From Sphingobacteriia bacterium (GTDB lineage: Bacteria > Bacteroidota > Bacteroidia > NS11-12g > UBA9320), in assembly GCA_008080835.1 (NCBI GenBank), contig VMDK01000124.1:1-55675 (forward strand): 55,675 nt of DNA, written 5' to 3'. Each line of letters starts with the position of its first letter. Position 1 is the first letter of the stretch. This document shows, piece after piece, positions 1 to 55,675 of this stretch. The notes under the pieces were generated by a model that did no database searches, was not told the DNA's origin, and saw only the letters and a program-made list of their open reading frames with translations. The translations under genes were made by a program, and so were the position numbers.

Positions 1-571
1 CCTGGCTGATCGCTTCATCGACGCGGATCTGAATTCCGTGATATGCCGACCACTTGCTGTGTGGATGTATCCCATCAGGACTGCTCGCATTGATGAGTGC
101 GATATTTCCGTTGATATCAACCCCTTCGAAGTCATTCCTTCCCTGCCCGTTGATGCCGAATCCGCAATCAACGAGTTTGCCCTTCACATGGGCGTGGTTG
201 GAACTGTATGACAATGGGTAATACTGAACATTGAGTTTGAGATCGTTCCCATCAATGATCAATTGGCAATCAGCGTCATTTGCGAGCCGTAGAGTGGTGA
301 TCTCAAAGATCTGCATGAAGCTTCCGTTATCACCTAATGGCGCAAGTCCGAGATCCGCGAATTCCGCGGCCAGATACTCGGCACTTTGTTGCTCTCCCTG
401 CGATCCTGTGGCACGACCTTCGAGGCGGTCGGATGCGAGATATTCAATGTGATAATGTAGGCGCTTGAACATTCGCTTTTCGCAAAATTTCAAACGCTGC
501 GCAGAAGCAGTATTTCCCGTGAGTAAGAATGCCGTAAGTACGAGTGTACTTCGTATCAGTTTGTAATGCAT
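1..571 (-). CDS. M28-family metallopeptidase / aminopeptidase, N-terminal part (truncated by window start)
   Basis: Manual translation from ATG at 571-569: MHYKLIRSTLVLTAFLLTGNTASAQRLKFCEKRMFKRLHYHIEYLASDRLEGRATGSQGEQQSAEYLAAEFADLGLAPLGDNGSFMQIFEI...; signal peptide plus the 'YLASDRLEGRATGSQGE..AAEYLAAEFADLGL' signature of M28 peptidases. No stop inside the window, so it is absent from the ORF track. Confidence 0.8.
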   Translation of the reverse strand, partial: MHYKLIRSTLVLTAFLLTGNTASAQRLKFCEKRMFKRLHYHIEYLASDRLEGRATGSQGEQQSAEYLAAEFADLGLAPLGDNGSFMQIFEITTLRLANDADCQLIIDGNDLKLNVQYYPLSYSSNHAHVKGKLVDCGFGINGQGRNDFEGVDINGNIALINASSPDGIHPHSKWSAYHGIQIRVDEAISQ

Positions 572-593
572 TTTGTTGGTATCTGTTTGGTTT

Positions 594-1424
594 TCAGAGT
601 GTATCGAGCAAGAGTTCTACGCCATATCTCAACATCAATATCAGCAAAAGGATTGCAAATATAGTTTGGAGCCTGTGGTTTGCCATCCGATGAGCACTTC
701 GTACTCCAAAAGGGGCTCCTAAAGCAATCCCGGCGGCTACCGGAAGCACCGAGGTGAAACTCAAGTATCCGCTGGCAAGCCCGGAGTGAGGGAATTGCAC
801 CGGTTCTGCTATGGCGTACGAGACAAGGAATGGGATCAGCATCATGGGGATCACCCCAATGGAAATGGCGCTTGCCTCTTTAATCTCTCGATGTGCAAGT
901 AGCGTGAGCATAGGGATCATGGCCACTCCACCACCTAATCCGCTCAAGGCAGAAACTATGCCTGTGATCACCCCGATGAATATATGTAGCGACATCGATC
1001 GGTTCACCTCATGATGCTGCTTTTCTTTCCTGTTTTTGACGATGGATCTCCACAAAGTGAACCCCAATACGGAGATGAAAATAAGCTTGAACAAACTGTC
1101 GGAATACCACTCAAAGTGCGCAATGAGGTTCGACACCAGACTTCCACTGATCATCGCCGGTATTGCTATGCTGAGCATGGTCGAGAACTCAAAGAATCCC
1201 CTCTTTCTGTGCTGAATGGTGCTCAACATTCCACTGAACATGATGGCCAGGAACGAGTTCGCCAGGATCCATCGAACCAGTTCCTCGCCTTGTATCCCCA
1301 ATTTGCGGAAAACAAAGTCAAATACCGGAACAAATATGATCCCACCTCCTACCCCAAGCAAACCCGAAAGAAATCCGCCGAGTACTCCGAGAGCGAGTAA
1401 TATGAGTATGAATTCTAGTTCCAA
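594..1424 (-). CDS. Sulfite exporter TauE/SafE family membrane protein
   Basis: 276 aa, polytopic, duplicated 'GxLSGLLGVGGGIIFVPV' / 'GIVSALSGLGGGVAMIPML' motifs typical of TauE/SafE (DUF81). Confidence 0.88.
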   Translation of the reverse strand: MELEFILILLALGVLGGFLSGLLGVGGGIIFVPVFDFVFRKLGIQGEELVRWILANSFLAIMFSGMLSTIQHRKRGFFEFSTMLSIAIPAMISGSLVSNLIAHFEWYSDSLFKLIFISVLGFTLWRSIVKNRKEKQHHEVNRSMSLHIFIGVITGIVSALSGLGGGVAMIPMLTLLAHREIKEASAISIGVIPMMLIPFLVSYAIAEPVQFPHSGLASGYLSFTSVLPVAAGIALGAPFGVRSAHRMANHRLQTIFAILLLILMLRYGVELLLDTL

Positions 1425-3071
1425 TTAAAGTGATCCCCGGAGGATACTGTTGTAGCGCAATGGTGCATTGAACAACTCCAAAGCTCTGCTGATATCCGGA
1501 TCATCGTCGAAGCTGGATTCCACTAAAGCTGTTTCGAAATAATATCTGTAAGAGATCTCTGATTCCAGCAGTTCCCGTATCTCGGCCCTGTGGCGCTGAA
1601 GGTCATTGGTCTTGAATTCCTCGAATTGTGCATTGAGCGAATTCAACATATTCTCCAGATCTCCGTAATAGTCTTCTTCTTTTGCCTTTGTTTTAAGCTG
1701 TTCTATGGCTTTTTCCGTATCCGTCTGATATCCATAGTGTTTACCGTCTAAAAAGCTCTTAAATCGGCCTAAATCGTCATTATTGAGCTCAAATTCCTTG
1801 GTTTGGGGTATTGAATCGGTTGAATTTCGATAGTTCGTGGCAAAGTCGAATATCAGATCATTACGCAGGAGACTTTGCGAGATCTTGCTCAAATCCGGCT
1901 TTTCAACCAAAATGTCGGGCGTAATTCCCTCACCATCCAATACCGGGCGTTTGTTGCGTGTGAAGTAGGTATGTTTCAGGGAGTCGGCAACAACTGTGGC
2001 CTTGCCATCTTTCTTTTGTGAGTAGTCGAGCTTCTGAATGCATCGACCGGATGGTATGTAGTACTTCGCCGTGGTGAGTTTCATTTGCGTATTGTACGTC
2101 AGCGTGCGCGTAGCCTGAACCAAGCCTTTACCAAAACTCTTTCTTCCGATCACTACTCCTCGATCGAGGTCCTGAATGGTTCCACTCACGATCTCAGACG
2201 CAGAAGCGGATTGTCCGTCAACCAGCACCACCAGCGGCATCTCCGTATCCACAGGGGTGTTCAGGGTTTGATAGCTACGATTGTCCTCCTTATCGCGACC
2301 TTTCGTCTCCACAACCAATTCTCCACGATCTACGAATACATTCACAATGTTCACAGCCTCATGGAGAAGTCCACCACCATTTCCTCGAAGATCCAGGATA
2401 ACCCGTGCGATCCCTTGCTCTCTGAGATCCACAAAGGCATCCTTTACTTCTTTACCTGCATTTGGCGTAAAGCCCGTGAGCTTGATATACCCCGTTTCAT
2501 CGTCAATTTTACCGTAATACGGGACATTTTTCACCTTGATCTGAGCACGCTCAATTTCGAAATTCATTTCACCCCGACCCGGACGATCGACCTTGATGGT
2601 AACTGCGGTTCCGGCTGTTCCTTTTAGCAATTCCGTGAGGTCTTTACTCTCCTTTCCTGCCACTGATTGTCCATCTACAGCCAACACCACGTCTCCGGGA
2701 CGGATATCTGCCAGCTGTGCCGGAAAGCCTTCAAAGGTCCGATTGATCACTATTTGACCATCCTTACTGAAAACATTGGCACCGATCCCCCCATAGGAAC
2801 CGGTCACCTGAAATCGATAATCCTCGGCCTGTGCTTCACTGTAGAAATTCGTATATGGGTCCAGTGAAAACAGCATAGCATCGATAGCTTCCTTGATCAA
2901 CTGACCCGGCTTTACTTGATCAACATAGCTGACATTCACCTCCTTATATACGGCAGCGAAAATGTCGAGGTTCTTAGATATCTCGAAGTAATCTTCGGAT
3001 GCCTTATAGGCTGAAAACAGCATTGTCACACTGACAGCGAGTGCAATTGATATTCTCTTTTTACTCTTCAT
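1425..3071 (-). CDS. S41 family C-terminal processing peptidase
   Basis: 548 aa; N-terminal TM, PDZ (YGGIGANVFSKDG..PGDVVLAVDG), catalytic 'GQSASASEIVSGTIQDLDRGVVIGRKSFGKG' (Ser/Lys dyad). Confidence 0.93.
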   Translation of the reverse strand: MKSKKRISIALAVSVTMLFSAYKASEDYFEISKNLDIFAAVYKEVNVSYVDQVKPGQLIKEAIDAMLFSLDPYTNFYSEAQAEDYRFQVTGSYGGIGANVFSKDGQIVINRTFEGFPAQLADIRPGDVVLAVDGQSVAGKESKDLTELLKGTAGTAVTIKVDRPGRGEMNFEIERAQIKVKNVPYYGKIDDETGYIKLTGFTPNAGKEVKDAFVDLREQGIARVILDLRGNGGGLLHEAVNIVNVFVDRGELVVETKGRDKEDNRSYQTLNTPVDTEMPLVVLVDGQSASASEIVSGTIQDLDRGVVIGRKSFGKGLVQATRTLTYNTQMKLTTAKYYIPSGRCIQKLDYSQKKDGKATVVADSLKHTYFTRNKRPVLDGEGITPDILVEKPDLSKISQSLLRNDLIFDFATNYRNSTDSIPQTKEFELNNDDLGRFKSFLDGKHYGYQTDTEKAIEQLKTKAKEEDYYGDLENMLNSLNAQFEEFKTNDLQRHRAEIRELLESEISYRYYFETALVESSFDDDPDISRALELFNAPLRYNSILRGSL

Positions 3072-3513
3072 AAAAGGTCAAATTGAGTACTCTTCATCTA
3101 CCGGATCAAACAGCGGAGACCATCCTTTCACGGTCGCACAAAATTAACGAAGCTGTAAGGACATTCTTGTGTAGATCTCACTCAATCCGGTGAGCATGAA
3201 TCGAAATCGGATGGAATGATCCCATTTTTGCTATCCGATAAAATCTCGCAAGGCACTAGAAATTTGCAACCAGTTGATTATGTGAAAGTTATGATTTTTA
3301 AGGCAATTTTTATAGACCTCAGATTTGTGCTCGATCAAATATCAGTCAAATATTAGACGTATTTAATATCGATATCGCACTTACGTATCGTGAACTCTAT
3401 TATAATAGGGTGCCTCTATTATAGAGACTTGGTGTTCTTTTTTCGCTATACGATAGTATTTTGCTATAATATATAGCGTCTATAGCTTTCGCAATAGCCA
3501 TGCTATTTGTCGA

Positions 3514-3786
3514 TCACGGAACAGGATCATGGCCATGACCTCCCCAGGGGTGACATCGACTGATCCTTTTGAGCGTAAGCCAAAATCCTTTGATCGGACC
3601 ATGCTTGGCGATCGCTTCGAGTCCATATTGAGAACAGGTCGGTTGAAATCTGCAGGAATTCGGCAATAACGGGGAGAGGATCCATTGATACAGTTTGACC
3701 AACAGCATCATCAGAAATGCGACGAACTTAGATATGGCGCTTAATATCTTCAAAGATCTTTCTGGTACTTTTTCGGATCTCGGCAA
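3514..3786 (-). CDS. yidD: Membrane protein insertion efficiency factor YidD
   Basis: '[59 protein letters not shown]' is the YidD signature; follows rnpA. The start may be internal because the ORF start overlaps rnpA. Confidence 0.93.
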
Positions 3787-4099
3787 TTGAGCGTATTTCC
3801 TTGCCTATATATACAAAAGCCAACTCGAGCCCAACTTGTTCATCGAGATTGGAACCGGGAACTTCAAGTCTCACCGCTTCACGCATCAATCGCTTCAAAC
3901 GATTTCGATCTACAGCCCGCTTAAAAGACTTCTTGGACGCACTGAATAAGAAGCACGGCAAGTCCTGCGCGGACGTTTGACGGTAAAATACGAGTAAAGG
4001 ATATGTGGACGATCGCCCGGAAGGATGGGCAAACAGCTCTTTGATCTTCGAACGCTTTCGAAGTATCCTGGTTTTCGGGAAAGTGAATTGATCAGACAT
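3728..4099 (-). CDS. rnpA: Ribonuclease P protein component
   Basis: '[17 protein letters not shown]...[30 protein letters not shown]'; start refined to MSDQFTFPK (4099), avoiding overlap with rpmH. Confidence 0.92.
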
Positions 4100-4121
4100 G
4101 CCGGGATCACCGGCCCCGATA

Positions 4122-4280
4122 TTAGTGCTTATGTCGAGGCTCGCTGGAAACACTCAGCTTTTTACGTCCTTTTGCTCTTCGAGCATTAAGGACTTTACGG
4201 CCATTCTTAGTGCTCATGCGCTCGCGGAAACCATGCTTGTTTTTCCTCTTTCTGTTCGACGGCTGAAAAGTTCTTTTCAT
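4122..4280 (-). CDS. rpmH: 50S ribosomal protein L34
   Basis: Manual translation (52 aa, below the ORF-track cutoff): [52 protein letters not shown]; directly upstream of rnpA. Confidence 0.97.
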
Positions 4281-4498
4281 CGCTGTTCTGTTTTATTCTG
4301 TCTGGCCTTTGCAAAAAAGGATTGCAAAAGTAGCCCTTTTAATCAATAATGAAAAGACTAAATCTGTTTTTGCGAAAGAAATATTCACGTGGGACTTCGA
4401 TCACAGTCAGAACACTTCATAATCACTTACTTTAAGCGCTGTTATGAGTCGTAACAGCTTAACTTCTAGAAGGGTATCTGCTATATTCGCATAGAGTA

Positions 4499-5428
4499 AT
4501 GAAAGCATTCGCACAAACGGACAGCACAAATGTGGCTACTGATAGTTCAGCGATCCACAGTCTTTCCTTTCAGGATGTTCTCGATTACCAGCTCACCAAC
4601 AGCCCGAACATCAAGATCGTCAACGTTCTGGTGGCCTTCGCTGTCATCTTCGTCACCTACCTGGTGCTCCGATGGCTTCGACGCATCATCAGGCGATTCC
4701 GCAAGATCAATAAACTCAGTGTAGGCCAGGAAATGGCCTATTATCAACTGAGTCGATACGTGATCGTGATCGTCGCATTCATCATCATTCTGGAGTCCTT
4801 GAATGTGGAGATCAAAGCACTGCTCGTAGGTTCCGCCGCACTCTTGGTTGGAATTGGTCTGGGTTTACAGCAACTGTTCTACGATATCGTAAGTGGGTTT
4901 TTCCTACTTATGGAAAACACTATACGCGTGAATGATATCATCGAAGTTGATGGTATGGTCAGTCGAGTGAGAGAGATCGGCATCCGTACGTCCAAAGTCG
5001 AAAATCGCGACGGGATACTGGTGATCATTCCCAATTCGAAGATCGTGAGCAACACGGTGATCAACTGGAGCACCAATGGGACGACCACTCGATTCAGTGT
5101 GACTGTTGGGGTTCATTACGACTCCGATCTGCAACAAGTGAAAAAGGCTGTTCTGGAATGTGCGAAAAGACACTCCGAAGTGGTCAATTCACCAAGACCC
5201 ATTTGCAGATTCATCGAATTCTCAGAATCCGCATTGACCATGGAGCTTTTGTTCTGGTCAAAGAACAGATTCCGTATCGAAGAGGTCAAAAGTGACCTGC
5301 GGTACATGATCTACAGTGAGTTCACTAAAAATGGTATCAAGATCCCATATCCTCAAAGGGATCTTCATTTGCGAAGCAGTTCGCTTGATGGACCTCCACC
5401 CACGGACCCCATCGATTTCCAGATGTAA
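4499..5428 (+). CDS. Mechanosensitive ion channel family protein (MscS-like)
   Basis: 'LLVGSAALLVGIGLGLQQLFYDIVSGFFLLMENTIRVNDIIEVDGMVSRVREIGIRTSKVENRDGILVIIPNSKIVSNTVINWS' is the MscS pore/beta domain. Confidence 0.93.
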   Translation: MKAFAQTDSTNVATDSSAIHSLSFQDVLDYQLTNSPNIKIVNVLVAFAVIFVTYLVLRWLRRIIRRFRKINKLSVGQEMAYYQLSRYVIVIVAFIIILESLNVEIKALLVGSAALLVGIGLGLQQLFYDIVSGFFLLMENTIRVNDIIEVDGMVSRVREIGIRTSKVENRDGILVIIPNSKIVSNTVINWSTNGTTTRFSVTVGVHYDSDLQQVKKAVLECAKRHSEVVNSPRPICRFIEFSESALTMELLFWSKNRFRIEEVKSDLRYMIYSEFTKNGIKIPYPQRDLHLRSSSLDGPPPTDPIDFQM

Positions 5429-5432
5429 GAGC

Positions 5433-6632
5433 TTATTTGATCCCGAGGGACTTGCGCATGCCTTTCGAAAGTGCATCCTTGTGCACCATGACATTCATAG
5501 TCTTGTAAGCCACATAAGGCTCTGAAGCGTAGAAATATCCATCGCAATCATTCTCTGTTCCCCAAGAATTCTTTACTCGATAATACTTCGTGCCATTCTG
5601 ATCCTTTACGATGCCCACGATGTGCATCCCATGATCATCAGTTGTTTTGAAATTGTCAAATGCATCCTGACGCATCTCCTGATCGATCTTTTTCTCTTCT
5701 CCCGGTTCATCGAACTGAGTTCCGGAACGTTCTGCACCGGCATTATTGAAGTGCTTTGAATCCTTTCCTTTCACCTTGAGGTTATCTTCATCCTCAGGCA
5801 CTATGGCCAATCCATTGCGAAATGAGAATCCTTTTTCGCTGACATCAGCCGCCCACGCTACGCTGTATCCGTTCATGATGGCATTATCGATAGAAGACAT
5901 CATCTCATTCAACGGCACATTATATACCTCTCCCATCATCCAGTTATCAGGTACTTCAAAAATGAAAGTGCTGTGGAATGGATGGTGCGAAAAGCTGGTG
6001 ATCGTGACGTAGTCATCCATCTTCAATCCTAAGTGTTGAGAGAACGACATTGGATCGTATTCGGCTCCTTGGTACTCGAATTTCTCAGGCACCGTACCCA
6101 AATATGCGTCCAGGACTGAACTCACAGCTGCTTTCCAGGAAGTAGTCAGCTTACCTTGACGGCTCTTCAGGATCGCGTCGCACATAGCTTTAAGCACGGA
6201 CTCCAATTCGCTGTGATTGTGCTTCTCCTCTCCATAATTCAAGCCCTTATATGCCTCCTTTGGAAGAATTCCGTATTTCTTGATCACGTACGGGATATCG
6301 TGAAACGCTCCGCCTTGTCCGAAGTTGATCGATCCATGGAAACGAATGTACTTCTCGACTTTGTCCTCATAGGCTTTGCGTACAATGTACATTTCACTCA
6401 ACTCATGCTTCCCTTTTCCCTGACGGATCAGCTCAGACTCGATGAATGACAATGCACTGAAGCTCCAACAGGTTCCGGTGCGATACTGGTCTTCAACCTG
6501 AGTTACATCAAGATCCTTGACGACCTCGAAAAAGTACTTGCCCCCTTCTTTGTTTCGCAAGGTGTCTTGCGCATGGAGTTGGAGACTGAAAAGACTGACA
6601 AGCAGAAAGAGAGATACAATGAGTTGTTTCAT
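5433..6632 (-). CDS. Secreted C1-family cysteine peptidase (aminopeptidase C / bleomycin hydrolase-like)
   Basis: Signal peptide; 'EDQYRTGTCWSFSALSFIESELIRQG' Cys site, 'DDHGMHIVGIVKDQNGTKYYRVKNSWGTENDCDGYFYAS' His/Asn site. Confidence 0.9.
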   Translation of the reverse strand: MKQLIVSLFLLVSLFSLQLHAQDTLRNKEGGKYFFEVVKDLDVTQVEDQYRTGTCWSFSALSFIESELIRQGKGKHELSEMYIVRKAYEDKVEKYIRFHGSINFGQGGAFHDIPYVIKKYGILPKEAYKGLNYGEEKHNHSELESVLKAMCDAILKSRQGKLTTSWKAAVSSVLDAYLGTVPEKFEYQGAEYDPMSFSQHLGLKMDDYVTITSFSHHPFHSTFIFEVPDNWMMGEVYNVPLNEMMSSIDNAIMNGYSVAWAADVSEKGFSFRNGLAIVPEDEDNLKVKGKDSKHFNNAGAERSGTQFDEPGEEKKIDQEMRQDAFDNFKTTDDHGMHIVGIVKDQNGTKYYRVKNSWGTENDCDGYFYASEPYVAYKTMNVMVHKDALSKGMRKSLGIK

Positions 6633-6724
6633 GATTTTCCTTTAAAGTGTTGCGAAAATAAAATGTACCGACCTATCAAGACCAAACACAAGACGAAGAA
6701 GAATAGCTTTTCCTCGTCGAACGG

Positions 6725-8239
6725 CTAAAAATGGAAGTAAATGAACGGTTGTATGTCTGCCGACTGAGCCTGATAAGCAATGAAGATCACAACCGCGAAA
6801 ATGGCAGCCTTGGCAACATCAGGGACCCGAGAATACCATCCTGCGGCACTGTCTTTCCAGTTTCTGGGTAAATAATGCCCAAAGAAGCCGATGAACATCA
6901 CAAAGAAGATCCATTTGTACTCGACGATGACCTCCCAAACGCCATGACCTCGGAAATTCGTGAAGATCTGACCGAGCATGTGATTTACCGCCAACATATC
7001 CTTTGCCCTGAAGTATATCCAGCAAAAGGCAACAAAATGAAACGTGATCACTCCCATCAGGTACTTGTAACATTTGGACCCGCTCTCTGCCCAAGGCACA
7101 TATTGCATCCAGATCTTGTGTATGGCAAGTGCCAATCCGTGAAGTCCGCCCCAAACGATGAATCGTGTAGCCGCGCCGTGCCAAAGACCGCCGAGCAACA
7201 TAGTCAGCATCAGATTCACGTATGTACGTATCTTACCCTTTCGATTACCGCCTAGGCTGATATACAGATAGTCGCGAAGCCAGGACGAGAGAGAAATATG
7301 CCACCTCCTCCAGAAGTCGGTGATGGAAGTAGCTTTATACGGGGAGTTGAAGTTGAGAGGCAACGTGAATCCAAGTAGAGCTGCCAATCCAATGGCCATA
7401 TCTGAGTATCCGGAGAAGTCACAATATATCTGGATACTATATCCATAAACAGCCATCAGGTTGCTGAATCCATTGTACAGCATAGGGTTGTCGAATACCC
7501 TGTCCACAAAGTTGATGCTGATATAATCGCTCACCACCATCTTCTTGAACATCCCACTCATGATCAGGAAAACAGCCGCTCCGAATTGCTCCTTCGTGAG
7601 ATGATATTTCTTGTATATCTGCGGGAGAAAATCAGAGGCACGAACGATAGGTCCGGCGACCAACTGCGGGAAGAAGGTCACGAAAAATCCGAAATCCACA
7701 ATGCTCCTCGCAGGTTTCAAGTTCCCTCTGTAAATGTCAATGCTGTAGCTGAGTGTCTGGAAGGTGTAAAATGAAATACCTACCGGAAGGAAGATCTCGA
7801 ATATATCGTGATGCGTCCCAAAGCTCATATTGCTAAACGCCGCGAGAAAGTTGATGGCTTTGAGTTCCGTCCCCAACCATCCATTGATCAAACCGACGAA
7901 GTAGTAGGAATACTTGAAAAAGAAGAGCATTCCGAGATTCGACACAAGGCTTATGATCAGGAAGAGGTTCTTCCTGCTTTTGGCTACAGCCTTGAATATG
8001 GCATTTCCGCACCAGTAATCGACGAATGTGCTGAATACGAGTATCCAAAAGTACAAGCCTCCTGACTTGTAATAGAAGAACAAGCTGAATGCCAGCAAGT
8101 ATATGTTCCTTACCCGCAGGTTCTTATGGAGCAATGTAAATACACCAAAACCAATGGTGAAGAGGAAGAGAAAGAGATACTGACTGAATATCAGGGGGGT
8201 GTTCTCCGAATAGATGAATATTTCTCTCCAGCTCAGCAA
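6725..8239 (-). CDS. MBOAT family O-acyltransferase (AlgI-like)
   Basis: 504 aa polytopic; 'VGISFYTFQTLSYSIDIYRG', 'FPQLVAGPIVRASDFLPQI', 'FWRRWHISLSSWLRDYLYISLGGNRKG', 'MLLGGLWHGAATRFIVWGGLHG'. Confidence 0.95.
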   Translation of the reverse strand: MLSWREIFIYSENTPLIFSQYLFLFLFTIGFGVFTLLHKNLRVRNIYLLAFSLFFYYKSGGLYFWILVFSTFVDYWCGNAIFKAVAKSRKNLFLIISLVSNLGMLFFFKYSYYFVGLINGWLGTELKAINFLAAFSNMSFGTHHDIFEIFLPVGISFYTFQTLSYSIDIYRGNLKPARSIVDFGFFVTFFPQLVAGPIVRASDFLPQIYKKYHLTKEQFGAAVFLIMSGMFKKMVVSDYISINFVDRVFDNPMLYNGFSNLMAVYGYSIQIYCDFSGYSDMAIGLAALLGFTLPLNFNSPYKATSITDFWRRWHISLSSWLRDYLYISLGGNRKGKIRTYVNLMLTMLLGGLWHGAATRFIVWGGLHGLALAIHKIWMQYVPWAESGSKCYKYLMGVITFHFVAFCWIYFRAKDMLAVNHMLGQIFTNFRGHGVWEVIVEYKWIFFVMFIGFFGHYLPRNWKDSAAGWYSRVPDVAKAAIFAVVIFIAYQAQSADIQPFIYFHF

Positions 8240-8281
8240 AGCAAGTTCAATTGGTTGGTTCTTACGGTCGGTTCAAATATG

Positions 8282-9556
8282 CTACTGATCCTCGGTTTGT
8301 GTGACTTCTTTTTCCGGTTTGGCAGGTTCGATTCTGGCAAAGTCGGCTTTCATCAATGCGTCATATAGCAATTTGCCCTGAAGGACATATCCATCCTCTG
8401 TGTAATGCACGAGATCATAACGGGCTAATCCGTTTCTCACCCAATCTTTAATGGCGTAGCTACCACCCATTATGCTATTGAAGTCCCATATTCCGGTTTC
8501 GTGTTTTTCCGACAGCTCTCCGATCACTCGAACAACCTGCCGCTGATTGATATCGTGATATCGCCTGCGACGGTAATAGTCTCCTGGCGTGGTCAGCAAG
8601 ATGGACGCCTCAGGATTACGCTCCCGGATCTTTGTCAGAAAGTAACTGTAGTTATCCTTGAAACACCCATCGCAGAAACGTCTGCTCGACATGTAACCAT
8701 CGTTGGTCCCAAGCGAAATGATGATCAGGTCCGCATTCAGATGCTGAAGCTGCTCGTCAAAGAATTGATTGCGCAAGTAAGACTGAACATGTGCTCCGTT
8801 CAAACCGATCGAATGGTAGATCACGCCCCGATCGTCGTTCTCGAAACTAAGACCAAAGAGTTGTACAAAATCGTATGTATCTCTTTTTTCAAAGGCCAAC
8901 CACATACTGTCCTGATCACTGGTAAAATGAGCACTACTTATGGAATTCGATTCTTTGAGAATGTCGACCTCCAACTCTGAACTGTCTCCGTTCAAGAATC
9001 GAAATCTCGGAGCATTTGGGTTGCCGAAATGAAAGATATCGAGCCGACTGAAATCATAATTCATTGCTCGATACCGATCCGGATCGATCTTAAGCGAAGC
9101 CGTCGAATCGTATGTGCTGGTTGATGCGCCGCAGATCCCAAAGTTGCATTGGGTGCGGTAGCTGGTGCTCACACATCCATCCCAATCACCTGTTGCACTG
9201 ATCTTGATGTTCTCCGGATTGTTGGATCGGAGTAGTCGGTATGGGAATACAAAACCGCGACCTCCATTCCCGTATGTCTTTTGCAAAAGCTGTCGCGTAG
9301 TATGAGTGAGATAATCGGCCTGAATATGGCTATCACCTATATGTACGATCCGCAGTTTATCTCGTTTGCCTGAAACGAGCTCATCGATGGCTTTGAAGTA
9401 TTTGTTGAGTGCAGCGGCATTTCCGATCACATTCTTGTCGTAATGCACGCAGGGATAATCTTCCGTGAGCACAAAACCATCCTCCCCTTTTTTGGATGAC
9501 ATCAATGCCACTAAAGGCAGGAACAGAAAAAAGAAGATCGCTTTTCGCCGGATCAA
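8282..9556 (-). CDS. SGNH/GDSL hydrolase-like protein, probable partner of MBOAT
   Basis: 'LRIVHIGDSHIQADYLT' (block I), 'LIIISLGTNDGYM' (block III). Start refined to TTG at 9556-9554 overlapping the upstream stop (LIRRKAIFFFLFLPLVALM signal anchor). Confidence 0.82.
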   Translation of the reverse strand: MIRRKAIFFFLFLPLVALMSSKKGEDGFVLTEDYPCVHYDKNVIGNAAALNKYFKAIDELVSGKRDKLRIVHIGDSHIQADYLTHTTRQLLQKTYGNGGRGFVFPYRLLRSNNPENIKISATGDWDGCVSTSYRTQCNFGICGASTSTYDSTASLKIDPDRYRAMNYDFSRLDIFHFGNPNAPRFRFLNGDSSELEVDILKESNSISSAHFTSDQDSMWLAFEKRDTYDFVQLFGLSFENDDRGVIYHSIGLNGAHVQSYLRNQFFDEQLQHLNADLIIISLGTNDGYMSSRRFCDGCFKDNYSYFLTKIRERNPEASILLTTPGDYYRRRRYHDINQRQVVRVIGELSEKHETGIWDFNSIMGGSYAIKDWVRNGLARYDLVHYTEDGYVLQGKLLYDALMKADFARIEPAKPEKEVTQTEDQ

Positions 9557-10623
9557 TTGTATTTGCCCTTGTAGTTCGCTTTGATCCGGTTCACAATACT
9601 CTTCACCTCTTGTTCTCTGTCCTTGTGACAAACCAGAAGTGCATCATCTGTGTCCAATACAAAAACATCATTCACTCCTTCGATCACGATGAGTTTGTCT
9701 TTGCTGGATACAATGAGATTGTTCTCCGAATCCTGACTCACTATGTTATCACCAATGAAAACGTTGTTGTCTTTGTCTTTATTGGCAACTTCATGGAGGG
9801 ATTTCCACGTTCCGAGATCAGACCATCCGAAATCGCTCGGAAGTACATAAACATTCTCGGCTTTCTCTATGATACCGTAGTCGATCGAGATATTCGAACA
9901 GATCGGGTAGATCCTGTCCACGAATTCTCCTTCTGACATTTTGAAATAATGGTCTTCTCCTTCTCTGAACAGGGCGGCCATTTCACTCAAATGATCTTCA
10001 AATGCCTGGAGGATGATAGATGTTCTCCAGAGGAATATCCCTGCATTCCACAGGAAATCTCCACTCTTGAGGAATTCCTCGGCAAGTTCGAGATTTGGTT
10101 TCTCTGTAAATGTCTTGACGGGTTTGAACTCGTCAGGTGACTCATGATGTTGGATATATCCGTAACCGGTATCCGGTCTTGAAGGTGTGATACCCAAAGT
10201 CAGCATTACATCACCGACCTTAACGAAATCCAACCCTTTGCGGATCTGGTCCTCAAAGGCAGCTTCATTCAGGATAAGGTGATCCGAAGGTGCTACCACG
10301 CAAGCGGCATCAGGATCCTTTGAATGGATCTTGTAACAGGCATAAGCGATACATGGAGCAGTATTCTTGGCCATAGGTTCGCCAAGTATCTGGTGATCAC
10401 TGATCCCGGGGATCTGTTCTTTTATCTGATCCCTGTATCCTTCATTGGTGACTATATAAATGTGCTCCTTATCCACTATTCGCGCAAAGCGCTCAAAGGT
10501 CATTTGAAGCAAGGATTTTCCCAATCCAAGTATATCGAGGAACTGCTTCGGTTTTTGGACCCTGCTTACGGGCCAGAAACGCGAACCAACTCCACCGGCC
10601 ATGATGATCGCATATTCATTCAT
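9553..10623 (-). CDS. Mannose-1-phosphate guanylyltransferase
   Basis: 'AIIMAGGVGSRFWPVSRVQKPKQFLDILG', 'FTEKPNLELAEEFLKSGDFLWNAGIFLWR', 'DFGWSDLGTWKSL'. Confidence 0.94.
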   Translation of the reverse strand: MNEYAIIMAGGVGSRFWPVSRVQKPKQFLDILGLGKSLLQMTFERFARIVDKEHIYIVTNEGYRDQIKEQIPGISDHQILGEPMAKNTAPCIAYACYKIHSKDPDAACVVAPSDHLILNEAAFEDQIRKGLDFVKVGDVMLTLGITPSRPDTGYGYIQHHESPDEFKPVKTFTEKPNLELAEEFLKSGDFLWNAGIFLWRTSIILQAFEDHLSEMAALFREGEDHYFKMSEGEFVDRIYPICSNISIDYGIIEKAENVYVLPSDFGWSDLGTWKSLHEVANKDKDNNVFIGDNIVSQDSENNLIVSSKDKLIVIEGVNDVFVLDTDDALLVCHKDREQEVKSIVNRIKANYKGKYN

Positions 10624-11609
10624 GATAGTATTCCCTCCTTATTCAAGTCGTGTATGTGAACCATCCCCGCATAGGAATTATTTTCCAATACTATGATCTG
10701 GCTGATCTTCTTTTCCGACATCACTTTGGCCGCTTCCACGGCTAAAGTTCCGGCATCCAATGTGATCGGCTGCGAATTCATGATGTCAGATGCTTTTAGC
10801 TCATTCATATTCTTACCTCCGGAAAGCATCCTGCGAATATCTCCGTCTGTGATCACTCCAACCAACTCGTTCCCTTTTTGTACAACCGTAGCACCTAATC
10901 GCTTGGCGCTTATCTCCAGGATTACGTCTGTGATCCGAGCGTCCTTTGAAACAGATGGCTTGTCGTTCAATGCCACTATATCTCCCAGGGTCAGGTACAA
11001 TTTCTTACCAAGGGATCCTCCGGGATGATAGCGTGCAAAATCGGAACTGCTGAATCCTCTTGCCTTGAGCAGGCAAACCGCCAGTGCGTCACCCATAACA
11101 AGCTGAACTGTTGTACTGGTGGTTGGCGCCAGATTGTTCGGGCAGGCCTCTTCGGCAACCGGAGTGTGCAGCACCATATCCGAGCGTTCCGCGAGAAATG
11201 AATTTAGATCAGCCACGATCCCGATCAAGGGATTGTCGCCTCGTTTCAGAAGTGGGACCAATGCTTTCACTTCGGGTGTATTGCCACTTTTTGAAATGCA
11301 GATCACCACATCATCCTTTTGCACGATACCCAGATCGCCATGCACGGCATCGGCCGCATGCATAAAAATTGCGGGGGTTCCGGTACTATTCAAAGTCGCA
11401 ACGATCTTAGTAGCGATCGCGGCACTTTTGCCTATACCGGTGATGACCACTCGTCCCTTTGCAGACAAGATGCAATTGATAACGTCGACTAACTGGTGGT
11501 CAAGGAATCGGGTTAGATCGGCTACAGCCGTGGATTCTGTTTCAATAGCTTCCCGTGCCCACTGCAGGATTTGTTCTTTTCGCTGCACAAGCTCAGATAT
11601 TTCGTGCAA
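10620..11609 (-). CDS. KpsF/GutQ family sugar-phosphate isomerase (arabinose-5-phosphate isomerase)
   Basis: SIS domain 'GKGRVVITGIGKSAAIATKIVATLNSTGTPAIFMHAADAVHGDLGIVQKDDVVICISKSGNTPEV' plus two CBS domains; 4-nt ATGA overlap with the guanylyltransferase. Confidence 0.93.
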   Translation of the reverse strand: MHEISELVQRKEQILQWAREAIETESTAVADLTRFLDHQLVDVINCILSAKGRVVITGIGKSAAIATKIVATLNSTGTPAIFMHAADAVHGDLGIVQKDDVVICISKSGNTPEVKALVPLLKRGDNPLIGIVADLNSFLAERSDMVLHTPVAEEACPNNLAPTTSTTVQLVMGDALAVCLLKARGFSSSDFARYHPGGSLGKKLYLTLGDIVALNDKPSVSKDARITDVILEISAKRLGATVVQKGNELVGVITDGDIRRMLSGGKNMNELKASDIMNSQPITLDAGTLAVEAAKVMSEKKISQIIVLENNSYAGMVHIHDLNKEGILS

Positions 11610-11697
11610 AAGTAATTTTTTTTACCCCTCGAATTGGAAAGATGTGTTAATTTAGTGTTATACACATTATTGAAGGAGCTCGGAGCGTAAGAAGTTA

Positions 11698-13890
11698 ATG
11701 ACAACTAAAGCAATAGACCTTAGAGCGAGCCTCAAAAGCTTTTTTGGGTTCGACACTTTCAAAGGAAATCAAGAAGAAGTTATCGAAGCGATCATGCAAG
11801 GTCACGATTGCTTTGTGATCATGCCTACCGGAGCCGGAAAGTCGCTATGCTACCAATTACCGGCACTGATAAAGGATGGAACTGCCATCATTATTTCCCC
11901 TTTGATCGCCTTGATGAAGAATCAGGTCGACTCTATCCGTGGATTTGGAGAAAGCGATTCCGTCGCCCATTTTCTGAATTCTTCTTTGAGCAAAACTCAA
12001 ACTCGTCAGGTTAAAGAAGATGTAGCAGCCAGACACACCAAGATGCTCTATGTGGCTCCCGAGACTTTGAAGAAAGATGAGACGATCGATTTCCTGAAAC
12101 AAGTAAAGGTCTCCTTCGTAGCAGTAGACGAAGCGCACTGTATTTCAGAATGGGGACACGACTTCCGACCGGAATACAGAAGGATCAAACAGATCATCAA
12201 AGCGATCGATGATGTCCCTATGGTCGCACTCACGGCTACCGCAACACCAAAAGTGCAGGCTGATATCCAGAAAAACCTCAGCATGACGGAGGCCGAGGTT
12301 TTCAAATCGTCATTCAACAGATCTAACCTGTATTATTCGGTCAAGGCGAAAGGCAACAAGACCCAAACCTTGAAAGATATCATCGGGTTCATCAATAAGC
12401 GCAAAGGCAAATCAGGTATCATCTATTGTCTGAGCCGTAAAAAAGTAGAGGAGATCGCAGAGATCCTTCAGGCAAACGACATCTCAGCTTTGCCATACCA
12501 TGCCGGATTGGACGCCAAAACGCGTTCCTCGCATCAGGACCAATTCCTGATGGAAGAAGTGGACGTGATCGTGGCGACGATTGCATTCGGAATGGGCATC
12601 GATAAACCGGACGTGCGGTACGTGATCCATTACGATGTGCCGAAGTCTCTGGAAGGATACTATCAGGAAACCGGACGTGGTGGCCGTGACGGGCTCGATG
12701 GAGACTGTGTACTATTCTACAATCCACAGGACATTGAGAAACTGGAGAAGTTCCTCAAGGACAAACCGGTTGCGGAAAGGGAGATCGGAACGCAACTCAT
12801 CATGGAGATGTCCAGCTTTGCCGAGAGCAGTCAATGCCGACGCAAATTCCTGCTTCACTATTTTGGTGAGACCTTCGACGCAGACGATTGCAATAAGATG
12901 TGCGACAACTGTCGCCATCCGAAAGAGCTCAAAGAAGTCACTTCCGAATTCGTTTTGGCTCTTCAAGCGATCACAGAAACCAGTGGTAAGGTCAACATGA
13001 GTCACATTGTGAAGATCCTGCTGGGTAAAAAGAGTCAGGAAGTGCTCGCATACAAACACGACAATCTGGAGCTCTTTGGTAAAGGTGCTGATAAAGACAA
13101 GATCTTCTGGAAAAGCGTCATCCGAAAAGCACTGCTTCACGACCTGGTCGAGAAGAACATTGAAGAATATGGCCTGATCTCGCTCACAGAGAAAGGCGCC
13201 AAATTCATTGAGAAACCACGAAAAGTAGAATTACCTGTTGACACAGAATTTGAAAAAGTGAGCGACGAAGAATTTGAGAATCCGGAATTGGAAGACATGT
13301 ATGACGAAGAGTTGTACAACAAACTCAAGGAGTTGCAGCGCCAGGTAGCGCGTGAAAAAGGTCTTCCGCCATACGTCATCTTTCAGGAAACATCGCTGGA
13401 AGATATGGCGACCAAGTACCCTGTTACCATTGAAGAATTAAGTAATATCAGTGGTGTCGGTAAGAACAAAGCAAAGAAATTCGGAAAGCCATTCGTTGAG
13501 CTGATCGAAGACTATGTCGAAGAGAACGATATCGATCGGCCGTCAGATTTTGTGGTCAAAACGGTCGCAAACAAGAGTGGCAGGAAGATCGCGATCATCA
13601 AGAATATTGATGCGAAGATGGCTTTGGAAGACATAGCCAATAGCATCGGATGCAGTGTTACGGAACTGCTGGATGAGATCGAGACCATCGTTTACAGCGG
13701 TATGAAGTTGAACCTAGGTTATTATATTGATGAGATCATCGATGACGAGGTTAAAGAAGAGATCTTTGACTACTACAAATCAACCGATGATAACGATCTG
13801 GATCTTGCTGTAGACGAGTTCGATGAAGAATTCACCCCGGAAGAAATGCAGCTGTTCAGGATCCAGTTCGTAAGCGAGGTGGCCAACTGA
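11698..13890 (+). CDS. recQ: ATP-dependent DNA helicase RecQ
   Basis: 'MPTGAGKSLCYQLPAL', 'DEAHCISEWGHDFRPEYR', 'ALTATATPKVQADI', RQC Zn cysteines, HRDC region. Confidence 0.96.
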   Translation: MTTKAIDLRASLKSFFGFDTFKGNQEEVIEAIMQGHDCFVIMPTGAGKSLCYQLPALIKDGTAIIISPLIALMKNQVDSIRGFGESDSVAHFLNSSLSKTQTRQVKEDVAARHTKMLYVAPETLKKDETIDFLKQVKVSFVAVDEAHCISEWGHDFRPEYRRIKQIIKAIDDVPMVALTATATPKVQADIQKNLSMTEAEVFKSSFNRSNLYYSVKAKGNKTQTLKDIIGFINKRKGKSGIIYCLSRKKVEEIAEILQANDISALPYHAGLDAKTRSSHQDQFLMEEVDVIVATIAFGMGIDKPDVRYVIHYDVPKSLEGYYQETGRGGRDGLDGDCVLFYNPQDIEKLEKFLKDKPVAEREIGTQLIMEMSSFAESSQCRRKFLLHYFGETFDADDCNKMCDNCRHPKELKEVTSEFVLALQAITETSGKVNMSHIVKILLGKKSQEVLAYKHDNLELFGKGADKDKIFWKSVIRKALLHDLVEKNIEEYGLISLTEKGAKFIEKPRKVELPVDTEFEKVSDEEFENPELEDMYDEELYNKLKELQRQVAREKGLPPYVIFQETSLEDMATKYPVTIEELSNISGVGKNKAKKFGKPFVELIEDYVEENDIDRPSDFVVKTVANKSGRKIAIIKNIDAKMALEDIANSIGCSVTELLDEIETIVYSGMKLNLGYYIDEIIDDEVKEEIFDYYKSTDDNDLDLAVDEFDEEFTPEEMQLFRIQFVSEVAN

Positions 13891-14611
13891 TCAAAGTTCG
13901 AGTGCCCCACCAATAGTTATGTTAAATCCTATTATCCCATTGGGATTCTCATATCTTGGATAATCCCCATACGGGTCAAGATTGTTGTTCATCATTGCGG
14001 CGATCTCGGTCATGTTATTCTCGAACAGTCCGAAGACATAGTAAGAAGCGAAGGTCAGTGTCGGGCCGTCACTCGGGATCATTACCACCTTAACCATAGG
14101 CCCCATATTGAGCATCAGGTCATCAAAGATCTCTGACCAGTCCCCTTTTTCGGCACCATCATTATATACGCGGGTCTTGAATTTTTGACCGCCAAATTCA
14201 GAGCGTAAGCCAAAACCGATCCCACCATCACGGTCACCGGTGATAAAGCCCACATTCCAGGAGAAGGCATTTTGCATGAGCTTGAATTCTCGGTGTCCCT
14301 TCATCCCGCTGGGTGGAGTTCCCGTTGCTTTCTTGGTCTGAGATCGAAAGGCCATTTCCAGATCCATCTAGTCCCATCCCGATGTTGAGTACAGGACCAC
14401 CGATCAAACCGAATTGCCCCATTTCCTTATCGAGCCAGGGACGTATCTCGTTGTAGTCATATACAACGGTATTCATACCCTTGACACCTATGAACCCGGC
14501 ACCATAGCCGATTCCGTAGTAGATCTGCCCGGAAACTGTGAACGAAATGAAAGCTAGTATTGCGACAAAAATGGATCGTAACATATCCCGAATATAATGT
14601 TCAACGCTCAA
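13891..14611 (-). pseudogene. Putative outer-membrane/secreted protein, reading frame interrupted by a frameshift near 14361-14371
   Basis: Two overlapping ORFs (14611..14234 and 14367..13891) form one protein if the frame changes at ...NIGMGLD/GATGGATCTGG/LEMAFRSQTKK...; N-terminal signal peptide in one, C-terminal strand-rich half in the other. Confidence 0.6.
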
Positions 14612-14711
14612 ATATGGTCATTCACGGAGGCCCCGACATCAGCTCATTTAGAGACAAATTGCCCGCCCTCATCATTTTTTATAATTTCTTATTTGCAGAT
14701 GAGAAAATTTC

Positions 14712-14719
14712 TATCTTTG
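14712..14719 (+). promoter_or_regulatory. Bacteroidota -7 box TATCTTTG for tRNA-Gln
   Basis: Perfect TAnnTTTG match 9 nt before the tRNA 5' end; TTTG at 14692-14695 as candidate -33 element. Confidence 0.5.
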
Positions 14720-14728
14720 CAGCCCCAT

Positions 14729-14800
14729 TGCCCGATCGTCTAACTGGCAGGACAGCAGATTTTGGTTCTGTAAGTCTAGGTTCGAGTCCTAGTCGGGCAA
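14729..14800 (+). tRNA. tRNA-Gln (anticodon TTG)
   Basis: Acceptor TGCCCGA/TCGGGCA pairs 7/7; anticodon arm GCAGA-TTTTGGT-TCTGT with TTG at 34-36; T-loop GGTTCGAGTCC; discriminator A at 14800. Confidence 0.93.
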
Positions 14801-14885
14801 CAAAAGAACAACACGACTGATCCAAGCATCGGACGTTTATGATAACCTCGGGCGCTCGGCGCAGCGTGGTGAAAGTAAAACGGTT

Positions 14886-15884
14886 ATGCCATCACTCATT
14901 AACAAAGTAAAGATCTTTAGCGGCCAAGCGTCGCAGTCTCTGGCATCTAAGATCGCTGATGCCTACGGTCAACCCCTCGGAGACGTATCTGTTCCAAGCT
15001 ACAGTGACGGAGAATTTCAGCCAAGTATCGATGAAACGGTACGCGGTTGTGATGTATTCTTCATCCAGAGCACAACACCGCCTGCGGAAAATCTCATGGA
15101 GCTGTTGCTCATGATCGACGCAGCGAAACGTGCTTCTGCTCATATGGTGACTGCGGTTATCCCTTATTTTGGATTGGCTCGACAAGACAGAAAGGACCAA
15201 CCTCGTGTCCCGATCGGGTCGAAGATGGTAGCGAACATCCTGTCGGCTGCGGGAGCAGATCGCGTGATGACCATGGACCTGCACGCACCGCAGATCCAGG
15301 GATTTTTTGATATTCCGGTAGATCACCTCGATTCGATCGTGATCTTCATTCCGTATATCAAAAGCCTCGGACTTGACAACGTAGTTCTCGCTGCTCCGGA
15401 CATTGGAGCATCGAAAAGGGTACGTGAGTTTGCAAAGGTTTTGAATTGCGACATGGTGATCTGTGACAAGGAGAGAAAGCGCGCCAACGAGGTTGCTTCT
15501 ATGACAGTGATCGGTGACGTGAAAGGTAAAGACATAGTACTCGTCGACGATATCTGTGATACGGCAAATACACTGGCTAAAGCCTCTAACCTCTTGATGG
15601 AGAAGGGTGCTACATCAGTTCGCGCGGTGTGTACTCACCCTGTACTTTCAGGTAAGGCCTACGAAACCGTTGAGAACAGCTCACTGGTTGAACTGGTCGT
15701 GTGCGACACTATTCCGTTGAAACAACAAACACCTAAGATCAAGGTACTCTCAGTAGCGCGATTGTTTGCAAACGCGATCAGATCCGTTTGTGAGTATCAC
15801 TCGATCAGCTCGTTGTTCAACATAGACAATGCTTATCAATCGACTCTCGGGCTTTCCCAGGGAGAAGACTCTGAAAAGGAATAA
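14886..15884 (+). CDS. prs: Ribose-phosphate pyrophosphokinase
   Basis: 'YFGLARQDRKDQPRVPIGSKMVANILSAAGADRVMTMDLHAPQIQGFFDIPVDHL', 'DIVLVDDICDTANTLAKAS'. Confidence 0.96.
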   Translation: MPSLINKVKIFSGQASQSLASKIADAYGQPLGDVSVPSYSDGEFQPSIDETVRGCDVFFIQSTTPPAENLMELLLMIDAAKRASAHMVTAVIPYFGLARQDRKDQPRVPIGSKMVANILSAAGADRVMTMDLHAPQIQGFFDIPVDHLDSIVIFIPYIKSLGLDNVVLAAPDIGASKRVREFAKVLNCDMVICDKERKRANEVASMTVIGDVKGKDIVLVDDICDTANTLAKASNLLMEKGATSVRAVCTHPVLSGKAYETVENSSLVELVVCDTIPLKQQTPKIKVLSVARLFANAIRSVCEYHSISSLFNIDNAYQSTLGLSQGEDSEKE

Positions 15885-15906
15885 ACAGAATTAGAATCAT
15901 AGGAAA

Positions 15907-16542
15907 ATGAAAACAATTGCACTTAAAGGTGAATTGAGAACTGACCTCGGAAAACGCGCAGCAAAAGAACTGCGTGCAGAAGGTAAGGTTCCTTGCATTA
16001 TGTACGGGCAAGGTGAAAGCATCAACTTCACTGTTTACGAATCGGATTTCCAAAACTTGGTATACACTCCGAACAGCTATCTGGTAAGACTGGATGTCGA
16101 AGGCCGTTTGTTCATGTGTAAAGTTCAGGAGCTCCAATTCCACCCTGTATCTGAAGCGATCTTGCACGCCGATTTCTACAACCTGGACGTCGACGACAAA
16201 GTAAAAGTTCAGATCCCTGTTCGCGTAAAAGGAAACTCTCCTGGTGTACGTGAAGGTGGTAAGTTGAACGTGAAAATGCGTAAACTCAATGTGTTGGGAT
16301 ACATCAAAGATCTTCCTGACTTCATTGAAGTGAATGTCGATTCGCTTGAACTCGGAAAGAACATCCGCGTACGCGAGATCGAAATGGGAGAACTCACTCC
16401 ACTCGATACCCTGGAAAACTCAGTAGTTTCAGTCAACGTGACCAGAGCAAGTAAAAGTGCTGCCGGTGCCCTTGCTGACGAAGAAGCTGAAGGAACAGAA
16501 GAAGGAGCTGAAGAAGCAACAGAAGAAGCATCTGAAGAATAA
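15907..16542 (+). CDS. rplY: 50S ribosomal protein L25/general stress protein Ctc
   Basis: 'LKGELRTDLGKRAAKELRAEGKVPCIMYG', TL5 C-terminal domain, acidic tail. Confidence 0.94.
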   Translation: MKTIALKGELRTDLGKRAAKELRAEGKVPCIMYGQGESINFTVYESDFQNLVYTPNSYLVRLDVEGRLFMCKVQELQFHPVSEAILHADFYNLDVDDKVKVQIPVRVKGNSPGVREGGKLNVKMRKLNVLGYIKDLPDFIEVNVDSLELGKNIRVREIEMGELTPLDTLENSVVSVNVTRASKSAAGALADEEAEGTEEGAEEATEEASEE

Positions 16543-16589
16543 TCCTCACTTTCCACACAAGTGGGAAGTTGACAGACCATATACAGAAA

Positions 16590-16617
16590 GAGCCGGTTTA
16601 CCGGCTCTTTTCTTTTT
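16590..16617 (+). terminator. Rho-independent terminator after rplY
   Basis: GAGCCGG-TTTA-CCGGCTC perfect 7-bp stem followed by TTTTCTTTTT. Confidence 0.85.
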
Positions 16618-17626
16618 GGAAAAATCTTTGAAAGCAAGCCGCGGTCTTCGTATAGGCTTCTTCGGGCTTCGTGAATTCGAAGTCGAGTTCAGTCCTGATC
16701 CTGGCTGTGTCAAACCGATTGTTTGAAGTTGCACTTGTAGCGATCTCGGGTGTTAGCGGCAATGAAAGCCCCAATCTATTCAACCCTCCGAAGAGTTTCC
16801 CAACAAATTTTATGAGTCCATCGGGCGCCACTTTGACCGATGGTCTTTTCCCGAAGGCCAGCTGAATCTGCCTGCGTTGTTTTGCAAATGAGTCATGTCC
16901 ACCAACGCATAGATAACGGTCGGAGAACTTTTTCTGCTCCATCAATTTAACGGCTGCATGGCTGACGTCACCTGCATACACAACACCATTGCTACCGCTG
17001 CTCACAAAAGGGATCCCGCGTAGAGACTGACCTATGATCTGACCGGAGCCGCGTTTCATATCGGTAAAACCTATGATCACGCTTGGATTGAGCATAGCAG
17101 CCCGGAGCCCTTCTTGTCTGCCTCGCTCTACTTCCATCTCAGCAAGGTGTTTCGTGAACCCGTAAAAGGAGGAGTGGTCGGTGTCCAACTGAAAATCCAT
17201 TTCTTCGTGCGTTGGTGTATTCCCTTGCCGTCCTACCGCAGCAGTAGAACTGATATGGCAAAGTGCAATATCCCGATCCGTGGTCAGAATGGCATCCACC
17301 ACGTTCCGTGTGCCATGAGCATTCACTTGAATCAGCGATTCCCGGTCGGACCGCTGAAATGAAACCATAGCCGCACAATGGTACACTTCATCGGCATCTG
17401 CTAGGTGAGGAACCAGACTGAAAATGTCATCGATATCCCAATCAGTCCACTCCAGTCGATCGAGCATTGATGCCGAATCCTGACCAAAGGCATCCTGCAA
17501 TAGGAATTCCGTCCATTTGGTTTCAGAATTCTTCCGCTTCAAGGCGCGAACCTGATGCCCTCTTTTGAGGAGTTCCAAGAGGAGATAGGAACCTACTAAA
17601 CCGTTTGCACCTGTTACGATCTTCAT
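16598..17626 (-). CDS. NAD-dependent epimerase/dehydratase family protein (SDR)
   Basis: 'MKIVTGANGLVGSYLLLELLKRGHQVRALKR', 'YHCAAMVSFQ', 'SSTAAVG', 'YGFTKHLAEMEV' (YxxxK). Confidence 0.9.
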   Translation of the reverse strand: MKIVTGANGLVGSYLLLELLKRGHQVRALKRKNSETKWTEFLLQDAFGQDSASMLDRLEWTDWDIDDIFSLVPHLADADEVYHCAAMVSFQRSDRESLIQVNAHGTRNVVDAILTTDRDIALCHISSTAAVGRQGNTPTHEEMDFQLDTDHSSFYGFTKHLAEMEVERGRQEGLRAAMLNPSVIIGFTDMKRGSGQIIGQSLRGIPFVSSGSNGVVYAGDVSHAAVKLMEQKKFSDRYLCVGGHDSFAKQRRQIQLAFGKRPSVKVAPDGLIKFVGKLFGGLNRLGLSLPLTPEIATSATSNNRFDTARIRTELDFEFTKPEEAYTKTAACFQRFFQKEKSR

Positions 17627-17651
17627 TTCGTTTACAAGGTTAAAGAAAGAT

Positions 17652-17659
17652 TATTTTTG
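17652..17659 (+). promoter_or_regulatory. -7 box TATTTTTG upstream of the ureohydrolase-like gene
   Basis: Perfect TAnnTTTG; contains the TTG the ORF track uses as start, implying the true start is GTG at 17672. Confidence 0.45.
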
Positions 17660-17671
17660 CCTTCTAAGCCC

Positions 17672-18787
17672 GTGGAAAATACTGCACTGTTTGAATCGTA
17701 TTTGATGCCCTGTGAGATGGAGCAGACCTCCGCGCCGACAGCTCTCGGTAATTCTATCTCCTATCATAAGGATTCCATACCCGATTGGACCGATGCACAC
17801 ATCTGCATTCTCGCTGCGGAACACAGCGGCAATTATTCCGGCCCAGAACTGGTCAGACAACAACTTGCCAAACTGACCAAGCATAACGACCATCTTAAAG
17901 TCGTGGACCTCGGCAACGTCCGACCGGGAAACACAGTGGCAGATACGCAAATGGCGATCTATGATATCAGCCATACCTTGCTGTCAGAAAGTATACTCCC
18001 GATCCTTATTTCCAGCGATCCGGATCTTACCTTTAACCAGTACCGTGCCTTCGAACAGATCAGCAGAAATGTAGAATTGTGTACGGTCACACAAGAGTTC
18101 GAACTTCGCAACGAGTCGTACTTCACGAAGATCTGTACGTACGAGCCGAATTTTCTGTTCAACTACAATATCCTTGGATTCCAAAGTCATCTAGTGGACG
18201 ATGAGTCGATCAGTGCATTCAAGAAGATGTTCTTTCATCCGGTGCGATTAGGACTACTGAGGAACCGTTTGAATGAGATCGAACCTGTTCTCCGAAATAC
18301 GGACATCTGTAGCATCGATCTGAACGCTATTAAGACCTCAGATCATCCAGCAAACAAGACTGCAAATCCCAATGGGCTGACCAGCGAAGAGATCTGTCAG
18401 ATCGCTTGGTACGCCGGCATCAGCGAAAAGATGCGCTCTCTAGGCGTTTTCTCCTACAATCCGGAATTTGATATCCGTGATCAAAGCGCTCAGCTTACCG
18501 CTCAGATACTTTGGTATTTCATCGACGGGTATTACAATCGTAAAGGGGATCATCCGACCTTGCACAAGGAATTCCTGAAATACCGCTGTGCCCTGGAAGA
18601 CAATACTCCGGACATCATTTTCTTCAAGAGTAAGCGAACAGATCGTTGGTGGATGCAGATCCCTAACCCCCGGAGTTTGGGAAATACCGACAATAATATC
18701 CTAATACCTTGCACCTATTCCGATTACCAAACGGCAACCAAAGGTGATATGCCTGATCGCTTCTGGCAGGCGCTGCAGAAACTATAA
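17672..18787 (+). CDS. Formimidoylglutamase/arginase-fold family protein, probably catalytically dead
   Basis: Ureohydrolase-like layout with residual 'CSIDLNAIKTSDHPANKTANPNGLTSEEICQIAWYAG' (cf. SxDxDxxDP...GGLT), but the canonical GGDHS and DAHxD motifs are absent. Start refined to GTG 17672. Confidence 0.75.
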   Translation: MENTALFESYLMPCEMEQTSAPTALGNSISYHKDSIPDWTDAHICILAAEHSGNYSGPELVRQQLAKLTKHNDHLKVVDLGNVRPGNTVADTQMAIYDISHTLLSESILPILISSDPDLTFNQYRAFEQISRNVELCTVTQEFELRNESYFTKICTYEPNFLFNYNILGFQSHLVDDESISAFKKMFFHPVRLGLLRNRLNEIEPVLRNTDICSIDLNAIKTSDHPANKTANPNGLTSEEICQIAWYAGISEKMRSLGVFSYNPEFDIRDQSAQLTAQILWYFIDGYYNRKGDHPTLHKEFLKYRCALEDNTPDIIFFKSKRTDRWWMQIPNPRSLGNTDNNILIPCTYSDYQTATKGDMPDRFWQALQKL

Positions 18788-18791
18788 AATT

Positions 18792-18808
18792 GGGTGTCGG
18801 GTGTCGGG
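18792..18808 (+). repeat. G-rich TGTCGGG heptamer repeat
   Basis: AAATTGGGTGTCGGGTGTCGGG; related copy at 41256-41286. Confidence 0.7.
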
Positions 18809-18847
18809 TTTCAGACTAAAGGTTGATTTTCGGCGTTCTAAGTTCAG

Positions 18848-18970
18848 ATGAGCAAAAGAACATTCTCCATAATAGTCGTGCTCCTTGGCATATTCTTGCT
18901 GAGCTCATGTGCTTCCACTAAATCTTGCAGTAGAAAAGGTAAGACCAAGGTGGAAATGGGTTGGATGTAG
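18848..18970 (+). CDS. Small lipoprotein, 40 aa
   Basis: Manual translation: MSKRTFSIIVVLLGIFLLSSCASTKSCSRKGKTKVEMGWM*; signal peptide with lipobox LSSC; below the ORF-track cutoff. Confidence 0.7.
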   Translation: MSKRTFSIIVVLLGIFLLSSCASTKSCSRKGKTKVEMGWM

Positions 18971-19075
18971 TCCGCATCTAAATTTACACTTAACTGCCTT
19001 AATAGTCCGCATTCATTCGGTGTTCTCTCACCCCGTAATCGCTATATTTGCGCCTTCATTCAAAACGCGCATTTC

Positions 19076-20833
19076 ATGCTTCGGACACACAATTGCGGAG
19101 AGCTTAGAATTGAACACGTTGGTACCCAAACCACCCTATGCGGTTGGATACAGAGAAGACGTGATTTTGGAAGCCTGACTTTCATTGATCTGCGCGATCG
19201 ATACGGCATCACTCAACTCTCTTTCAATGAAGAGCAAAATGCTGAAATGCATGAAACTGCACGATCATTGGGGCGCGAGTTCGTGGTAGCCGTGACCGGA
19301 AATGTGGTAGAACGCTCGAATAAGAACGACAAACTCCCAACCGGTGACATCGAAATTGAAGTGACGGAACTGAAGGTGTTGAATGAAGCCCTCGTTCCTC
19401 CTTTTACCATTGAGGATGATACCGACGGCGGCGAAGAACTGCGGATGAAGTACCGCTACATTGATATTCGTCGACGCAAAGTGCGTGAGAATCTGGTGCT
19501 CCGCCACAAACTGACTCAAGCTTTACGCAATCACCTGAGCGCAGAAGATTTCGTAGAGGTAGAAACGCCTTATCTCATCAAATCCACTCCGGAAGGTGCC
19601 CGCGATTTTGTGGTTCCTTCCCGATTGAATGAAGGTCAGTTCTATGCCCTGCCTCAGAGTCCACAGACTTTCAAACAGCTTCTGATGGTGAGCGGAATGG
19701 ATCGCTATTTCCAGATCGTGAAGTGTTTTCGCGATGAAGATTTCCGTGCCGACCGTCAACCTGAATTCACTCAGATAGACTGTGAAATGTCGTTCGTTGA
19801 ACGTGACGATGTACTAAGCACATTCGAAGGCTTGATCAGAAAGGTGTTCACTAAAACCAAGAACATCGACCTTGGTGAGATACCAATTCTCACATATCAG
19901 GAAGCGATGGATCGATTCGGAAGTGACAAACCGGACATGCGGTTCGGAATGGAATTTTGCCACATCAATGATGTAGCTCAGGGCGAGGGCTTTGGGATAT
20001 TCGATAGTGCAGAACTGGTTGTAGCGATCAATGCAAAAGGTGGAAATGCCTTCACCAGAAAACAGATCGACGCCTTCACCGACTATGTGAAGCGCCCACA
20101 GATCGGAGCAAAAGGCCTGATCTACTGCCGTTGCAATGATGACGGAACCTATAAAAGTTCGGTTGACAAATTCTTCGATCAGGACGCACTTGCAGCCTGG
20201 GCCAAAGCATGTGATGCCGAAGCGGGCGACATGATATTCGTTCTGAGTGGGAACCGCGGTGAGGTTGTCAATCAAATGAATGAACTCCGTCTGCATTTAG
20301 GAACTGAACTGGGGTTGCGCGATCGCAATGAATTCAAAGCATGTTGGGTAGTTGATTTTCCGTTGGTAGAATGGGATGAGGATTCCAAGCGTTTCCATGC
20401 CCTGCACCACCCGTTCACCAGCCCTATCGCTGAAGACAGAGCGCTCATGGAAACTGATCCTGGATCCGTAAGAGCCAATGCGTACGACATGGCGATCAAT
20501 GGAATGGAAGTAGGTGGTGGTTCCATACGTATACACGACAAGAAATTGCAAAGCAGAATGTTCGAATTGCTTGGCTTCTCGGAACAAGAAGCACGTGAGC
20601 AGTTCGGCTTTTTGATGAACGCATTTGAATACGGGGCTCCTCCGCACGGAGGAATTGCATTCGGATTGGACCGCTTGGCCGCTCTCCTTGCAGGGACGGA
20701 ATCGATCCGCGATGTAATTGCATTCCCGAAAAACAACATGGGTCGGGATCTTATGATCGATGCCCCTGCTGAATTGAATACTCAACAATTGGAAGATCTG
20801 GGCTGGGACCTTGCAACGAAAAAGGGATCCTGA
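19076..20833 (+). CDS. aspS: Aspartate--tRNA ligase
   Basis: '[44 protein letters not shown]', '[48 protein letters not shown]', '[16 protein letters not shown]'. Confidence 0.97.
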
Positions 20834-20856
20834 GCTTCTATAAATAAAGCACAAAC

Positions 20857-21912
20857 ATGAAAACACATCTGGTAAGCGGAGGTTGCGGTTTTGTAGGCCG
20901 TAACATGGTAAAACGCCTTTTTGCCACCACAAACGATCGCATCATCTTCGTTGACGATCTATCTATCGGTACTGATCCATCCACATGGCTGGATGAGGAG
21001 ATGAGCAGAGAGAGCAATGGTGTGAAATTCTATGGCTCCGATGAAAGATTGGTCTTCTTCCAAATGGATATCCGCGAACTGATCCGCAACTACCAGAATG
21101 ATGCGAATTACTTCTCACAATTCGGATTCGATGTGGAACGCTTCAACGACGTGTTTCACTTTGCTGCGATTGTGGGTGGACGAGCGAAGATCGATGGAGA
21201 CCCTATGATGGTCGCACTCGACCTGAGCATCGACGCAGAGTTCTTCCATTGGGTTTGTCGTCACAAACCGGATCGGGTCATGTACCCAAGCTCAAGCGCG
21301 GCTTATCCTGTGAGCAAACAGACCGAAGAAGCTGCTATTGCTTTAAGCGAGACCGATATCGATTTCAACAACATGGGGCAGCCTGACATGACCTATGGCT
21401 GGTGTAAACTGACCGGTGAATATCTGGCGTATATCGCTGCAAAATATTACGACATCAAGGTCACTTGTATCCGTCCGTTCAGCGGTTATGGTGAGGACCA
21501 GGATCTCAGCTATCCGATCCCAGCGATCGCCTTGCGTGCAGCGTACAAGGAAGACCCATTCGAAGTTTGGGGAAGCGGCCATCAGGGACGGGACTTCGTG
21601 CATATCGATGATGTGCTTGACTGTATACTCCTCGCGATGGATCACATCCACGACGGATCTGCGATCAATATCGGGCAGGGTCGTTTGACCTCTTTCCGGG
21701 AGATCATCGGACTGTTTACAAAATTTGCGGGCTATGAACCGGAGATCAAGCCTCTGCTCGACAAGCCGGTAGGAGTTCACTCTCGTTATTGCGACATGAG
21801 CTACGTGAAAGAAAAACTCGGTTGGGAGCCAAAGATCAGCATCGAAGAAGGTATGCGTCGTGTATACGAAAAGGCACTGGAGATAGCTGCAGCCGGAATC
21901 ACCAACAATTGA
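20857..21912 (+). CDS. NAD-dependent epimerase/dehydratase (nucleotide-sugar type)
   Basis: 'LVSGGCGFVGRNMVKRLF', 'YPSSSAAYPVSKQ', 'YGWCKLTGEYLAYIAAKYY', 'QGRDFVHIDDVLDCILLAMDH'. Confidence 0.9.
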   Translation: MKTHLVSGGCGFVGRNMVKRLFATTNDRIIFVDDLSIGTDPSTWLDEEMSRESNGVKFYGSDERLVFFQMDIRELIRNYQNDANYFSQFGFDVERFNDVFHFAAIVGGRAKIDGDPMMVALDLSIDAEFFHWVCRHKPDRVMYPSSSAAYPVSKQTEEAAIALSETDIDFNNMGQPDMTYGWCKLTGEYLAYIAAKYYDIKVTCIRPFSGYGEDQDLSYPIPAIALRAAYKEDPFEVWGSGHQGRDFVHIDDVLDCILLAMDHIHDGSAINIGQGRLTSFREIIGLFTKFAGYEPEIKPLLDKPVGVHSRYCDMSYVKEKLGWEPKISIEEGMRRVYEKALEIAAAGITNN

Positions 21913-21915
21913 TCG

Positions 21916-23211
21916 ATGGGAGTCCGGAAAATAGTCTGCTTTGGTCCCGGTCCTAAATTCAAAGGCGGGATCTCGAACTACAATACGAGTCTTGCCAAAG
22001 CGCTCGATAAAGAACCGGACACTGAAGTACACATCGTTAGCTGGACACAGCAGTATCCTGCGATCATTCCGCGAGAATTTGTCGACAAATCGAGTAAAGC
22101 GGACCTGCTCGAAGGAACCGACATCAAAGTCGCTTACCTGACCAACTACAACAATCCTCTGAGCTGGTATCGCACGGCGCGCTGCATCAAGGAACTCGGA
22201 GCTGAGAAGATTATATTCCAATGGTCTATCGCGATACAGGGCCTTCCTGTCGGACGGATGATCAACTGGTTGAAGCGCAATACCGAGATCGAGGTCATCG
22301 TTGACCTGCATTTCGTGCTTCAAAAGGAGAAAAGTAAGATAGACCGATACTTCACTTCGATAGGGATCGGTAAAGCAGATACATATATCGTTCACTCCTT
22401 GAAGACCTTCGAGGAACTCAAAGCATTTTATCCGAAAAGGAAGTTCCAGCTGGCCTACGATGGCATTCGCAGTTCAGAAAAGAACACTCAAACAGTCCTC
22501 AAACTATATCACCCGATCTATGATCTGTTCCAACCGGATCCTCAGTTCGACATTGAGGCTTTCAGAAAGGAGCATGGTCTTCGTGAGCATGTGTTCTTGT
22601 TCTTCGGGTTCATCCGAAAATATAAAGGCCTTCATCAGGCTATCGAATCCTTCGCCAAAGTAGCAAACGAACGCGATGATGTTTCACTTCTGATCTGTGG
22701 TGAGTCATTTTGGAAGACTTTGGATAACAAGAAATTGGGAACGCGCATCAAGCAATTCCTTTTCGGGCTTGCCAAGAGTATTTTCTTGAGAAAATCCGAC
22801 GACGAACGCGAGTATGACCCATTGGCGCTGATCGAAAAATTTGGCTTACAAGACCGAACAGCGGTGTTCAACGAATTCATCCCGAATGAAGACGTCCACA
22901 AATACTTCCAGGTGAGCGATTGTGTGGTCCTGTATTATCTCACGGCCACTCCTTCGGGAATCGAGTCCTTGAGTTACAATTTTGAACTCCCTATTCTCGC
23001 TACCAAGGTTGGCCATTTCCCCGAAACCATTAAGGATGGTTTCAACGGCTACCTGGCCGAAGACAGAGACATTGCATCCATGGCTCAGACCATGCAAAAA
23101 TTCCTGGAGAAACCATTGCCCGGGGAGAATGTTAAAGAAATAGCGAAGGAACTTTCCTGGAAAAATTACGCGAAGGTTGTTTTGGGGTTAGGAACTACCC
23201 TAAATCATTGA
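21916..23211 (+). CDS. Glycosyltransferase family 4-like protein
   Basis: 'FGPGPKFKGGISNYNTSLAKAL', 'FLFFGFIRKYKGLHQAIESFAKV', C-terminal 'PSGIESLSYNFELPILATKVGHFPETIKDGFNGYL'. Confidence 0.88.
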   Translation: MGVRKIVCFGPGPKFKGGISNYNTSLAKALDKEPDTEVHIVSWTQQYPAIIPREFVDKSSKADLLEGTDIKVAYLTNYNNPLSWYRTARCIKELGAEKIIFQWSIAIQGLPVGRMINWLKRNTEIEVIVDLHFVLQKEKSKIDRYFTSIGIGKADTYIVHSLKTFEELKAFYPKRKFQLAYDGIRSSEKNTQTVLKLYHPIYDLFQPDPQFDIEAFRKEHGLREHVFLFFGFIRKYKGLHQAIESFAKVANERDDVSLLICGESFWKTLDNKKLGTRIKQFLFGLAKSIFLRKSDDEREYDPLALIEKFGLQDRTAVFNEFIPNEDVHKYFQVSDCVVLYYLTATPSGIESLSYNFELPILATKVGHFPETIKDGFNGYLAEDRDIASMAQTMQKFLEKPLPGENVKEIAKELSWKNYAKVVLGLGTTLNH

Positions 23212-23239
23212 TGGCAGACGGACATTCTGACTACCTTTG
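23208..23239 (+). promoter_or_regulatory. Promoter for gldH: TTG-N21-TACCTTTG
   Basis: TTG 23208-23210, perfect TAnnTTTG 23232-23239, at the end of the glycosyltransferase gene. Confidence 0.5.
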
Positions 23240-23273
23240 CGCTGCGCAGACGAATCAGACTCTTTTACCAACC

Positions 23274-23771
23274 GTGAAAACGACGATCATAAGCTTCAAA
23301 TCATTTCTTTACTTCATCGCACTCACCGGCATTTTGATGATCCAATCATGTGTGGATGATGTTTCTTATGAGGAAGTGAAGGAATTGGAAGGATCCGTTT
23401 GGCCGCAGGACGACACGCTCGTATACTCCTTTAGCATTGACGACACCGCTCATTATTACAGCGTATACCTCACAATGCGTATCGATAACGAGTACCCTTA
23501 CAGCAATATCTACGCTGGTGTGAATATGCGCGGGCCCGGTGGACAAGACATTTCAGAGCTGAAAGGATTTGAAATGGCGGATAAGGAAGGCAAGTGGAAA
23601 GGCAAGAGCTACGGTGGATTGATCGGGTTTGAATTTCCGCTCTACGAGCAAATGCAATTCCACGAAAGTGGTACGTATAAAATTCACGTTTTACAATATA
23701 TGAGGACCGAGAATCTTGCCGGTGTTCACGACGCAGGTATCAAGATCGTAAAAGGCGCTCCTCTGTTATAG
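23274..23771 (+). CDS. gldH: Gliding motility lipoprotein GldH
   Basis: VKTTIISFKSFLYFIALTGILMIQSC lipoprotein signal, then '..VWPQDDTLVYSFSIDDTAHYYSVYLTMRIDNEYPYSNIYAGVNMRGPGG..LIGFEFPLYEQMQFHESGTYKIHVLQYMR'. GTG start placed downstream of the promoter box. Confidence 0.9.
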   Translation: MKTTIISFKSFLYFIALTGILMIQSCVDDVSYEEVKELEGSVWPQDDTLVYSFSIDDTAHYYSVYLTMRIDNEYPYSNIYAGVNMRGPGGQDISELKGFEMADKEGKWKGKSYGGLIGFEFPLYEQMQFHESGTYKIHVLQYMRTENLAGVHDAGIKIVKGAPLL

Positions 23772-23779
23772 ACCAGACT

Positions 23780-25171
23780 ATGAAATACGATGTTTTAGTG
23801 ATCGGTTCAGGACCGGGTGGTTATGTCGCGGCGATCCGCGCTGCACAACTTGGATTCAAAACAGGAATCATTGAAAAGTACAATGCGCTTGGCGGGACAT
23901 GTCTGAATGTTGGATGTATCCCCTCCAAGGCCCTGCTCGATTCATCTGAGCATTTCCACGCTGCGGAGCACAAATTTGAGCAGCACGGGATCCTGACCGG
24001 TGACCTCAAAGTGGATATCGGTCAAATGATGAAACGCAAAGAAGGCGTCGTCAATCAGATGACGGGCGGGATCGAATTCCTCATGAAGAAGAACAAGATC
24101 GACGTTCACAATGGTTTGGGAAGCTTTGTTGATGCTCACACGGTAAAAGTGAGCGGCGAGGAAGAAAAAACACTGCAAGCTGATCGTATCATAATCGCTA
24201 CCGGTTCCAAGCCATCTTCACTCCCGGGAATGGAGATCGATAAAAAGAGGATCATCAGCTCTACAGAAGCACTTAGCCTTACAGAGATCCCGAAACACCT
24301 TATCGTAATCGGTGGTGGTGTGATCGGCCTTGAGCTGGGCTCAGTATACCGTCGTCTTGGCTCTGAAGTCAGCGTGGTAGAATACATGCCTTCTATCATC
24401 CCGACGATGGACGCTGCTTTAGGTAAAGAACTTCAACGAGTCCTGAAGAAAGGGAAGATGAAGTTCTACACGGACCACAAAGTGACTTCCGTAAAAAGCA
24501 CTGCAAAAAAGGTCACCGTCAAGGCAGAAGGAAAGAAAGGAGAGATCACTCTGGAAGGTGACTACGTTCTGATGAGCATTGGTCGTCGTCCGTATACCGA
24601 TGGCTTGGGATTGGAAAATGCCGGTGTTCAAACGGATGATCGCGGAAGAGTCGTGGTGAATGAAAACCTTCAAACTGCACAACCTCATATCTATGCGATC
24701 GGCGATGTGATCGCAGGACCGATGCTCGCCCACAAAGCGGAAGAGGACGGAGTATTTGCGGCCGAGCACATGGCCGGACAGAAGCCTCACTTGAATTACG
24801 ACCTGGTACCGGGCGTGGTATACACTTGGCCTGAAGTAGCAGCTGTTGGAAAAACGGAAGAGCAGTTAAAAGAAGCGGGAGTAGCATATAAGAGTGGGAA
24901 GTTCAACTTCCGAGCAAATGGACGAGCCGTAGCCGGCATGGATATCGACGGATTTGTCAAGATCCTTGCGGATGCGGAGACCGACGAGATCCTCGGAGTT
25001 CATATGATCGGCCCACGAGTGGCAGACATGATCGCCGAGATGGTGGTTGCCATGGAATTCCGTGCATCAGCAGAGGATATCGGACGAATTTGTCACGCTC
25101 ACCCTACCACCTCCGAAGTGACGAAGGAAGCTGCACTGGATGCGACCGACAAGCGCTCTATTCACCAATAA
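23780..25171 (+). CDS. lpdA: Dihydrolipoyl dehydrogenase
   Basis: 'VIGSGPGGYVAAIRAAQLG', 'GGTCLNVGCIPSKALLDSSE', 'YAIGDVIAGPMLAHKAEEDG', C-terminal 'CHAHPTTSEVTKEAA'. Confidence 0.96.
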   Translation: MKYDVLVIGSGPGGYVAAIRAAQLGFKTGIIEKYNALGGTCLNVGCIPSKALLDSSEHFHAAEHKFEQHGILTGDLKVDIGQMMKRKEGVVNQMTGGIEFLMKKNKIDVHNGLGSFVDAHTVKVSGEEEKTLQADRIIIATGSKPSSLPGMEIDKKRIISSTEALSLTEIPKHLIVIGGGVIGLELGSVYRRLGSEVSVVEYMPSIIPTMDAALGKELQRVLKKGKMKFYTDHKVTSVKSTAKKVTVKAEGKKGEITLEGDYVLMSIGRRPYTDGLGLENAGVQTDDRGRVVVNENLQTAQPHIYAIGDVIAGPMLAHKAEEDGVFAAEHMAGQKPHLNYDLVPGVVYTWPEVAAVGKTEEQLKEAGVAYKSGKFNFRANGRAVAGMDIDGFVKILADAETDEILGVHMIGPRVADMIAEMVVAMEFRASAEDIGRICHAHPTTSEVTKEAALDATDKRSIHQ

Positions 25172-25419
25172 TGAAAACCCTCAAGCTCATATTGATCCTA
25201 TTGTTCCTTTCGTCGTTACATGCCTGTAACAACAAAAGTGCGGATAATCCGGATGAAGCTACAGAAGCTGCAGAAGACAGCATAGCAGTTCCTCCGGGAA
25301 AATCGATCATTGAGCAAAGCGGAGATACCCTAGGTTCCGATCAGATACGAGCTGAAGAAAAAAGGGAATCCGATCTCGATGCTCGCGCCGTAGATTTCGG
25401 CACACCAGCAGGTAATTGA
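25171..25419 (+). CDS. Small acidic lipoprotein
   Basis: MKTLKLILILLFLSSLHACNNKSADNPDEATEAAEDS...; lipobox LHAC; ATG overlaps the lpd stop (TAATG). Confidence 0.75.
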   Translation: MKTLKLILILLFLSSLHACNNKSADNPDEATEAAEDSIAVPPGKSIIEQSGDTLGSDQIRAEEKRESDLDARAVDFGTPAGN

Positions 25420-25460
25420 TCCGGTGGACAACCTGTGTACATCGTCTGCAAGCCCCTTGC

Positions 25461-25468
25461 TAAATTTG
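25461..25468 (+). promoter_or_regulatory. -7 box TAAATTTG upstream of the WG-repeat gene
   Basis: Perfect TAnnTTTG ending 4 nt before the GTG start at 25473. Confidence 0.4.
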
Positions 25469-25472
25469 ATAT

Positions 25473-26084
25473 GTGCGCATCGCCTTTCTCATCTGGTGTT
25501 CATTGATCCTGACGCTCGCATCGGCGCAGTCGACCATAGGAATTGAATTCCGGGAAGAGAAGATGGCCCTCACTAAAAACGATTCTGCGTTCACGGCTTT
25601 CGTCTTTACCGAAGTCGGCCCGTTTTCGGAAGGTATGGCATGGGTCAACGCAGGCACTTTGTACGCGTATATCGACACGACCGGACATTGGATCACAACG
25701 TACAAATTCACAGAAGCTCGAGACTTCAAAAATGGCTATGCCATCGTACAAGTGGATTCGACCAATTACGGGCTGATCACCAATAAAGGTGAGTGGGCCA
25801 TTGAGCCGGATTACCGGGAAATGCGTGAACCTGTCGATGGGATCGTTTCGGTTAATCTCAGAGGGAAATGGGGACTACTGAATGTCGAAGGGAACGTTAT
25901 CATTGATGCAGAGCTGGAAGAAGCACCGATCATTCGATCCAAAGTCTTTATCATTCTCAAAAGAGAAAAGTACGGAGTTGTCAACTCGAAGAACGAAACC
26001 GTGGTTCCATTTCGTTATGACTTCATATCGCGAAACGGGGAATTGTTCCTCAACGACAAGCGTTCACTTATTGGACATCCATGA
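25473..26084 (+). CDS. WG repeat-containing secreted protein
   Basis: Signal peptide; repeats 'PFSEGMAWVNAGTLYAYIDTTGHWITTYKFTEARDFKNGYAIVQVDSTNYGLITNKGEW', 'NLRGKWGLLNVEG'. Confidence 0.85.
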   Translation: MRIAFLIWCSLILTLASAQSTIGIEFREEKMALTKNDSAFTAFVFTEVGPFSEGMAWVNAGTLYAYIDTTGHWITTYKFTEARDFKNGYAIVQVDSTNYGLITNKGEWAIEPDYREMREPVDGIVSVNLRGKWGLLNVEGNVIIDAELEEAPIIRSKVFIILKREKYGVVNSKNETVVPFRYDFISRNGELFLNDKRSLIGHP

Positions 26085-26683
26085 TCAGAAAGAGCTTAAT
26101 CACCACAGTGCTGATCCTTGCAGCATTCATTAGCAGAGGACAGGAATACGATACTCAAAACGAAGCCGGTGTCACCGTCGGACAAAGCACCATTAGCATC
26201 TTGTTGAAGCAAGTTTTGAACGACGATGACCTGAAGTATAGTTTTAGTGGTACTCCTGTATACACGGTTCAATATGATCGATACGTCAACACATGGCTAA
26301 GTCTCGGTGGTGCTTTCAGTCGACAAACCATGGATGTGAAGTTTGAGGAATATGTCGACAATGATGGGATCCTTCAGGAGGGTGATTTCAACGCAACCTT
26401 CGCTCGACATGTGCTTCAATTCCGGGCATTTGCATTCTATGAGATCAATGAGTGGCGTTTTCGTGCCGGTCCAAGAATTGGGCTCAGCCTGTGGGGTGCG
26501 GATACTGATGTCGTAAATCGGGAATTGAAGTTCATTGATCGCGTCTCAAATGCCGTTCTTCCCGGAGTTGGCGTGCTTCTCCTCGGTATAAATTATCGCC
26601 CGATCTCAGCCATCAGTATTGGCACGGAGGTGAATCTGTTCTCACCATATGTTGTAGGTGGAACTGTGCTTTGTCATTTTTAG
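26081..26683 (+). CDS. Outer membrane beta-barrel protein
   Basis: Signal peptide, alternating amphipathic strands, terminal aromatic (..GGTVLCHF); ATGA overlap with the WG gene. Confidence 0.7.
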   Translation: MIRKSLITTVLILAAFISRGQEYDTQNEAGVTVGQSTISILLKQVLNDDDLKYSFSGTPVYTVQYDRYVNTWLSLGGAFSRQTMDVKFEEYVDNDGILQEGDFNATFARHVLQFRAFAFYEINEWRFRAGPRIGLSLWGADTDVVNRELKFIDRVSNAVLPGVGVLLLGINYRPISAISIGTEVNLFSPYVVGGTVLCHF

Positions 26684-26705
26684 CCTCCCCTTAACCAAAG
26701 CCGTA

Positions 26706-26713
26706 TAAATTTG
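26706..26713 (+). promoter_or_regulatory. -7 box TAAATTTG upstream of kynU
   Basis: Perfect TAnnTTTG ending 4 nt before ATG 26718. Confidence 0.4.
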
Positions 26714-26717
26714 CGGC

Positions 26718-27977
26718 ATGCAGTGGGAAAACACGGAAGAATTTGCATCGAAGCTTGATGCACAGGATGAACTCTCCTCATTTAGGGGTGAATTCTACAT
26801 TCCAAAGGTCAACGGCAAGGAGTCTATATATTTCACCGGAAACAGTCTCGGCTTACAGCCAAAAAGCGCCCGTGCTGCGCTTGAGCAGGAGATGAAAGAC
26901 TGGGAAGACCTCGGCGTGGAAGGTCATTTCCACGGAAAGAATCCGTGGTTCTACTACCACAAATTCCTAACGGAAGGTGCTGCGTACATCGCCGGGGCTA
27001 AACCGATAGAAGTGGTCGTAATGAACAACCTCACTGTGAATCTGCATTTCATGATGGTGAGTTTTTACCGCCCTGCGGGCAAACGATACAAGATCCTCAT
27101 GGAAGGTGGTGCTTTCCCATCTGACATGTATGCAATGGAATCACAGGTAAAATTCCATGGTTACGAATATGACGATGCGGTCATCGAAATGACCCCGAGA
27201 GCGGGGGAACATCATTTACGGACTGAGGATATTGTACAGACCATTCACGAGCACGGTGATGAAATAGCCCTGGTTATGTTCAGTGGGGTTCAGTATTACA
27301 CGGGTCAGGCCTTTGATATTCCCGCGATCACAAAGGCGGCACACGATGCAGGTGCTCTATGCGGGTTCGACCTAGCTCACGCAGCGGGTAATCTGCAGCT
27401 CAAGTTGCACGACTGGGACGTGGACTTTGGAGTGTGGTGCAGTTACAAATATCTCAACTCCGGACCCGGTGGGGTATCGGGAGTCTTCGTTCATGAGCGT
27501 CATGCCAATAACCCGGAACTCCCACGATTTGCGGGTTGGTGGGGACATAAAGAAGATGACCGGTTCCAGATGAAACGAGGATACATCCCTGAGCCGGGAG
27601 CGGCAGGCTGGCAATTGAGCAATGCTCCGGTTCTGAGTATGTCCGTTCATAAAGCATCCTTGAAGCTTTTTCAGCAAGCAGGAATGGAACGCCTGGTAGA
27701 AAAAGGCAGGAAATTGAATGCTTATCTCGAGTTTGTGGTTCGTGAAGCCGGTAGATCAAATGATCGACTTCAATTTGATATAATTACTCCTGAAGAAAGA
27801 GGGTGTCAGTTGTCTGTGCTGACCGGGGCAAATGGGAAAGAGCTGTTCGACCATCTCACCGGTGAAGGTGTGATCGTTGATTGGCGTGAGCCGAACGTGA
27901 TACGCATGGCTCCCGTCCCGATGTATAATTCCTTCATGGATGTATATCAGTTTGGAGAATTATTGAGGAATTTCTAG
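26718..27977 (+). CDS. kynU: Kynureninase
   Basis: 'YFTGNSLGLQPKSARAAL', 'HFHGKNPWFYYHKFLTEGAA', 'GFDLAHAAGNLQLKLHDWDVDFGVWCSYKYLNSGPGGVSGVFVHERH' (PLP lysine). Confidence 0.96.
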   Translation: MQWENTEEFASKLDAQDELSSFRGEFYIPKVNGKESIYFTGNSLGLQPKSARAALEQEMKDWEDLGVEGHFHGKNPWFYYHKFLTEGAAYIAGAKPIEVVVMNNLTVNLHFMMVSFYRPAGKRYKILMEGGAFPSDMYAMESQVKFHGYEYDDAVIEMTPRAGEHHLRTEDIVQTIHEHGDEIALVMFSGVQYYTGQAFDIPAITKAAHDAGALCGFDLAHAAGNLQLKLHDWDVDFGVWCSYKYLNSGPGGVSGVFVHERHANNPELPRFAGWWGHKEDDRFQMKRGYIPEPGAAGWQLSNAPVLSMSVHKASLKLFQQAGMERLVEKGRKLNAYLEFVVREAGRSNDRLQFDIITPEERGCQLSVLTGANGKELFDHLTGEGVIVDWREPNVIRMAPVPMYNSFMDVYQFGELLRNF

Positions 27978-28001
27978 CTCCTGAATAGCATCTTTGAAAT
28001 C

Positions 28002-28032
28002 TTGCCTCAAGAAGGCAGAATCCCTACTTTTG
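28002..28032 (+). promoter_or_regulatory. Promoter for sucD: TTG-N20-TACTTTTG
   Basis: TTG 28002-28004 and perfect TAnnTTTG 28025-28032; ATG at 28055. Confidence 0.5.
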
Positions 28033-28054
28033 CAGCGCCTTTTTCGGCTAGCAT

Positions 28055-28921
28055 ATGAGCGTATTGGTAAACAAGAATTCTAAAGTGATCGTGCAAGGTT
28101 TCACAGGAAGTGAAGGTACCTTTCATGCCGGTCAAATGATCGAATATGGTACGAATGTCGTTGGTGGTGTCACTCCGGGTAAAGGAGGGCAAACTCATCT
28201 CGACCGTCCCGTTTTCAATACTGTGAGCAATGCCGTTGAACAAACAGGTGCCGACGTTAGCATCATTTTCGTCCCGCCGCCATTCGCGGCCGATGCGATC
28301 ATGGAAGCAGCTGATGCCGGAATCAAGGTGATCGTATGTATCACGGAAGGTATTCCTACCAAAGATATGGTTACTGTTAAGGCGTATCTGGCCGACAAGG
28401 ATTGCACATTGGTCGGACCAAACTGTCCGGGTGTAATGACTGCAGGTGAAGCCAAAGTAGGCATCATGCCGGGCTTCATTTTCACTCCGGGCCGTATCGG
28501 GGTCGTATCGAAATCAGGTACGCTCACGTACGAAGCCGTGGATCAGATTACCAAAGCCGGATTGGGCCAAAGCACAGCGATCGGTATCGGTGGTGACCCG
28601 ATCATCGGAACCTCTACCAAAGAAGCCGTTGAGCTATTGATGAACGATCCGGAAACGGATGGTATCATCATGATCGGCGAGATCGGTGGAAGTATGGAAG
28701 CAGAAGCGGCCCATTGGATCAAAGAGAACGGCACCAAGCCTGTTGTTGGGTTCATTGCTGGTGAAACTGCACCTAAAGGCCGTCGTATGGGCCATGCCGG
28801 AGCTATTGTTGGAGGTAAGGAAGACACCGCTCAGGCGAAGAAAGCTATCATGCGTTCCTGCGGGATCCATGTAGTGGACTCTCCAGCGCAGATCGGTGCA
28901 AAAATGGCTGAATTGGTCTAG
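28055..28921 (+). CDS. sucD: Succinate--CoA ligase subunit alpha
   Basis: '[35 protein letters not shown]', '[20 protein letters not shown]', '[29 protein letters not shown]' (phospho-His). Confidence 0.97.
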
Positions 28922-28924
28922 GGG

Positions 28925-30187
28925 TCAATTCGCAAAGCCTATCGGTCCATTCAGATCGGTCAAACCGAACAACCTTCGTATATTATCACGAACACTATTG
29001 GAGTATTTCTCATTGAAGTCTGGTACGTCCTGGAATTCAGGTCGACTAAGAATACCGTTCAATAGTACGAGTATTTGCGAAGCCATTTCCTCCAACCGGT
29101 TCACTAATGCAGTACCCGAGATCTCGGCATCATATGCCATTGCTATCCAGTCTTCTCGCTGGATTTGATCGACGTCGAATTTGCCATTTACTGACATTGC
29201 GAGATCAGTAGATAATTCAGGATACATTGATGTGCAAACTAGATCATATCCACTCGCAAGACGAGGTCCCATACTATCGTGAATAATAGAGTAATTCTTT
29301 GCGTGTGCGTCACAATTACCAATGAGGACATTGAATAAGAATATTCTTGTGAATTTTTCGATGTCTAAAGCCGGGACAAGAAATCTATCCCTGATCAATC
29401 TCAGACATCGAACAAATCCAGGACCTCCTTCTTTTTCATACTTTGCCGAATGCATTACACACAATGCCTGGCTAAAATCCTCCTGATGAATGCGTTCCGG
29501 TCCGGACTTTCCCCATTCCCGGTCGTACCGATCAACAACATAACCTGTAGCTCCGTTAATTTTTATCAGTCTGATTTGCGGTATTGCGATCCCAGTCTTT
29601 TCAGCTAAGATCATAGTTGCATACTCATTGAAGGGAAGTTGACCATAAGTGACACTATCCGGTTTGAGTATCACATTACTTGGTGCTCCATTTTTGGGCA
29701 AAAAGTATGTGCCTCTCTCTAGATAAAGGGCTGTCTTTGGTTGCGCACCTGCAATAGAGAGCCTCACATTCTTTTCTGAATGCAGGTACGGTTGAAGTAA
29801 TCGATCTTTAGTCAACAGTACATACAACTCGTTCTCCGTAAGCTTGGCAAATGACCAACGCTCTTGAGGCAGGGACTCAATTATGCGTACTGCACCAATG
29901 CATTCTTTTCCCAATTCACTGAGCAAATGAAAATGGTTGGATGTAGATATGTTGATCGCCCTTGCAATAGACGCCTTTTCAGCTTCTTCAGGCAGCAATC
30001 CGGTAAAATATGCATGGGCAGCTCCACCATAGTATTCTTGATCGGTCAACGGCAATGATAGTGACAGCGGCTTGCCACCTTTCTCTACATAGTCATCGTC
30101 GTAAGAGAAGGACAAGGTGCCGTACTTGTCTACGCTAAGCCTCCCTACTAGATCTTCAGCTAGAAATACGTTTATCGAATTGGTCAT
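28925..30187 (-). CDS. hipA: HipA family serine/threonine kinase toxin
   Basis: 'VRLSIAGAQPKTALYL', 'VILKPDS', 'FLFNVLIGNCDAHAKNYSIIHD' (catalytic Asp), 'LASGYDLVCTSMYP'; follows a HipB-type regulator with a 32-nt overlap. Confidence 0.93.
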   Translation of the reverse strand: MTNSINVFLAEDLVGRLSVDKYGTLSFSYDDDYVEKGGKPLSLSLPLTDQEYYGGAAHAYFTGLLPEEAEKASIARAINISTSNHFHLLSELGKECIGAVRIIESLPQERWSFAKLTENELYVLLTKDRLLQPYLHSEKNVRLSIAGAQPKTALYLERGTYFLPKNGAPSNVILKPDSVTYGQLPFNEYATMILAEKTGIAIPQIRLIKINGATGYVVDRYDREWGKSGPERIHQEDFSQALCVMHSAKYEKEGGPGFVRCLRLIRDRFLVPALDIEKFTRIFLFNVLIGNCDAHAKNYSIIHDSMGPRLASGYDLVCTSMYPELSTDLAMSVNGKFDVDQIQREDWIAMAYDAEISGTALVNRLEEMASQILVLLNGILSRPEFQDVPDFNEKYSNSVRDNIRRLFGLTDLNGPIGFAN

Positions 30188-30377
30188 TGATGATCATTCG
30201 TAAGCCTAGAGTTTGGACAATGCGAAGTGCTTTCCCAAGCTCACAGGTCTCCTTGCCATTCTCCAGTTCGGAAACAAATCTGGTTCCAACCCCACTGACC
30301 ATTGAGAGGTCTTTTTGCGTGAGCTTGAGTTTTTTCCGTTGTTCCTTAATGATTTTACCTAAATCTGAAGCATTCAT
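30156..30377 (-). CDS. hipB: HipB-like XRE-family antitoxin/repressor
   Basis: 73 aa HTH_XRE: 'LGKIIKEQRKKLKLTQKDLSMVSGVGTRFVSELENGKETCELGKALRIVQTLGLRM'. Confidence 0.92.
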   Translation of the reverse strand: MNASDLGKIIKEQRKKLKLTQKDLSMVSGVGTRFVSELENGKETCELGKALRIVQTLGLRMIINDQFDKRISS

Positions 30378-30395
30378 ATTACCGTTCTGTAATAT
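30376..30395. promoter_or_regulatory. HipB operator-like site 1: ATATTACCGTTCTGTAATAT
   Basis: Near-perfect 20-bp palindrome, centre 30385.5; overlaps the hipB start codon. Confidence 0.75.
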
Positions 30396-30424
30396 TCCAA
30401 CAAAAATAGCGAATATTCCGTCTT

Positions 30425-30444
30425 ATATTACTCTTCGGTAACAT
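30425..30444. promoter_or_regulatory. HipB operator-like site 2: ATATTACTCTTCGGTAACAT
   Basis: Centre 30434.5, exactly 49 bp from site 1. Confidence 0.7.
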
Positions 30445-30473
30445 TTATAAAATATTGGTCCAATAATCTACAT

Positions 30474-30493
30474 TTAATACCGAACGGTAATAA
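30474..30493. promoter_or_regulatory. HipB operator-like site 3: TTAATACCGAACGGTAATAA
   Basis: Centre 30483.5, exactly 49 bp from site 2. Confidence 0.72.
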
Positions 30494-30522
30494 TATGATT
30501 GCAACCTGGTTTATTCATGAAT

Positions 30523-30542
30523 AAATTCCCGAACGGGATATT
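30523..30542. promoter_or_regulatory. HipB operator-like site 4: AAATTCCCGAACGGGATATT
   Basis: Same CCGAACGG core; centre 30532.5, exactly 49 bp from site 3; reaches the stop codon of the adjacent cargo gene. Confidence 0.62.
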
Positions 30543-33500
30543 ATTGACCTCTCTTTGAATCGCGGATCAGAGTCACCGTTCCGGAAACTGTATACTCATC
30601 ATCGAGCTCGAAACGCCAGATCTTGAATATGCTGAAGTACGTTCCTGACGGTAAGTTCTTACCTCCTGTGCGACCATCCCAGCAATCGTAAACACTATTG
30701 GAATGGAATACCCGCTCACCCCATCGATTATAGATGATCCATTCAATGGAATCGCACCCGGGATTCAGTCCGTCCAGACAAAAGAAATCATTGAAACCAT
30801 CAGCTCCCGGAGTGAATACATTGGGAATGAACAGATCATCTCCTCCCTTTGGTGCAGTTTCGATGACAGATGTGGCCGTGTCTGAACAGAGTGTATTCGG
30901 GTTGACGATGAGGGTGGCCGTATAGGTCATACCCGGTTCGTACTGATGCTTGGGATTCTTCTCAGTGCTCGTCTGCCCGTCTCCAAAGTCCCAATAATAG
31001 TCAGGCCCCTTACTGGATGTGGTGAATGACGCCTCATAAACACATGGCTCCAATTCATACTCAAAGGTGGCGTCTTTGTGTCCATACACATAAATAGATC
31101 GCTTGAACACATCCGAGATATTACAAGTATTGGAATCGATCACCGTAAGCGTGACCTCATAGGTGCCGGGTTCCTCATACCGGTGATCCGGCGAGTAATT
31201 GACCGTATCCGTATTCCCATCCCCAAAATCCCAGATGAATTTCGCCTGGGTACGGCTGAAATTCTCAAAGTGCACATCCAGCGGAGCACAGCCCAATGGA
31301 GGATCCGGACGGAAATAGGCATCCACCGCCGTTCGTATCTGAAGATCTATCTTGAAACTCGCATTGCTGCAACGTGGGCTCAAATTGGTCGTGAACGCCG
31401 CATCCGGTGTGACCGGGAAATCTTGTCGTCCACCTTCATTTCCGTTCGGGCACGATGAGCAAACACTCTGATAGATCACTCCTTTCTTATCGAACCGACT
31501 CGTCCCTCCGTCCACATGGTCCGCGGTAGAGTCTCCACCAAAATAGGTCGCATAGAGCAAGCTCTGCGCATCCTTATCCAGGACGATGATGTAAAAATCG
31601 TTCCCGTCAGTTGTGGGTTGTTCTGCATCACTGGTTATCTCGAGGTCTGTGGTCGATCCCGGATGCAGGTCCGGTCGAACTACCGACCCCCATCCGCTCA
31701 TATAGATGTGTTCGCAATTGTCGACCAAGAAGGCCGTCGGCGCGATGTCGATCTGATTATTCCGCACCCCAAAGGATGTCTGGAATTCAATGTTCTGTAG
31801 TGAGGTGTCGATCTTGGCAACAAACTGCCCTTTATTCGATTCGCCATATACTCCGGAACTTGGTTTGATATTTCCTTCAGTCTGACCAGCAACGAAAATG
31901 GATCCTTCATTGTTGATCTCCACAAAATAGATCTGATCATAACTGCCCGTTCCGAAATACGATGCTGCTTTCACTTCTTTGGTTCCCTGATCGAATATCG
32001 CAATGATCCCGTCAATTCCACCGATGCGCTTCTTGTTCAGCACTCCTGTCGTGGTGTGCATGGTATCGCTATTGCTGCCACCACCCACGACTATATTCGA
32101 ATCGACATCCACCTTGATGCTGTACAACGCGTCGGCTCCAGAACCTCCCCAGAACGTACTCCATTCCAATTGACTGAGATCTTCATTGAGCTGGAACGCG
32201 CAGCCTTCCGAGCCTACAATGGTATTGTCGACGGCGTTGACCATCGGGAAGTCGGATGAATTGGTGCTTGATGCGATGTACGCATTGTTGCTTTCATCCA
32301 TGAATATATCACCACGATAGTCATCGGCGTAGTTATACCGCAGACTGCCATTCGAATTCAACCCATCTCTTCCCGACCCTCCAACGAATGTTGATGCAAG
32401 GAGTTGTTTTCCGTCGACACTGAACTTGGACACGATGATATCCGTGTTTCCGTTATGTGTGGTGTCATATGCGGTCAGTGTGAATGGGAAATCGGAACTA
32501 TAGGATGTTCCCATCACCAGGAGTTGATCATTCTTGTCGACCACCAGACTATGAGGATACTCATCTCTGGCTCCTCCCAAATACGTCGCATAGAGCAAAG
32601 TAGTCCCGGCCGAATCGTATTTACTGATCGTGATATCGCAGGCGAGGTTTGCAGGGCTAAGCCCTTCTCCTCCTCCAAACTCGGTCTGATAGGCCCCGGC
32701 TGTCACCGGATACTGTCCAAAATAACCATCCGTGATGCCACCGGCGTACAAGTGTCCTTCGCTATCGTAAGTGGCCGTGAAACCAAAGTTATCGCCCCTA
32801 CTTCCGCTGTAGGTGCTGAAGATGAGCTTGGGGTCTATGCGATATTGTGCATCTGCCGTGTTGGCCATTTGTCCGAAAGACGAAACAGCTTCATATCTAA
32901 CCTCATCCCCAATAATGTTGAAATGGAATTGCGGAAATGGCGCTGTAGGATGTTCAGATAGTGTAATCGGAGGGGTTTCAGTGAGCACACCCAAGGAATG
33001 CGTGATCTTCAGGTATCCTTGCTCGAGACTCATGTCGTCCGCTCCTTCTACACCCAATCTGATCTGCGAAGGATCCGCTCCTTTAGCTACGATCCAGTCG
33101 TATTTCAACGAGCCATCGAAACCCGTATAGAATTCGAGATCGATCCCCGGATAGATCCCGTTCAATCGCATTTTTTCATAGGATCTGACATTAGTTGCGT
33201 GTTTCCGCGCGTCATTTCCATTCACGTAGTAGTTGAAATAGTACGACGTCGGCTCGGTGGGACTGGCTTCAGGAATCTGCCCTTCCAGAAAATGAAGTTT
33301 CAGCACATGAGCTTGTACACGGAATTTCGTTGTGGTGTACTCATTCCGGAAATGGTGGAAGAATTCCAACACCTCATGCTTCTCCTCGGCGTTGTGGAAT
33401 GAATAAGTGAGCCCGTTCCGTTCGATAAAAAGATAACCCGATGGGATCTCTGTACGGAACAGCACATTTTCATGAAACTGCCCTTTGTTCTCTTCAAATA

Positions 33501-33609
33501 AGAATTTGCGCAATCGGGATTCCTCTGCCTGCGCCGACGCTGAAGCGCAGAAAAGCGTGATAATCAGAAGGAAATAATGGATCCGACGCATAAAATGGCT
33601 ACCAAACAA
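30541..33609 (-). CDS. Large T9SS type B (gliding motility-associated C-terminal domain) secreted protein with SBBP-like repeats and PKD domains
   Basis: 1022 aa; signal peptide, DUF7948-like N-terminus, repeated 'YLGGxxxDEYPHSLVVDKNDQLLVMGTSYSSDFP', PKD 'FIWDFGDGNTDTVNYSPDHRYEEPGTYEVTLTV', C-term 'IPNVFTPGADGFNDFFCLDGLNPGCDSIEWIIYNRWGERVFHS...GGKNLPSGTYF'. Confidence 0.92.
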   Translation of the reverse strand: MFGSHFMRRIHYFLLIITLFCASASAQAEESRLRKFLFEENKGQFHENVLFRTEIPSGYLFIERNGLTYSFHNAEEKHEVLEFFHHFRNEYTTTKFRVQAHVLKLHFLEGQIPEASPTEPTSYYFNYYVNGNDARKHATNVRSYEKMRLNGIYPGIDLEFYTGFDGSLKYDWIVAKGADPSQIRLGVEGADDMSLEQGYLKITHSLGVLTETPPITLSEHPTAPFPQFHFNIIGDEVRYEAVSSFGQMANTADAQYRIDPKLIFSTYSGSRGDNFGFTATYDSEGHLYAGGITDGYFGQYPVTAGAYQTEFGGGEGLSPANLACDITISKYDSAGTTLLYATYLGGARDEYPHSLVVDKNDQLLVMGTSYSSDFPFTLTAYDTTHNGNTDIIVSKFSVDGKQLLASTFVGGSGRDGLNSNGSLRYNYADDYRGDIFMDESNNAYIASSTNSSDFPMVNAVDNTIVGSEGCAFQLNEDLSQLEWSTFWGGSGADALYSIKVDVDSNIVVGGGSNSDTMHTTTGVLNKKRIGGIDGIIAIFDQGTKEVKAASYFGTGSYDQIYFVEINNEGSIFVAGQTEGNIKPSSGVYGESNKGQFVAKIDTSLQNIEFQTSFGVRNNQIDIAPTAFLVDNCEHIYMSGWGSVVRPDLHPGSTTDLEITSDAEQPTTDGNDFYIIVLDKDAQSLLYATYFGGDSTADHVDGGTSRFDKKGVIYQSVCSSCPNGNEGGRQDFPVTPDAAFTTNLSPRCSNASFKIDLQIRTAVDAYFRPDPPLGCAPLDVHFENFSRTQAKFIWDFGDGNTDTVNYSPDHRYEEPGTYEVTLTVIDSNTCNISDVFKRSIYVYGHKDATFEYELEPCVYEASFTTSSKGPDYYWDFGDGQTSTEKNPKHQYEPGMTYTATLIVNPNTLCSDTATSVIETAPKGGDDLFIPNVFTPGADGFNDFFCLDGLNPGCDSIEWIIYNRWGERVFHSNSVYDCWDGRTGGKNLPSGTYFSIFKIWRFELDDEYTVSGTVTLIRDSKRGQ

Positions 33610-33696
33610 AGTTAATAAAACTGCCTATGGTAAAGACCCCTGAAACCCCTAAAACGTTGGCCAATTGGGCTATATTCGCGAAAAATTTGACACTGC

Positions 33697-35208
33697 ATGG
33701 AACTTAACGAGCAGCAATTACAGCGCAGGGAGTCCCTACAAGCAATCCGGGAAATGGGTATTGACCCCTTTCCACCGGAGCCGTACAACGTTAGTGTGAC
33801 GGCCAAGGATATCAAGGATCACTACGAAGACGACAAGCTCAACTATAAGGATATTTCCATAGCAGGAAGGCTGATGCGTCGACGCATCATGGGTAAGGCC
33901 AGCTTCGCCGAATTGCAGGACGAAACCGGCAAGATCCAGATCTATGTGAACCGAGATGAGATCTGCCCGGGAGAAGACAAAAGCCTGTACAATACGCTCT
34001 TTAAAAAACTCCTTGACATCGGTGATATCATCGGGGTCAAAGGATATGTATTCACCACTCAGGTTGGTGAGATTTCCATACACGTGACTGGTTTGAAGTT
34101 GCTGTGTAAAGCACTCAATCCCCTCCCGATGCCTAAAGAAGTTGACGGAAAGGTATTCGATGCATTCACAGACCCGGAACAGCGCTATCGAATGCGTTAT
34201 GTGGACTTGATCGTGAATCCAAAAGTCCGTGAGATCTTCAAGAAGAGATCACGCGCGATCAGTTCCATGCGAAATTTCCTGGATGACAAAGGATACATGG
34301 AGGTTGAAACTCCTATCCTACAGCCGATTCCGGGTGGAGCAGCTGCCCGTCCGTTCATCACGCATCACAATGCTCTGGATATCCCATTGTACTTGCGTAT
34401 TGCCAACGAGCTCTACCTGAAACGACTCCTCGTTGGGGGCTATCGAGGAGTGTATGAATTTGCCAAAGACTTCCGCAACGAAGGGATGGACAGGACCCAC
34501 AATCCGGAGTTCACTCAAATGGAACTCTACGTAGCCTACAAGGACTACAATTGGATGATGGACCTTACGGAGGCAATGTTGCGCAGTATCGCAGAGGAAG
34601 TAACGGGCGACACATCGGTTAAATTCGGCGACAAGACCATCGATTTCGGTGAGCCATTCGAGCGCTTGACCTTATTCGGGGCGATCGAGAAGTACACCGG
34701 TAAAAACCTACACGGTAAATCGGAGGACGAGATCCGCGCTATTGCGAAGGAATTGAAGGTGGAGGTGGATGAGAACATGGGCTCAGGTAAGATGATCGAT
34801 GAGATCTTTGGAGAGCACGTGGAGCATCATTTGACCCAACCGACTTTCATCAAAGATTATCCGGTTTCGATGAGTCCGTTGACCAAAAAACATCGCGAAG
34901 ACCCTACGCTCACTGAGCGATTTGAGTTGATCATCAATGGAAAAGAGATCGCGAATTGCTACAGTGAGTTGAATGATCCGATCGATCAGCGCGAGCGATT
35001 CGAGGAACAAGCAAAATTGCTGGAACGCGGTGACGATGAAGCCATGTTCATCGATGAGGATTTCCTTCGCTCCCTGGAGTATGGGATGCCTCCTACTGCA
35101 GGTATCGGAATTGGCATTGATAGGCTAGTGATGCTGTTGACGGATCAAAGTTCGATACAGGAAGTATTGTTCTTCCCGCAAATGCGACCGATCAAACGCG
35201 AGGATTGA
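33697..35208 (+). CDS. lysS: Lysine--tRNA ligase (class II)
   Basis: '[35 protein letters not shown]', '[30 protein letters not shown]', '[30 protein letters not shown]'. Confidence 0.97.
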
Positions 35209-35235
35209 TCGAAACTTTCACCCTTCATTTTTGAC

Positions 35236-35264
35236 AAAAAAAATGGACCCGCCGAAGCGGGCCC
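35236..35264 (-). terminator. Rho-independent terminator for the 35301-35888 gene (minus strand)
   Basis: Minus strand GGGCCCGC-TTCG-GCGGGTCC then A followed by a T-rich tract. Confidence 0.8.
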
Positions 35265-35300
35265 ACCCAATTTTGGTCACCTCTTAAGGTGTAAAAGAGT

Positions 35301-35888
35301 TTACTGTCGCAATTTTATAAAAGGCAAACCAAATTCTTCATCGCCATTTTCATCGACGACGTTGATCAAGTAGGAACCGGATTCCAGTTCGCGGACATTG
35401 ATCGTTCCACTATCTTCAAATCGACCGGATTGAACCATGCGACCACCGATATCGAAGATCAAGTATTTGTAAGAAGCACCCGGGACATCCAATTTGAGTC
35501 CGGATACTGTTATATCACCATTGGTTGGGTTCGGATATAGTCCAACCTCTCCAATGCCGGTTCCGCCAAAGTATACCACTCTGGTCGGCGTTTCTGAGCT
35601 TTGTCCGTCGAAATCCACTTGGTTGATCTTGTAATAGACGTAACCTTTCGTGTTCGGCTCCAGAACATCGAGATAATCGTATTCATTGATCTCGTTGCTG
35701 AATCCTACAGCAGGAACCTCGTTGATCTTATTAAACTGATCATCTCCCGGCTTTTTACGGTAGATATCGAAGCGTTCGTTATTGTCCTCCATGGACGTCG
35801 CCCATGTGAGTCTAACCTGAGAATTTGTGATCTTTTTCGCATGGAAATAGAGCCAATCGACCGGTACCGGTGTTGGGTTACCTGTCAC
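35301..35888 (-). pseudogene. C-terminal module of a T9SS type A cargo protein, 5'-truncated
   Basis: 'PTPVPVDWLYFHAKKITNSQVRLTWATSMEDNNERFDIYRK...' module plus CTD 'VGLYPNPTNGDITVSGLKLD...YLIFDIGGRMVQSGRFEDSGTINVRELESGSYLINVVDENGDEEFGLPFIKLR'; GTG start, no signal peptide; homology-like sequence runs upstream of the start. Confidence 0.65.
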
Positions 35889-36127
35889 TACGTCAACTAA
35901 ACACTCAGCAACAGACGAACTACTGCAGACGTCAAAGTTCTTAAAGAGCCTTTTCGCCTAGTTTAGATAAAGAAACAAAAGTAGTGCAGAGAAACACATT
36001 TTTTAAGCAATTAGCCCTGCTTTCCTCGAATCCAGACTTGATATTTATATTAAAAACTGACAGTCAGTGAGTTACGAAATGTCAAATTTGGTCAGACTTT
36101 CGCCATTTAATTGATCGAAACACCTTG

Positions 36128-37432
36128 CTATTCAACAACTTCCGCACCGTCTATGAATTCCAGGATAAGCCTATCTACTATAATATCCCTTGGCCTGATG
36201 GGCTGATTCAGCCTCACACCTTGCAATGTAGTACACCTGCTTAAAGCCACGTATACCTGACCATGCGCAAAGGCGCCCTTGCCGATATCAATGATCACCT
36301 TCTCGAAGGTCTTACCCTGACTTTTGTGGATCGTGATGGCATAAGCCAGTTGCAATGGGAACTGAGAGTAAGAGCCCAAGACCTCCTCCTCTACCTCAGC
36401 TGTTTGAGAGTTCCACGTATACCTGATCTCCTGCCATTTTTCGCGATAGACGATCTCTTGATTCCCATGTATATCGACCAGGATCTCATCGTCATCCATC
36501 TCAATGATATGAGCTATGGTCCCGTTGACCCAACGCTTTTCAGGATCATTCTTCACCATCATTACTTTAGCCCCGACTTTTAGTTCAAGCCTTATCGGGG
36601 CAGGAAGTCGGTGCTCGATATTCTTGCCGGATTCATATTGCTCTTTGAACTTCCCTTTAAGTCGTCCGGTATATGTCCTATGCTCCGTGTCTAACTCTCG
36701 CAGTTTGAACATATTGACGTTTCGAGCACGATCGCGGCGCGATGTCAGGAACACCGACTCTTCATCCGGCTCTAGATCCGGCTCGTAGCGCGAGTTCAAC
36801 AGTTCGAGATCCCGAGGCTCCACCTGGTCATTCCGAATGTTATTGAGTATGCGCAGAAATTCAGTCTCGTCTTCTTGCTGACGATACACCTTTGTCAGCA
36901 CTACTCGCTCCATCGCCATGCGATTCGGAAACGCATCGAAAAAGTGCATTCCGGAATACATCATCCGCAACTGGGTCTCCTCTGATGGAGGTACTACCGG
37001 ACTCAATTGAAACAAGTCTCCGATCATCACGAGCTGGACCCCTCCAAACGGAAGATCCATACGCTTGCGGTGTTTTCTGAGTGAAATATCGATTCCCTTC
37101 ATGAGGTCGACGCGAACCATGGAAATCTCATCGATGATGAGCATGTCGAGCTTTTTCATGACCCTTGCCTTGTTGTTCCTGAATTTGATGTTCTGTAACA
37201 GAACGATCCCGGGAGGAAAGCTGAAGAATGAGTGAATGGTTTGCCCGCCAACGTTTAATGCCGCAATGCCAGTTGGCGCAAGGACTACGTGCTTCTTCTT
37301 GGTGATGCCCAGAAAATGTCTGAGAAGAGTAGACTTGCCGGTTCCGGCCTTCCCGGTAATGAACACTGACCGGTCGGTATTCTCCATCAGGTCGAGTGAA
37401 TGTTCGAATTCAGAAGTGATCTCTATGGACAT
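36128..37432 (-). CDS. AAA ATPase / PIF1-like helicase
   Basis: 'FITGKAGTGKSTLLRHFLGITKKKHVVLAPTGIAALNVGGQTIHSFFSFPPG', 'KLDMLIIDEISMVRVDLM', 'LAYAITIHKSQGKTFEKVIID'. Start refined to MSIEITSEFEH. Confidence 0.93.
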   Translation of the reverse strand: MSIEITSEFEHSLDLMENTDRSVFITGKAGTGKSTLLRHFLGITKKKHVVLAPTGIAALNVGGQTIHSFFSFPPGIVLLQNIKFRNNKARVMKKLDMLIIDEISMVRVDLMKGIDISLRKHRKRMDLPFGGVQLVMIGDLFQLSPVVPPSEETQLRMMYSGMHFFDAFPNRMAMERVVLTKVYRQQEDETEFLRILNNIRNDQVEPRDLELLNSRYEPDLEPDEESVFLTSRRDRARNVNMFKLRELDTEHRTYTGRLKGKFKEQYESGKNIEHRLPAPIRLELKVGAKVMMVKNDPEKRWVNGTIAHIIEMDDDEILVDIHGNQEIVYREKWQEIRYTWNSQTAEVEEEVLGSYSQFPLQLAYAITIHKSQGKTFEKVIIDIGKGAFAHGQVYVALSRCTTLQGVRLNQPIRPRDIIVDRLILEFIDGAEVVE

Positions 37433-37526
37433 GCTCAGGCAGTGGGTAAAGTTAATGGATTCACGTGGATGCAAAGAAGACCCAAATGGCTAGAAAACCC
37501 AGTGATCAGAAATTTCCGGTAAACGC

Positions 37527-37556
37527 AAAAAAAAGGGTGACCATCGGCCACCCTTC
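37527..37556 (-). terminator. Rho-independent terminator for the Spy-like operon
   Basis: Minus strand AAGGGTGGCC-GAT-GGTCACCCTT followed by a T tract. Confidence 0.78.
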
Positions 37557-37587
37557 GAGTTTCAATTTCCAGATCTCTGCTGATTTC

Positions 37588-38448
37588 TTAATCTTCCTGA
37601 AGATCGTCTTTGAGGATGAACCTCATCTTCCACGCATCTTCACCTTCTCTGTGCATGGCATCACCATCGTGCTTATCCTCACCGTGGTGCTTCCTCATGC
37701 TGGCTTTGTGCTTGCGACGGTGATCATGTGCCGCAGTGGCTGCTTTATCCTTCATATGCTTTGAACGGATCGCTTTCATGTCTTCCTTCCATTCCTTGCG
37801 CTTTGGTTCGAGATCCTTTTCGATCGCATCCAATTCGGTCTCATGGGCATCGACAATCGGTCGGATCTGTGTATCTACTATAGATTTGATCTGATCACGA
37901 GTGGCTGTACGTGTCTCACGATCGCCGTATCGATGTCGTGCCGGTTTCTCTTCCTTTTCGCTCTTCAGATCTCTTTTGACTGCCTTGATCTGAATGCGTG
38001 CTTCTTCGATCTGCTTCTTCTCCTCATCGGTAAAAACACTCTCAAACTCTTTACGCTTTTCACTCATGACCGGTTTGATATTCTCGTTGCGATAGGATTT
38101 CATCTCCTCGCGCATGGCTTTGTGAGATGCCCTGTCCTTCTCATGTTCTTCTTTGAGTTTTTCCTTTTGCTCGTCGGTAAGGATCTCCTTGATCTGTTCG
38201 CGATGCGCTTGCATTTTTTCATGCATTTCACCACGCATTTCATCCTTATCTTCTTTACGCATGGCCTTCATTTCCTCTGCAAAAGCCTGATTCAATTCGT
38301 TGATCTTCACCTTTTGCTCTTCGGTGAGGTTCACTTTCTCATCCAACCGATCGGTTCGATGTTTCATCCGATCGTGTTTCTCTTGTGCCAGTGCGGCCTG
38401 ACTCAATCCTAGAAAGAGTGCAAGCATCAATAAAATCCTGTTCTTCAT
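37588..38448 (-). CDS. Spy/CpxP-like (LTxxQ motif) periplasmic protein with internal duplication
   Basis: Signal peptide; 'VNLTEEQKVKINELNQAFAEEMKAMRKED', 'EILTDEQKEKLKEEHEKD', a third similar 'FTDEEKKQIEEARIQIKAVKRD'; His/charge-rich C-terminus. Confidence 0.72.
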   Translation of the reverse strand: MKNRILLMLALFLGLSQAALAQEKHDRMKHRTDRLDEKVNLTEEQKVKINELNQAFAEEMKAMRKEDKDEMRGEMHEKMQAHREQIKEILTDEQKEKLKEEHEKDRASHKAMREEMKSYRNENIKPVMSEKRKEFESVFTDEEKKQIEEARIQIKAVKRDLKSEKEEKPARHRYGDRETRTATRDQIKSIVDTQIRPIVDAHETELDAIEKDLEPKRKEWKEDMKAIRSKHMKDKAATAAHDHRRKHKASMRKHHGEDKHDGDAMHREGEDAWKMRFILKDDLQED

Positions 38449-38503
38449 ATTCGGTTCGGTTTAGTTTCCAATGTTTGTCCTTTAGACCATTCAGACCCAA
38501 TTT

Positions 38504-38887
38504 TCATTCCAAATGGTGTGGAGGTGGTGGCCTGTGAGAGCGGAACATCTTCCTGTGAGCCTTCTGGAGGCGCAGTTCCTGTTCTTCGGTCAACACTTCA
38601 TGCAACGCATCTCGCAATTCCTGATGGGCAGATCTCAGTTGAGCTCTGTTCTTTTTTCTGAGCACATCTACCGTATTTGTATGCTCATCTAAGATGCCTT
38701 CGATCTTTTCTACTTGATCTTCGGTGGGTTGAATGATCCTCATCATTCGCTTCTTCATCCCTTCAGGTTGTTGCATCTTGACTATATGTTCCATGCGGCC
38801 GTGTGTCATCCGACCCGACACGAAGAATCCAAGAGCAAATCCCAGAAGGATCGCACTTATGGTGATTATAGTAATTCTAGTTTTCAT
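38504..38887 (-). CDS. Membrane-anchored Spy/CnrX-like periplasmic protein
   Basis: MKTRITIITISAILLGFALGFFVSGRMTHGRMEHIVKMQQPEGMKKRMMRIIQPTEDQVEKIEGILDEHTN...LTEEQELRLQKAHRKMFRSHRPPPPHHLE. Confidence 0.7.
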   Translation of the reverse strand: MKTRITIITISAILLGFALGFFVSGRMTHGRMEHIVKMQQPEGMKKRMMRIIQPTEDQVEKIEGILDEHTNTVDVLRKKNRAQLRSAHQELRDALHEVLTEEQELRLQKAHRKMFRSHRPPPPHHLE

Positions 38888-39191
38888 AAGTTCCATTTTG
38901 AATTGCGTCGTACAGATCCAGCTCGCTGAATCCATCGATCCCGAGGAGTGAATCCATACTCAATGAGCCGTCAAGGGCAAATGTGACCCCAAGGACAAGG
39001 ACGATGCTTGCCGCAGCTGCGATCGTCAGGCCTTTCATCAGAAGGAGAACCGATCTACCCGGTTTTCGCTCCGGAAGCTGATGATCAAGCTCGCTCATGA
39101 CGAGGTCAGTGAAGCTGTCGTCAAACTGATATTTCAGTCGGCCAAGTGTTTGTTCCAACTTCTGTTCTGATCGTTCATTTTTCATATCCAA
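38877..39191 (-). CDS. Putative anti-sigma factor (single TM)
   Basis: 104 aa, one central TM (LLLMKGLTIAAAASIVLVLGVTFAL), between an ECF sigma gene and a Spy-like gene, overlapping both. Confidence 0.68.
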   Translation of the reverse strand: MDMKNERSEQKLEQTLGRLKYQFDDSFTDLVMSELDHQLPERKPGRSVLLLMKGLTIAAAASIVLVLGVTFALDGSLSMDSLLGIDGFSELDLYDAIQNGTYEN

Positions 39192-39729
39192 GCTCTTTTA
39201 GAATGTGTATCATTTTATCCATAGCTCTGCTCAATCGCGACATGACAGTGCCTTCACTGATCTCCAGTACTTCAGCGGTTTCTTTTGTGGAGTGCCCTTC
39301 GATCATCCTCAAAGACACCACTGAGCGATGTTTTTCATCCAGACGATTTAAAGCGCGATGTACGATCTGGCGTTCTTCTCGGTCAACTTCTTCTGCCGGA
39401 AGAAGCATGGTTGTTTTGTCGAAATTGACGAATCGCTCCGTATCGCGCTGTTTTCCTTTGAGCGCATTGAGCGATAGATTGATCGCTATTCGGGTGATAT
39501 AGGTCTTCAGGGAGCTTCTGCCCTCGTATTTGTCGAGGAAACGGAAGGTTCTTACGAAGGTCTGCTGAGCAATGTCCGTCGTCATGTTGACATCGCCCGT
39601 CATACCCATGATCACTGAAGCAATATTGTCTTTGTATCTGTCCACGATCTGTGAAAATGCACGTTGATCGCCCGAAAGAACGCGCGCCACCAGTTCGCCG
39701 TCAGTATGTTGCTGTTCTTTCAAGTTCAA
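39175..39729 (-). CDS. ECF-type RNA polymerase sigma factor
   Basis: Region 2 'GDQRAFSQIVDRYKDNIASVIMGMTGDVNMTTDIAQQTFVRTFRFLDKYEGRSSLKTYITRIAINLSLNALK'; region 4 'LDEKHRSVVSLRMIEGHSTKETAEVLEISEGTVMSRLSRAMDKM'. Confidence 0.93.
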   Translation of the reverse strand: MNLKEQQHTDGELVARVLSGDQRAFSQIVDRYKDNIASVIMGMTGDVNMTTDIAQQTFVRTFRFLDKYEGRSSLKTYITRIAINLSLNALKGKQRDTERFVNFDKTTMLLPAEEVDREERQIVHRALNRLDEKHRSVVSLRMIEGHSTKETAEVLEISEGTVMSRLSRAMDKMIHILKELGYEK

Positions 39730-39749
39730 TGATTAGACAAACAGATATT

Positions 39750-39780
39750 CACATTCATTCCATTTTCTGAAATGAATGTG
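39750..39780. promoter_or_regulatory. 13-bp inverted repeat (1 mismatch) upstream of the ECF sigma gene
   Basis: CACATTCATTCCA-TTTTC-TGAAATGAATGTG. Confidence 0.6.
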
Positions 39781-39804
39781 GAGTAAAGATAATCGACCCG
39801 GGAT

Positions 39805-41196
39805 TTAACCGGTCACTCCAACTTCCCGATCGAAATAGATGATCTCTTCCGGACGCTTGTTTCGTATTGCTGCCTGAATGATATGCTGTATGTCGGAGTT
39901 GTGCTTTTGTGTGATCAGGCGGTCTCGAAATCCTTCCTGATCATTCACTGCAGAATTGGTGTCGAGAAAACCGTAGCCCTGGTACTGACCACCTTCGATC
40001 AAGAGAAATGATCGTTCGTCACGATGTCGGCCCTTGTCGAGTATCACATATGAGCCCGTCTCCAGAACAAAACTCGCCAGAGCATCCTCGACCCTTTGAT
40101 TGTAAGACTCAATATCTTCTTTGCCCCGACAAATACCTTTACAGATCCCGAGTTGGTAATCGAAACACTCCTTGCTGCTGGTCTGGAGCCCGCAATATTT
40201 AGAACACAGTTTGTACTGATTCACCAATTGACTCAGGAAAGTCCTTGCTTTGACCACATTGCTGAAAGCAGCGATGGCTCCCTGCATGTATTTCTTCTTC
40301 TTGGCGATCTCTAAGTGCAGTACTCCTTCCTGATCCTGGAATTTGCACAACACATAGGCATTGCTTGTGTATTTCTGAGCCCGGTTGTATTCCGGGAAAT
40401 GATTCTTGATCTCAGCGCTCTCAAGCACCAAAGCCAGCAACTCTGAACCGGTCACGGTATAACTGATATCAAAGATCTCTTTCTTCATGCGCAGTTTGCC
40501 AGGAGTAGAATCGAGGAAATGACTGTTCACGCGCTTTCGAATGTCGATCGCTTTGCCAACATAAATGACCTTGCCATCGTTATCGTGCATGTAATACACA
40601 CCGGTGAGTTCGGGCAATGAATCATACACAGAACGTTCCAGATTCGGTGGCAAGGTTGCCTCTTTACTCCGTGCATTCAACGCGTTTGTGATGTGATCTT
40701 CGGTGTCATTGTCGAGCAACAACTGCAATAGCTTCACTGTAGCTTTTGCGTCTCCGGCTGCTCGGTGTCTATCCTCGATCGTGATGCCTAAGCTCTTACA
40801 CAATTTGCCCAAGCTATAGGAGCGCAAACCCGGGAACACCTTTCTACTTGTACGAACGGTACAGAATTTCTTTCGTCGGAATTCTGCTCCGAGATCTTTG
40901 TACTCACTTCGGATGACGTTGTAATCGAAGTTGACATTATGCGCCACAAAGACGCGGTCCTTGGTAATGGAATGCAGGTCCTTCGCGATCTCGTAAAAGC
41001 GAGGAGCATCCATGACCATCTCATTCGAAATTCCTGTGAGACCTGTGATGAATGAAGGGATATGCGTCTCGGGATTCACGAGCGAAACGAACTCGTCGAC
41101 GATCTCTCGTTTCTCCGAGTCATAGACGAACACCGCCACTTCTGTGATCTTGTTCGATGCTCCGGTGGTCTCTATGTCAACTACGGCGTATTCCAA
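39805..41196 (-). CDS. DEDDh exonuclease (Pol III epsilon-like) fused to GIY-YIG nuclease domain
   Basis: 'YAVVDIETTGASNKITEVAVFVYD', 'FVAHNVNFDYNVIRSE', 'HRAAGDAKATVKLL'; then GIY-YIG 'LPELTGVYYMHDNDGKVIYVGKAIDIRKRVNSHF'. Confidence 0.92.
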   Translation of the reverse strand: MEYAVVDIETTGASNKITEVAVFVYDSEKREIVDEFVSLVNPETHIPSFITGLTGISNEMVMDAPRFYEIAKDLHSITKDRVFVAHNVNFDYNVIRSEYKDLGAEFRRKKFCTVRTSRKVFPGLRSYSLGKLCKSLGITIEDRHRAAGDAKATVKLLQLLLDNDTEDHITNALNARSKEATLPPNLERSVYDSLPELTGVYYMHDNDGKVIYVGKAIDIRKRVNSHFLDSTPGKLRMKKEIFDISYTVTGSELLALVLESAEIKNHFPEYNRAQKYTSNAYVLCKFQDQEGVLHLEIAKKKKYMQGAIAAFSNVVKARTFLSQLVNQYKLCSKYCGLQTSSKECFDYQLGICKGICRGKEDIESYNQRVEDALASFVLETGSYVILDKGRHRDERSFLLIEGGQYQGYGFLDTNSAVNDQEGFRDRLITQKHNSDIQHIIQAAIRNKRPEEIIYFDREVGVTG

Positions 41197-41255
41197 CTTG
41201 CGTGCAAGTTAAATCGGGGTTGGAAAATGAGAAAAGATAGTTGCCCACACAAATT

Positions 41256-41286
41256 GGGGATCGGGTGTCGGGTGACGGGTGTCGGG
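41256..41286 (+). repeat. G-rich TGTCGGG-type repeat / G-quadruplex motif
   Basis: GGGGATCGGGTGTCGGGTGACGGGTGTCGGG: five G-tracts with 3-4 nt loops. Confidence 0.75.
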
Positions 41287-41355
41287 ACAAAAGCAAATCG
41301 GTCAGGATCACTGTTCACTCACACTATTCACTCAAACTTCCCGCTAGGGAATTTA

Positions 41356-44300
41356 CTAGCGGTTGATCGCGTTGAAATACTCCCGCACCTTTTGCTTGTA
41401 GTAAGAGTTTAGGTCAGGTGGCAAGCTTCGGAGCAATTCCTGCTCTTTCTCTTTTTGTTTCAAATACTCTTCGATCGACGGCGGTAGCTCACGCTGGAAT
41501 TCTTGTCCTTCCTTGGACTTGCGTTGTTCGTCCTTCTCCTGCTCACGCTCCGCTTTTTCATGCTCTAAAAGACGGGTCAGGATCTCCTGTTGTCGTTCCA
41601 GAACTTGCTGACTCAAGCGCTTGTTATAAAGGTCCTGCTCCAGGTCATCCATTAGCTGTTCTGTCTGTCCGAGATTCCCGAGCTTTTTGCCCTTTCCTTC
41701 TTTTTCCAACTGAGCCTTGATGTCACGAAGTTTCTTCCGTATCGCAGCCTGCATTGCTGCGGCTTCTGCAAATTCTTTACTTCCGGGTTTCCCTTGTCCG
41801 CCCTGCTTCATACCCTGATTCATCTCCTCGAGTTGCTTCTTTAGCGATTCCTGCATTTGCCGTAGTGACTTCATCTTCTGTCCGGAACCGGACTTCTGAT
41901 TGGATCCCGGATTCTTGCAACTTCCTGCTCCTTGTTTGTTGGATTGCATCTGCTGTTGCATTTGCTCCAGACTTTCGCTGAGCATCAAGGCGAGATTGTT
42001 CAAGCTGGTCATTACATACTGCTGGTTCATGACCACCTTATTTGTGCGTCTTTCTCCCAATTCAGCCATGGTCTTGTCCATGTGCTCATTGACCTTACCG
42101 ATCTCCTTATTGATGAAATGTTCGATCTGCTTGACACGCTTGCTCAAGCTGAACAAACTGTCCTCGATCATTCTCGTATCGTCCTTGATCTTCTTTTGGA
42201 TCTGCCCCATTTCCACATAGCGCGGATTGTAATTCCGCGTGGTCTTGAACTCTTCCATCAGATCCTCCTGATCCTTGGAAACCTGGACCAGATTCTCGAG
42301 AATTTCCCGAAGGGTATTGTAGTCCTCACCTTCTTGTTGTTGCATGGCCTGCTCCATTTGCTCCTGCAGGTCCTGCGACATCTCCTTCATCCCGTCCGCG
42401 GCATCCTCTTGCTTCTGAGATGCATCGTCGCGTTTATTCTTGCCCAGATCTTTTTGGCTCTCCTTTAGGTCTTTCTGGACCTCTTCGTGCTTATCCTTTG
42501 GTTTTTCAGTGTCGAGTGGAAGCGGTCGTTCCAGATCCTTGTTCTTCTTCTCAATATCGTCGATGTCCTTTTTGACCTTGTCGAATTCCTTGTTCAGCTC
42601 TTCCTGTTTCTTATCGAGCTCTTCTTTTGCATTCTCTTTGTTCTTGGTCTCTTCACTGAGCTCCTTTTGCTTCTTGGCCAGCTTGTCAAGCTTCTCTACG
42701 GTCTCATTCACCTTTTTCTCCAACTGCAATTGCTTGAGTTGCTCGAGCATCCGATCCATTTGCTTGCTGATCTCCTTATCGGAGAAATCGAGCTCGTCCA
42801 GTTTCTCCATGAGCTCGTCTTTCTTGTTTTGCTGCATGAGCTCCTCGATCTGCTCCATCAGCTCTTTCATCTCCTCGTCCATCACCTTTTCGAACAGATC
42901 CTGCAGTTCTTCCTGCTTTTGTGCGATCTCTTCGTCGAGTTGCTTGAATTCGGATTCGCGTGTGTTATTGAGTTTGTTCTGGTCGAGGATATTCTGCATG
43001 TCCTGTTGCAGTTTTTTATGGTCCTCCAGTAGTTCCTTGACCTTCTTTTTCTCCTCCCAGGTCAGCTGCTTTTTCTCAGTCATCTTGCGCTCGAGATCTT
43101 CGAGCTCGCGATTCATCGCGTTGATACTTTTTTTGCTGTCCTTGATATCGGATTTGATCTCTTCGTTGGTCTTTTCAGTCAACGCATTCAAGTCATCCAA
43201 CGATGGTGCTTCGAAGATCTGCGACTTGGATCTGGCGCTCTTTGCGCCATTTACCCGATCGTTGTCCCACACCTCGAAATAGTACTCGATCTTGTCGCTG
43301 GCTTGTATGTTCAAGTCAGATAGGTTCCAGTAGTGGTAATAGCTCTGCACATTCGATCCTCGATTGATATGCATCACTTCGCTCTTCTCTCCTGCCTGCA
43401 CTTTTGCCTCATCATCACTTTTGAGGAATCGATATTTGAACAAGAGCTTGCTGAATCCATAGTCGTCACGGATCTCTCCCAAGAGGTATTTGATCTTAGT
43501 TCGACTGGAATCGGCCTTTTCCTCCATCGTGATCTGGGGGAAATTATCCGGGATCACCTGTACATTGAATTCCAATGAATCTCCTTTGGGAATGTTGTCA
43601 TTCCCGGTGCGAACCCGAACTCGCTTGTTATCGAGGAACTGAAGATCCAGTGAATACATATCCTCCTTTCGAGGTACTTTTTTGATCTCCGAATCGGCGA
43701 TCACATCCATGTACTGTGCGTTGCGCGCATTGAACTCCCAACGGATCTTTGTTCCGGCCGGAACTTGCAGGTCTACAGCGTTGTCGAGCTTCTCATCGGT
43801 GAGTGCCGTATAATCCGGATAGTCAAGAAACGCCTTGAAATCCAATAATGCCGGACGGGCAAGCACATCAAGTGTAAACCATTCGCTCAAAAAGCCCTCC
43901 GCCTCGAAACGCAGGTTCACATCATCAGAAAGACGCTTGATCGTATGGACGAATTCACCGGGTGACCTGCTCTTCATCTTGAAAGGATAACCTTCCAGCT
44001 CTACGTATACTTCCGATGGTATCACCTCGCCTTCTGTTCGAAGGGTCAACGTGTAATCTTCATTCTGCACTGCCTTCAGATCCGACTCGTCTAAAACGAA
44101 TCGGAAAGGAGCTTGTGGAATGAACTCTTCGTTGTATTGTACAATGCGGCGGGTGGAATCGGAGAATCCCGGCGCCACCAGGATAACCAGAAACAGAACT
44201 GCCAGTGGTATGAGGGCATATTTGAGGTATCTGACATTTGAACGCAGATCTACCGCTTGTTGAAATGGGATTGGGCGCAACTGCTCCGTTTTCTGTCGGA

Positions 44301-44730
44301 TGGCTGCGCGCAGGAGTTCGTTGTGCTGAGCAGCTTCACTTTCTTCAAGCTGCAATGTGTTCAGAAGCTTGTCTTTGATCTCAGGGAAGTGTTTCCCGAT
44401 GATCACCGCTGCCTGTTTATGATCGATGCGATTCCCCAGTCGGTACAGTTGCAATACAGGAACCACCACATACTTGAAAAGGATGGCCAGACTGAAGATC
44501 AGGAATGCAAAGAACAACCCCGTCCTGACGGTAGTGTTAAATCGACCAATGTATTCCAGGAAAGAAGTCAGAAAGAACAAACTCACCGCTCCTGCAGTGA
44601 ACCATATAAGTCCACGTAGCAATTTGTTCTTGTAATACTTTCGGGTGAAAGCATCCAACTTCTGCAATATGATCTCTTTTCCCGTTGTCAATGTTCTTTC
44701 TACTGTTGTTCTAACGCGGCATGACCGCAA
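41356..44730 (-). CDS. DUF4175-like large membrane/coiled-coil protein
   Basis: 1124 aa; two N-terminal TMs, then long Glu/Lys/Gln coiled coil. Start uncertain (ORF start is TTG). Confidence 0.75.
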   Translation of the reverse strand: MRSCRVRTTVERTLTTGKEIILQKLDAFTRKYYKNKLLRGLIWFTAGAVSLFFLTSFLEYIGRFNTTVRTGLFFAFLIFSLAILFKYVVVPVLQLYRLGNRIDHKQAAVIIGKHFPEIKDKLLNTLQLEESEAAQHNELLRAAIRQKTEQLRPIPFQQAVDLRSNVRYLKYALIPLAVLFLVILVAPGFSDSTRRIVQYNEEFIPQAPFRFVLDESDLKAVQNEDYTLTLRTEGEVIPSEVYVELEGYPFKMKSRSPGEFVHTIKRLSDDVNLRFEAEGFLSEWFTLDVLARPALLDFKAFLDYPDYTALTDEKLDNAVDLQVPAGTKIRWEFNARNAQYMDVIADSEIKKVPRKEDMYSLDLQFLDNKRVRVRTGNDNIPKGDSLEFNVQVIPDNFPQITMEEKADSSRTKIKYLLGEIRDDYGFSKLLFKYRFLKSDDEAKVQAGEKSEVMHINRGSNVQSYYHYWNLSDLNIQASDKIEYYFEVWDNDRVNGAKSARSKSQIFEAPSLDDLNALTEKTNEEIKSDIKDSKKSINAMNRELEDLERKMTEKKQLTWEEKKKVKELLEDHKKLQQDMQNILDQNKLNNTRESEFKQLDEEIAQKQEELQDLFEKVMDEEMKELMEQIEELMQQNKKDELMEKLDELDFSDKEISKQMDRMLEQLKQLQLEKKVNETVEKLDKLAKKQKELSEETKNKENAKEELDKKQEELNKEFDKVKKDIDDIEKKNKDLERPLPLDTEKPKDKHEEVQKDLKESQKDLGKNKRDDASQKQEDAADGMKEMSQDLQEQMEQAMQQQEGEDYNTLREILENLVQVSKDQEDLMEEFKTTRNYNPRYVEMGQIQKKIKDDTRMIEDSLFSLSKRVKQIEHFINKEIGKVNEHMDKTMAELGERRTNKVVMNQQYVMTSLNNLALMLSESLEQMQQQMQSNKQGAGSCKNPGSNQKSGSGQKMKSLRQMQESLKKQLEEMNQGMKQGGQGKPGSKEFAEAAAMQAAIRKKLRDIKAQLEKEGKGKKLGNLGQTEQLMDDLEQDLYNKRLSQQVLERQQEILTRLLEHEKAEREQEKDEQRKSKEGQEFQRELPPSIEEYLKQKEKEQELLRSLPPDLNSYYKQKVREYFNAINR

Positions 44731-45327
44731 TTATTTCGCGGCCTGAACTGCTTGAAGCGCTTCTTTGTATGTCACCAATTCGCCGTTGATCCTACCAACG
44801 ATGAACGCTTGTTCAAAGCCGATGTTCTTGAGATCACTCTCGAAGAGCAAAGCTTTTTTAAACGAACGAAATCTTCCAAGAAGAAGTTTGGTATTTCCGT
44901 CATACTTCTCCTGCCGCAGATTTGCCAGGTTCGCCAGGTACCGATCAAGATCGAAATCATTGAACGACCCCAATTGAACTTCAAAAAACACGCCATTTAG
45001 GTCTTCGGAGTTCTCACTCAGTATCTCATTGTCCCGACGCAATTCCGAATTCGAAATTATCAGACTATCCAGTTTCATCTGCAAGTTTTCGGTGCGCTGC
45101 GTCAAACTATCGATGACCTGCAGTCCAGTGGCTGACGAATCATTCACAGTGTCGGTGCGACTGCCAATTAATCCCCAAACCACGGCAACAAGTAAAAGCA
45201 ATCCTAAGGAGACACTTCCGATCTGCCAATTTCTCGTGCGTTTACGGTACTGATCAAGTTCCTTTTTGACGTACTCCGACTGGCGTTCGGCTTCTATGTC
45301 CCCTTCAAGTTTGAATTTGCTGGTCAT
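44731..45327 (-). CDS. SPOR-domain-like single-TM protein
   Basis: Cytosolic N-term, TM (IGSVSLGLLLLVAVVWGLIG), coiled coil, then 'VFFEVQLGSFNDFDLDRYLANLANLRQEKYDGNTKLLLGRFRSFKKALLFESDLKNIGFEQAFIVGRINGE'. Confidence 0.65.
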   Translation of the reverse strand: MTSKFKLEGDIEAERQSEYVKKELDQYRKRTRNWQIGSVSLGLLLLVAVVWGLIGSRTDTVNDSSATGLQVIDSLTQRTENLQMKLDSLIISNSELRRDNEILSENSEDLNGVFFEVQLGSFNDFDLDRYLANLANLRQEKYDGNTKLLLGRFRSFKKALLFESDLKNIGFEQAFIVGRINGELVTYKEALQAVQAAK

Positions 45328-45508
45328 GCGGTCTCAACCGACTCAGTGATCACTCGGAAATTCCTGTGCTCACTGATGTCAGGAGCAATATTAGTGCTAA
45401 TTTCGTGTTACTCAATTACATGTGGAGACAACGTGGATGGAAGTGACAAATACTCCATCTTTTGTTGATCAGTATGTACATCGTTCAAACAGACAAATCA
45501 TCTGACAT

Positions 45509-46912
45509 TTGGCAAGAAATCGTCATTACGGCCGTCTGATCGAGGATCTTGAGATCATCAGTGCCGGCGCGGAAGGAAAGAGTATAGGACGCTGGAACGA
45601 CAAGGTCGTTTTCGTGAATTACGGGGCACCCGGAGATGTTGCTGATGTCAAGGTCATCGCTAGAAAACGCAAATACCTCATCGGTGAGATCGTCAACTTG
45701 AAAAAGCGTTCGAAGCTTCGAACTGAACCAAAGTGTGCGCATTTTGGGCTTTGCGGAGGATGCAAATGGCAACATCTGACATACGAAGCTCAACTCAAAC
45801 TGAAGGCTCAGCAAGTCACAGATTCATTCCAGCGTATTGGCAAATTGGACTTCCCGGAACCCGGAGCCATTCTCGGGTCGGAGGAGACCTTTCAATACAG
45901 GAACAAGATGGAGTATACCTTCAGTGCCAGCCGATGGATACTTCAGGAAGAAGCGGATAAAGGCGATGCCATCGATAAAGACGCAGTCGGATTTCACATT
46001 CCGGGTCGCTACGATAAAGTCTTGCACATCGATACGTGCCACCTACAAAGTGAACCCACCAACGCCGTTCGCAAATGGTTTTACGACGCTGCCAAAGAGC
46101 GAAATCTGTCCTTTTACAATATTCGTGAACATCAGGGTTTGCTGAGAAATCTGATCCTGCGGAACACCATCGACGGACAATGGATGATCATCGTGATCTT
46201 CGGAGAGGAAGATCAGGGAAGGGCTGAACTTCTGGATGCTTTTTGCGAAGATTTTCCCGAGATCGGAAATGTCCTGTATGTCATTAATACCAAGCAGAAC
46301 GATACCATTTACGATCTGGATGTAGAGGTACACAAAGGTCAGGATCACATCATTGAGACCATTGGTGATCGCTCGTTCAAGATCCGCGCAAAATCATTCT
46401 TTCAGACCAACCCACGTCAAGCCAAAACATTGTACGATGTGACCAAAGAATTTGCCAACGTCCAAAAAGGTGAAGTACTGTACGATTTGTACTGCGGAAC
46501 CGGCACGATAGGATTGTATCTATCCGAAAACGCCGGTAAGATCGTTGGAGTGGAAAGTGTCGAACAAGCCATTCAGGATGCCTACGAAAATGCACGAATG
46601 AATGGAGTGGAGAACACCGCTTTTGAAGTTGGTGACATGCGCAAGGTGTTCGATTCCGGTTTTATCGAAAAGCATGGAGCACCTCATGTGATCGTGACCG
46701 ATCCACCGAGAAGCGGAATGCACAAGGATGTGGTGGACCAGATCAATAAGTCCGGAGCTGATCGGGTTGTGTATGTGAGTTGCAACGTGGCCACTCAGGC
46801 CCGTGATCTGGATCTGATGCGAGATCATTATCGCATTGTAAAAGTGCAACCTGTCGACATGTTCCCACATACGCATCACGTGGAAAATGTGGTACTCTTG
46901 CAAAAGATCTAA
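45509..46912 (+). CDS. rlmD: 23S rRNA (uracil(1939)-C(5))-methyltransferase RlmD-like
   Basis: TRAM-like N-term, CxxxxxxCGGCKWQHL cluster, 'YDLYCGTGTIGLYLSENAGKIVGVE', 'DPPRSGMHKDVVDQI', 'VYVSCNVATQARDL'; TTG start. Confidence 0.93.
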   Translation: MARNRHYGRLIEDLEIISAGAEGKSIGRWNDKVVFVNYGAPGDVADVKVIARKRKYLIGEIVNLKKRSKLRTEPKCAHFGLCGGCKWQHLTYEAQLKLKAQQVTDSFQRIGKLDFPEPGAILGSEETFQYRNKMEYTFSASRWILQEEADKGDAIDKDAVGFHIPGRYDKVLHIDTCHLQSEPTNAVRKWFYDAAKERNLSFYNIREHQGLLRNLILRNTIDGQWMIIVIFGEEDQGRAELLDAFCEDFPEIGNVLYVINTKQNDTIYDLDVEVHKGQDHIIETIGDRSFKIRAKSFFQTNPRQAKTLYDVTKEFANVQKGEVLYDLYCGTGTIGLYLSENAGKIVGVESVEQAIQDAYENARMNGVENTAFEVGDMRKVFDSGFIEKHGAPHVIVTDPPRSGMHKDVVDQINKSGADRVVYVSCNVATQARDLDLMRDHYRIVKVQPVDMFPHTHHVENVVLLQKI

Positions 46913-46922
46913 AACGAATCTC

Positions 46923-47315
46923 ATGGCTATTTCACAAGAAGATCTACTCAAAGCACTCAAAGCAGACCTCATCGTCTACAAGGAACTGATCCGAGAGACA
47001 TCGGCGGAAATGATCTCGAATGGATATACGTCTTATCCGATCTTCGTAGCCCATGTTGTTCCCCTGGGATTGGGAGAGACCATTGTTGATCGGGAAGAGA
47101 TCGGAACAACATTCAGTATCCGTGCATCGACGCTGGAGGAATTCGTAGAGAAAGGGCTCATCAAAGCCGATCGGACCGATCTGTTCAAACAATCGTTCCG
47201 TGATCCGGCGAAATTCATGAGCGTCTTTCTCATTTCGGAGCGCGGTGGGAATGTGGTGTTCCTTCCGTTTGACAGTGAATCAGAGTCGGACGAACCGAAA
47301 GCCTCACAGAATTGA
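46923..47315 (+). CDS. Conserved hypothetical protein
   Basis: MAISQEDLLKALKADLIVYKELIRETSAEMISNGYTSYPIFVAHVVPLGLGETIVDREEIGTTFSIRASTLEEFVEKGLI...; good coding context between two solid genes. Confidence 0.7.
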   Translation: MAISQEDLLKALKADLIVYKELIRETSAEMISNGYTSYPIFVAHVVPLGLGETIVDREEIGTTFSIRASTLEEFVEKGLIKADRTDLFKQSFRDPAKFMSVFLISERGGNVVFLPFDSESESDEPKASQN

Positions 47316-47333
47316 TATAGCATTGTAGGTAGA

Positions 47334-48380
47334 ATGAATTCCGACAATTCCACACCGAAAGTCTCCGTAGTTATTCTCAACTACAACACCTCCGGTCTGC
47401 TGGAATTGCTGATCCCTTTTGTTCAAGCGTCTACTTACCAAAACTTCGAGATCGTTGTCATCGACAATGCTTCTTCAGACGACAGTGTGCAAATGCTCGC
47501 TGAAAAATTCGTGGATGTTAAAGTGATCGTTCACGAGGAGAATCTTGGATTTGCAGAAGGTTATAACCGCGGACTTGCTCAATTGGAAACACCGTATTGG
47601 ATCCTGCTCAACAGTGATGTAGAAGTCGATAAGGACTGGATCCAACCGTTGGTTGAAGTGATGGAATCCGACGAGAAGATCGCAGCCACAGGTCCGAAGA
47701 TCCTGGACTATTACAAGCGCGACCACTTCGAATATGCCGGTGCAGCCGGAGGCTATATGGACAAGTGGGCTTATCCTTTTTGTCGAGGTCGCCTTTTTCA
47801 CACCTTGGAAAAGGATGAAGATCAATACGAAGATCGCAGGGAAGTATTTTGGGTGAGTGGGGCAGCATTCATGGTGCGTGCATCGGCTTACCGGGAACTC
47901 GGCGGGCTTGACGCAGTTCTGTTTGCACATATGGAGGAGATCGATCTGTGCTGGAGAATGAAAAATCAAGGCTACCAGGTTTGGATCTGTCCGCAATCAA
48001 AGGTTTATCACATGGGTGGTGGAACTTTGTCGAAGCAAAGCAAGCACAAGTCATTCCTGAACTTCCGCAACAACCTCGCGATCGTAGTGAAGAATGCGCC
48101 GAGGCATAAGTTGTTGAGACATATCTTCATTCGCCTCTGTTTGGATAGCATTGCCGCGGTTCGCTATCTGTTCTCCCCACAATGGAAACATTTCTTTGCC
48201 ATTGTTCATGCGCACTGGGACCTGATCTTCTTTTTTCGAAGGTGGTGGCAAAAACGTCAGGATCTGACGGGACCTTTCGAATTCAGGATACACAAAGGTT
48301 ATTACGGTAAAAGTGTTGTAGAGGAATATTTCCTGAAGGGAAAAAAAACGTTCAACGATCTTCCTGATTCAGATCGATGA
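47334..48380 (+). CDS. Glycosyltransferase family 2
   Basis: 'VSVVILNYNTSGLLELLIPFVQASTYQNFEIVVIDNASSDDSVQML', 'WILLNSDVEVDKDW', 'VSGAAFMVRASAYRELGGLDAVLFAHMEEIDLCWRMKNQGYQ'. Confidence 0.95.
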   Translation: MNSDNSTPKVSVVILNYNTSGLLELLIPFVQASTYQNFEIVVIDNASSDDSVQMLAEKFVDVKVIVHEENLGFAEGYNRGLAQLETPYWILLNSDVEVDKDWIQPLVEVMESDEKIAATGPKILDYYKRDHFEYAGAAGGYMDKWAYPFCRGRLFHTLEKDEDQYEDRREVFWVSGAAFMVRASAYRELGGLDAVLFAHMEEIDLCWRMKNQGYQVWICPQSKVYHMGGGTLSKQSKHKSFLNFRNNLAIVVKNAPRHKLLRHIFIRLCLDSIAAVRYLFSPQWKHFFAIVHAHWDLIFFFRRWWQKRQDLTGPFEFRIHKGYYGKSVVEEYFLKGKKTFNDLPDSDR

Positions 48381-48786
48381 GAAAACGCAAGGCTAATTCA
48401 TAGCCTTTGATCCCTAAGCCAAACAAATAGCCTGTACAGTACTTAGCAAGGAGGTCGGTATGTCGCTCTTCCTCACGTCGGTATATGTTTGAAATATGTA
48501 CTCCGACAACCGGGATCTCAACCGCTGCGACCGCATCGGCGATGGCAATGGAGGTGTGGCTATATGCCGCAGCATTTAGAATGATTCCGTCGCATTTTTT
48601 GCGAAGGTCCTGTATGATATTCACAAGCTCACCCTCGACATTGCTCTGGAAATAACTGATCTCCACATCAGCAAAAGATGATTTGAGTTCATCGAGTACA
48701 TCGCTGAATGTGCGACTTCCGTAGATATCGGGTTCTCGCTCTCCAAGCAGATTCAAGTTAGGTCCGTTAACGATCGCAAAGTGCAT
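48352..48786 (-). CDS. aroQ: Type II 3-dehydroquinate dehydratase
   Basis: 'MHFAIVNGPNLNLLGEREPDIYGSRTF', 'SNVEGELVNIIQDLRKKCDGIILNAAAYSHTSIAIADAV', 'EIPVVGVHISNIYRREEERHTDLLAKYCTGYLFGLGIKGYELAL'. Start refined from 49017 to 48786. Confidence 0.96.
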   Translation of the reverse strand: MHFAIVNGPNLNLLGEREPDIYGSRTFSDVLDELKSSFADVEISYFQSNVEGELVNIIQDLRKKCDGIILNAAAYSHTSIAIADAVAAVEIPVVGVHISNIYRREEERHTDLLAKYCTGYLFGLGIKGYELALRFLIDLNQEDR

Positions 48787-48823
48787 CGCACAAATATCAT
48801 ATACTCTGAGCAACTTGTGATTC

Positions 48824-48852
48824 TTGCATCGGAAAGTAAATGAGTAAATTTG
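48824..48852 (+). promoter_or_regulatory. Promoter for PurF-like gene: TTG-N18-TAAATTTG
   Basis: TTG 48824-48826, perfect TAnnTTTG 48845-48852, in the divergent aroQ/purF-like spacer. Confidence 0.45.
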
Positions 48853-48870
48853 CGTGCTCAATCCGATTCG

Positions 48871-50757
48871 ATGAGCGATCCGATCAAGCACGAATGTGGC
48901 GTTGTTTTCCTTCGCCTCCGCAAACCACTCGAATATTACCAGGAGAAGTATGGCTCTGCCCTTTACGGTATCCGAAAGCTTCAACTGATCATGGCCAAAC
49001 AGCTCAATCGTGGGCAAGATGGCGCCGGTATCGGTGTGGTTAAACTAAACCCCGAATTTGGCCGCCGTTACATTGCCCGTAAGCGAAGCAATGACAAGAA
49101 TGCGGTAGCCAACATCTTCGAATCTGTTCTGGAATCGTACAAGAATCTGGATGAAGCCAAGGTCAACGACACGGAGTGGCTCAAAGCGAATTTCCCATAT
49201 GCAGGGGAGCTATTGCTGGGTCATCTGCGCTATGGAACTCATGGCAAAAACAGCATTGAGAACATTCATCCGTTCCTGCGTCAAAACAACTGGATGAGCC
49301 GGAACCTGGTGATCGCAGGGAATTACAACGTGACCAATATCGATGAGCTCTTCAACCTGCTCATTGATCTGGGTCAGCAGCCAAAGGAAAAATCGGATAA
49401 CGTGACCATGCTCGAGAAGATCGGTCACTTCCTGGATGAAGAGAACTCCAAACTCCTGCACGAATACCGCAAGGAGGATCTTGACAACGCGAGCATCGCG
49501 AATAAGATCAAAGAGAACATGGACATTCAGGATATCCTGATCAACTCGTTCCGTAACATCGATGGTGGATACCACATGGTAGGAATGATCGGTGATGGAA
49601 ATGCATTTGTGACTCGAGATCCATGGGGGATCCGCCCTTCCTATTACTACGAAGACGAAGAAGTCGTGGTGGTCGCTTCCGAGCGTCCTGCGATCATGAC
49701 AGCCTTCAACCTGGAGCTGAGCGACATCCGAGAATTGAAGCTTGGTCACGCACTCATTGTGAAACGAAACGGTGAGATGAGCGAGGTGAAGATCCGAGAA
49801 GAACGGGAACGCAAGAGCTGTTCATTTGAACGTATCTATTTCTCTCGTGGCAGCGACATCAACATCCATGAAGAGCGCAAGGAACTTGGCCGTCATTTGG
49901 CAAAGGACATTCTGAAGAAGATCGAGTTTGATGTTCGCCCGGTCGTATTCTCCTATATCCCGAATACGGCTTCAACTTGTTTTTACGGAGTGGTAGATGG
50001 CATCTACCGTTATCTCGACAAGTATAAAATGGAGGCCATCCTCAAATTGAAGGACCTCCAACCAGAAAAGCTCAAGGAGATACTTGCTATCAAGATCCGA
50101 CGAGAGAAGATCTTGGTCAAGGACGTCAAGATGCGCACGTTCATCACACAAGATGAGGATCGGGAGGATATGGTAGGGCACGTATATGATGTGACCTACG
50201 GTGTTTCGAAGCTCGGTGACACGTTGGTTGTTGTTGACGATAGTATTGTCCGAGGAACCACACTCAAGACAAGCATTTTGCGGATCCTGGATCGCTTGAA
50301 TCCAAAGAAAGTGATCGTGGCCAGTAGTGCTCCTATCATCAAATATCCGGATTGCTACGGGATCGACATGAGTCGTATGAATGAGTTCGTAGCCTTCCGC
50401 GCTTTGTTGTCGTTACTCAAGAAAACGGACCAGGAGTACAAGCTCAAGGAAGTGTACGAAGAGTGCAAGCGACAACTGAGCCTACCTGACGACGAAGTAC
50501 GAAACGCTGTGAAGGATCTCTATGCCCTGTTCACGGATGAAGAACTCGTTCAGGAGATCGCAAAACTCGTTACACCTGAGGGCATGAAGGCAGATGTCGA
50601 GATCGTGTATCAAAGTGTCGAGAATCTGCATAAATCCTGCCCACGTCACAAAGGCGACTGGTACTTCACGGGCGATTTCCCAACACCGGGAGGTATGCGA
50701 GTAGTGAACAGGTCCTTCATTTATTACATGGAGGGGAATAAAGCGAGAGCGTACTAG
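48871..50757 (+). CDS. Class II glutamine amidotransferase / amidophosphoribosyltransferase (long PurF-like form)
   Basis: 'MSDPIKHECGVVFLRLRKPLEYYQEKYGSALYGIRKLQLIMAKQLNRGQDGAGIG', 'LLLGHLRYGTHGKN', PRPP loop 'LVVVDDSIVRGTTLKTSILRIL'. Confidence 0.88.
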   Translation: MSDPIKHECGVVFLRLRKPLEYYQEKYGSALYGIRKLQLIMAKQLNRGQDGAGIGVVKLNPEFGRRYIARKRSNDKNAVANIFESVLESYKNLDEAKVNDTEWLKANFPYAGELLLGHLRYGTHGKNSIENIHPFLRQNNWMSRNLVIAGNYNVTNIDELFNLLIDLGQQPKEKSDNVTMLEKIGHFLDEENSKLLHEYRKEDLDNASIANKIKENMDIQDILINSFRNIDGGYHMVGMIGDGNAFVTRDPWGIRPSYYYEDEEVVVVASERPAIMTAFNLELSDIRELKLGHALIVKRNGEMSEVKIREERERKSCSFERIYFSRGSDINIHEERKELGRHLAKDILKKIEFDVRPVVFSYIPNTASTCFYGVVDGIYRYLDKYKMEAILKLKDLQPEKLKEILAIKIRREKILVKDVKMRTFITQDEDREDMVGHVYDVTYGVSKLGDTLVVVDDSIVRGTTLKTSILRILDRLNPKKVIVASSAPIIKYPDCYGIDMSRMNEFVAFRALLSLLKKTDQEYKLKEVYEECKRQLSLPDDEVRNAVKDLYALFTDEELVQEIAKLVTPEGMKADVEIVYQSVENLHKSCPRHKGDWYFTGDFPTPGGMRVVNRSFIYYMEGNKARAY

Positions 50758-50841
50758 AACAGATTCGGGCATCGGTCCATACACTGGAATCTTCTACAGT
50801 CAAAAGTGGCGTTTCACTGGTATTGAACATTTGGCGTTATA

Positions 50842-52704
50842 TTGCCTTTTTGGTGTGATGCCGATGACTTGATCCCAGTGAGTCCAAAAATTTTCAAAAG
50901 GTCGCTATTCTTATTTGCCATTTTGTTGGCTCCATGTGGCGTATTGGCCAAGCAGGACTCATTGATCAATCTGATCAAAATCCAAAAGGATGACACATCG
51001 AGGGTTGATCTGCAACTGAAACTCGCCGGTTACTGGATAGATAGCAAGCAATTTGATAGAGCCGACTCATTACTTGAAGAAATATTGCCTGTCGCAACAG
51101 ATCTCCAACATCAAAAGGGATTAGCCAATTAATATCATCACAAAGGGATCTTGTACTTCCGCACTCTGAAACCCTATGACGTCATCTCTACCTATTTCTT
51201 GAAAAGCCTTCGAATATTCGATCAGATAAACGACAGTCTAGGAAAAGCAAAGTGTCAGCTACAACTCGGGCTCATTCAATACCTCATCGACAGCTATGCA
51301 GAAGCAGTTGAATATTTTGAAGAAGGTACAATGAATTGTGGGGTAGACGGGCCAGGTTACCATACCATGCGCTATCTGTCCGGGATCTGTTATTCGGAAT
51401 TAGGAAGATTTGATCGAGCAGAAGAACTCCTGAATGCATCGTTACTGAATTATGCCGCCGGGGATCCTGATAAGGTCGTGACGGTTCGAGCGTTCATCGG
51501 AAAATTATATTTCAATCAGAAAAAGTACGTGGAGTGCATTAGAGAATTGGAAGATGCTTTAGTCGATTATCCTCGAAATAGTGATTCGGCCTCGGTGTCA
51601 CCGGTTCGTGCATTCCTGAGTGCAGCATATCTGAAATTTGGAGATCTTGAAAAGACTATAGAAAACGGTGAATTCGTATTGAACAACGTCGATGTGACTT
51701 CAGGGATCACATACTGGATGATTGCAGCATCAAGTCTTCATAAGGCCTATAGACGAAGCGGAAAAAGTGACGATGCATACAGGGTGCTTCTCCGATTGAC
51801 GGAGTTCTCTGATTCCGTTGGTGGGACTCGCACTAGAGAGCGCCTCACAATTGACAAGGCAAAATACGAATTCGACAAGGAGCTTTATAGGGAAAAGGCT
51901 CAACAAGATCTGGAATTTCAGGTCAAACTCCGAGAGAAGAACAGGCAGCGGGACATAGGATTCGGCTTGGGAATTCTGGCAATTCTGTTAGCCGTTGGAT
52001 TCTATTCACGCTGGCGATTGGTGAAAAACGCAAAGAATCTGATCGAATCAGAAAAGGAGCGTTCAGATGAACTCCTTTTAAATATCCTGCCTGCTGAAGT
52101 GGCGGAAGAGTTGAAGAACGAAGGACGCACGGAAGCTCGCGATTTCGATATGGTGAGCATTTTGTTCACGGATTTCAAGGAATTCACCCAGGCTTCTGAA
52201 AAACTCTCTCCATCGGAGCTGGTAGAAGAGATCAATGTTTGTTTTGAAGCCTTCGACGGGATCTGCGAACAATTCGGGATCGAGAAGATCAAGACCATCG
52301 GCGACAGCTATATGGCTGCAGGTGGAATCCCTGTACCTGACCCACACTCAGTGAAAGGAGCAGTACTCGCAGCTATTCACATGCAGGAGTTCATCAGAAA
52401 TCGGTACCAGAAACAACGTTCCAAAGATGCACATGCATTTGAGATGCGAGTAGGCATCCATACCGGACCCGTCGTTGCCGGAATTGTCGGTGTCAAGAAA
52501 TTCCAGTATGACATTTGGGGAGACACAGTAAATACTGCCAGTAGAATGGAGTCATCCGGAGAAGTAGATGCGGTAAATGTTTCACAAGCCACCTACGACC
52601 ACCTTAAGGATGACCCGGACCTGGAGTTTGAGCATCGCGGAAAAGTAGAAGCCAAAGGCAAAGGGGAAATTGATATGTACTTTGTCCGACTGCGAACCTC
52701 TTAA
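50842..52704 (+). pseudogene. TPR-containing class III adenylate cyclase, interrupted by in-frame TAA at 51130-51132
   Basis: ORFs 50842..51132 and 51151..52704 are in the same frame; signal peptide and TPRs in the first, TPRs + TM + cyclase domain ('VSILFTDFKEFTQASEKLSP', 'IEKIKTIGDSYMAAGG', 'FQYDIWGDTVNTASRMESSG') in the second. Confidence 0.75.
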
Positions 52705-52777
52705 ATTCAGCATACAATCCATCAAGAATGTTCATCGTTCACTACTTTTGATCCAGAGTCAATTATATTCCAGAACC

Positions 52778-53221
52778 ATGTATAAATACATTTCGCTTCT
52801 CGTCTTTTTAATAGGTATGAGCATAAGCTCTGAGGCTAACATAGGCCCTATGGATACCCTTGGTATCACTGCGGGCTCCGTTCACATGAAAGGTGAGTTT
52901 GAATACACCAAATTCCTAAAGAAGCACAAAGGAGATAACAAGTTAGTGATCCATGTTTGGTACAATCCAACTTCCAGTACCAAGACCACCAAAGAGGTCA
53001 GAGCGGGAAAGGATGAGATCTACTTCCTCTACGGCCGAAACCTTCGTAAAGGTGCCTCCGAAATGGAGTTCGAGCTAGGGGAAAACGTACTAAAAGCATT
53101 CAAGAAGAAGAAGGAAAGCGAGCTGACCGAACTGGTCGATTTCCTTCAGTTCGATGTCTTCCCCGGACAGCATTTCAACGGTGATAAGGCAATGGAAGTC
53201 TTGCTCCGAGCACTCGAGTAA
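52778..53221 (+). CDS. Hypothetical secreted protein
   Basis: Signal peptide MYKYISLLVFLIGMSISSEANIG; 147 aa; ATG at 52778. Confidence 0.65.
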   Translation: MYKYISLLVFLIGMSISSEANIGPMDTLGITAGSVHMKGEFEYTKFLKKHKGDNKLVIHVWYNPTSSTKTTKEVRAGKDEIYFLYGRNLRKGASEMEFELGENVLKAFKKKKESELTELVDFLQFDVFPGQHFNGDKAMEVLLRALE

Positions 53222-53230
53222 AAGTCCTTG

Positions 53231-55675
53231 TCAAATCGATATATTTCTCAATCTGAGCGCATTTCCAATCACCGAAACAGAGCTGAAGCTCATCGCCAAA
53301 GCCGCGACCATAGGCGAGAGGAGTAAACCGAAAATCGGGAATAATACTCCTGCAGCAATCGGCACACCAATGGTGTTGTATACCAACGCGAAGAAAAGAT
53401 TTTGCCGGATGTTCTTCATTACCGACTCACTCAAATTGCGCGCTTTCACCACTCCATGAAGATCCCCTTTCACCAGGGTGATCATGGCGCTCTCGATGGC
53501 AACATCCGTTCCCGTCCCCATGGCAATTCCAACATCGCTTTTGGCCAATGCCGGTGCATCGTTGATACCGTCTCCCGCCATTGCTACTACCTTTCCGTCC
53601 TGCTGTAAGCGTTCTACCTCAGCAAGCTTGTCCTGCGGTAGCATATTCGCTTTGAATGTGGTCAATTGAAGCTGTTCTGCAACTGCCCGGGCAGTGGTCT
53701 GGTTATCGCCCGTGAGCATAATAACTTCGATTCCTTTACCTTGTAATTCAGCGATCGCCTTGGCACTCGTTTCTTTGATCTTGTCTTCGATCGCGATGAA
53801 ACCGACTGCCTGACCATCAAGTGCAAGGAAGGAAACGGTTTTTCCTTTCGAGCGCAACTCATCAGCCGCGGATTCCATGCTATCCGTGATCTCCACATTG
53901 GCGTGACCCATCAATTTGCTATTCCCCAGATGCACTCTTTTCCCATTCACCGTTCCTTCTAATCCTTGTCCTGTGATCGAATTGAATGAATCGGCGAACC
54001 ACGGTTCAACATTTTGTTCCTTACCAAAAACCATAGTTGCCTCGGCCAAAGGATGTTCGCTATTCCTATTCAACGAGATGATGTAGCGCAGGAGCTCATC
54101 TTCGCTAAATCGGTCGTCAACAGATATAACCTGATCAACCGTCGGCTTTCCTTCTGTGATCGTTCCTGTCTTGTCCACGACCAACGTCGTGATCTTGTTC
54201 ATCTTCTCCAGGGCTTCGGCATTTTTAACCAGAACACCATGTTGAGCCCCTTTTCCCACCCCAACCATCACCGACATAGGCGTTGCCAGACCAAGCGCAC
54301 AAGGACAAGCGATGATCAACACTGCTACAGCATTGACCAAGGCGTATACGTAAGCAGGTTCCGGCCCCCAGGCGGCCCAGATTCCGAAGGTGATCAGCGA
54401 TATCCCAACGACAGTCGGCACAAAATACGCGGAAACTGTGTCGGCCAATTTTTGGATCGGTGCCCGACTTCGACTGGCATCGTTCACCATTTTGATGATC
54501 TGCGAAAGCAGGGTGTCAGATCCAACCTTTTCCGCTCTCATCAGAAAGGTCTTGTTGCCATTTATGGTCCCGCTGCTCACTGAGTCATTCACCGTTTTGC
54601 TGACGGGAACTGGTTCACCGGTGATCATGGATTCATCTATGCTGGTCTCTCCTTCTGTGATGATGCCGTCAACCGGTATCTTCTCTCCCGGTTTGACCTT
54701 GATGATATCGTGGAGGACCAGTTTATCTATTGCTACGGTCACTTCCTGACCGTGTTCCATTCGAGTGGCTTTGTTAGGTGCCAGCTTCAAGAGCTCTTTC
54801 ACAGCCGAACTCGTTTTGCTGTGGGCGCGTGCTTCCAACAGTTGGCCCAGGAGGACCAAAGTGAGGATGACAGTTGCTGCTTCGAAGTAAACGTGCACCG
54901 TTCCGGCATCCGTGGTGAATTGCTCTGGAAAGATACTTGGGAACAGCAACCCTACTACGCTGAAAATCCAGGCAACACCCGCACCAAGTGCGATCAGTGT
55001 GAACATATTCGGACTCCGTCTCAGCACACTGTTGTATCCCCGAATGAAGAACATCCATGTCGCATAGAAAACCACAGGAAAAGACAGCACAAATTGGATC
55101 CAATTCCACGACTTCATATCGAGCCAATCGTACAATGGATTACCCGGGATCATTTCGCTCATAGCGATGAGGAAGATGGGCAGTGTAAATGCTACGGCGA
55201 TCTTAAACTTCCTCAACAAGCCCGAGTAGCTCTTCTCTTCCGCATTTGGTTCGGGTTTCATGGGAACCAGGTCCATCCCGCATATCGGACATGCTCCGGG
55301 TTCCTCTTCCACCACATCTGGATGCATCGGACAGGTCCATTGAGTGCCGGAACTATTCAGATTTTGCTCCTCTACCAGGTCCATCCCGCACACCGGGCAA
55401 TCACCTGGTTTGTCATGGGTCTTGTCACCTTCGCAATGCATGGGACAATAGAACACCCCTGTTCCTTGTCCCAGTGGTTGTGCTGCACTTTCATGGCCAT
55501 GCTCATGCACGTGCTCGTGCCCTTCAGGGTATATCGCATACGTTGAACCTTCCAGCGCTGCTTTGAAATCATCGATCTCAATATGTTCCTCCATCTCGAT
55601 CGTGGCCTTATTCTCAGCCAGGTTGACCTCCACAGCCACCACTCCGGGCACCTTCGACAGAGAAGACTCTACATG
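53231..55675 (-). CDS. copA: Heavy-metal (copper) translocating P-type ATPase, truncated by window end
   Basis: HMA remnant 'HVESSLSKVPGVVAVEVNL', two CPMH...CPxCGMDL metal-binding domains, 'IIACPCALGLATPMSVMVGVGKGAQHGVLVKNAEALEKM', 'VVDKTGTITEGKPTV', 'MLTGDNQTTARAVA', 'AGDGINDAPALAKSDVGIAMGTGTDVAIESA'. Frame stays open to base 55675, so the ORF-track start at 55651 is not real. Confidence 0.95.
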   Translation of the reverse strand, partial: HVESSLSKVPGVVAVEVNLAENKATIEMEEHIEIDDFKAALEGSTYAIYPEGHEHVHEHGHESAAQPLGQGTGVFYCPMHCEGDKTHDKPGDCPVCGMDLVEEQNLNSSGTQWTCPMHPDVVEEEPGACPICGMDLVPMKPEPNAEEKSYSGLLRKFKIAVAFTLPIFLIAMSEMIPGNPLYDWLDMKSWNWIQFVLSFPVVFYATWMFFIRGYNSVLRRSPNMFTLIALGAGVAWIFSVVGLLFPSIFPEQFTTDAGTVHVYFEAATVILTLVLLGQLLEARAHSKTSSAVKELLKLAPNKATRMEHGQEVTVAIDKLVLHDIIKVKPGEKIPVDGIITEGETSIDESMITGEPVPVSKTVNDSVSSGTINGNKTFLMRAEKVGSDTLLSQIIKMVNDASRSRAPIQKLADTVSAYFVPTVVGISLITFGIWAAWGPEPAYVYALVNAVAVLIIACPCALGLATPMSVMVGVGKGAQHGVLVKNAEALEKMNKITTLVVDKTGTITEGKPTVDQVISVDDRFSEDELLRYIISLNRNSEHPLAEATMVFGKEQNVEPWFADSFNSITGQGLEGTVNGKRVHLGNSKLMGHANVEITDSMESAADELRSKGKTVSFLALDGQAVGFIAIEDKIKETSAKAIAELQGKGIEVIMLTGDNQTTARAVAEQLQLTTFKANMLPQDKLAEVERLQQDGKVVAMAGDGINDAPALAKSDVGIAMGTGTDVAIESAMITLVKGDLHGVVKARNLSESVMKNIRQNLFFALVYNTIGVPIAAGVLFPIFGLLLSPMVAALAMSFSSVSVIGNALRLRNISI

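What the first reader, a model, noticed from the sequence alone, without database searches (positions are those of the whole stretch)
30376..30542. Four HipB operator-like palindromes spaced exactly 49 bp apart upstream of hipBA
Seen directly: ATATTACCGTTCTGTAATAT (centre 30385.5), ATATTACTCTTCGGTAACAT (30434.5), TTAATACCGAACGGTAATAA (30483.5) and AAATTCCCGAACGGGATATT (30532.5). Consensus is ATATTACC-GWWC-GGTAATAT, and the three centre-to-centre distances are 49, 49 and 49 bp, although the DNA between sites is not conserved. Site 1 overlaps the hipB start codon and site 4 reaches the stop of the neighbouring gene, so the array fills the whole spacer. E. coli hipBA is known to have several HipB operators (TATCCN8GGATA). 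The consensus here is different and the constant pitch suggests a regularly phased higher-order HipB/HipBA-DNA assembly. Smaller odd palindromes (TATTGGTCCAATA centred at 30459, AACCTGGTT near 30507) lie at or near the midpoints.
Basis: partly seen in the sequence, partly recalled or inferred. Interest (0 to 1): 0.8.

Follow-up and report, generated by a model that had tools for sequence, protein, structure and literature searches.

The report
Evenly spaced HipB operators upstream of hipBA
The control region of this bacterial dormancy toxin-antitoxin operon carries repeated binding sites exactly 49 bases apart, and the same 49-51-base spacing recurs at related operons in distant bacteria even where the sites read differently, so the spacing looks like a ruler that matches the toxin complex.

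Summary
Palindromes centred at 30385.5, 30434.5 and 30483.5 are the only good matches to their consensus in the window (0.03 expected) and nearly the only ones in the 2.39-Mb genome. The fourth, at 30532.5, lies at exactly the same pitch but is much weaker. They sit upstream of an intact hipBA operon of the Y4mF/TIGR03070 type with a one-piece HipA. A -7 promoter box lies between the two proximal sites.

The spacing is conserved. In 80 hipB loci, triple searches with free spacing (20-80 bp) gave 51 significant arrays; 44 had two equal spacings (null 4.8%). Pitch falls into classes that follow HipA phylogeny with the minimum number of changes: 49-51 bp here and in proteobacterial relatives with other operator sequences; 26-28 bp in E. 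coli-like hipBA; 40-41 bp in Bacteroidota split hipBST. A prediction written down beforehand held in 8 of 9 named plasmid loci with a hipB; the ninth has two sites at 49 bp. Spacers are not conserved, so this is not tandem duplication. The promoter keeps its distance to O2 while O1 moves with pitch.

Best reading: cooperative autorepression by an array of HipB2-HipA2 complexes whose contacts set the pitch. Evenly spaced HipB operators have precedents (Legionella, Caulobacter). The lineage-specific pitch rule I did not find reported.

The parts
30376..30395 (.). Operator O1 (proximal), ATATTACCGTTCTGTAATAT; overlaps the hipB start codon and lies downstream of the -7 box
   Evidence: same position class (-8 to -22 from ATG) in related loci
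30425..30444 (.). Operator O2, ATATTACTCTTCGGTAACAT; 49 bp from O1; its centre is 26 bp upstream of the -7 box, over the -33 region
30474..30493 (.). Operator O3, TTAATACCGAACGGTAATAA; 49 bp from O2
30523..30542 (.). Possible operator O4, AAATTCCCGAACGGGATATT; 49 bp from O3, weaker; overlaps the stop codon of the upstream gene
   Evidence: 5.5 bits, second best of the remaining positions, exactly one pitch upstream; only L120 of the other P50 loci shows a 4th site
30401..30408 (-). Bacteroidota-type -7 promoter box TATTTTTG (TAnnTTTG) between O1 and O2
   Evidence: same distance to O2 in the other Bacteroidota loci where the box is found. Identity as a promoter rests on general knowledge of Bacteroidota promoters
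30156..30377 (-). hipB antitoxin, 73 aa, Xre-type HTH, TIGR03070 (Y4mF-type) above cut-off
28925..30187 (-). hipA toxin, 420 aa, one piece (Couple_hipA + HipA_C); overlaps the end of hipB
30541..33609 (-). Upstream neighbour in the same direction: DUF7948/PKD protein with a T9SS C-terminal sorting domain; its stop bounds the operator array

Best explanation
The palindromes are operators for the operon's own repressor. HipB dimers, alone or as HipA-HipB2-HipA complexes, bind three sites (perhaps a fourth) and shut off the hipBA promoter, whose -7 box lies between O1 and O2. Shown here: the sites, their equal pitch, conservation of the pitch with its toxin lineage across phyla despite changed operator and spacer sequence, and anchoring of the promoter to O2 while O1 moves with the pitch. 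Inferred: HipB binds these sites; binding is cooperative; the pitch is fixed by direct contacts between HipBA complexes on neighbouring operators (probably HipA-HipA), which join repression to holding HipA inactive.
For: TIGR03070 HipB and full-length HipA directly downstream, the only HipA_C protein in the genome. Motif confined to this promoter. Same-family relative L007 (HipB 42% identical) has TACCGNNCGGTA three times at 50 and 49 bp. Of 80 hipB loci, 51 significant triples, 44 equal-pitch against 4.8% in shuffles. P50/P27/P40 pitch classes need 2 changes on the HipA tree, the minimum. P50 spacings are 49 (9), 50 (30), 51 (3), with several unrelated operator sequences. Prediction written before fetching met in 8 of 9 named plasmid loci with a hipB, including y4mF/y4mE of Sinorhizobium fredii NGR234; the ninth has two sites at 49 bp; the one hipA found without hipB has no array. 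Spacers no more alike than shuffled (0.298 against 0.270). The -7 box starts 24-26 bp from the O2 centre in both Bacteroidota pitch classes, but 23-25 (P50) or 15 bp (P40) from O1. Literature: cooperative binding of E. coli HipB to four operators (PMC3376134); [quoted passage not shown] HipB binds evenly spaced operators in Legionella (PMC10653801).
Against: No binding data for this protein. HipB co-inherits with HipA, so HipA contacts cannot be separated from HipB-HipB contacts: pitch needs 3 changes on a poorly resolved HipB tree. E. coli K-12 sites are 28, 39, 28 bp apart, not constant. PMC10653801 suggests that Legionella HipB may fill evenly spaced sites without the cooperativity seen in E. 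coli.
Confidence: 0.72

Rival explanations
1. The sites are HipB operators, but the pitch is set by promoter geometry (one site over the start site, one over -33), with no protein-protein ruler.
For: O1 lies just downstream of the -7 box and O2 over the -33 region.
Against: O1 lies 15 bp from the -7 box in the 40-bp class and 23-25 bp in the 49-bp class while the O2-promoter distance stays 24-26 bp; O3 lies outside the core promoter yet keeps the pitch. The 49-51 pitch is kept in proteobacterial loci, which use other promoter signals.
Confidence: 0.1
2. HipB operators with a pitch set by HipB-HipB or DNA-bending effects alone (the HipBA complex bends DNA), the toxin being irrelevant.
For: HipB alone can repress in hipBST of E. 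coli (PMC10627512) and HipB alone binds all three Legionella operators (PMC10653801). HipB and HipA trees are nearly congruent, so the data do not separate them.
Against: HipB is about 73 aa and is unlikely to span 30-bp gaps by itself; the Bacteroidota split-toxin and one-piece toxin classes have different pitches.
Confidence: 0.15
3. The array is a recent tandem duplication of a 49-bp unit.
For: Exact equal spacing.
Against: Spacer identity is near chance while sites are 79% alike; pitch is conserved over large divergence.
Confidence: 0.02
4. Chance palindromes in AT-rich intergenic DNA.
For: Sites are AT-rich at their edges.
Against: 0.03 expected against 3 found; conserved at orthologous loci.
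Confidence: 0.01

Closest known systems
E. coli K-12 hipBA (four operators TATCCN8GGATA)
   Same: HipB-type HTH antitoxin, one-piece HipA, several palindromic operators filling the promoter; cooperative binding reported (PMC3376134)
   Different: Sites at 28, 39, 28 bp, other sequence, other HipA clade (26-28 bp class)
Legionella pneumophila hipBST (PMC10653801)
   Same: Three evenly spaced HipB operators, bound by HipB in EMSA
   Different: Split toxin; 53-bp gaps between 18-bp sites (71-bp pitch); other sequence
Caulobacter hipBA1/hipBA2 (PMC7029023, PMC8545095)
   Same: Three operators; a series of inverted repeats noted at intervals consistent with the E. coli higher-order complex
   Different: Spacing not given in the text read; no lineage-wide pitch rule stated there
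y4mF/y4mE of Sinorhizobium fredii NGR234 pNGR234a (TIGR03070 family)
   Same: Same HipB family and HipA clade; three sites at 49, 49 bp
   Different: Alphaproteobacterial; core TTCCCGNNCGGGAA
Bacteroidota hipBST-type operons (for example L022, L040)
   Same: Three equal-pitch HipB operators, same -7 box to O2 distance
   Different: Split HipS + HipT; pitch 40-41 bp; core TACCCNNNNGGGTA

Membership tests
hipBA type II toxin-antitoxin, Y4mF/TIGR03070 subfamily | HipB HTH antitoxin above the TIGR03070 cut-off | tested here: met
   78.3 bits, cut-off 71.65
hipBA type II toxin-antitoxin, Y4mF/TIGR03070 subfamily | One-piece HipA with Couple_hipA and HipA_C domains and conserved kinase motifs | tested here: met
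   GAQPKT P-loop with preceding Ser, GNCDAHAKN, YDL aligned to E. coli HipA
hipBA type II toxin-antitoxin, Y4mF/TIGR03070 subfamily | Overlapping hipB-hipA operon | tested here: met
   hipA starts at 30187, hipB ends at 30156
hipBA type II toxin-antitoxin, Y4mF/TIGR03070 subfamily | HipB binds the palindromes and autorepresses | not testable with these tools
   needs EMSA/footprinting and a reporter
49-51 bp pitch class (defined here) | Three palindromes upstream of hipB at 49-51 bp pitch | tested here: met
E. coli K-12-type hipBA operators | TATCCN8GGATA, 28/39/28 bp spacing | tested here: not met
   sites read TATTACCGNNCGGTAATA; pitch 49
hipBST (tripartite) | Separate HipS (about 105 aa) and HipT genes | tested here: not met
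   single 420-aa HipA

The most novel reading that the evidence does not exclude
Operator pitch is a heritable ruler set by the HipA/HipB complex. Each toxin lineage keeps its own pitch (26-28, 40-41, 49-51, perhaps 60-61 and about 71 bp) across phyla while operator sequences and promoters change. Most values keep roughly the same helical phase (27, 28, 39, 49-51, 60.5 and 71 bp are about 0.6-0.85 of a turn past a whole number), so neighbouring complexes keep similar relative orientation and differ in the number of turns between them.
Probability: 0.45. Interest if true: 0.75.

Novelty: new variant of a known kind. Interest (0 to 1): 0.62.

Why it matters
The link between hipBA promoter architecture, HipA inactivation and persistence rests mainly on one E. 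coli operon with irregular spacing. A pitch that is exact within each toxin lineage but differs between lineages suggests that higher-order HipBA assembly on DNA is an ancient, selected feature, and it gives a simple test (phase-shift insertions, HipA swaps between pitch classes) of whether toxin-toxin contacts are the ruler. It also gives a practical way to find HipB operators in any genome.

Tried and rejected
Genome-contig scan with window HipA alone found no relative; with a three-sequence HipA alignment it found only two, because this HipA clade is rare in Bacteroidota. An exact gapped-motif search of 395 class genomes found nothing, so the motif itself is lineage-specific and only the pitch generalises. 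Midpoint palindromes: mean palindromicity at +25 and +75 (3.05, 2.29) is not clearly above background (2.25, sd 0.49 across positions), rejected as a class feature. A fourth operator as a class feature: rejected (background palindromicity at +150); kept as a tentative local feature. A site-like match at +110 inside hipB (8.1 bits; also in L007, L019, L026) sits in conserved HTH codons and is off the pitch grid, so it is read as coding conservation. Tandem duplication rejected. Promoter-geometry origin of the pitch disfavoured. The HipB tree was too short to separate HipB from HipA as the cause. Schumacher 2015 (PMC7502270) and Wen 2014 (PMC4150777) are not held, so they could not be read.

Full report
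OBSERVATION. The four 20-mers are in place with centre-to-centre distances of 49, 49 and 49 bp. A pattern scan for TATTACCGWWCGGTAATA with up to three mismatches gives exactly sites 1-3 in the window (0.03 expected; 0 of 100 shuffles reach three), and only two weaker matches elsewhere in the 2.39-Mb genome. Site 4 shares the CCGAACGG core but scores 5.5 bits on a matrix built from sites 1-3, which themselves score at least 21.6. It is the second-best remaining position between 330 bp upstream and 150 bp into the gene, and falls at exactly one pitch. I treat it as probable at best. The DNA between sites is not alike (6-11 of 29 positions).

CONTEXT. On the minus strand the array precedes hipB (30377-30156, TIGR03070 couple_hipB, 78.3 bits against a cut-off of 71.65) and hipA (30187-28925; Couple_hipA and HipA_C; E. 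coli HipA at E about 1e-37 with P-loop and catalytic motifs aligned). It is the only HipA_C protein in the genome. The upstream gene, in the same direction, carries a T9SS sorting domain, so the host is most likely a Bacteroidota member. A TAnnTTTG box (30408-30401, minus strand) lies between O1 and O2; its reading as the -7 promoter element of Bacteroidota is from general knowledge.

CONSERVATION IN RELATIVES. The nearest relative with a one-piece HipA (L007 = L046, 'Bacterium isolate P03SST1bin.8'; HipB 42% identical) has TACCGNNCGGTA three times at 50 and 49 bp, the proximal one 11 bp before the ATG. A finder that knows no motif, scoring only palindromicity and mutual similarity, gave equal-pitch triples at many loci. 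Viral-contig searches with HipA alignments added proteobacterial-type loci, again at 49-51 bp.

STATISTICS. On 80 deduplicated hipB-like loci, with each spacing free between 20 and 80 bp, 51 had a top triple above the 99th percentile of 3,200 single-base shuffles, and 44 of these had spacings equal within 1 bp; among shuffled top triples the fraction is 4.8%. The seven exceptions are two at 26/28, three that skip one site (54 with 27 or 29), one at 71/73, and E. coli K-12 (28, 39, 28). Eight other Xre-type loci that I judged to lie outside hipBA/hipBST (L010, L011, L012, L014-L018) gave no significant triple. A class matrix recovered arrays that the finder had missed, at the same pitch: 40-41 bp in L008, L009, L029, L031, L039 and two-site L035 and L037; 48-50 bp in L051, L058, L060 and two-site L128; 27 bp in L101.

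PITCH CLASSES. P50: spacings 49 (9), 50 (30), 51 (3). P40: 40 (9), 41 (15). P27: mostly 26-28. All 12 P40 loci have a separate HipS-sized gene after hipB; all 16 P27 loci and the 19 P50 loci with a full toxin gene are one-piece. On a tree of 66 HipA/HipT proteins the three classes need two changes, the minimum for three states. The tree is a quick one with some long branches, and related rows make clustering easy, so the main weight rests on the constancy of pitch within deep clades. Within P50 the operator sequence changes completely (TACCGNNCGGTA, TTCCCGNNCGGGAA, TTTCAANGATCGTTGA, AGATGCNNNNGCATCT, TTGACCCNNNNGGGTCAA) while the pitch does not.

PRE-STATED TEST. Before fetching ten named plasmid loci of this HipA clade I wrote that each should show three sites at 49-51 bp. 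One (Croceicoccus, L144) has an HNH gene instead of hipB before hipA and no array. Of the nine with hipB, eight have three sites at 49-50 bp (Sinorhizobium fredii NGR234 y4mF, Roseibium, Rhizobium, Mesorhizobium, Acidovorax, Novosphingobium, Acidiphilium, Roseovarius) and one (Tistrella) has two sites at 49 bp. For three of the eight (NGR234, Rhizobium, Mesorhizobium) the triple was completed with the class matrix rather than by the blind finder. In Roseovarius the sites fit only if the annotated start is about 50 bp too early. Earlier named loci agree by class: Sphingobium 50, 50; Leisingera and Microvirga 27, 27; Klebsiella quasipneumoniae 27, 27, 27; Citrobacter 28, 28, 27.

WHY A RULER. 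Successive spacers are little more alike than shuffled ones in P50 (0.298 against 0.270; sites 0.79), so duplication does not explain the pitch. In Bacteroidota the -7 box starts 24-26 bp downstream of the O2 centre in both P50 and P40, whereas O1 is 23-25 bp (P50) or 15 bp (P40) beyond it: O2 is fixed to the promoter and O1 and O3 move with the pitch. O3 lies outside the core promoter yet keeps its place. The remaining constraint is between the bound complexes.

MECHANISM. Published work gives the pieces: E. coli HipB binds four operators cooperatively and the HipA-HipB2-HipA complex bends DNA by 70 degrees (PMC3376134); HipA dimerization within operator complexes is thought to be disturbed by the G22S high-persistence change (PMC7029023); HipS may lack the HipA dimer residues, so HipBST assembly may differ (PMC6581861), in line with a different pitch for split toxins. 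I therefore propose cooperative autorepression by HipB2-HipA2 units on O1-O3, with contacts between neighbouring units, probably HipA-HipA, setting the pitch. Binding, cooperativity and the contact are inferred.

NOVELTY. Evenly spaced HipB operators are known in Legionella (PMC10653801) and repeats at intervals fitting the E. coli complex were noted in Caulobacter (PMC7029023). I found no report of lineage-specific constant pitch, but only an open-access library was searched and the two key structural papers were not held. Filed as a new variant of a known kind.

Noticed in passing
L008, L021, L022, L027, L028, L030, L032-L034, L036, L038, L040; upstream of hipB: Bacteroidota hipBST-type operons carry three TACCCNNNNGGGTA operators at 40-41 bp with the -7 box a fixed 15 bp before the O1 centre; L009 and L023 have four.
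   Followed up: yes
L013 and L025, upstream of hipB: A further split-toxin subclass with AGTGC..GCACT-like sites at 60-61 bp pitch in L013; L025 shows similar sites but was not measured.
   Followed up: partly
L144 (Croceicoccus marinus plasmid), 812-2460: hipA of this clade preceded by an HNH gene instead of hipB, with no operator array: a possible orphan or re-partnered toxin.
   Followed up: no
L019 and L026 (genome G088): Two nearby copies of hipB on one contig with 50/49 operator arrays but no full HipA reading frame in the stretch held; the search counted one in-frame stop in each hipB match, and the -7 box of L026 has lost the TA.
   Followed up: partly
all pitch classes: 27, 28, 39, 49-51, 60.5 and 71 bp all lie about 0.6-0.85 turn past a whole number of 10.5-bp turns; the hipBST value of 40-41 (0.8-0.9) is slightly off.
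   Followed up: partly
window +110 of hipB (about 30267): A weak operator-like match inside hipB, also present in L007, L019 and L026, probably conserved HTH codons.
   Followed up: partly
L064, L065: Operators sit at -80, -130, -180 from the ATG chosen for hipB, which suggests that the true start codon lies further upstream.
   Followed up: no
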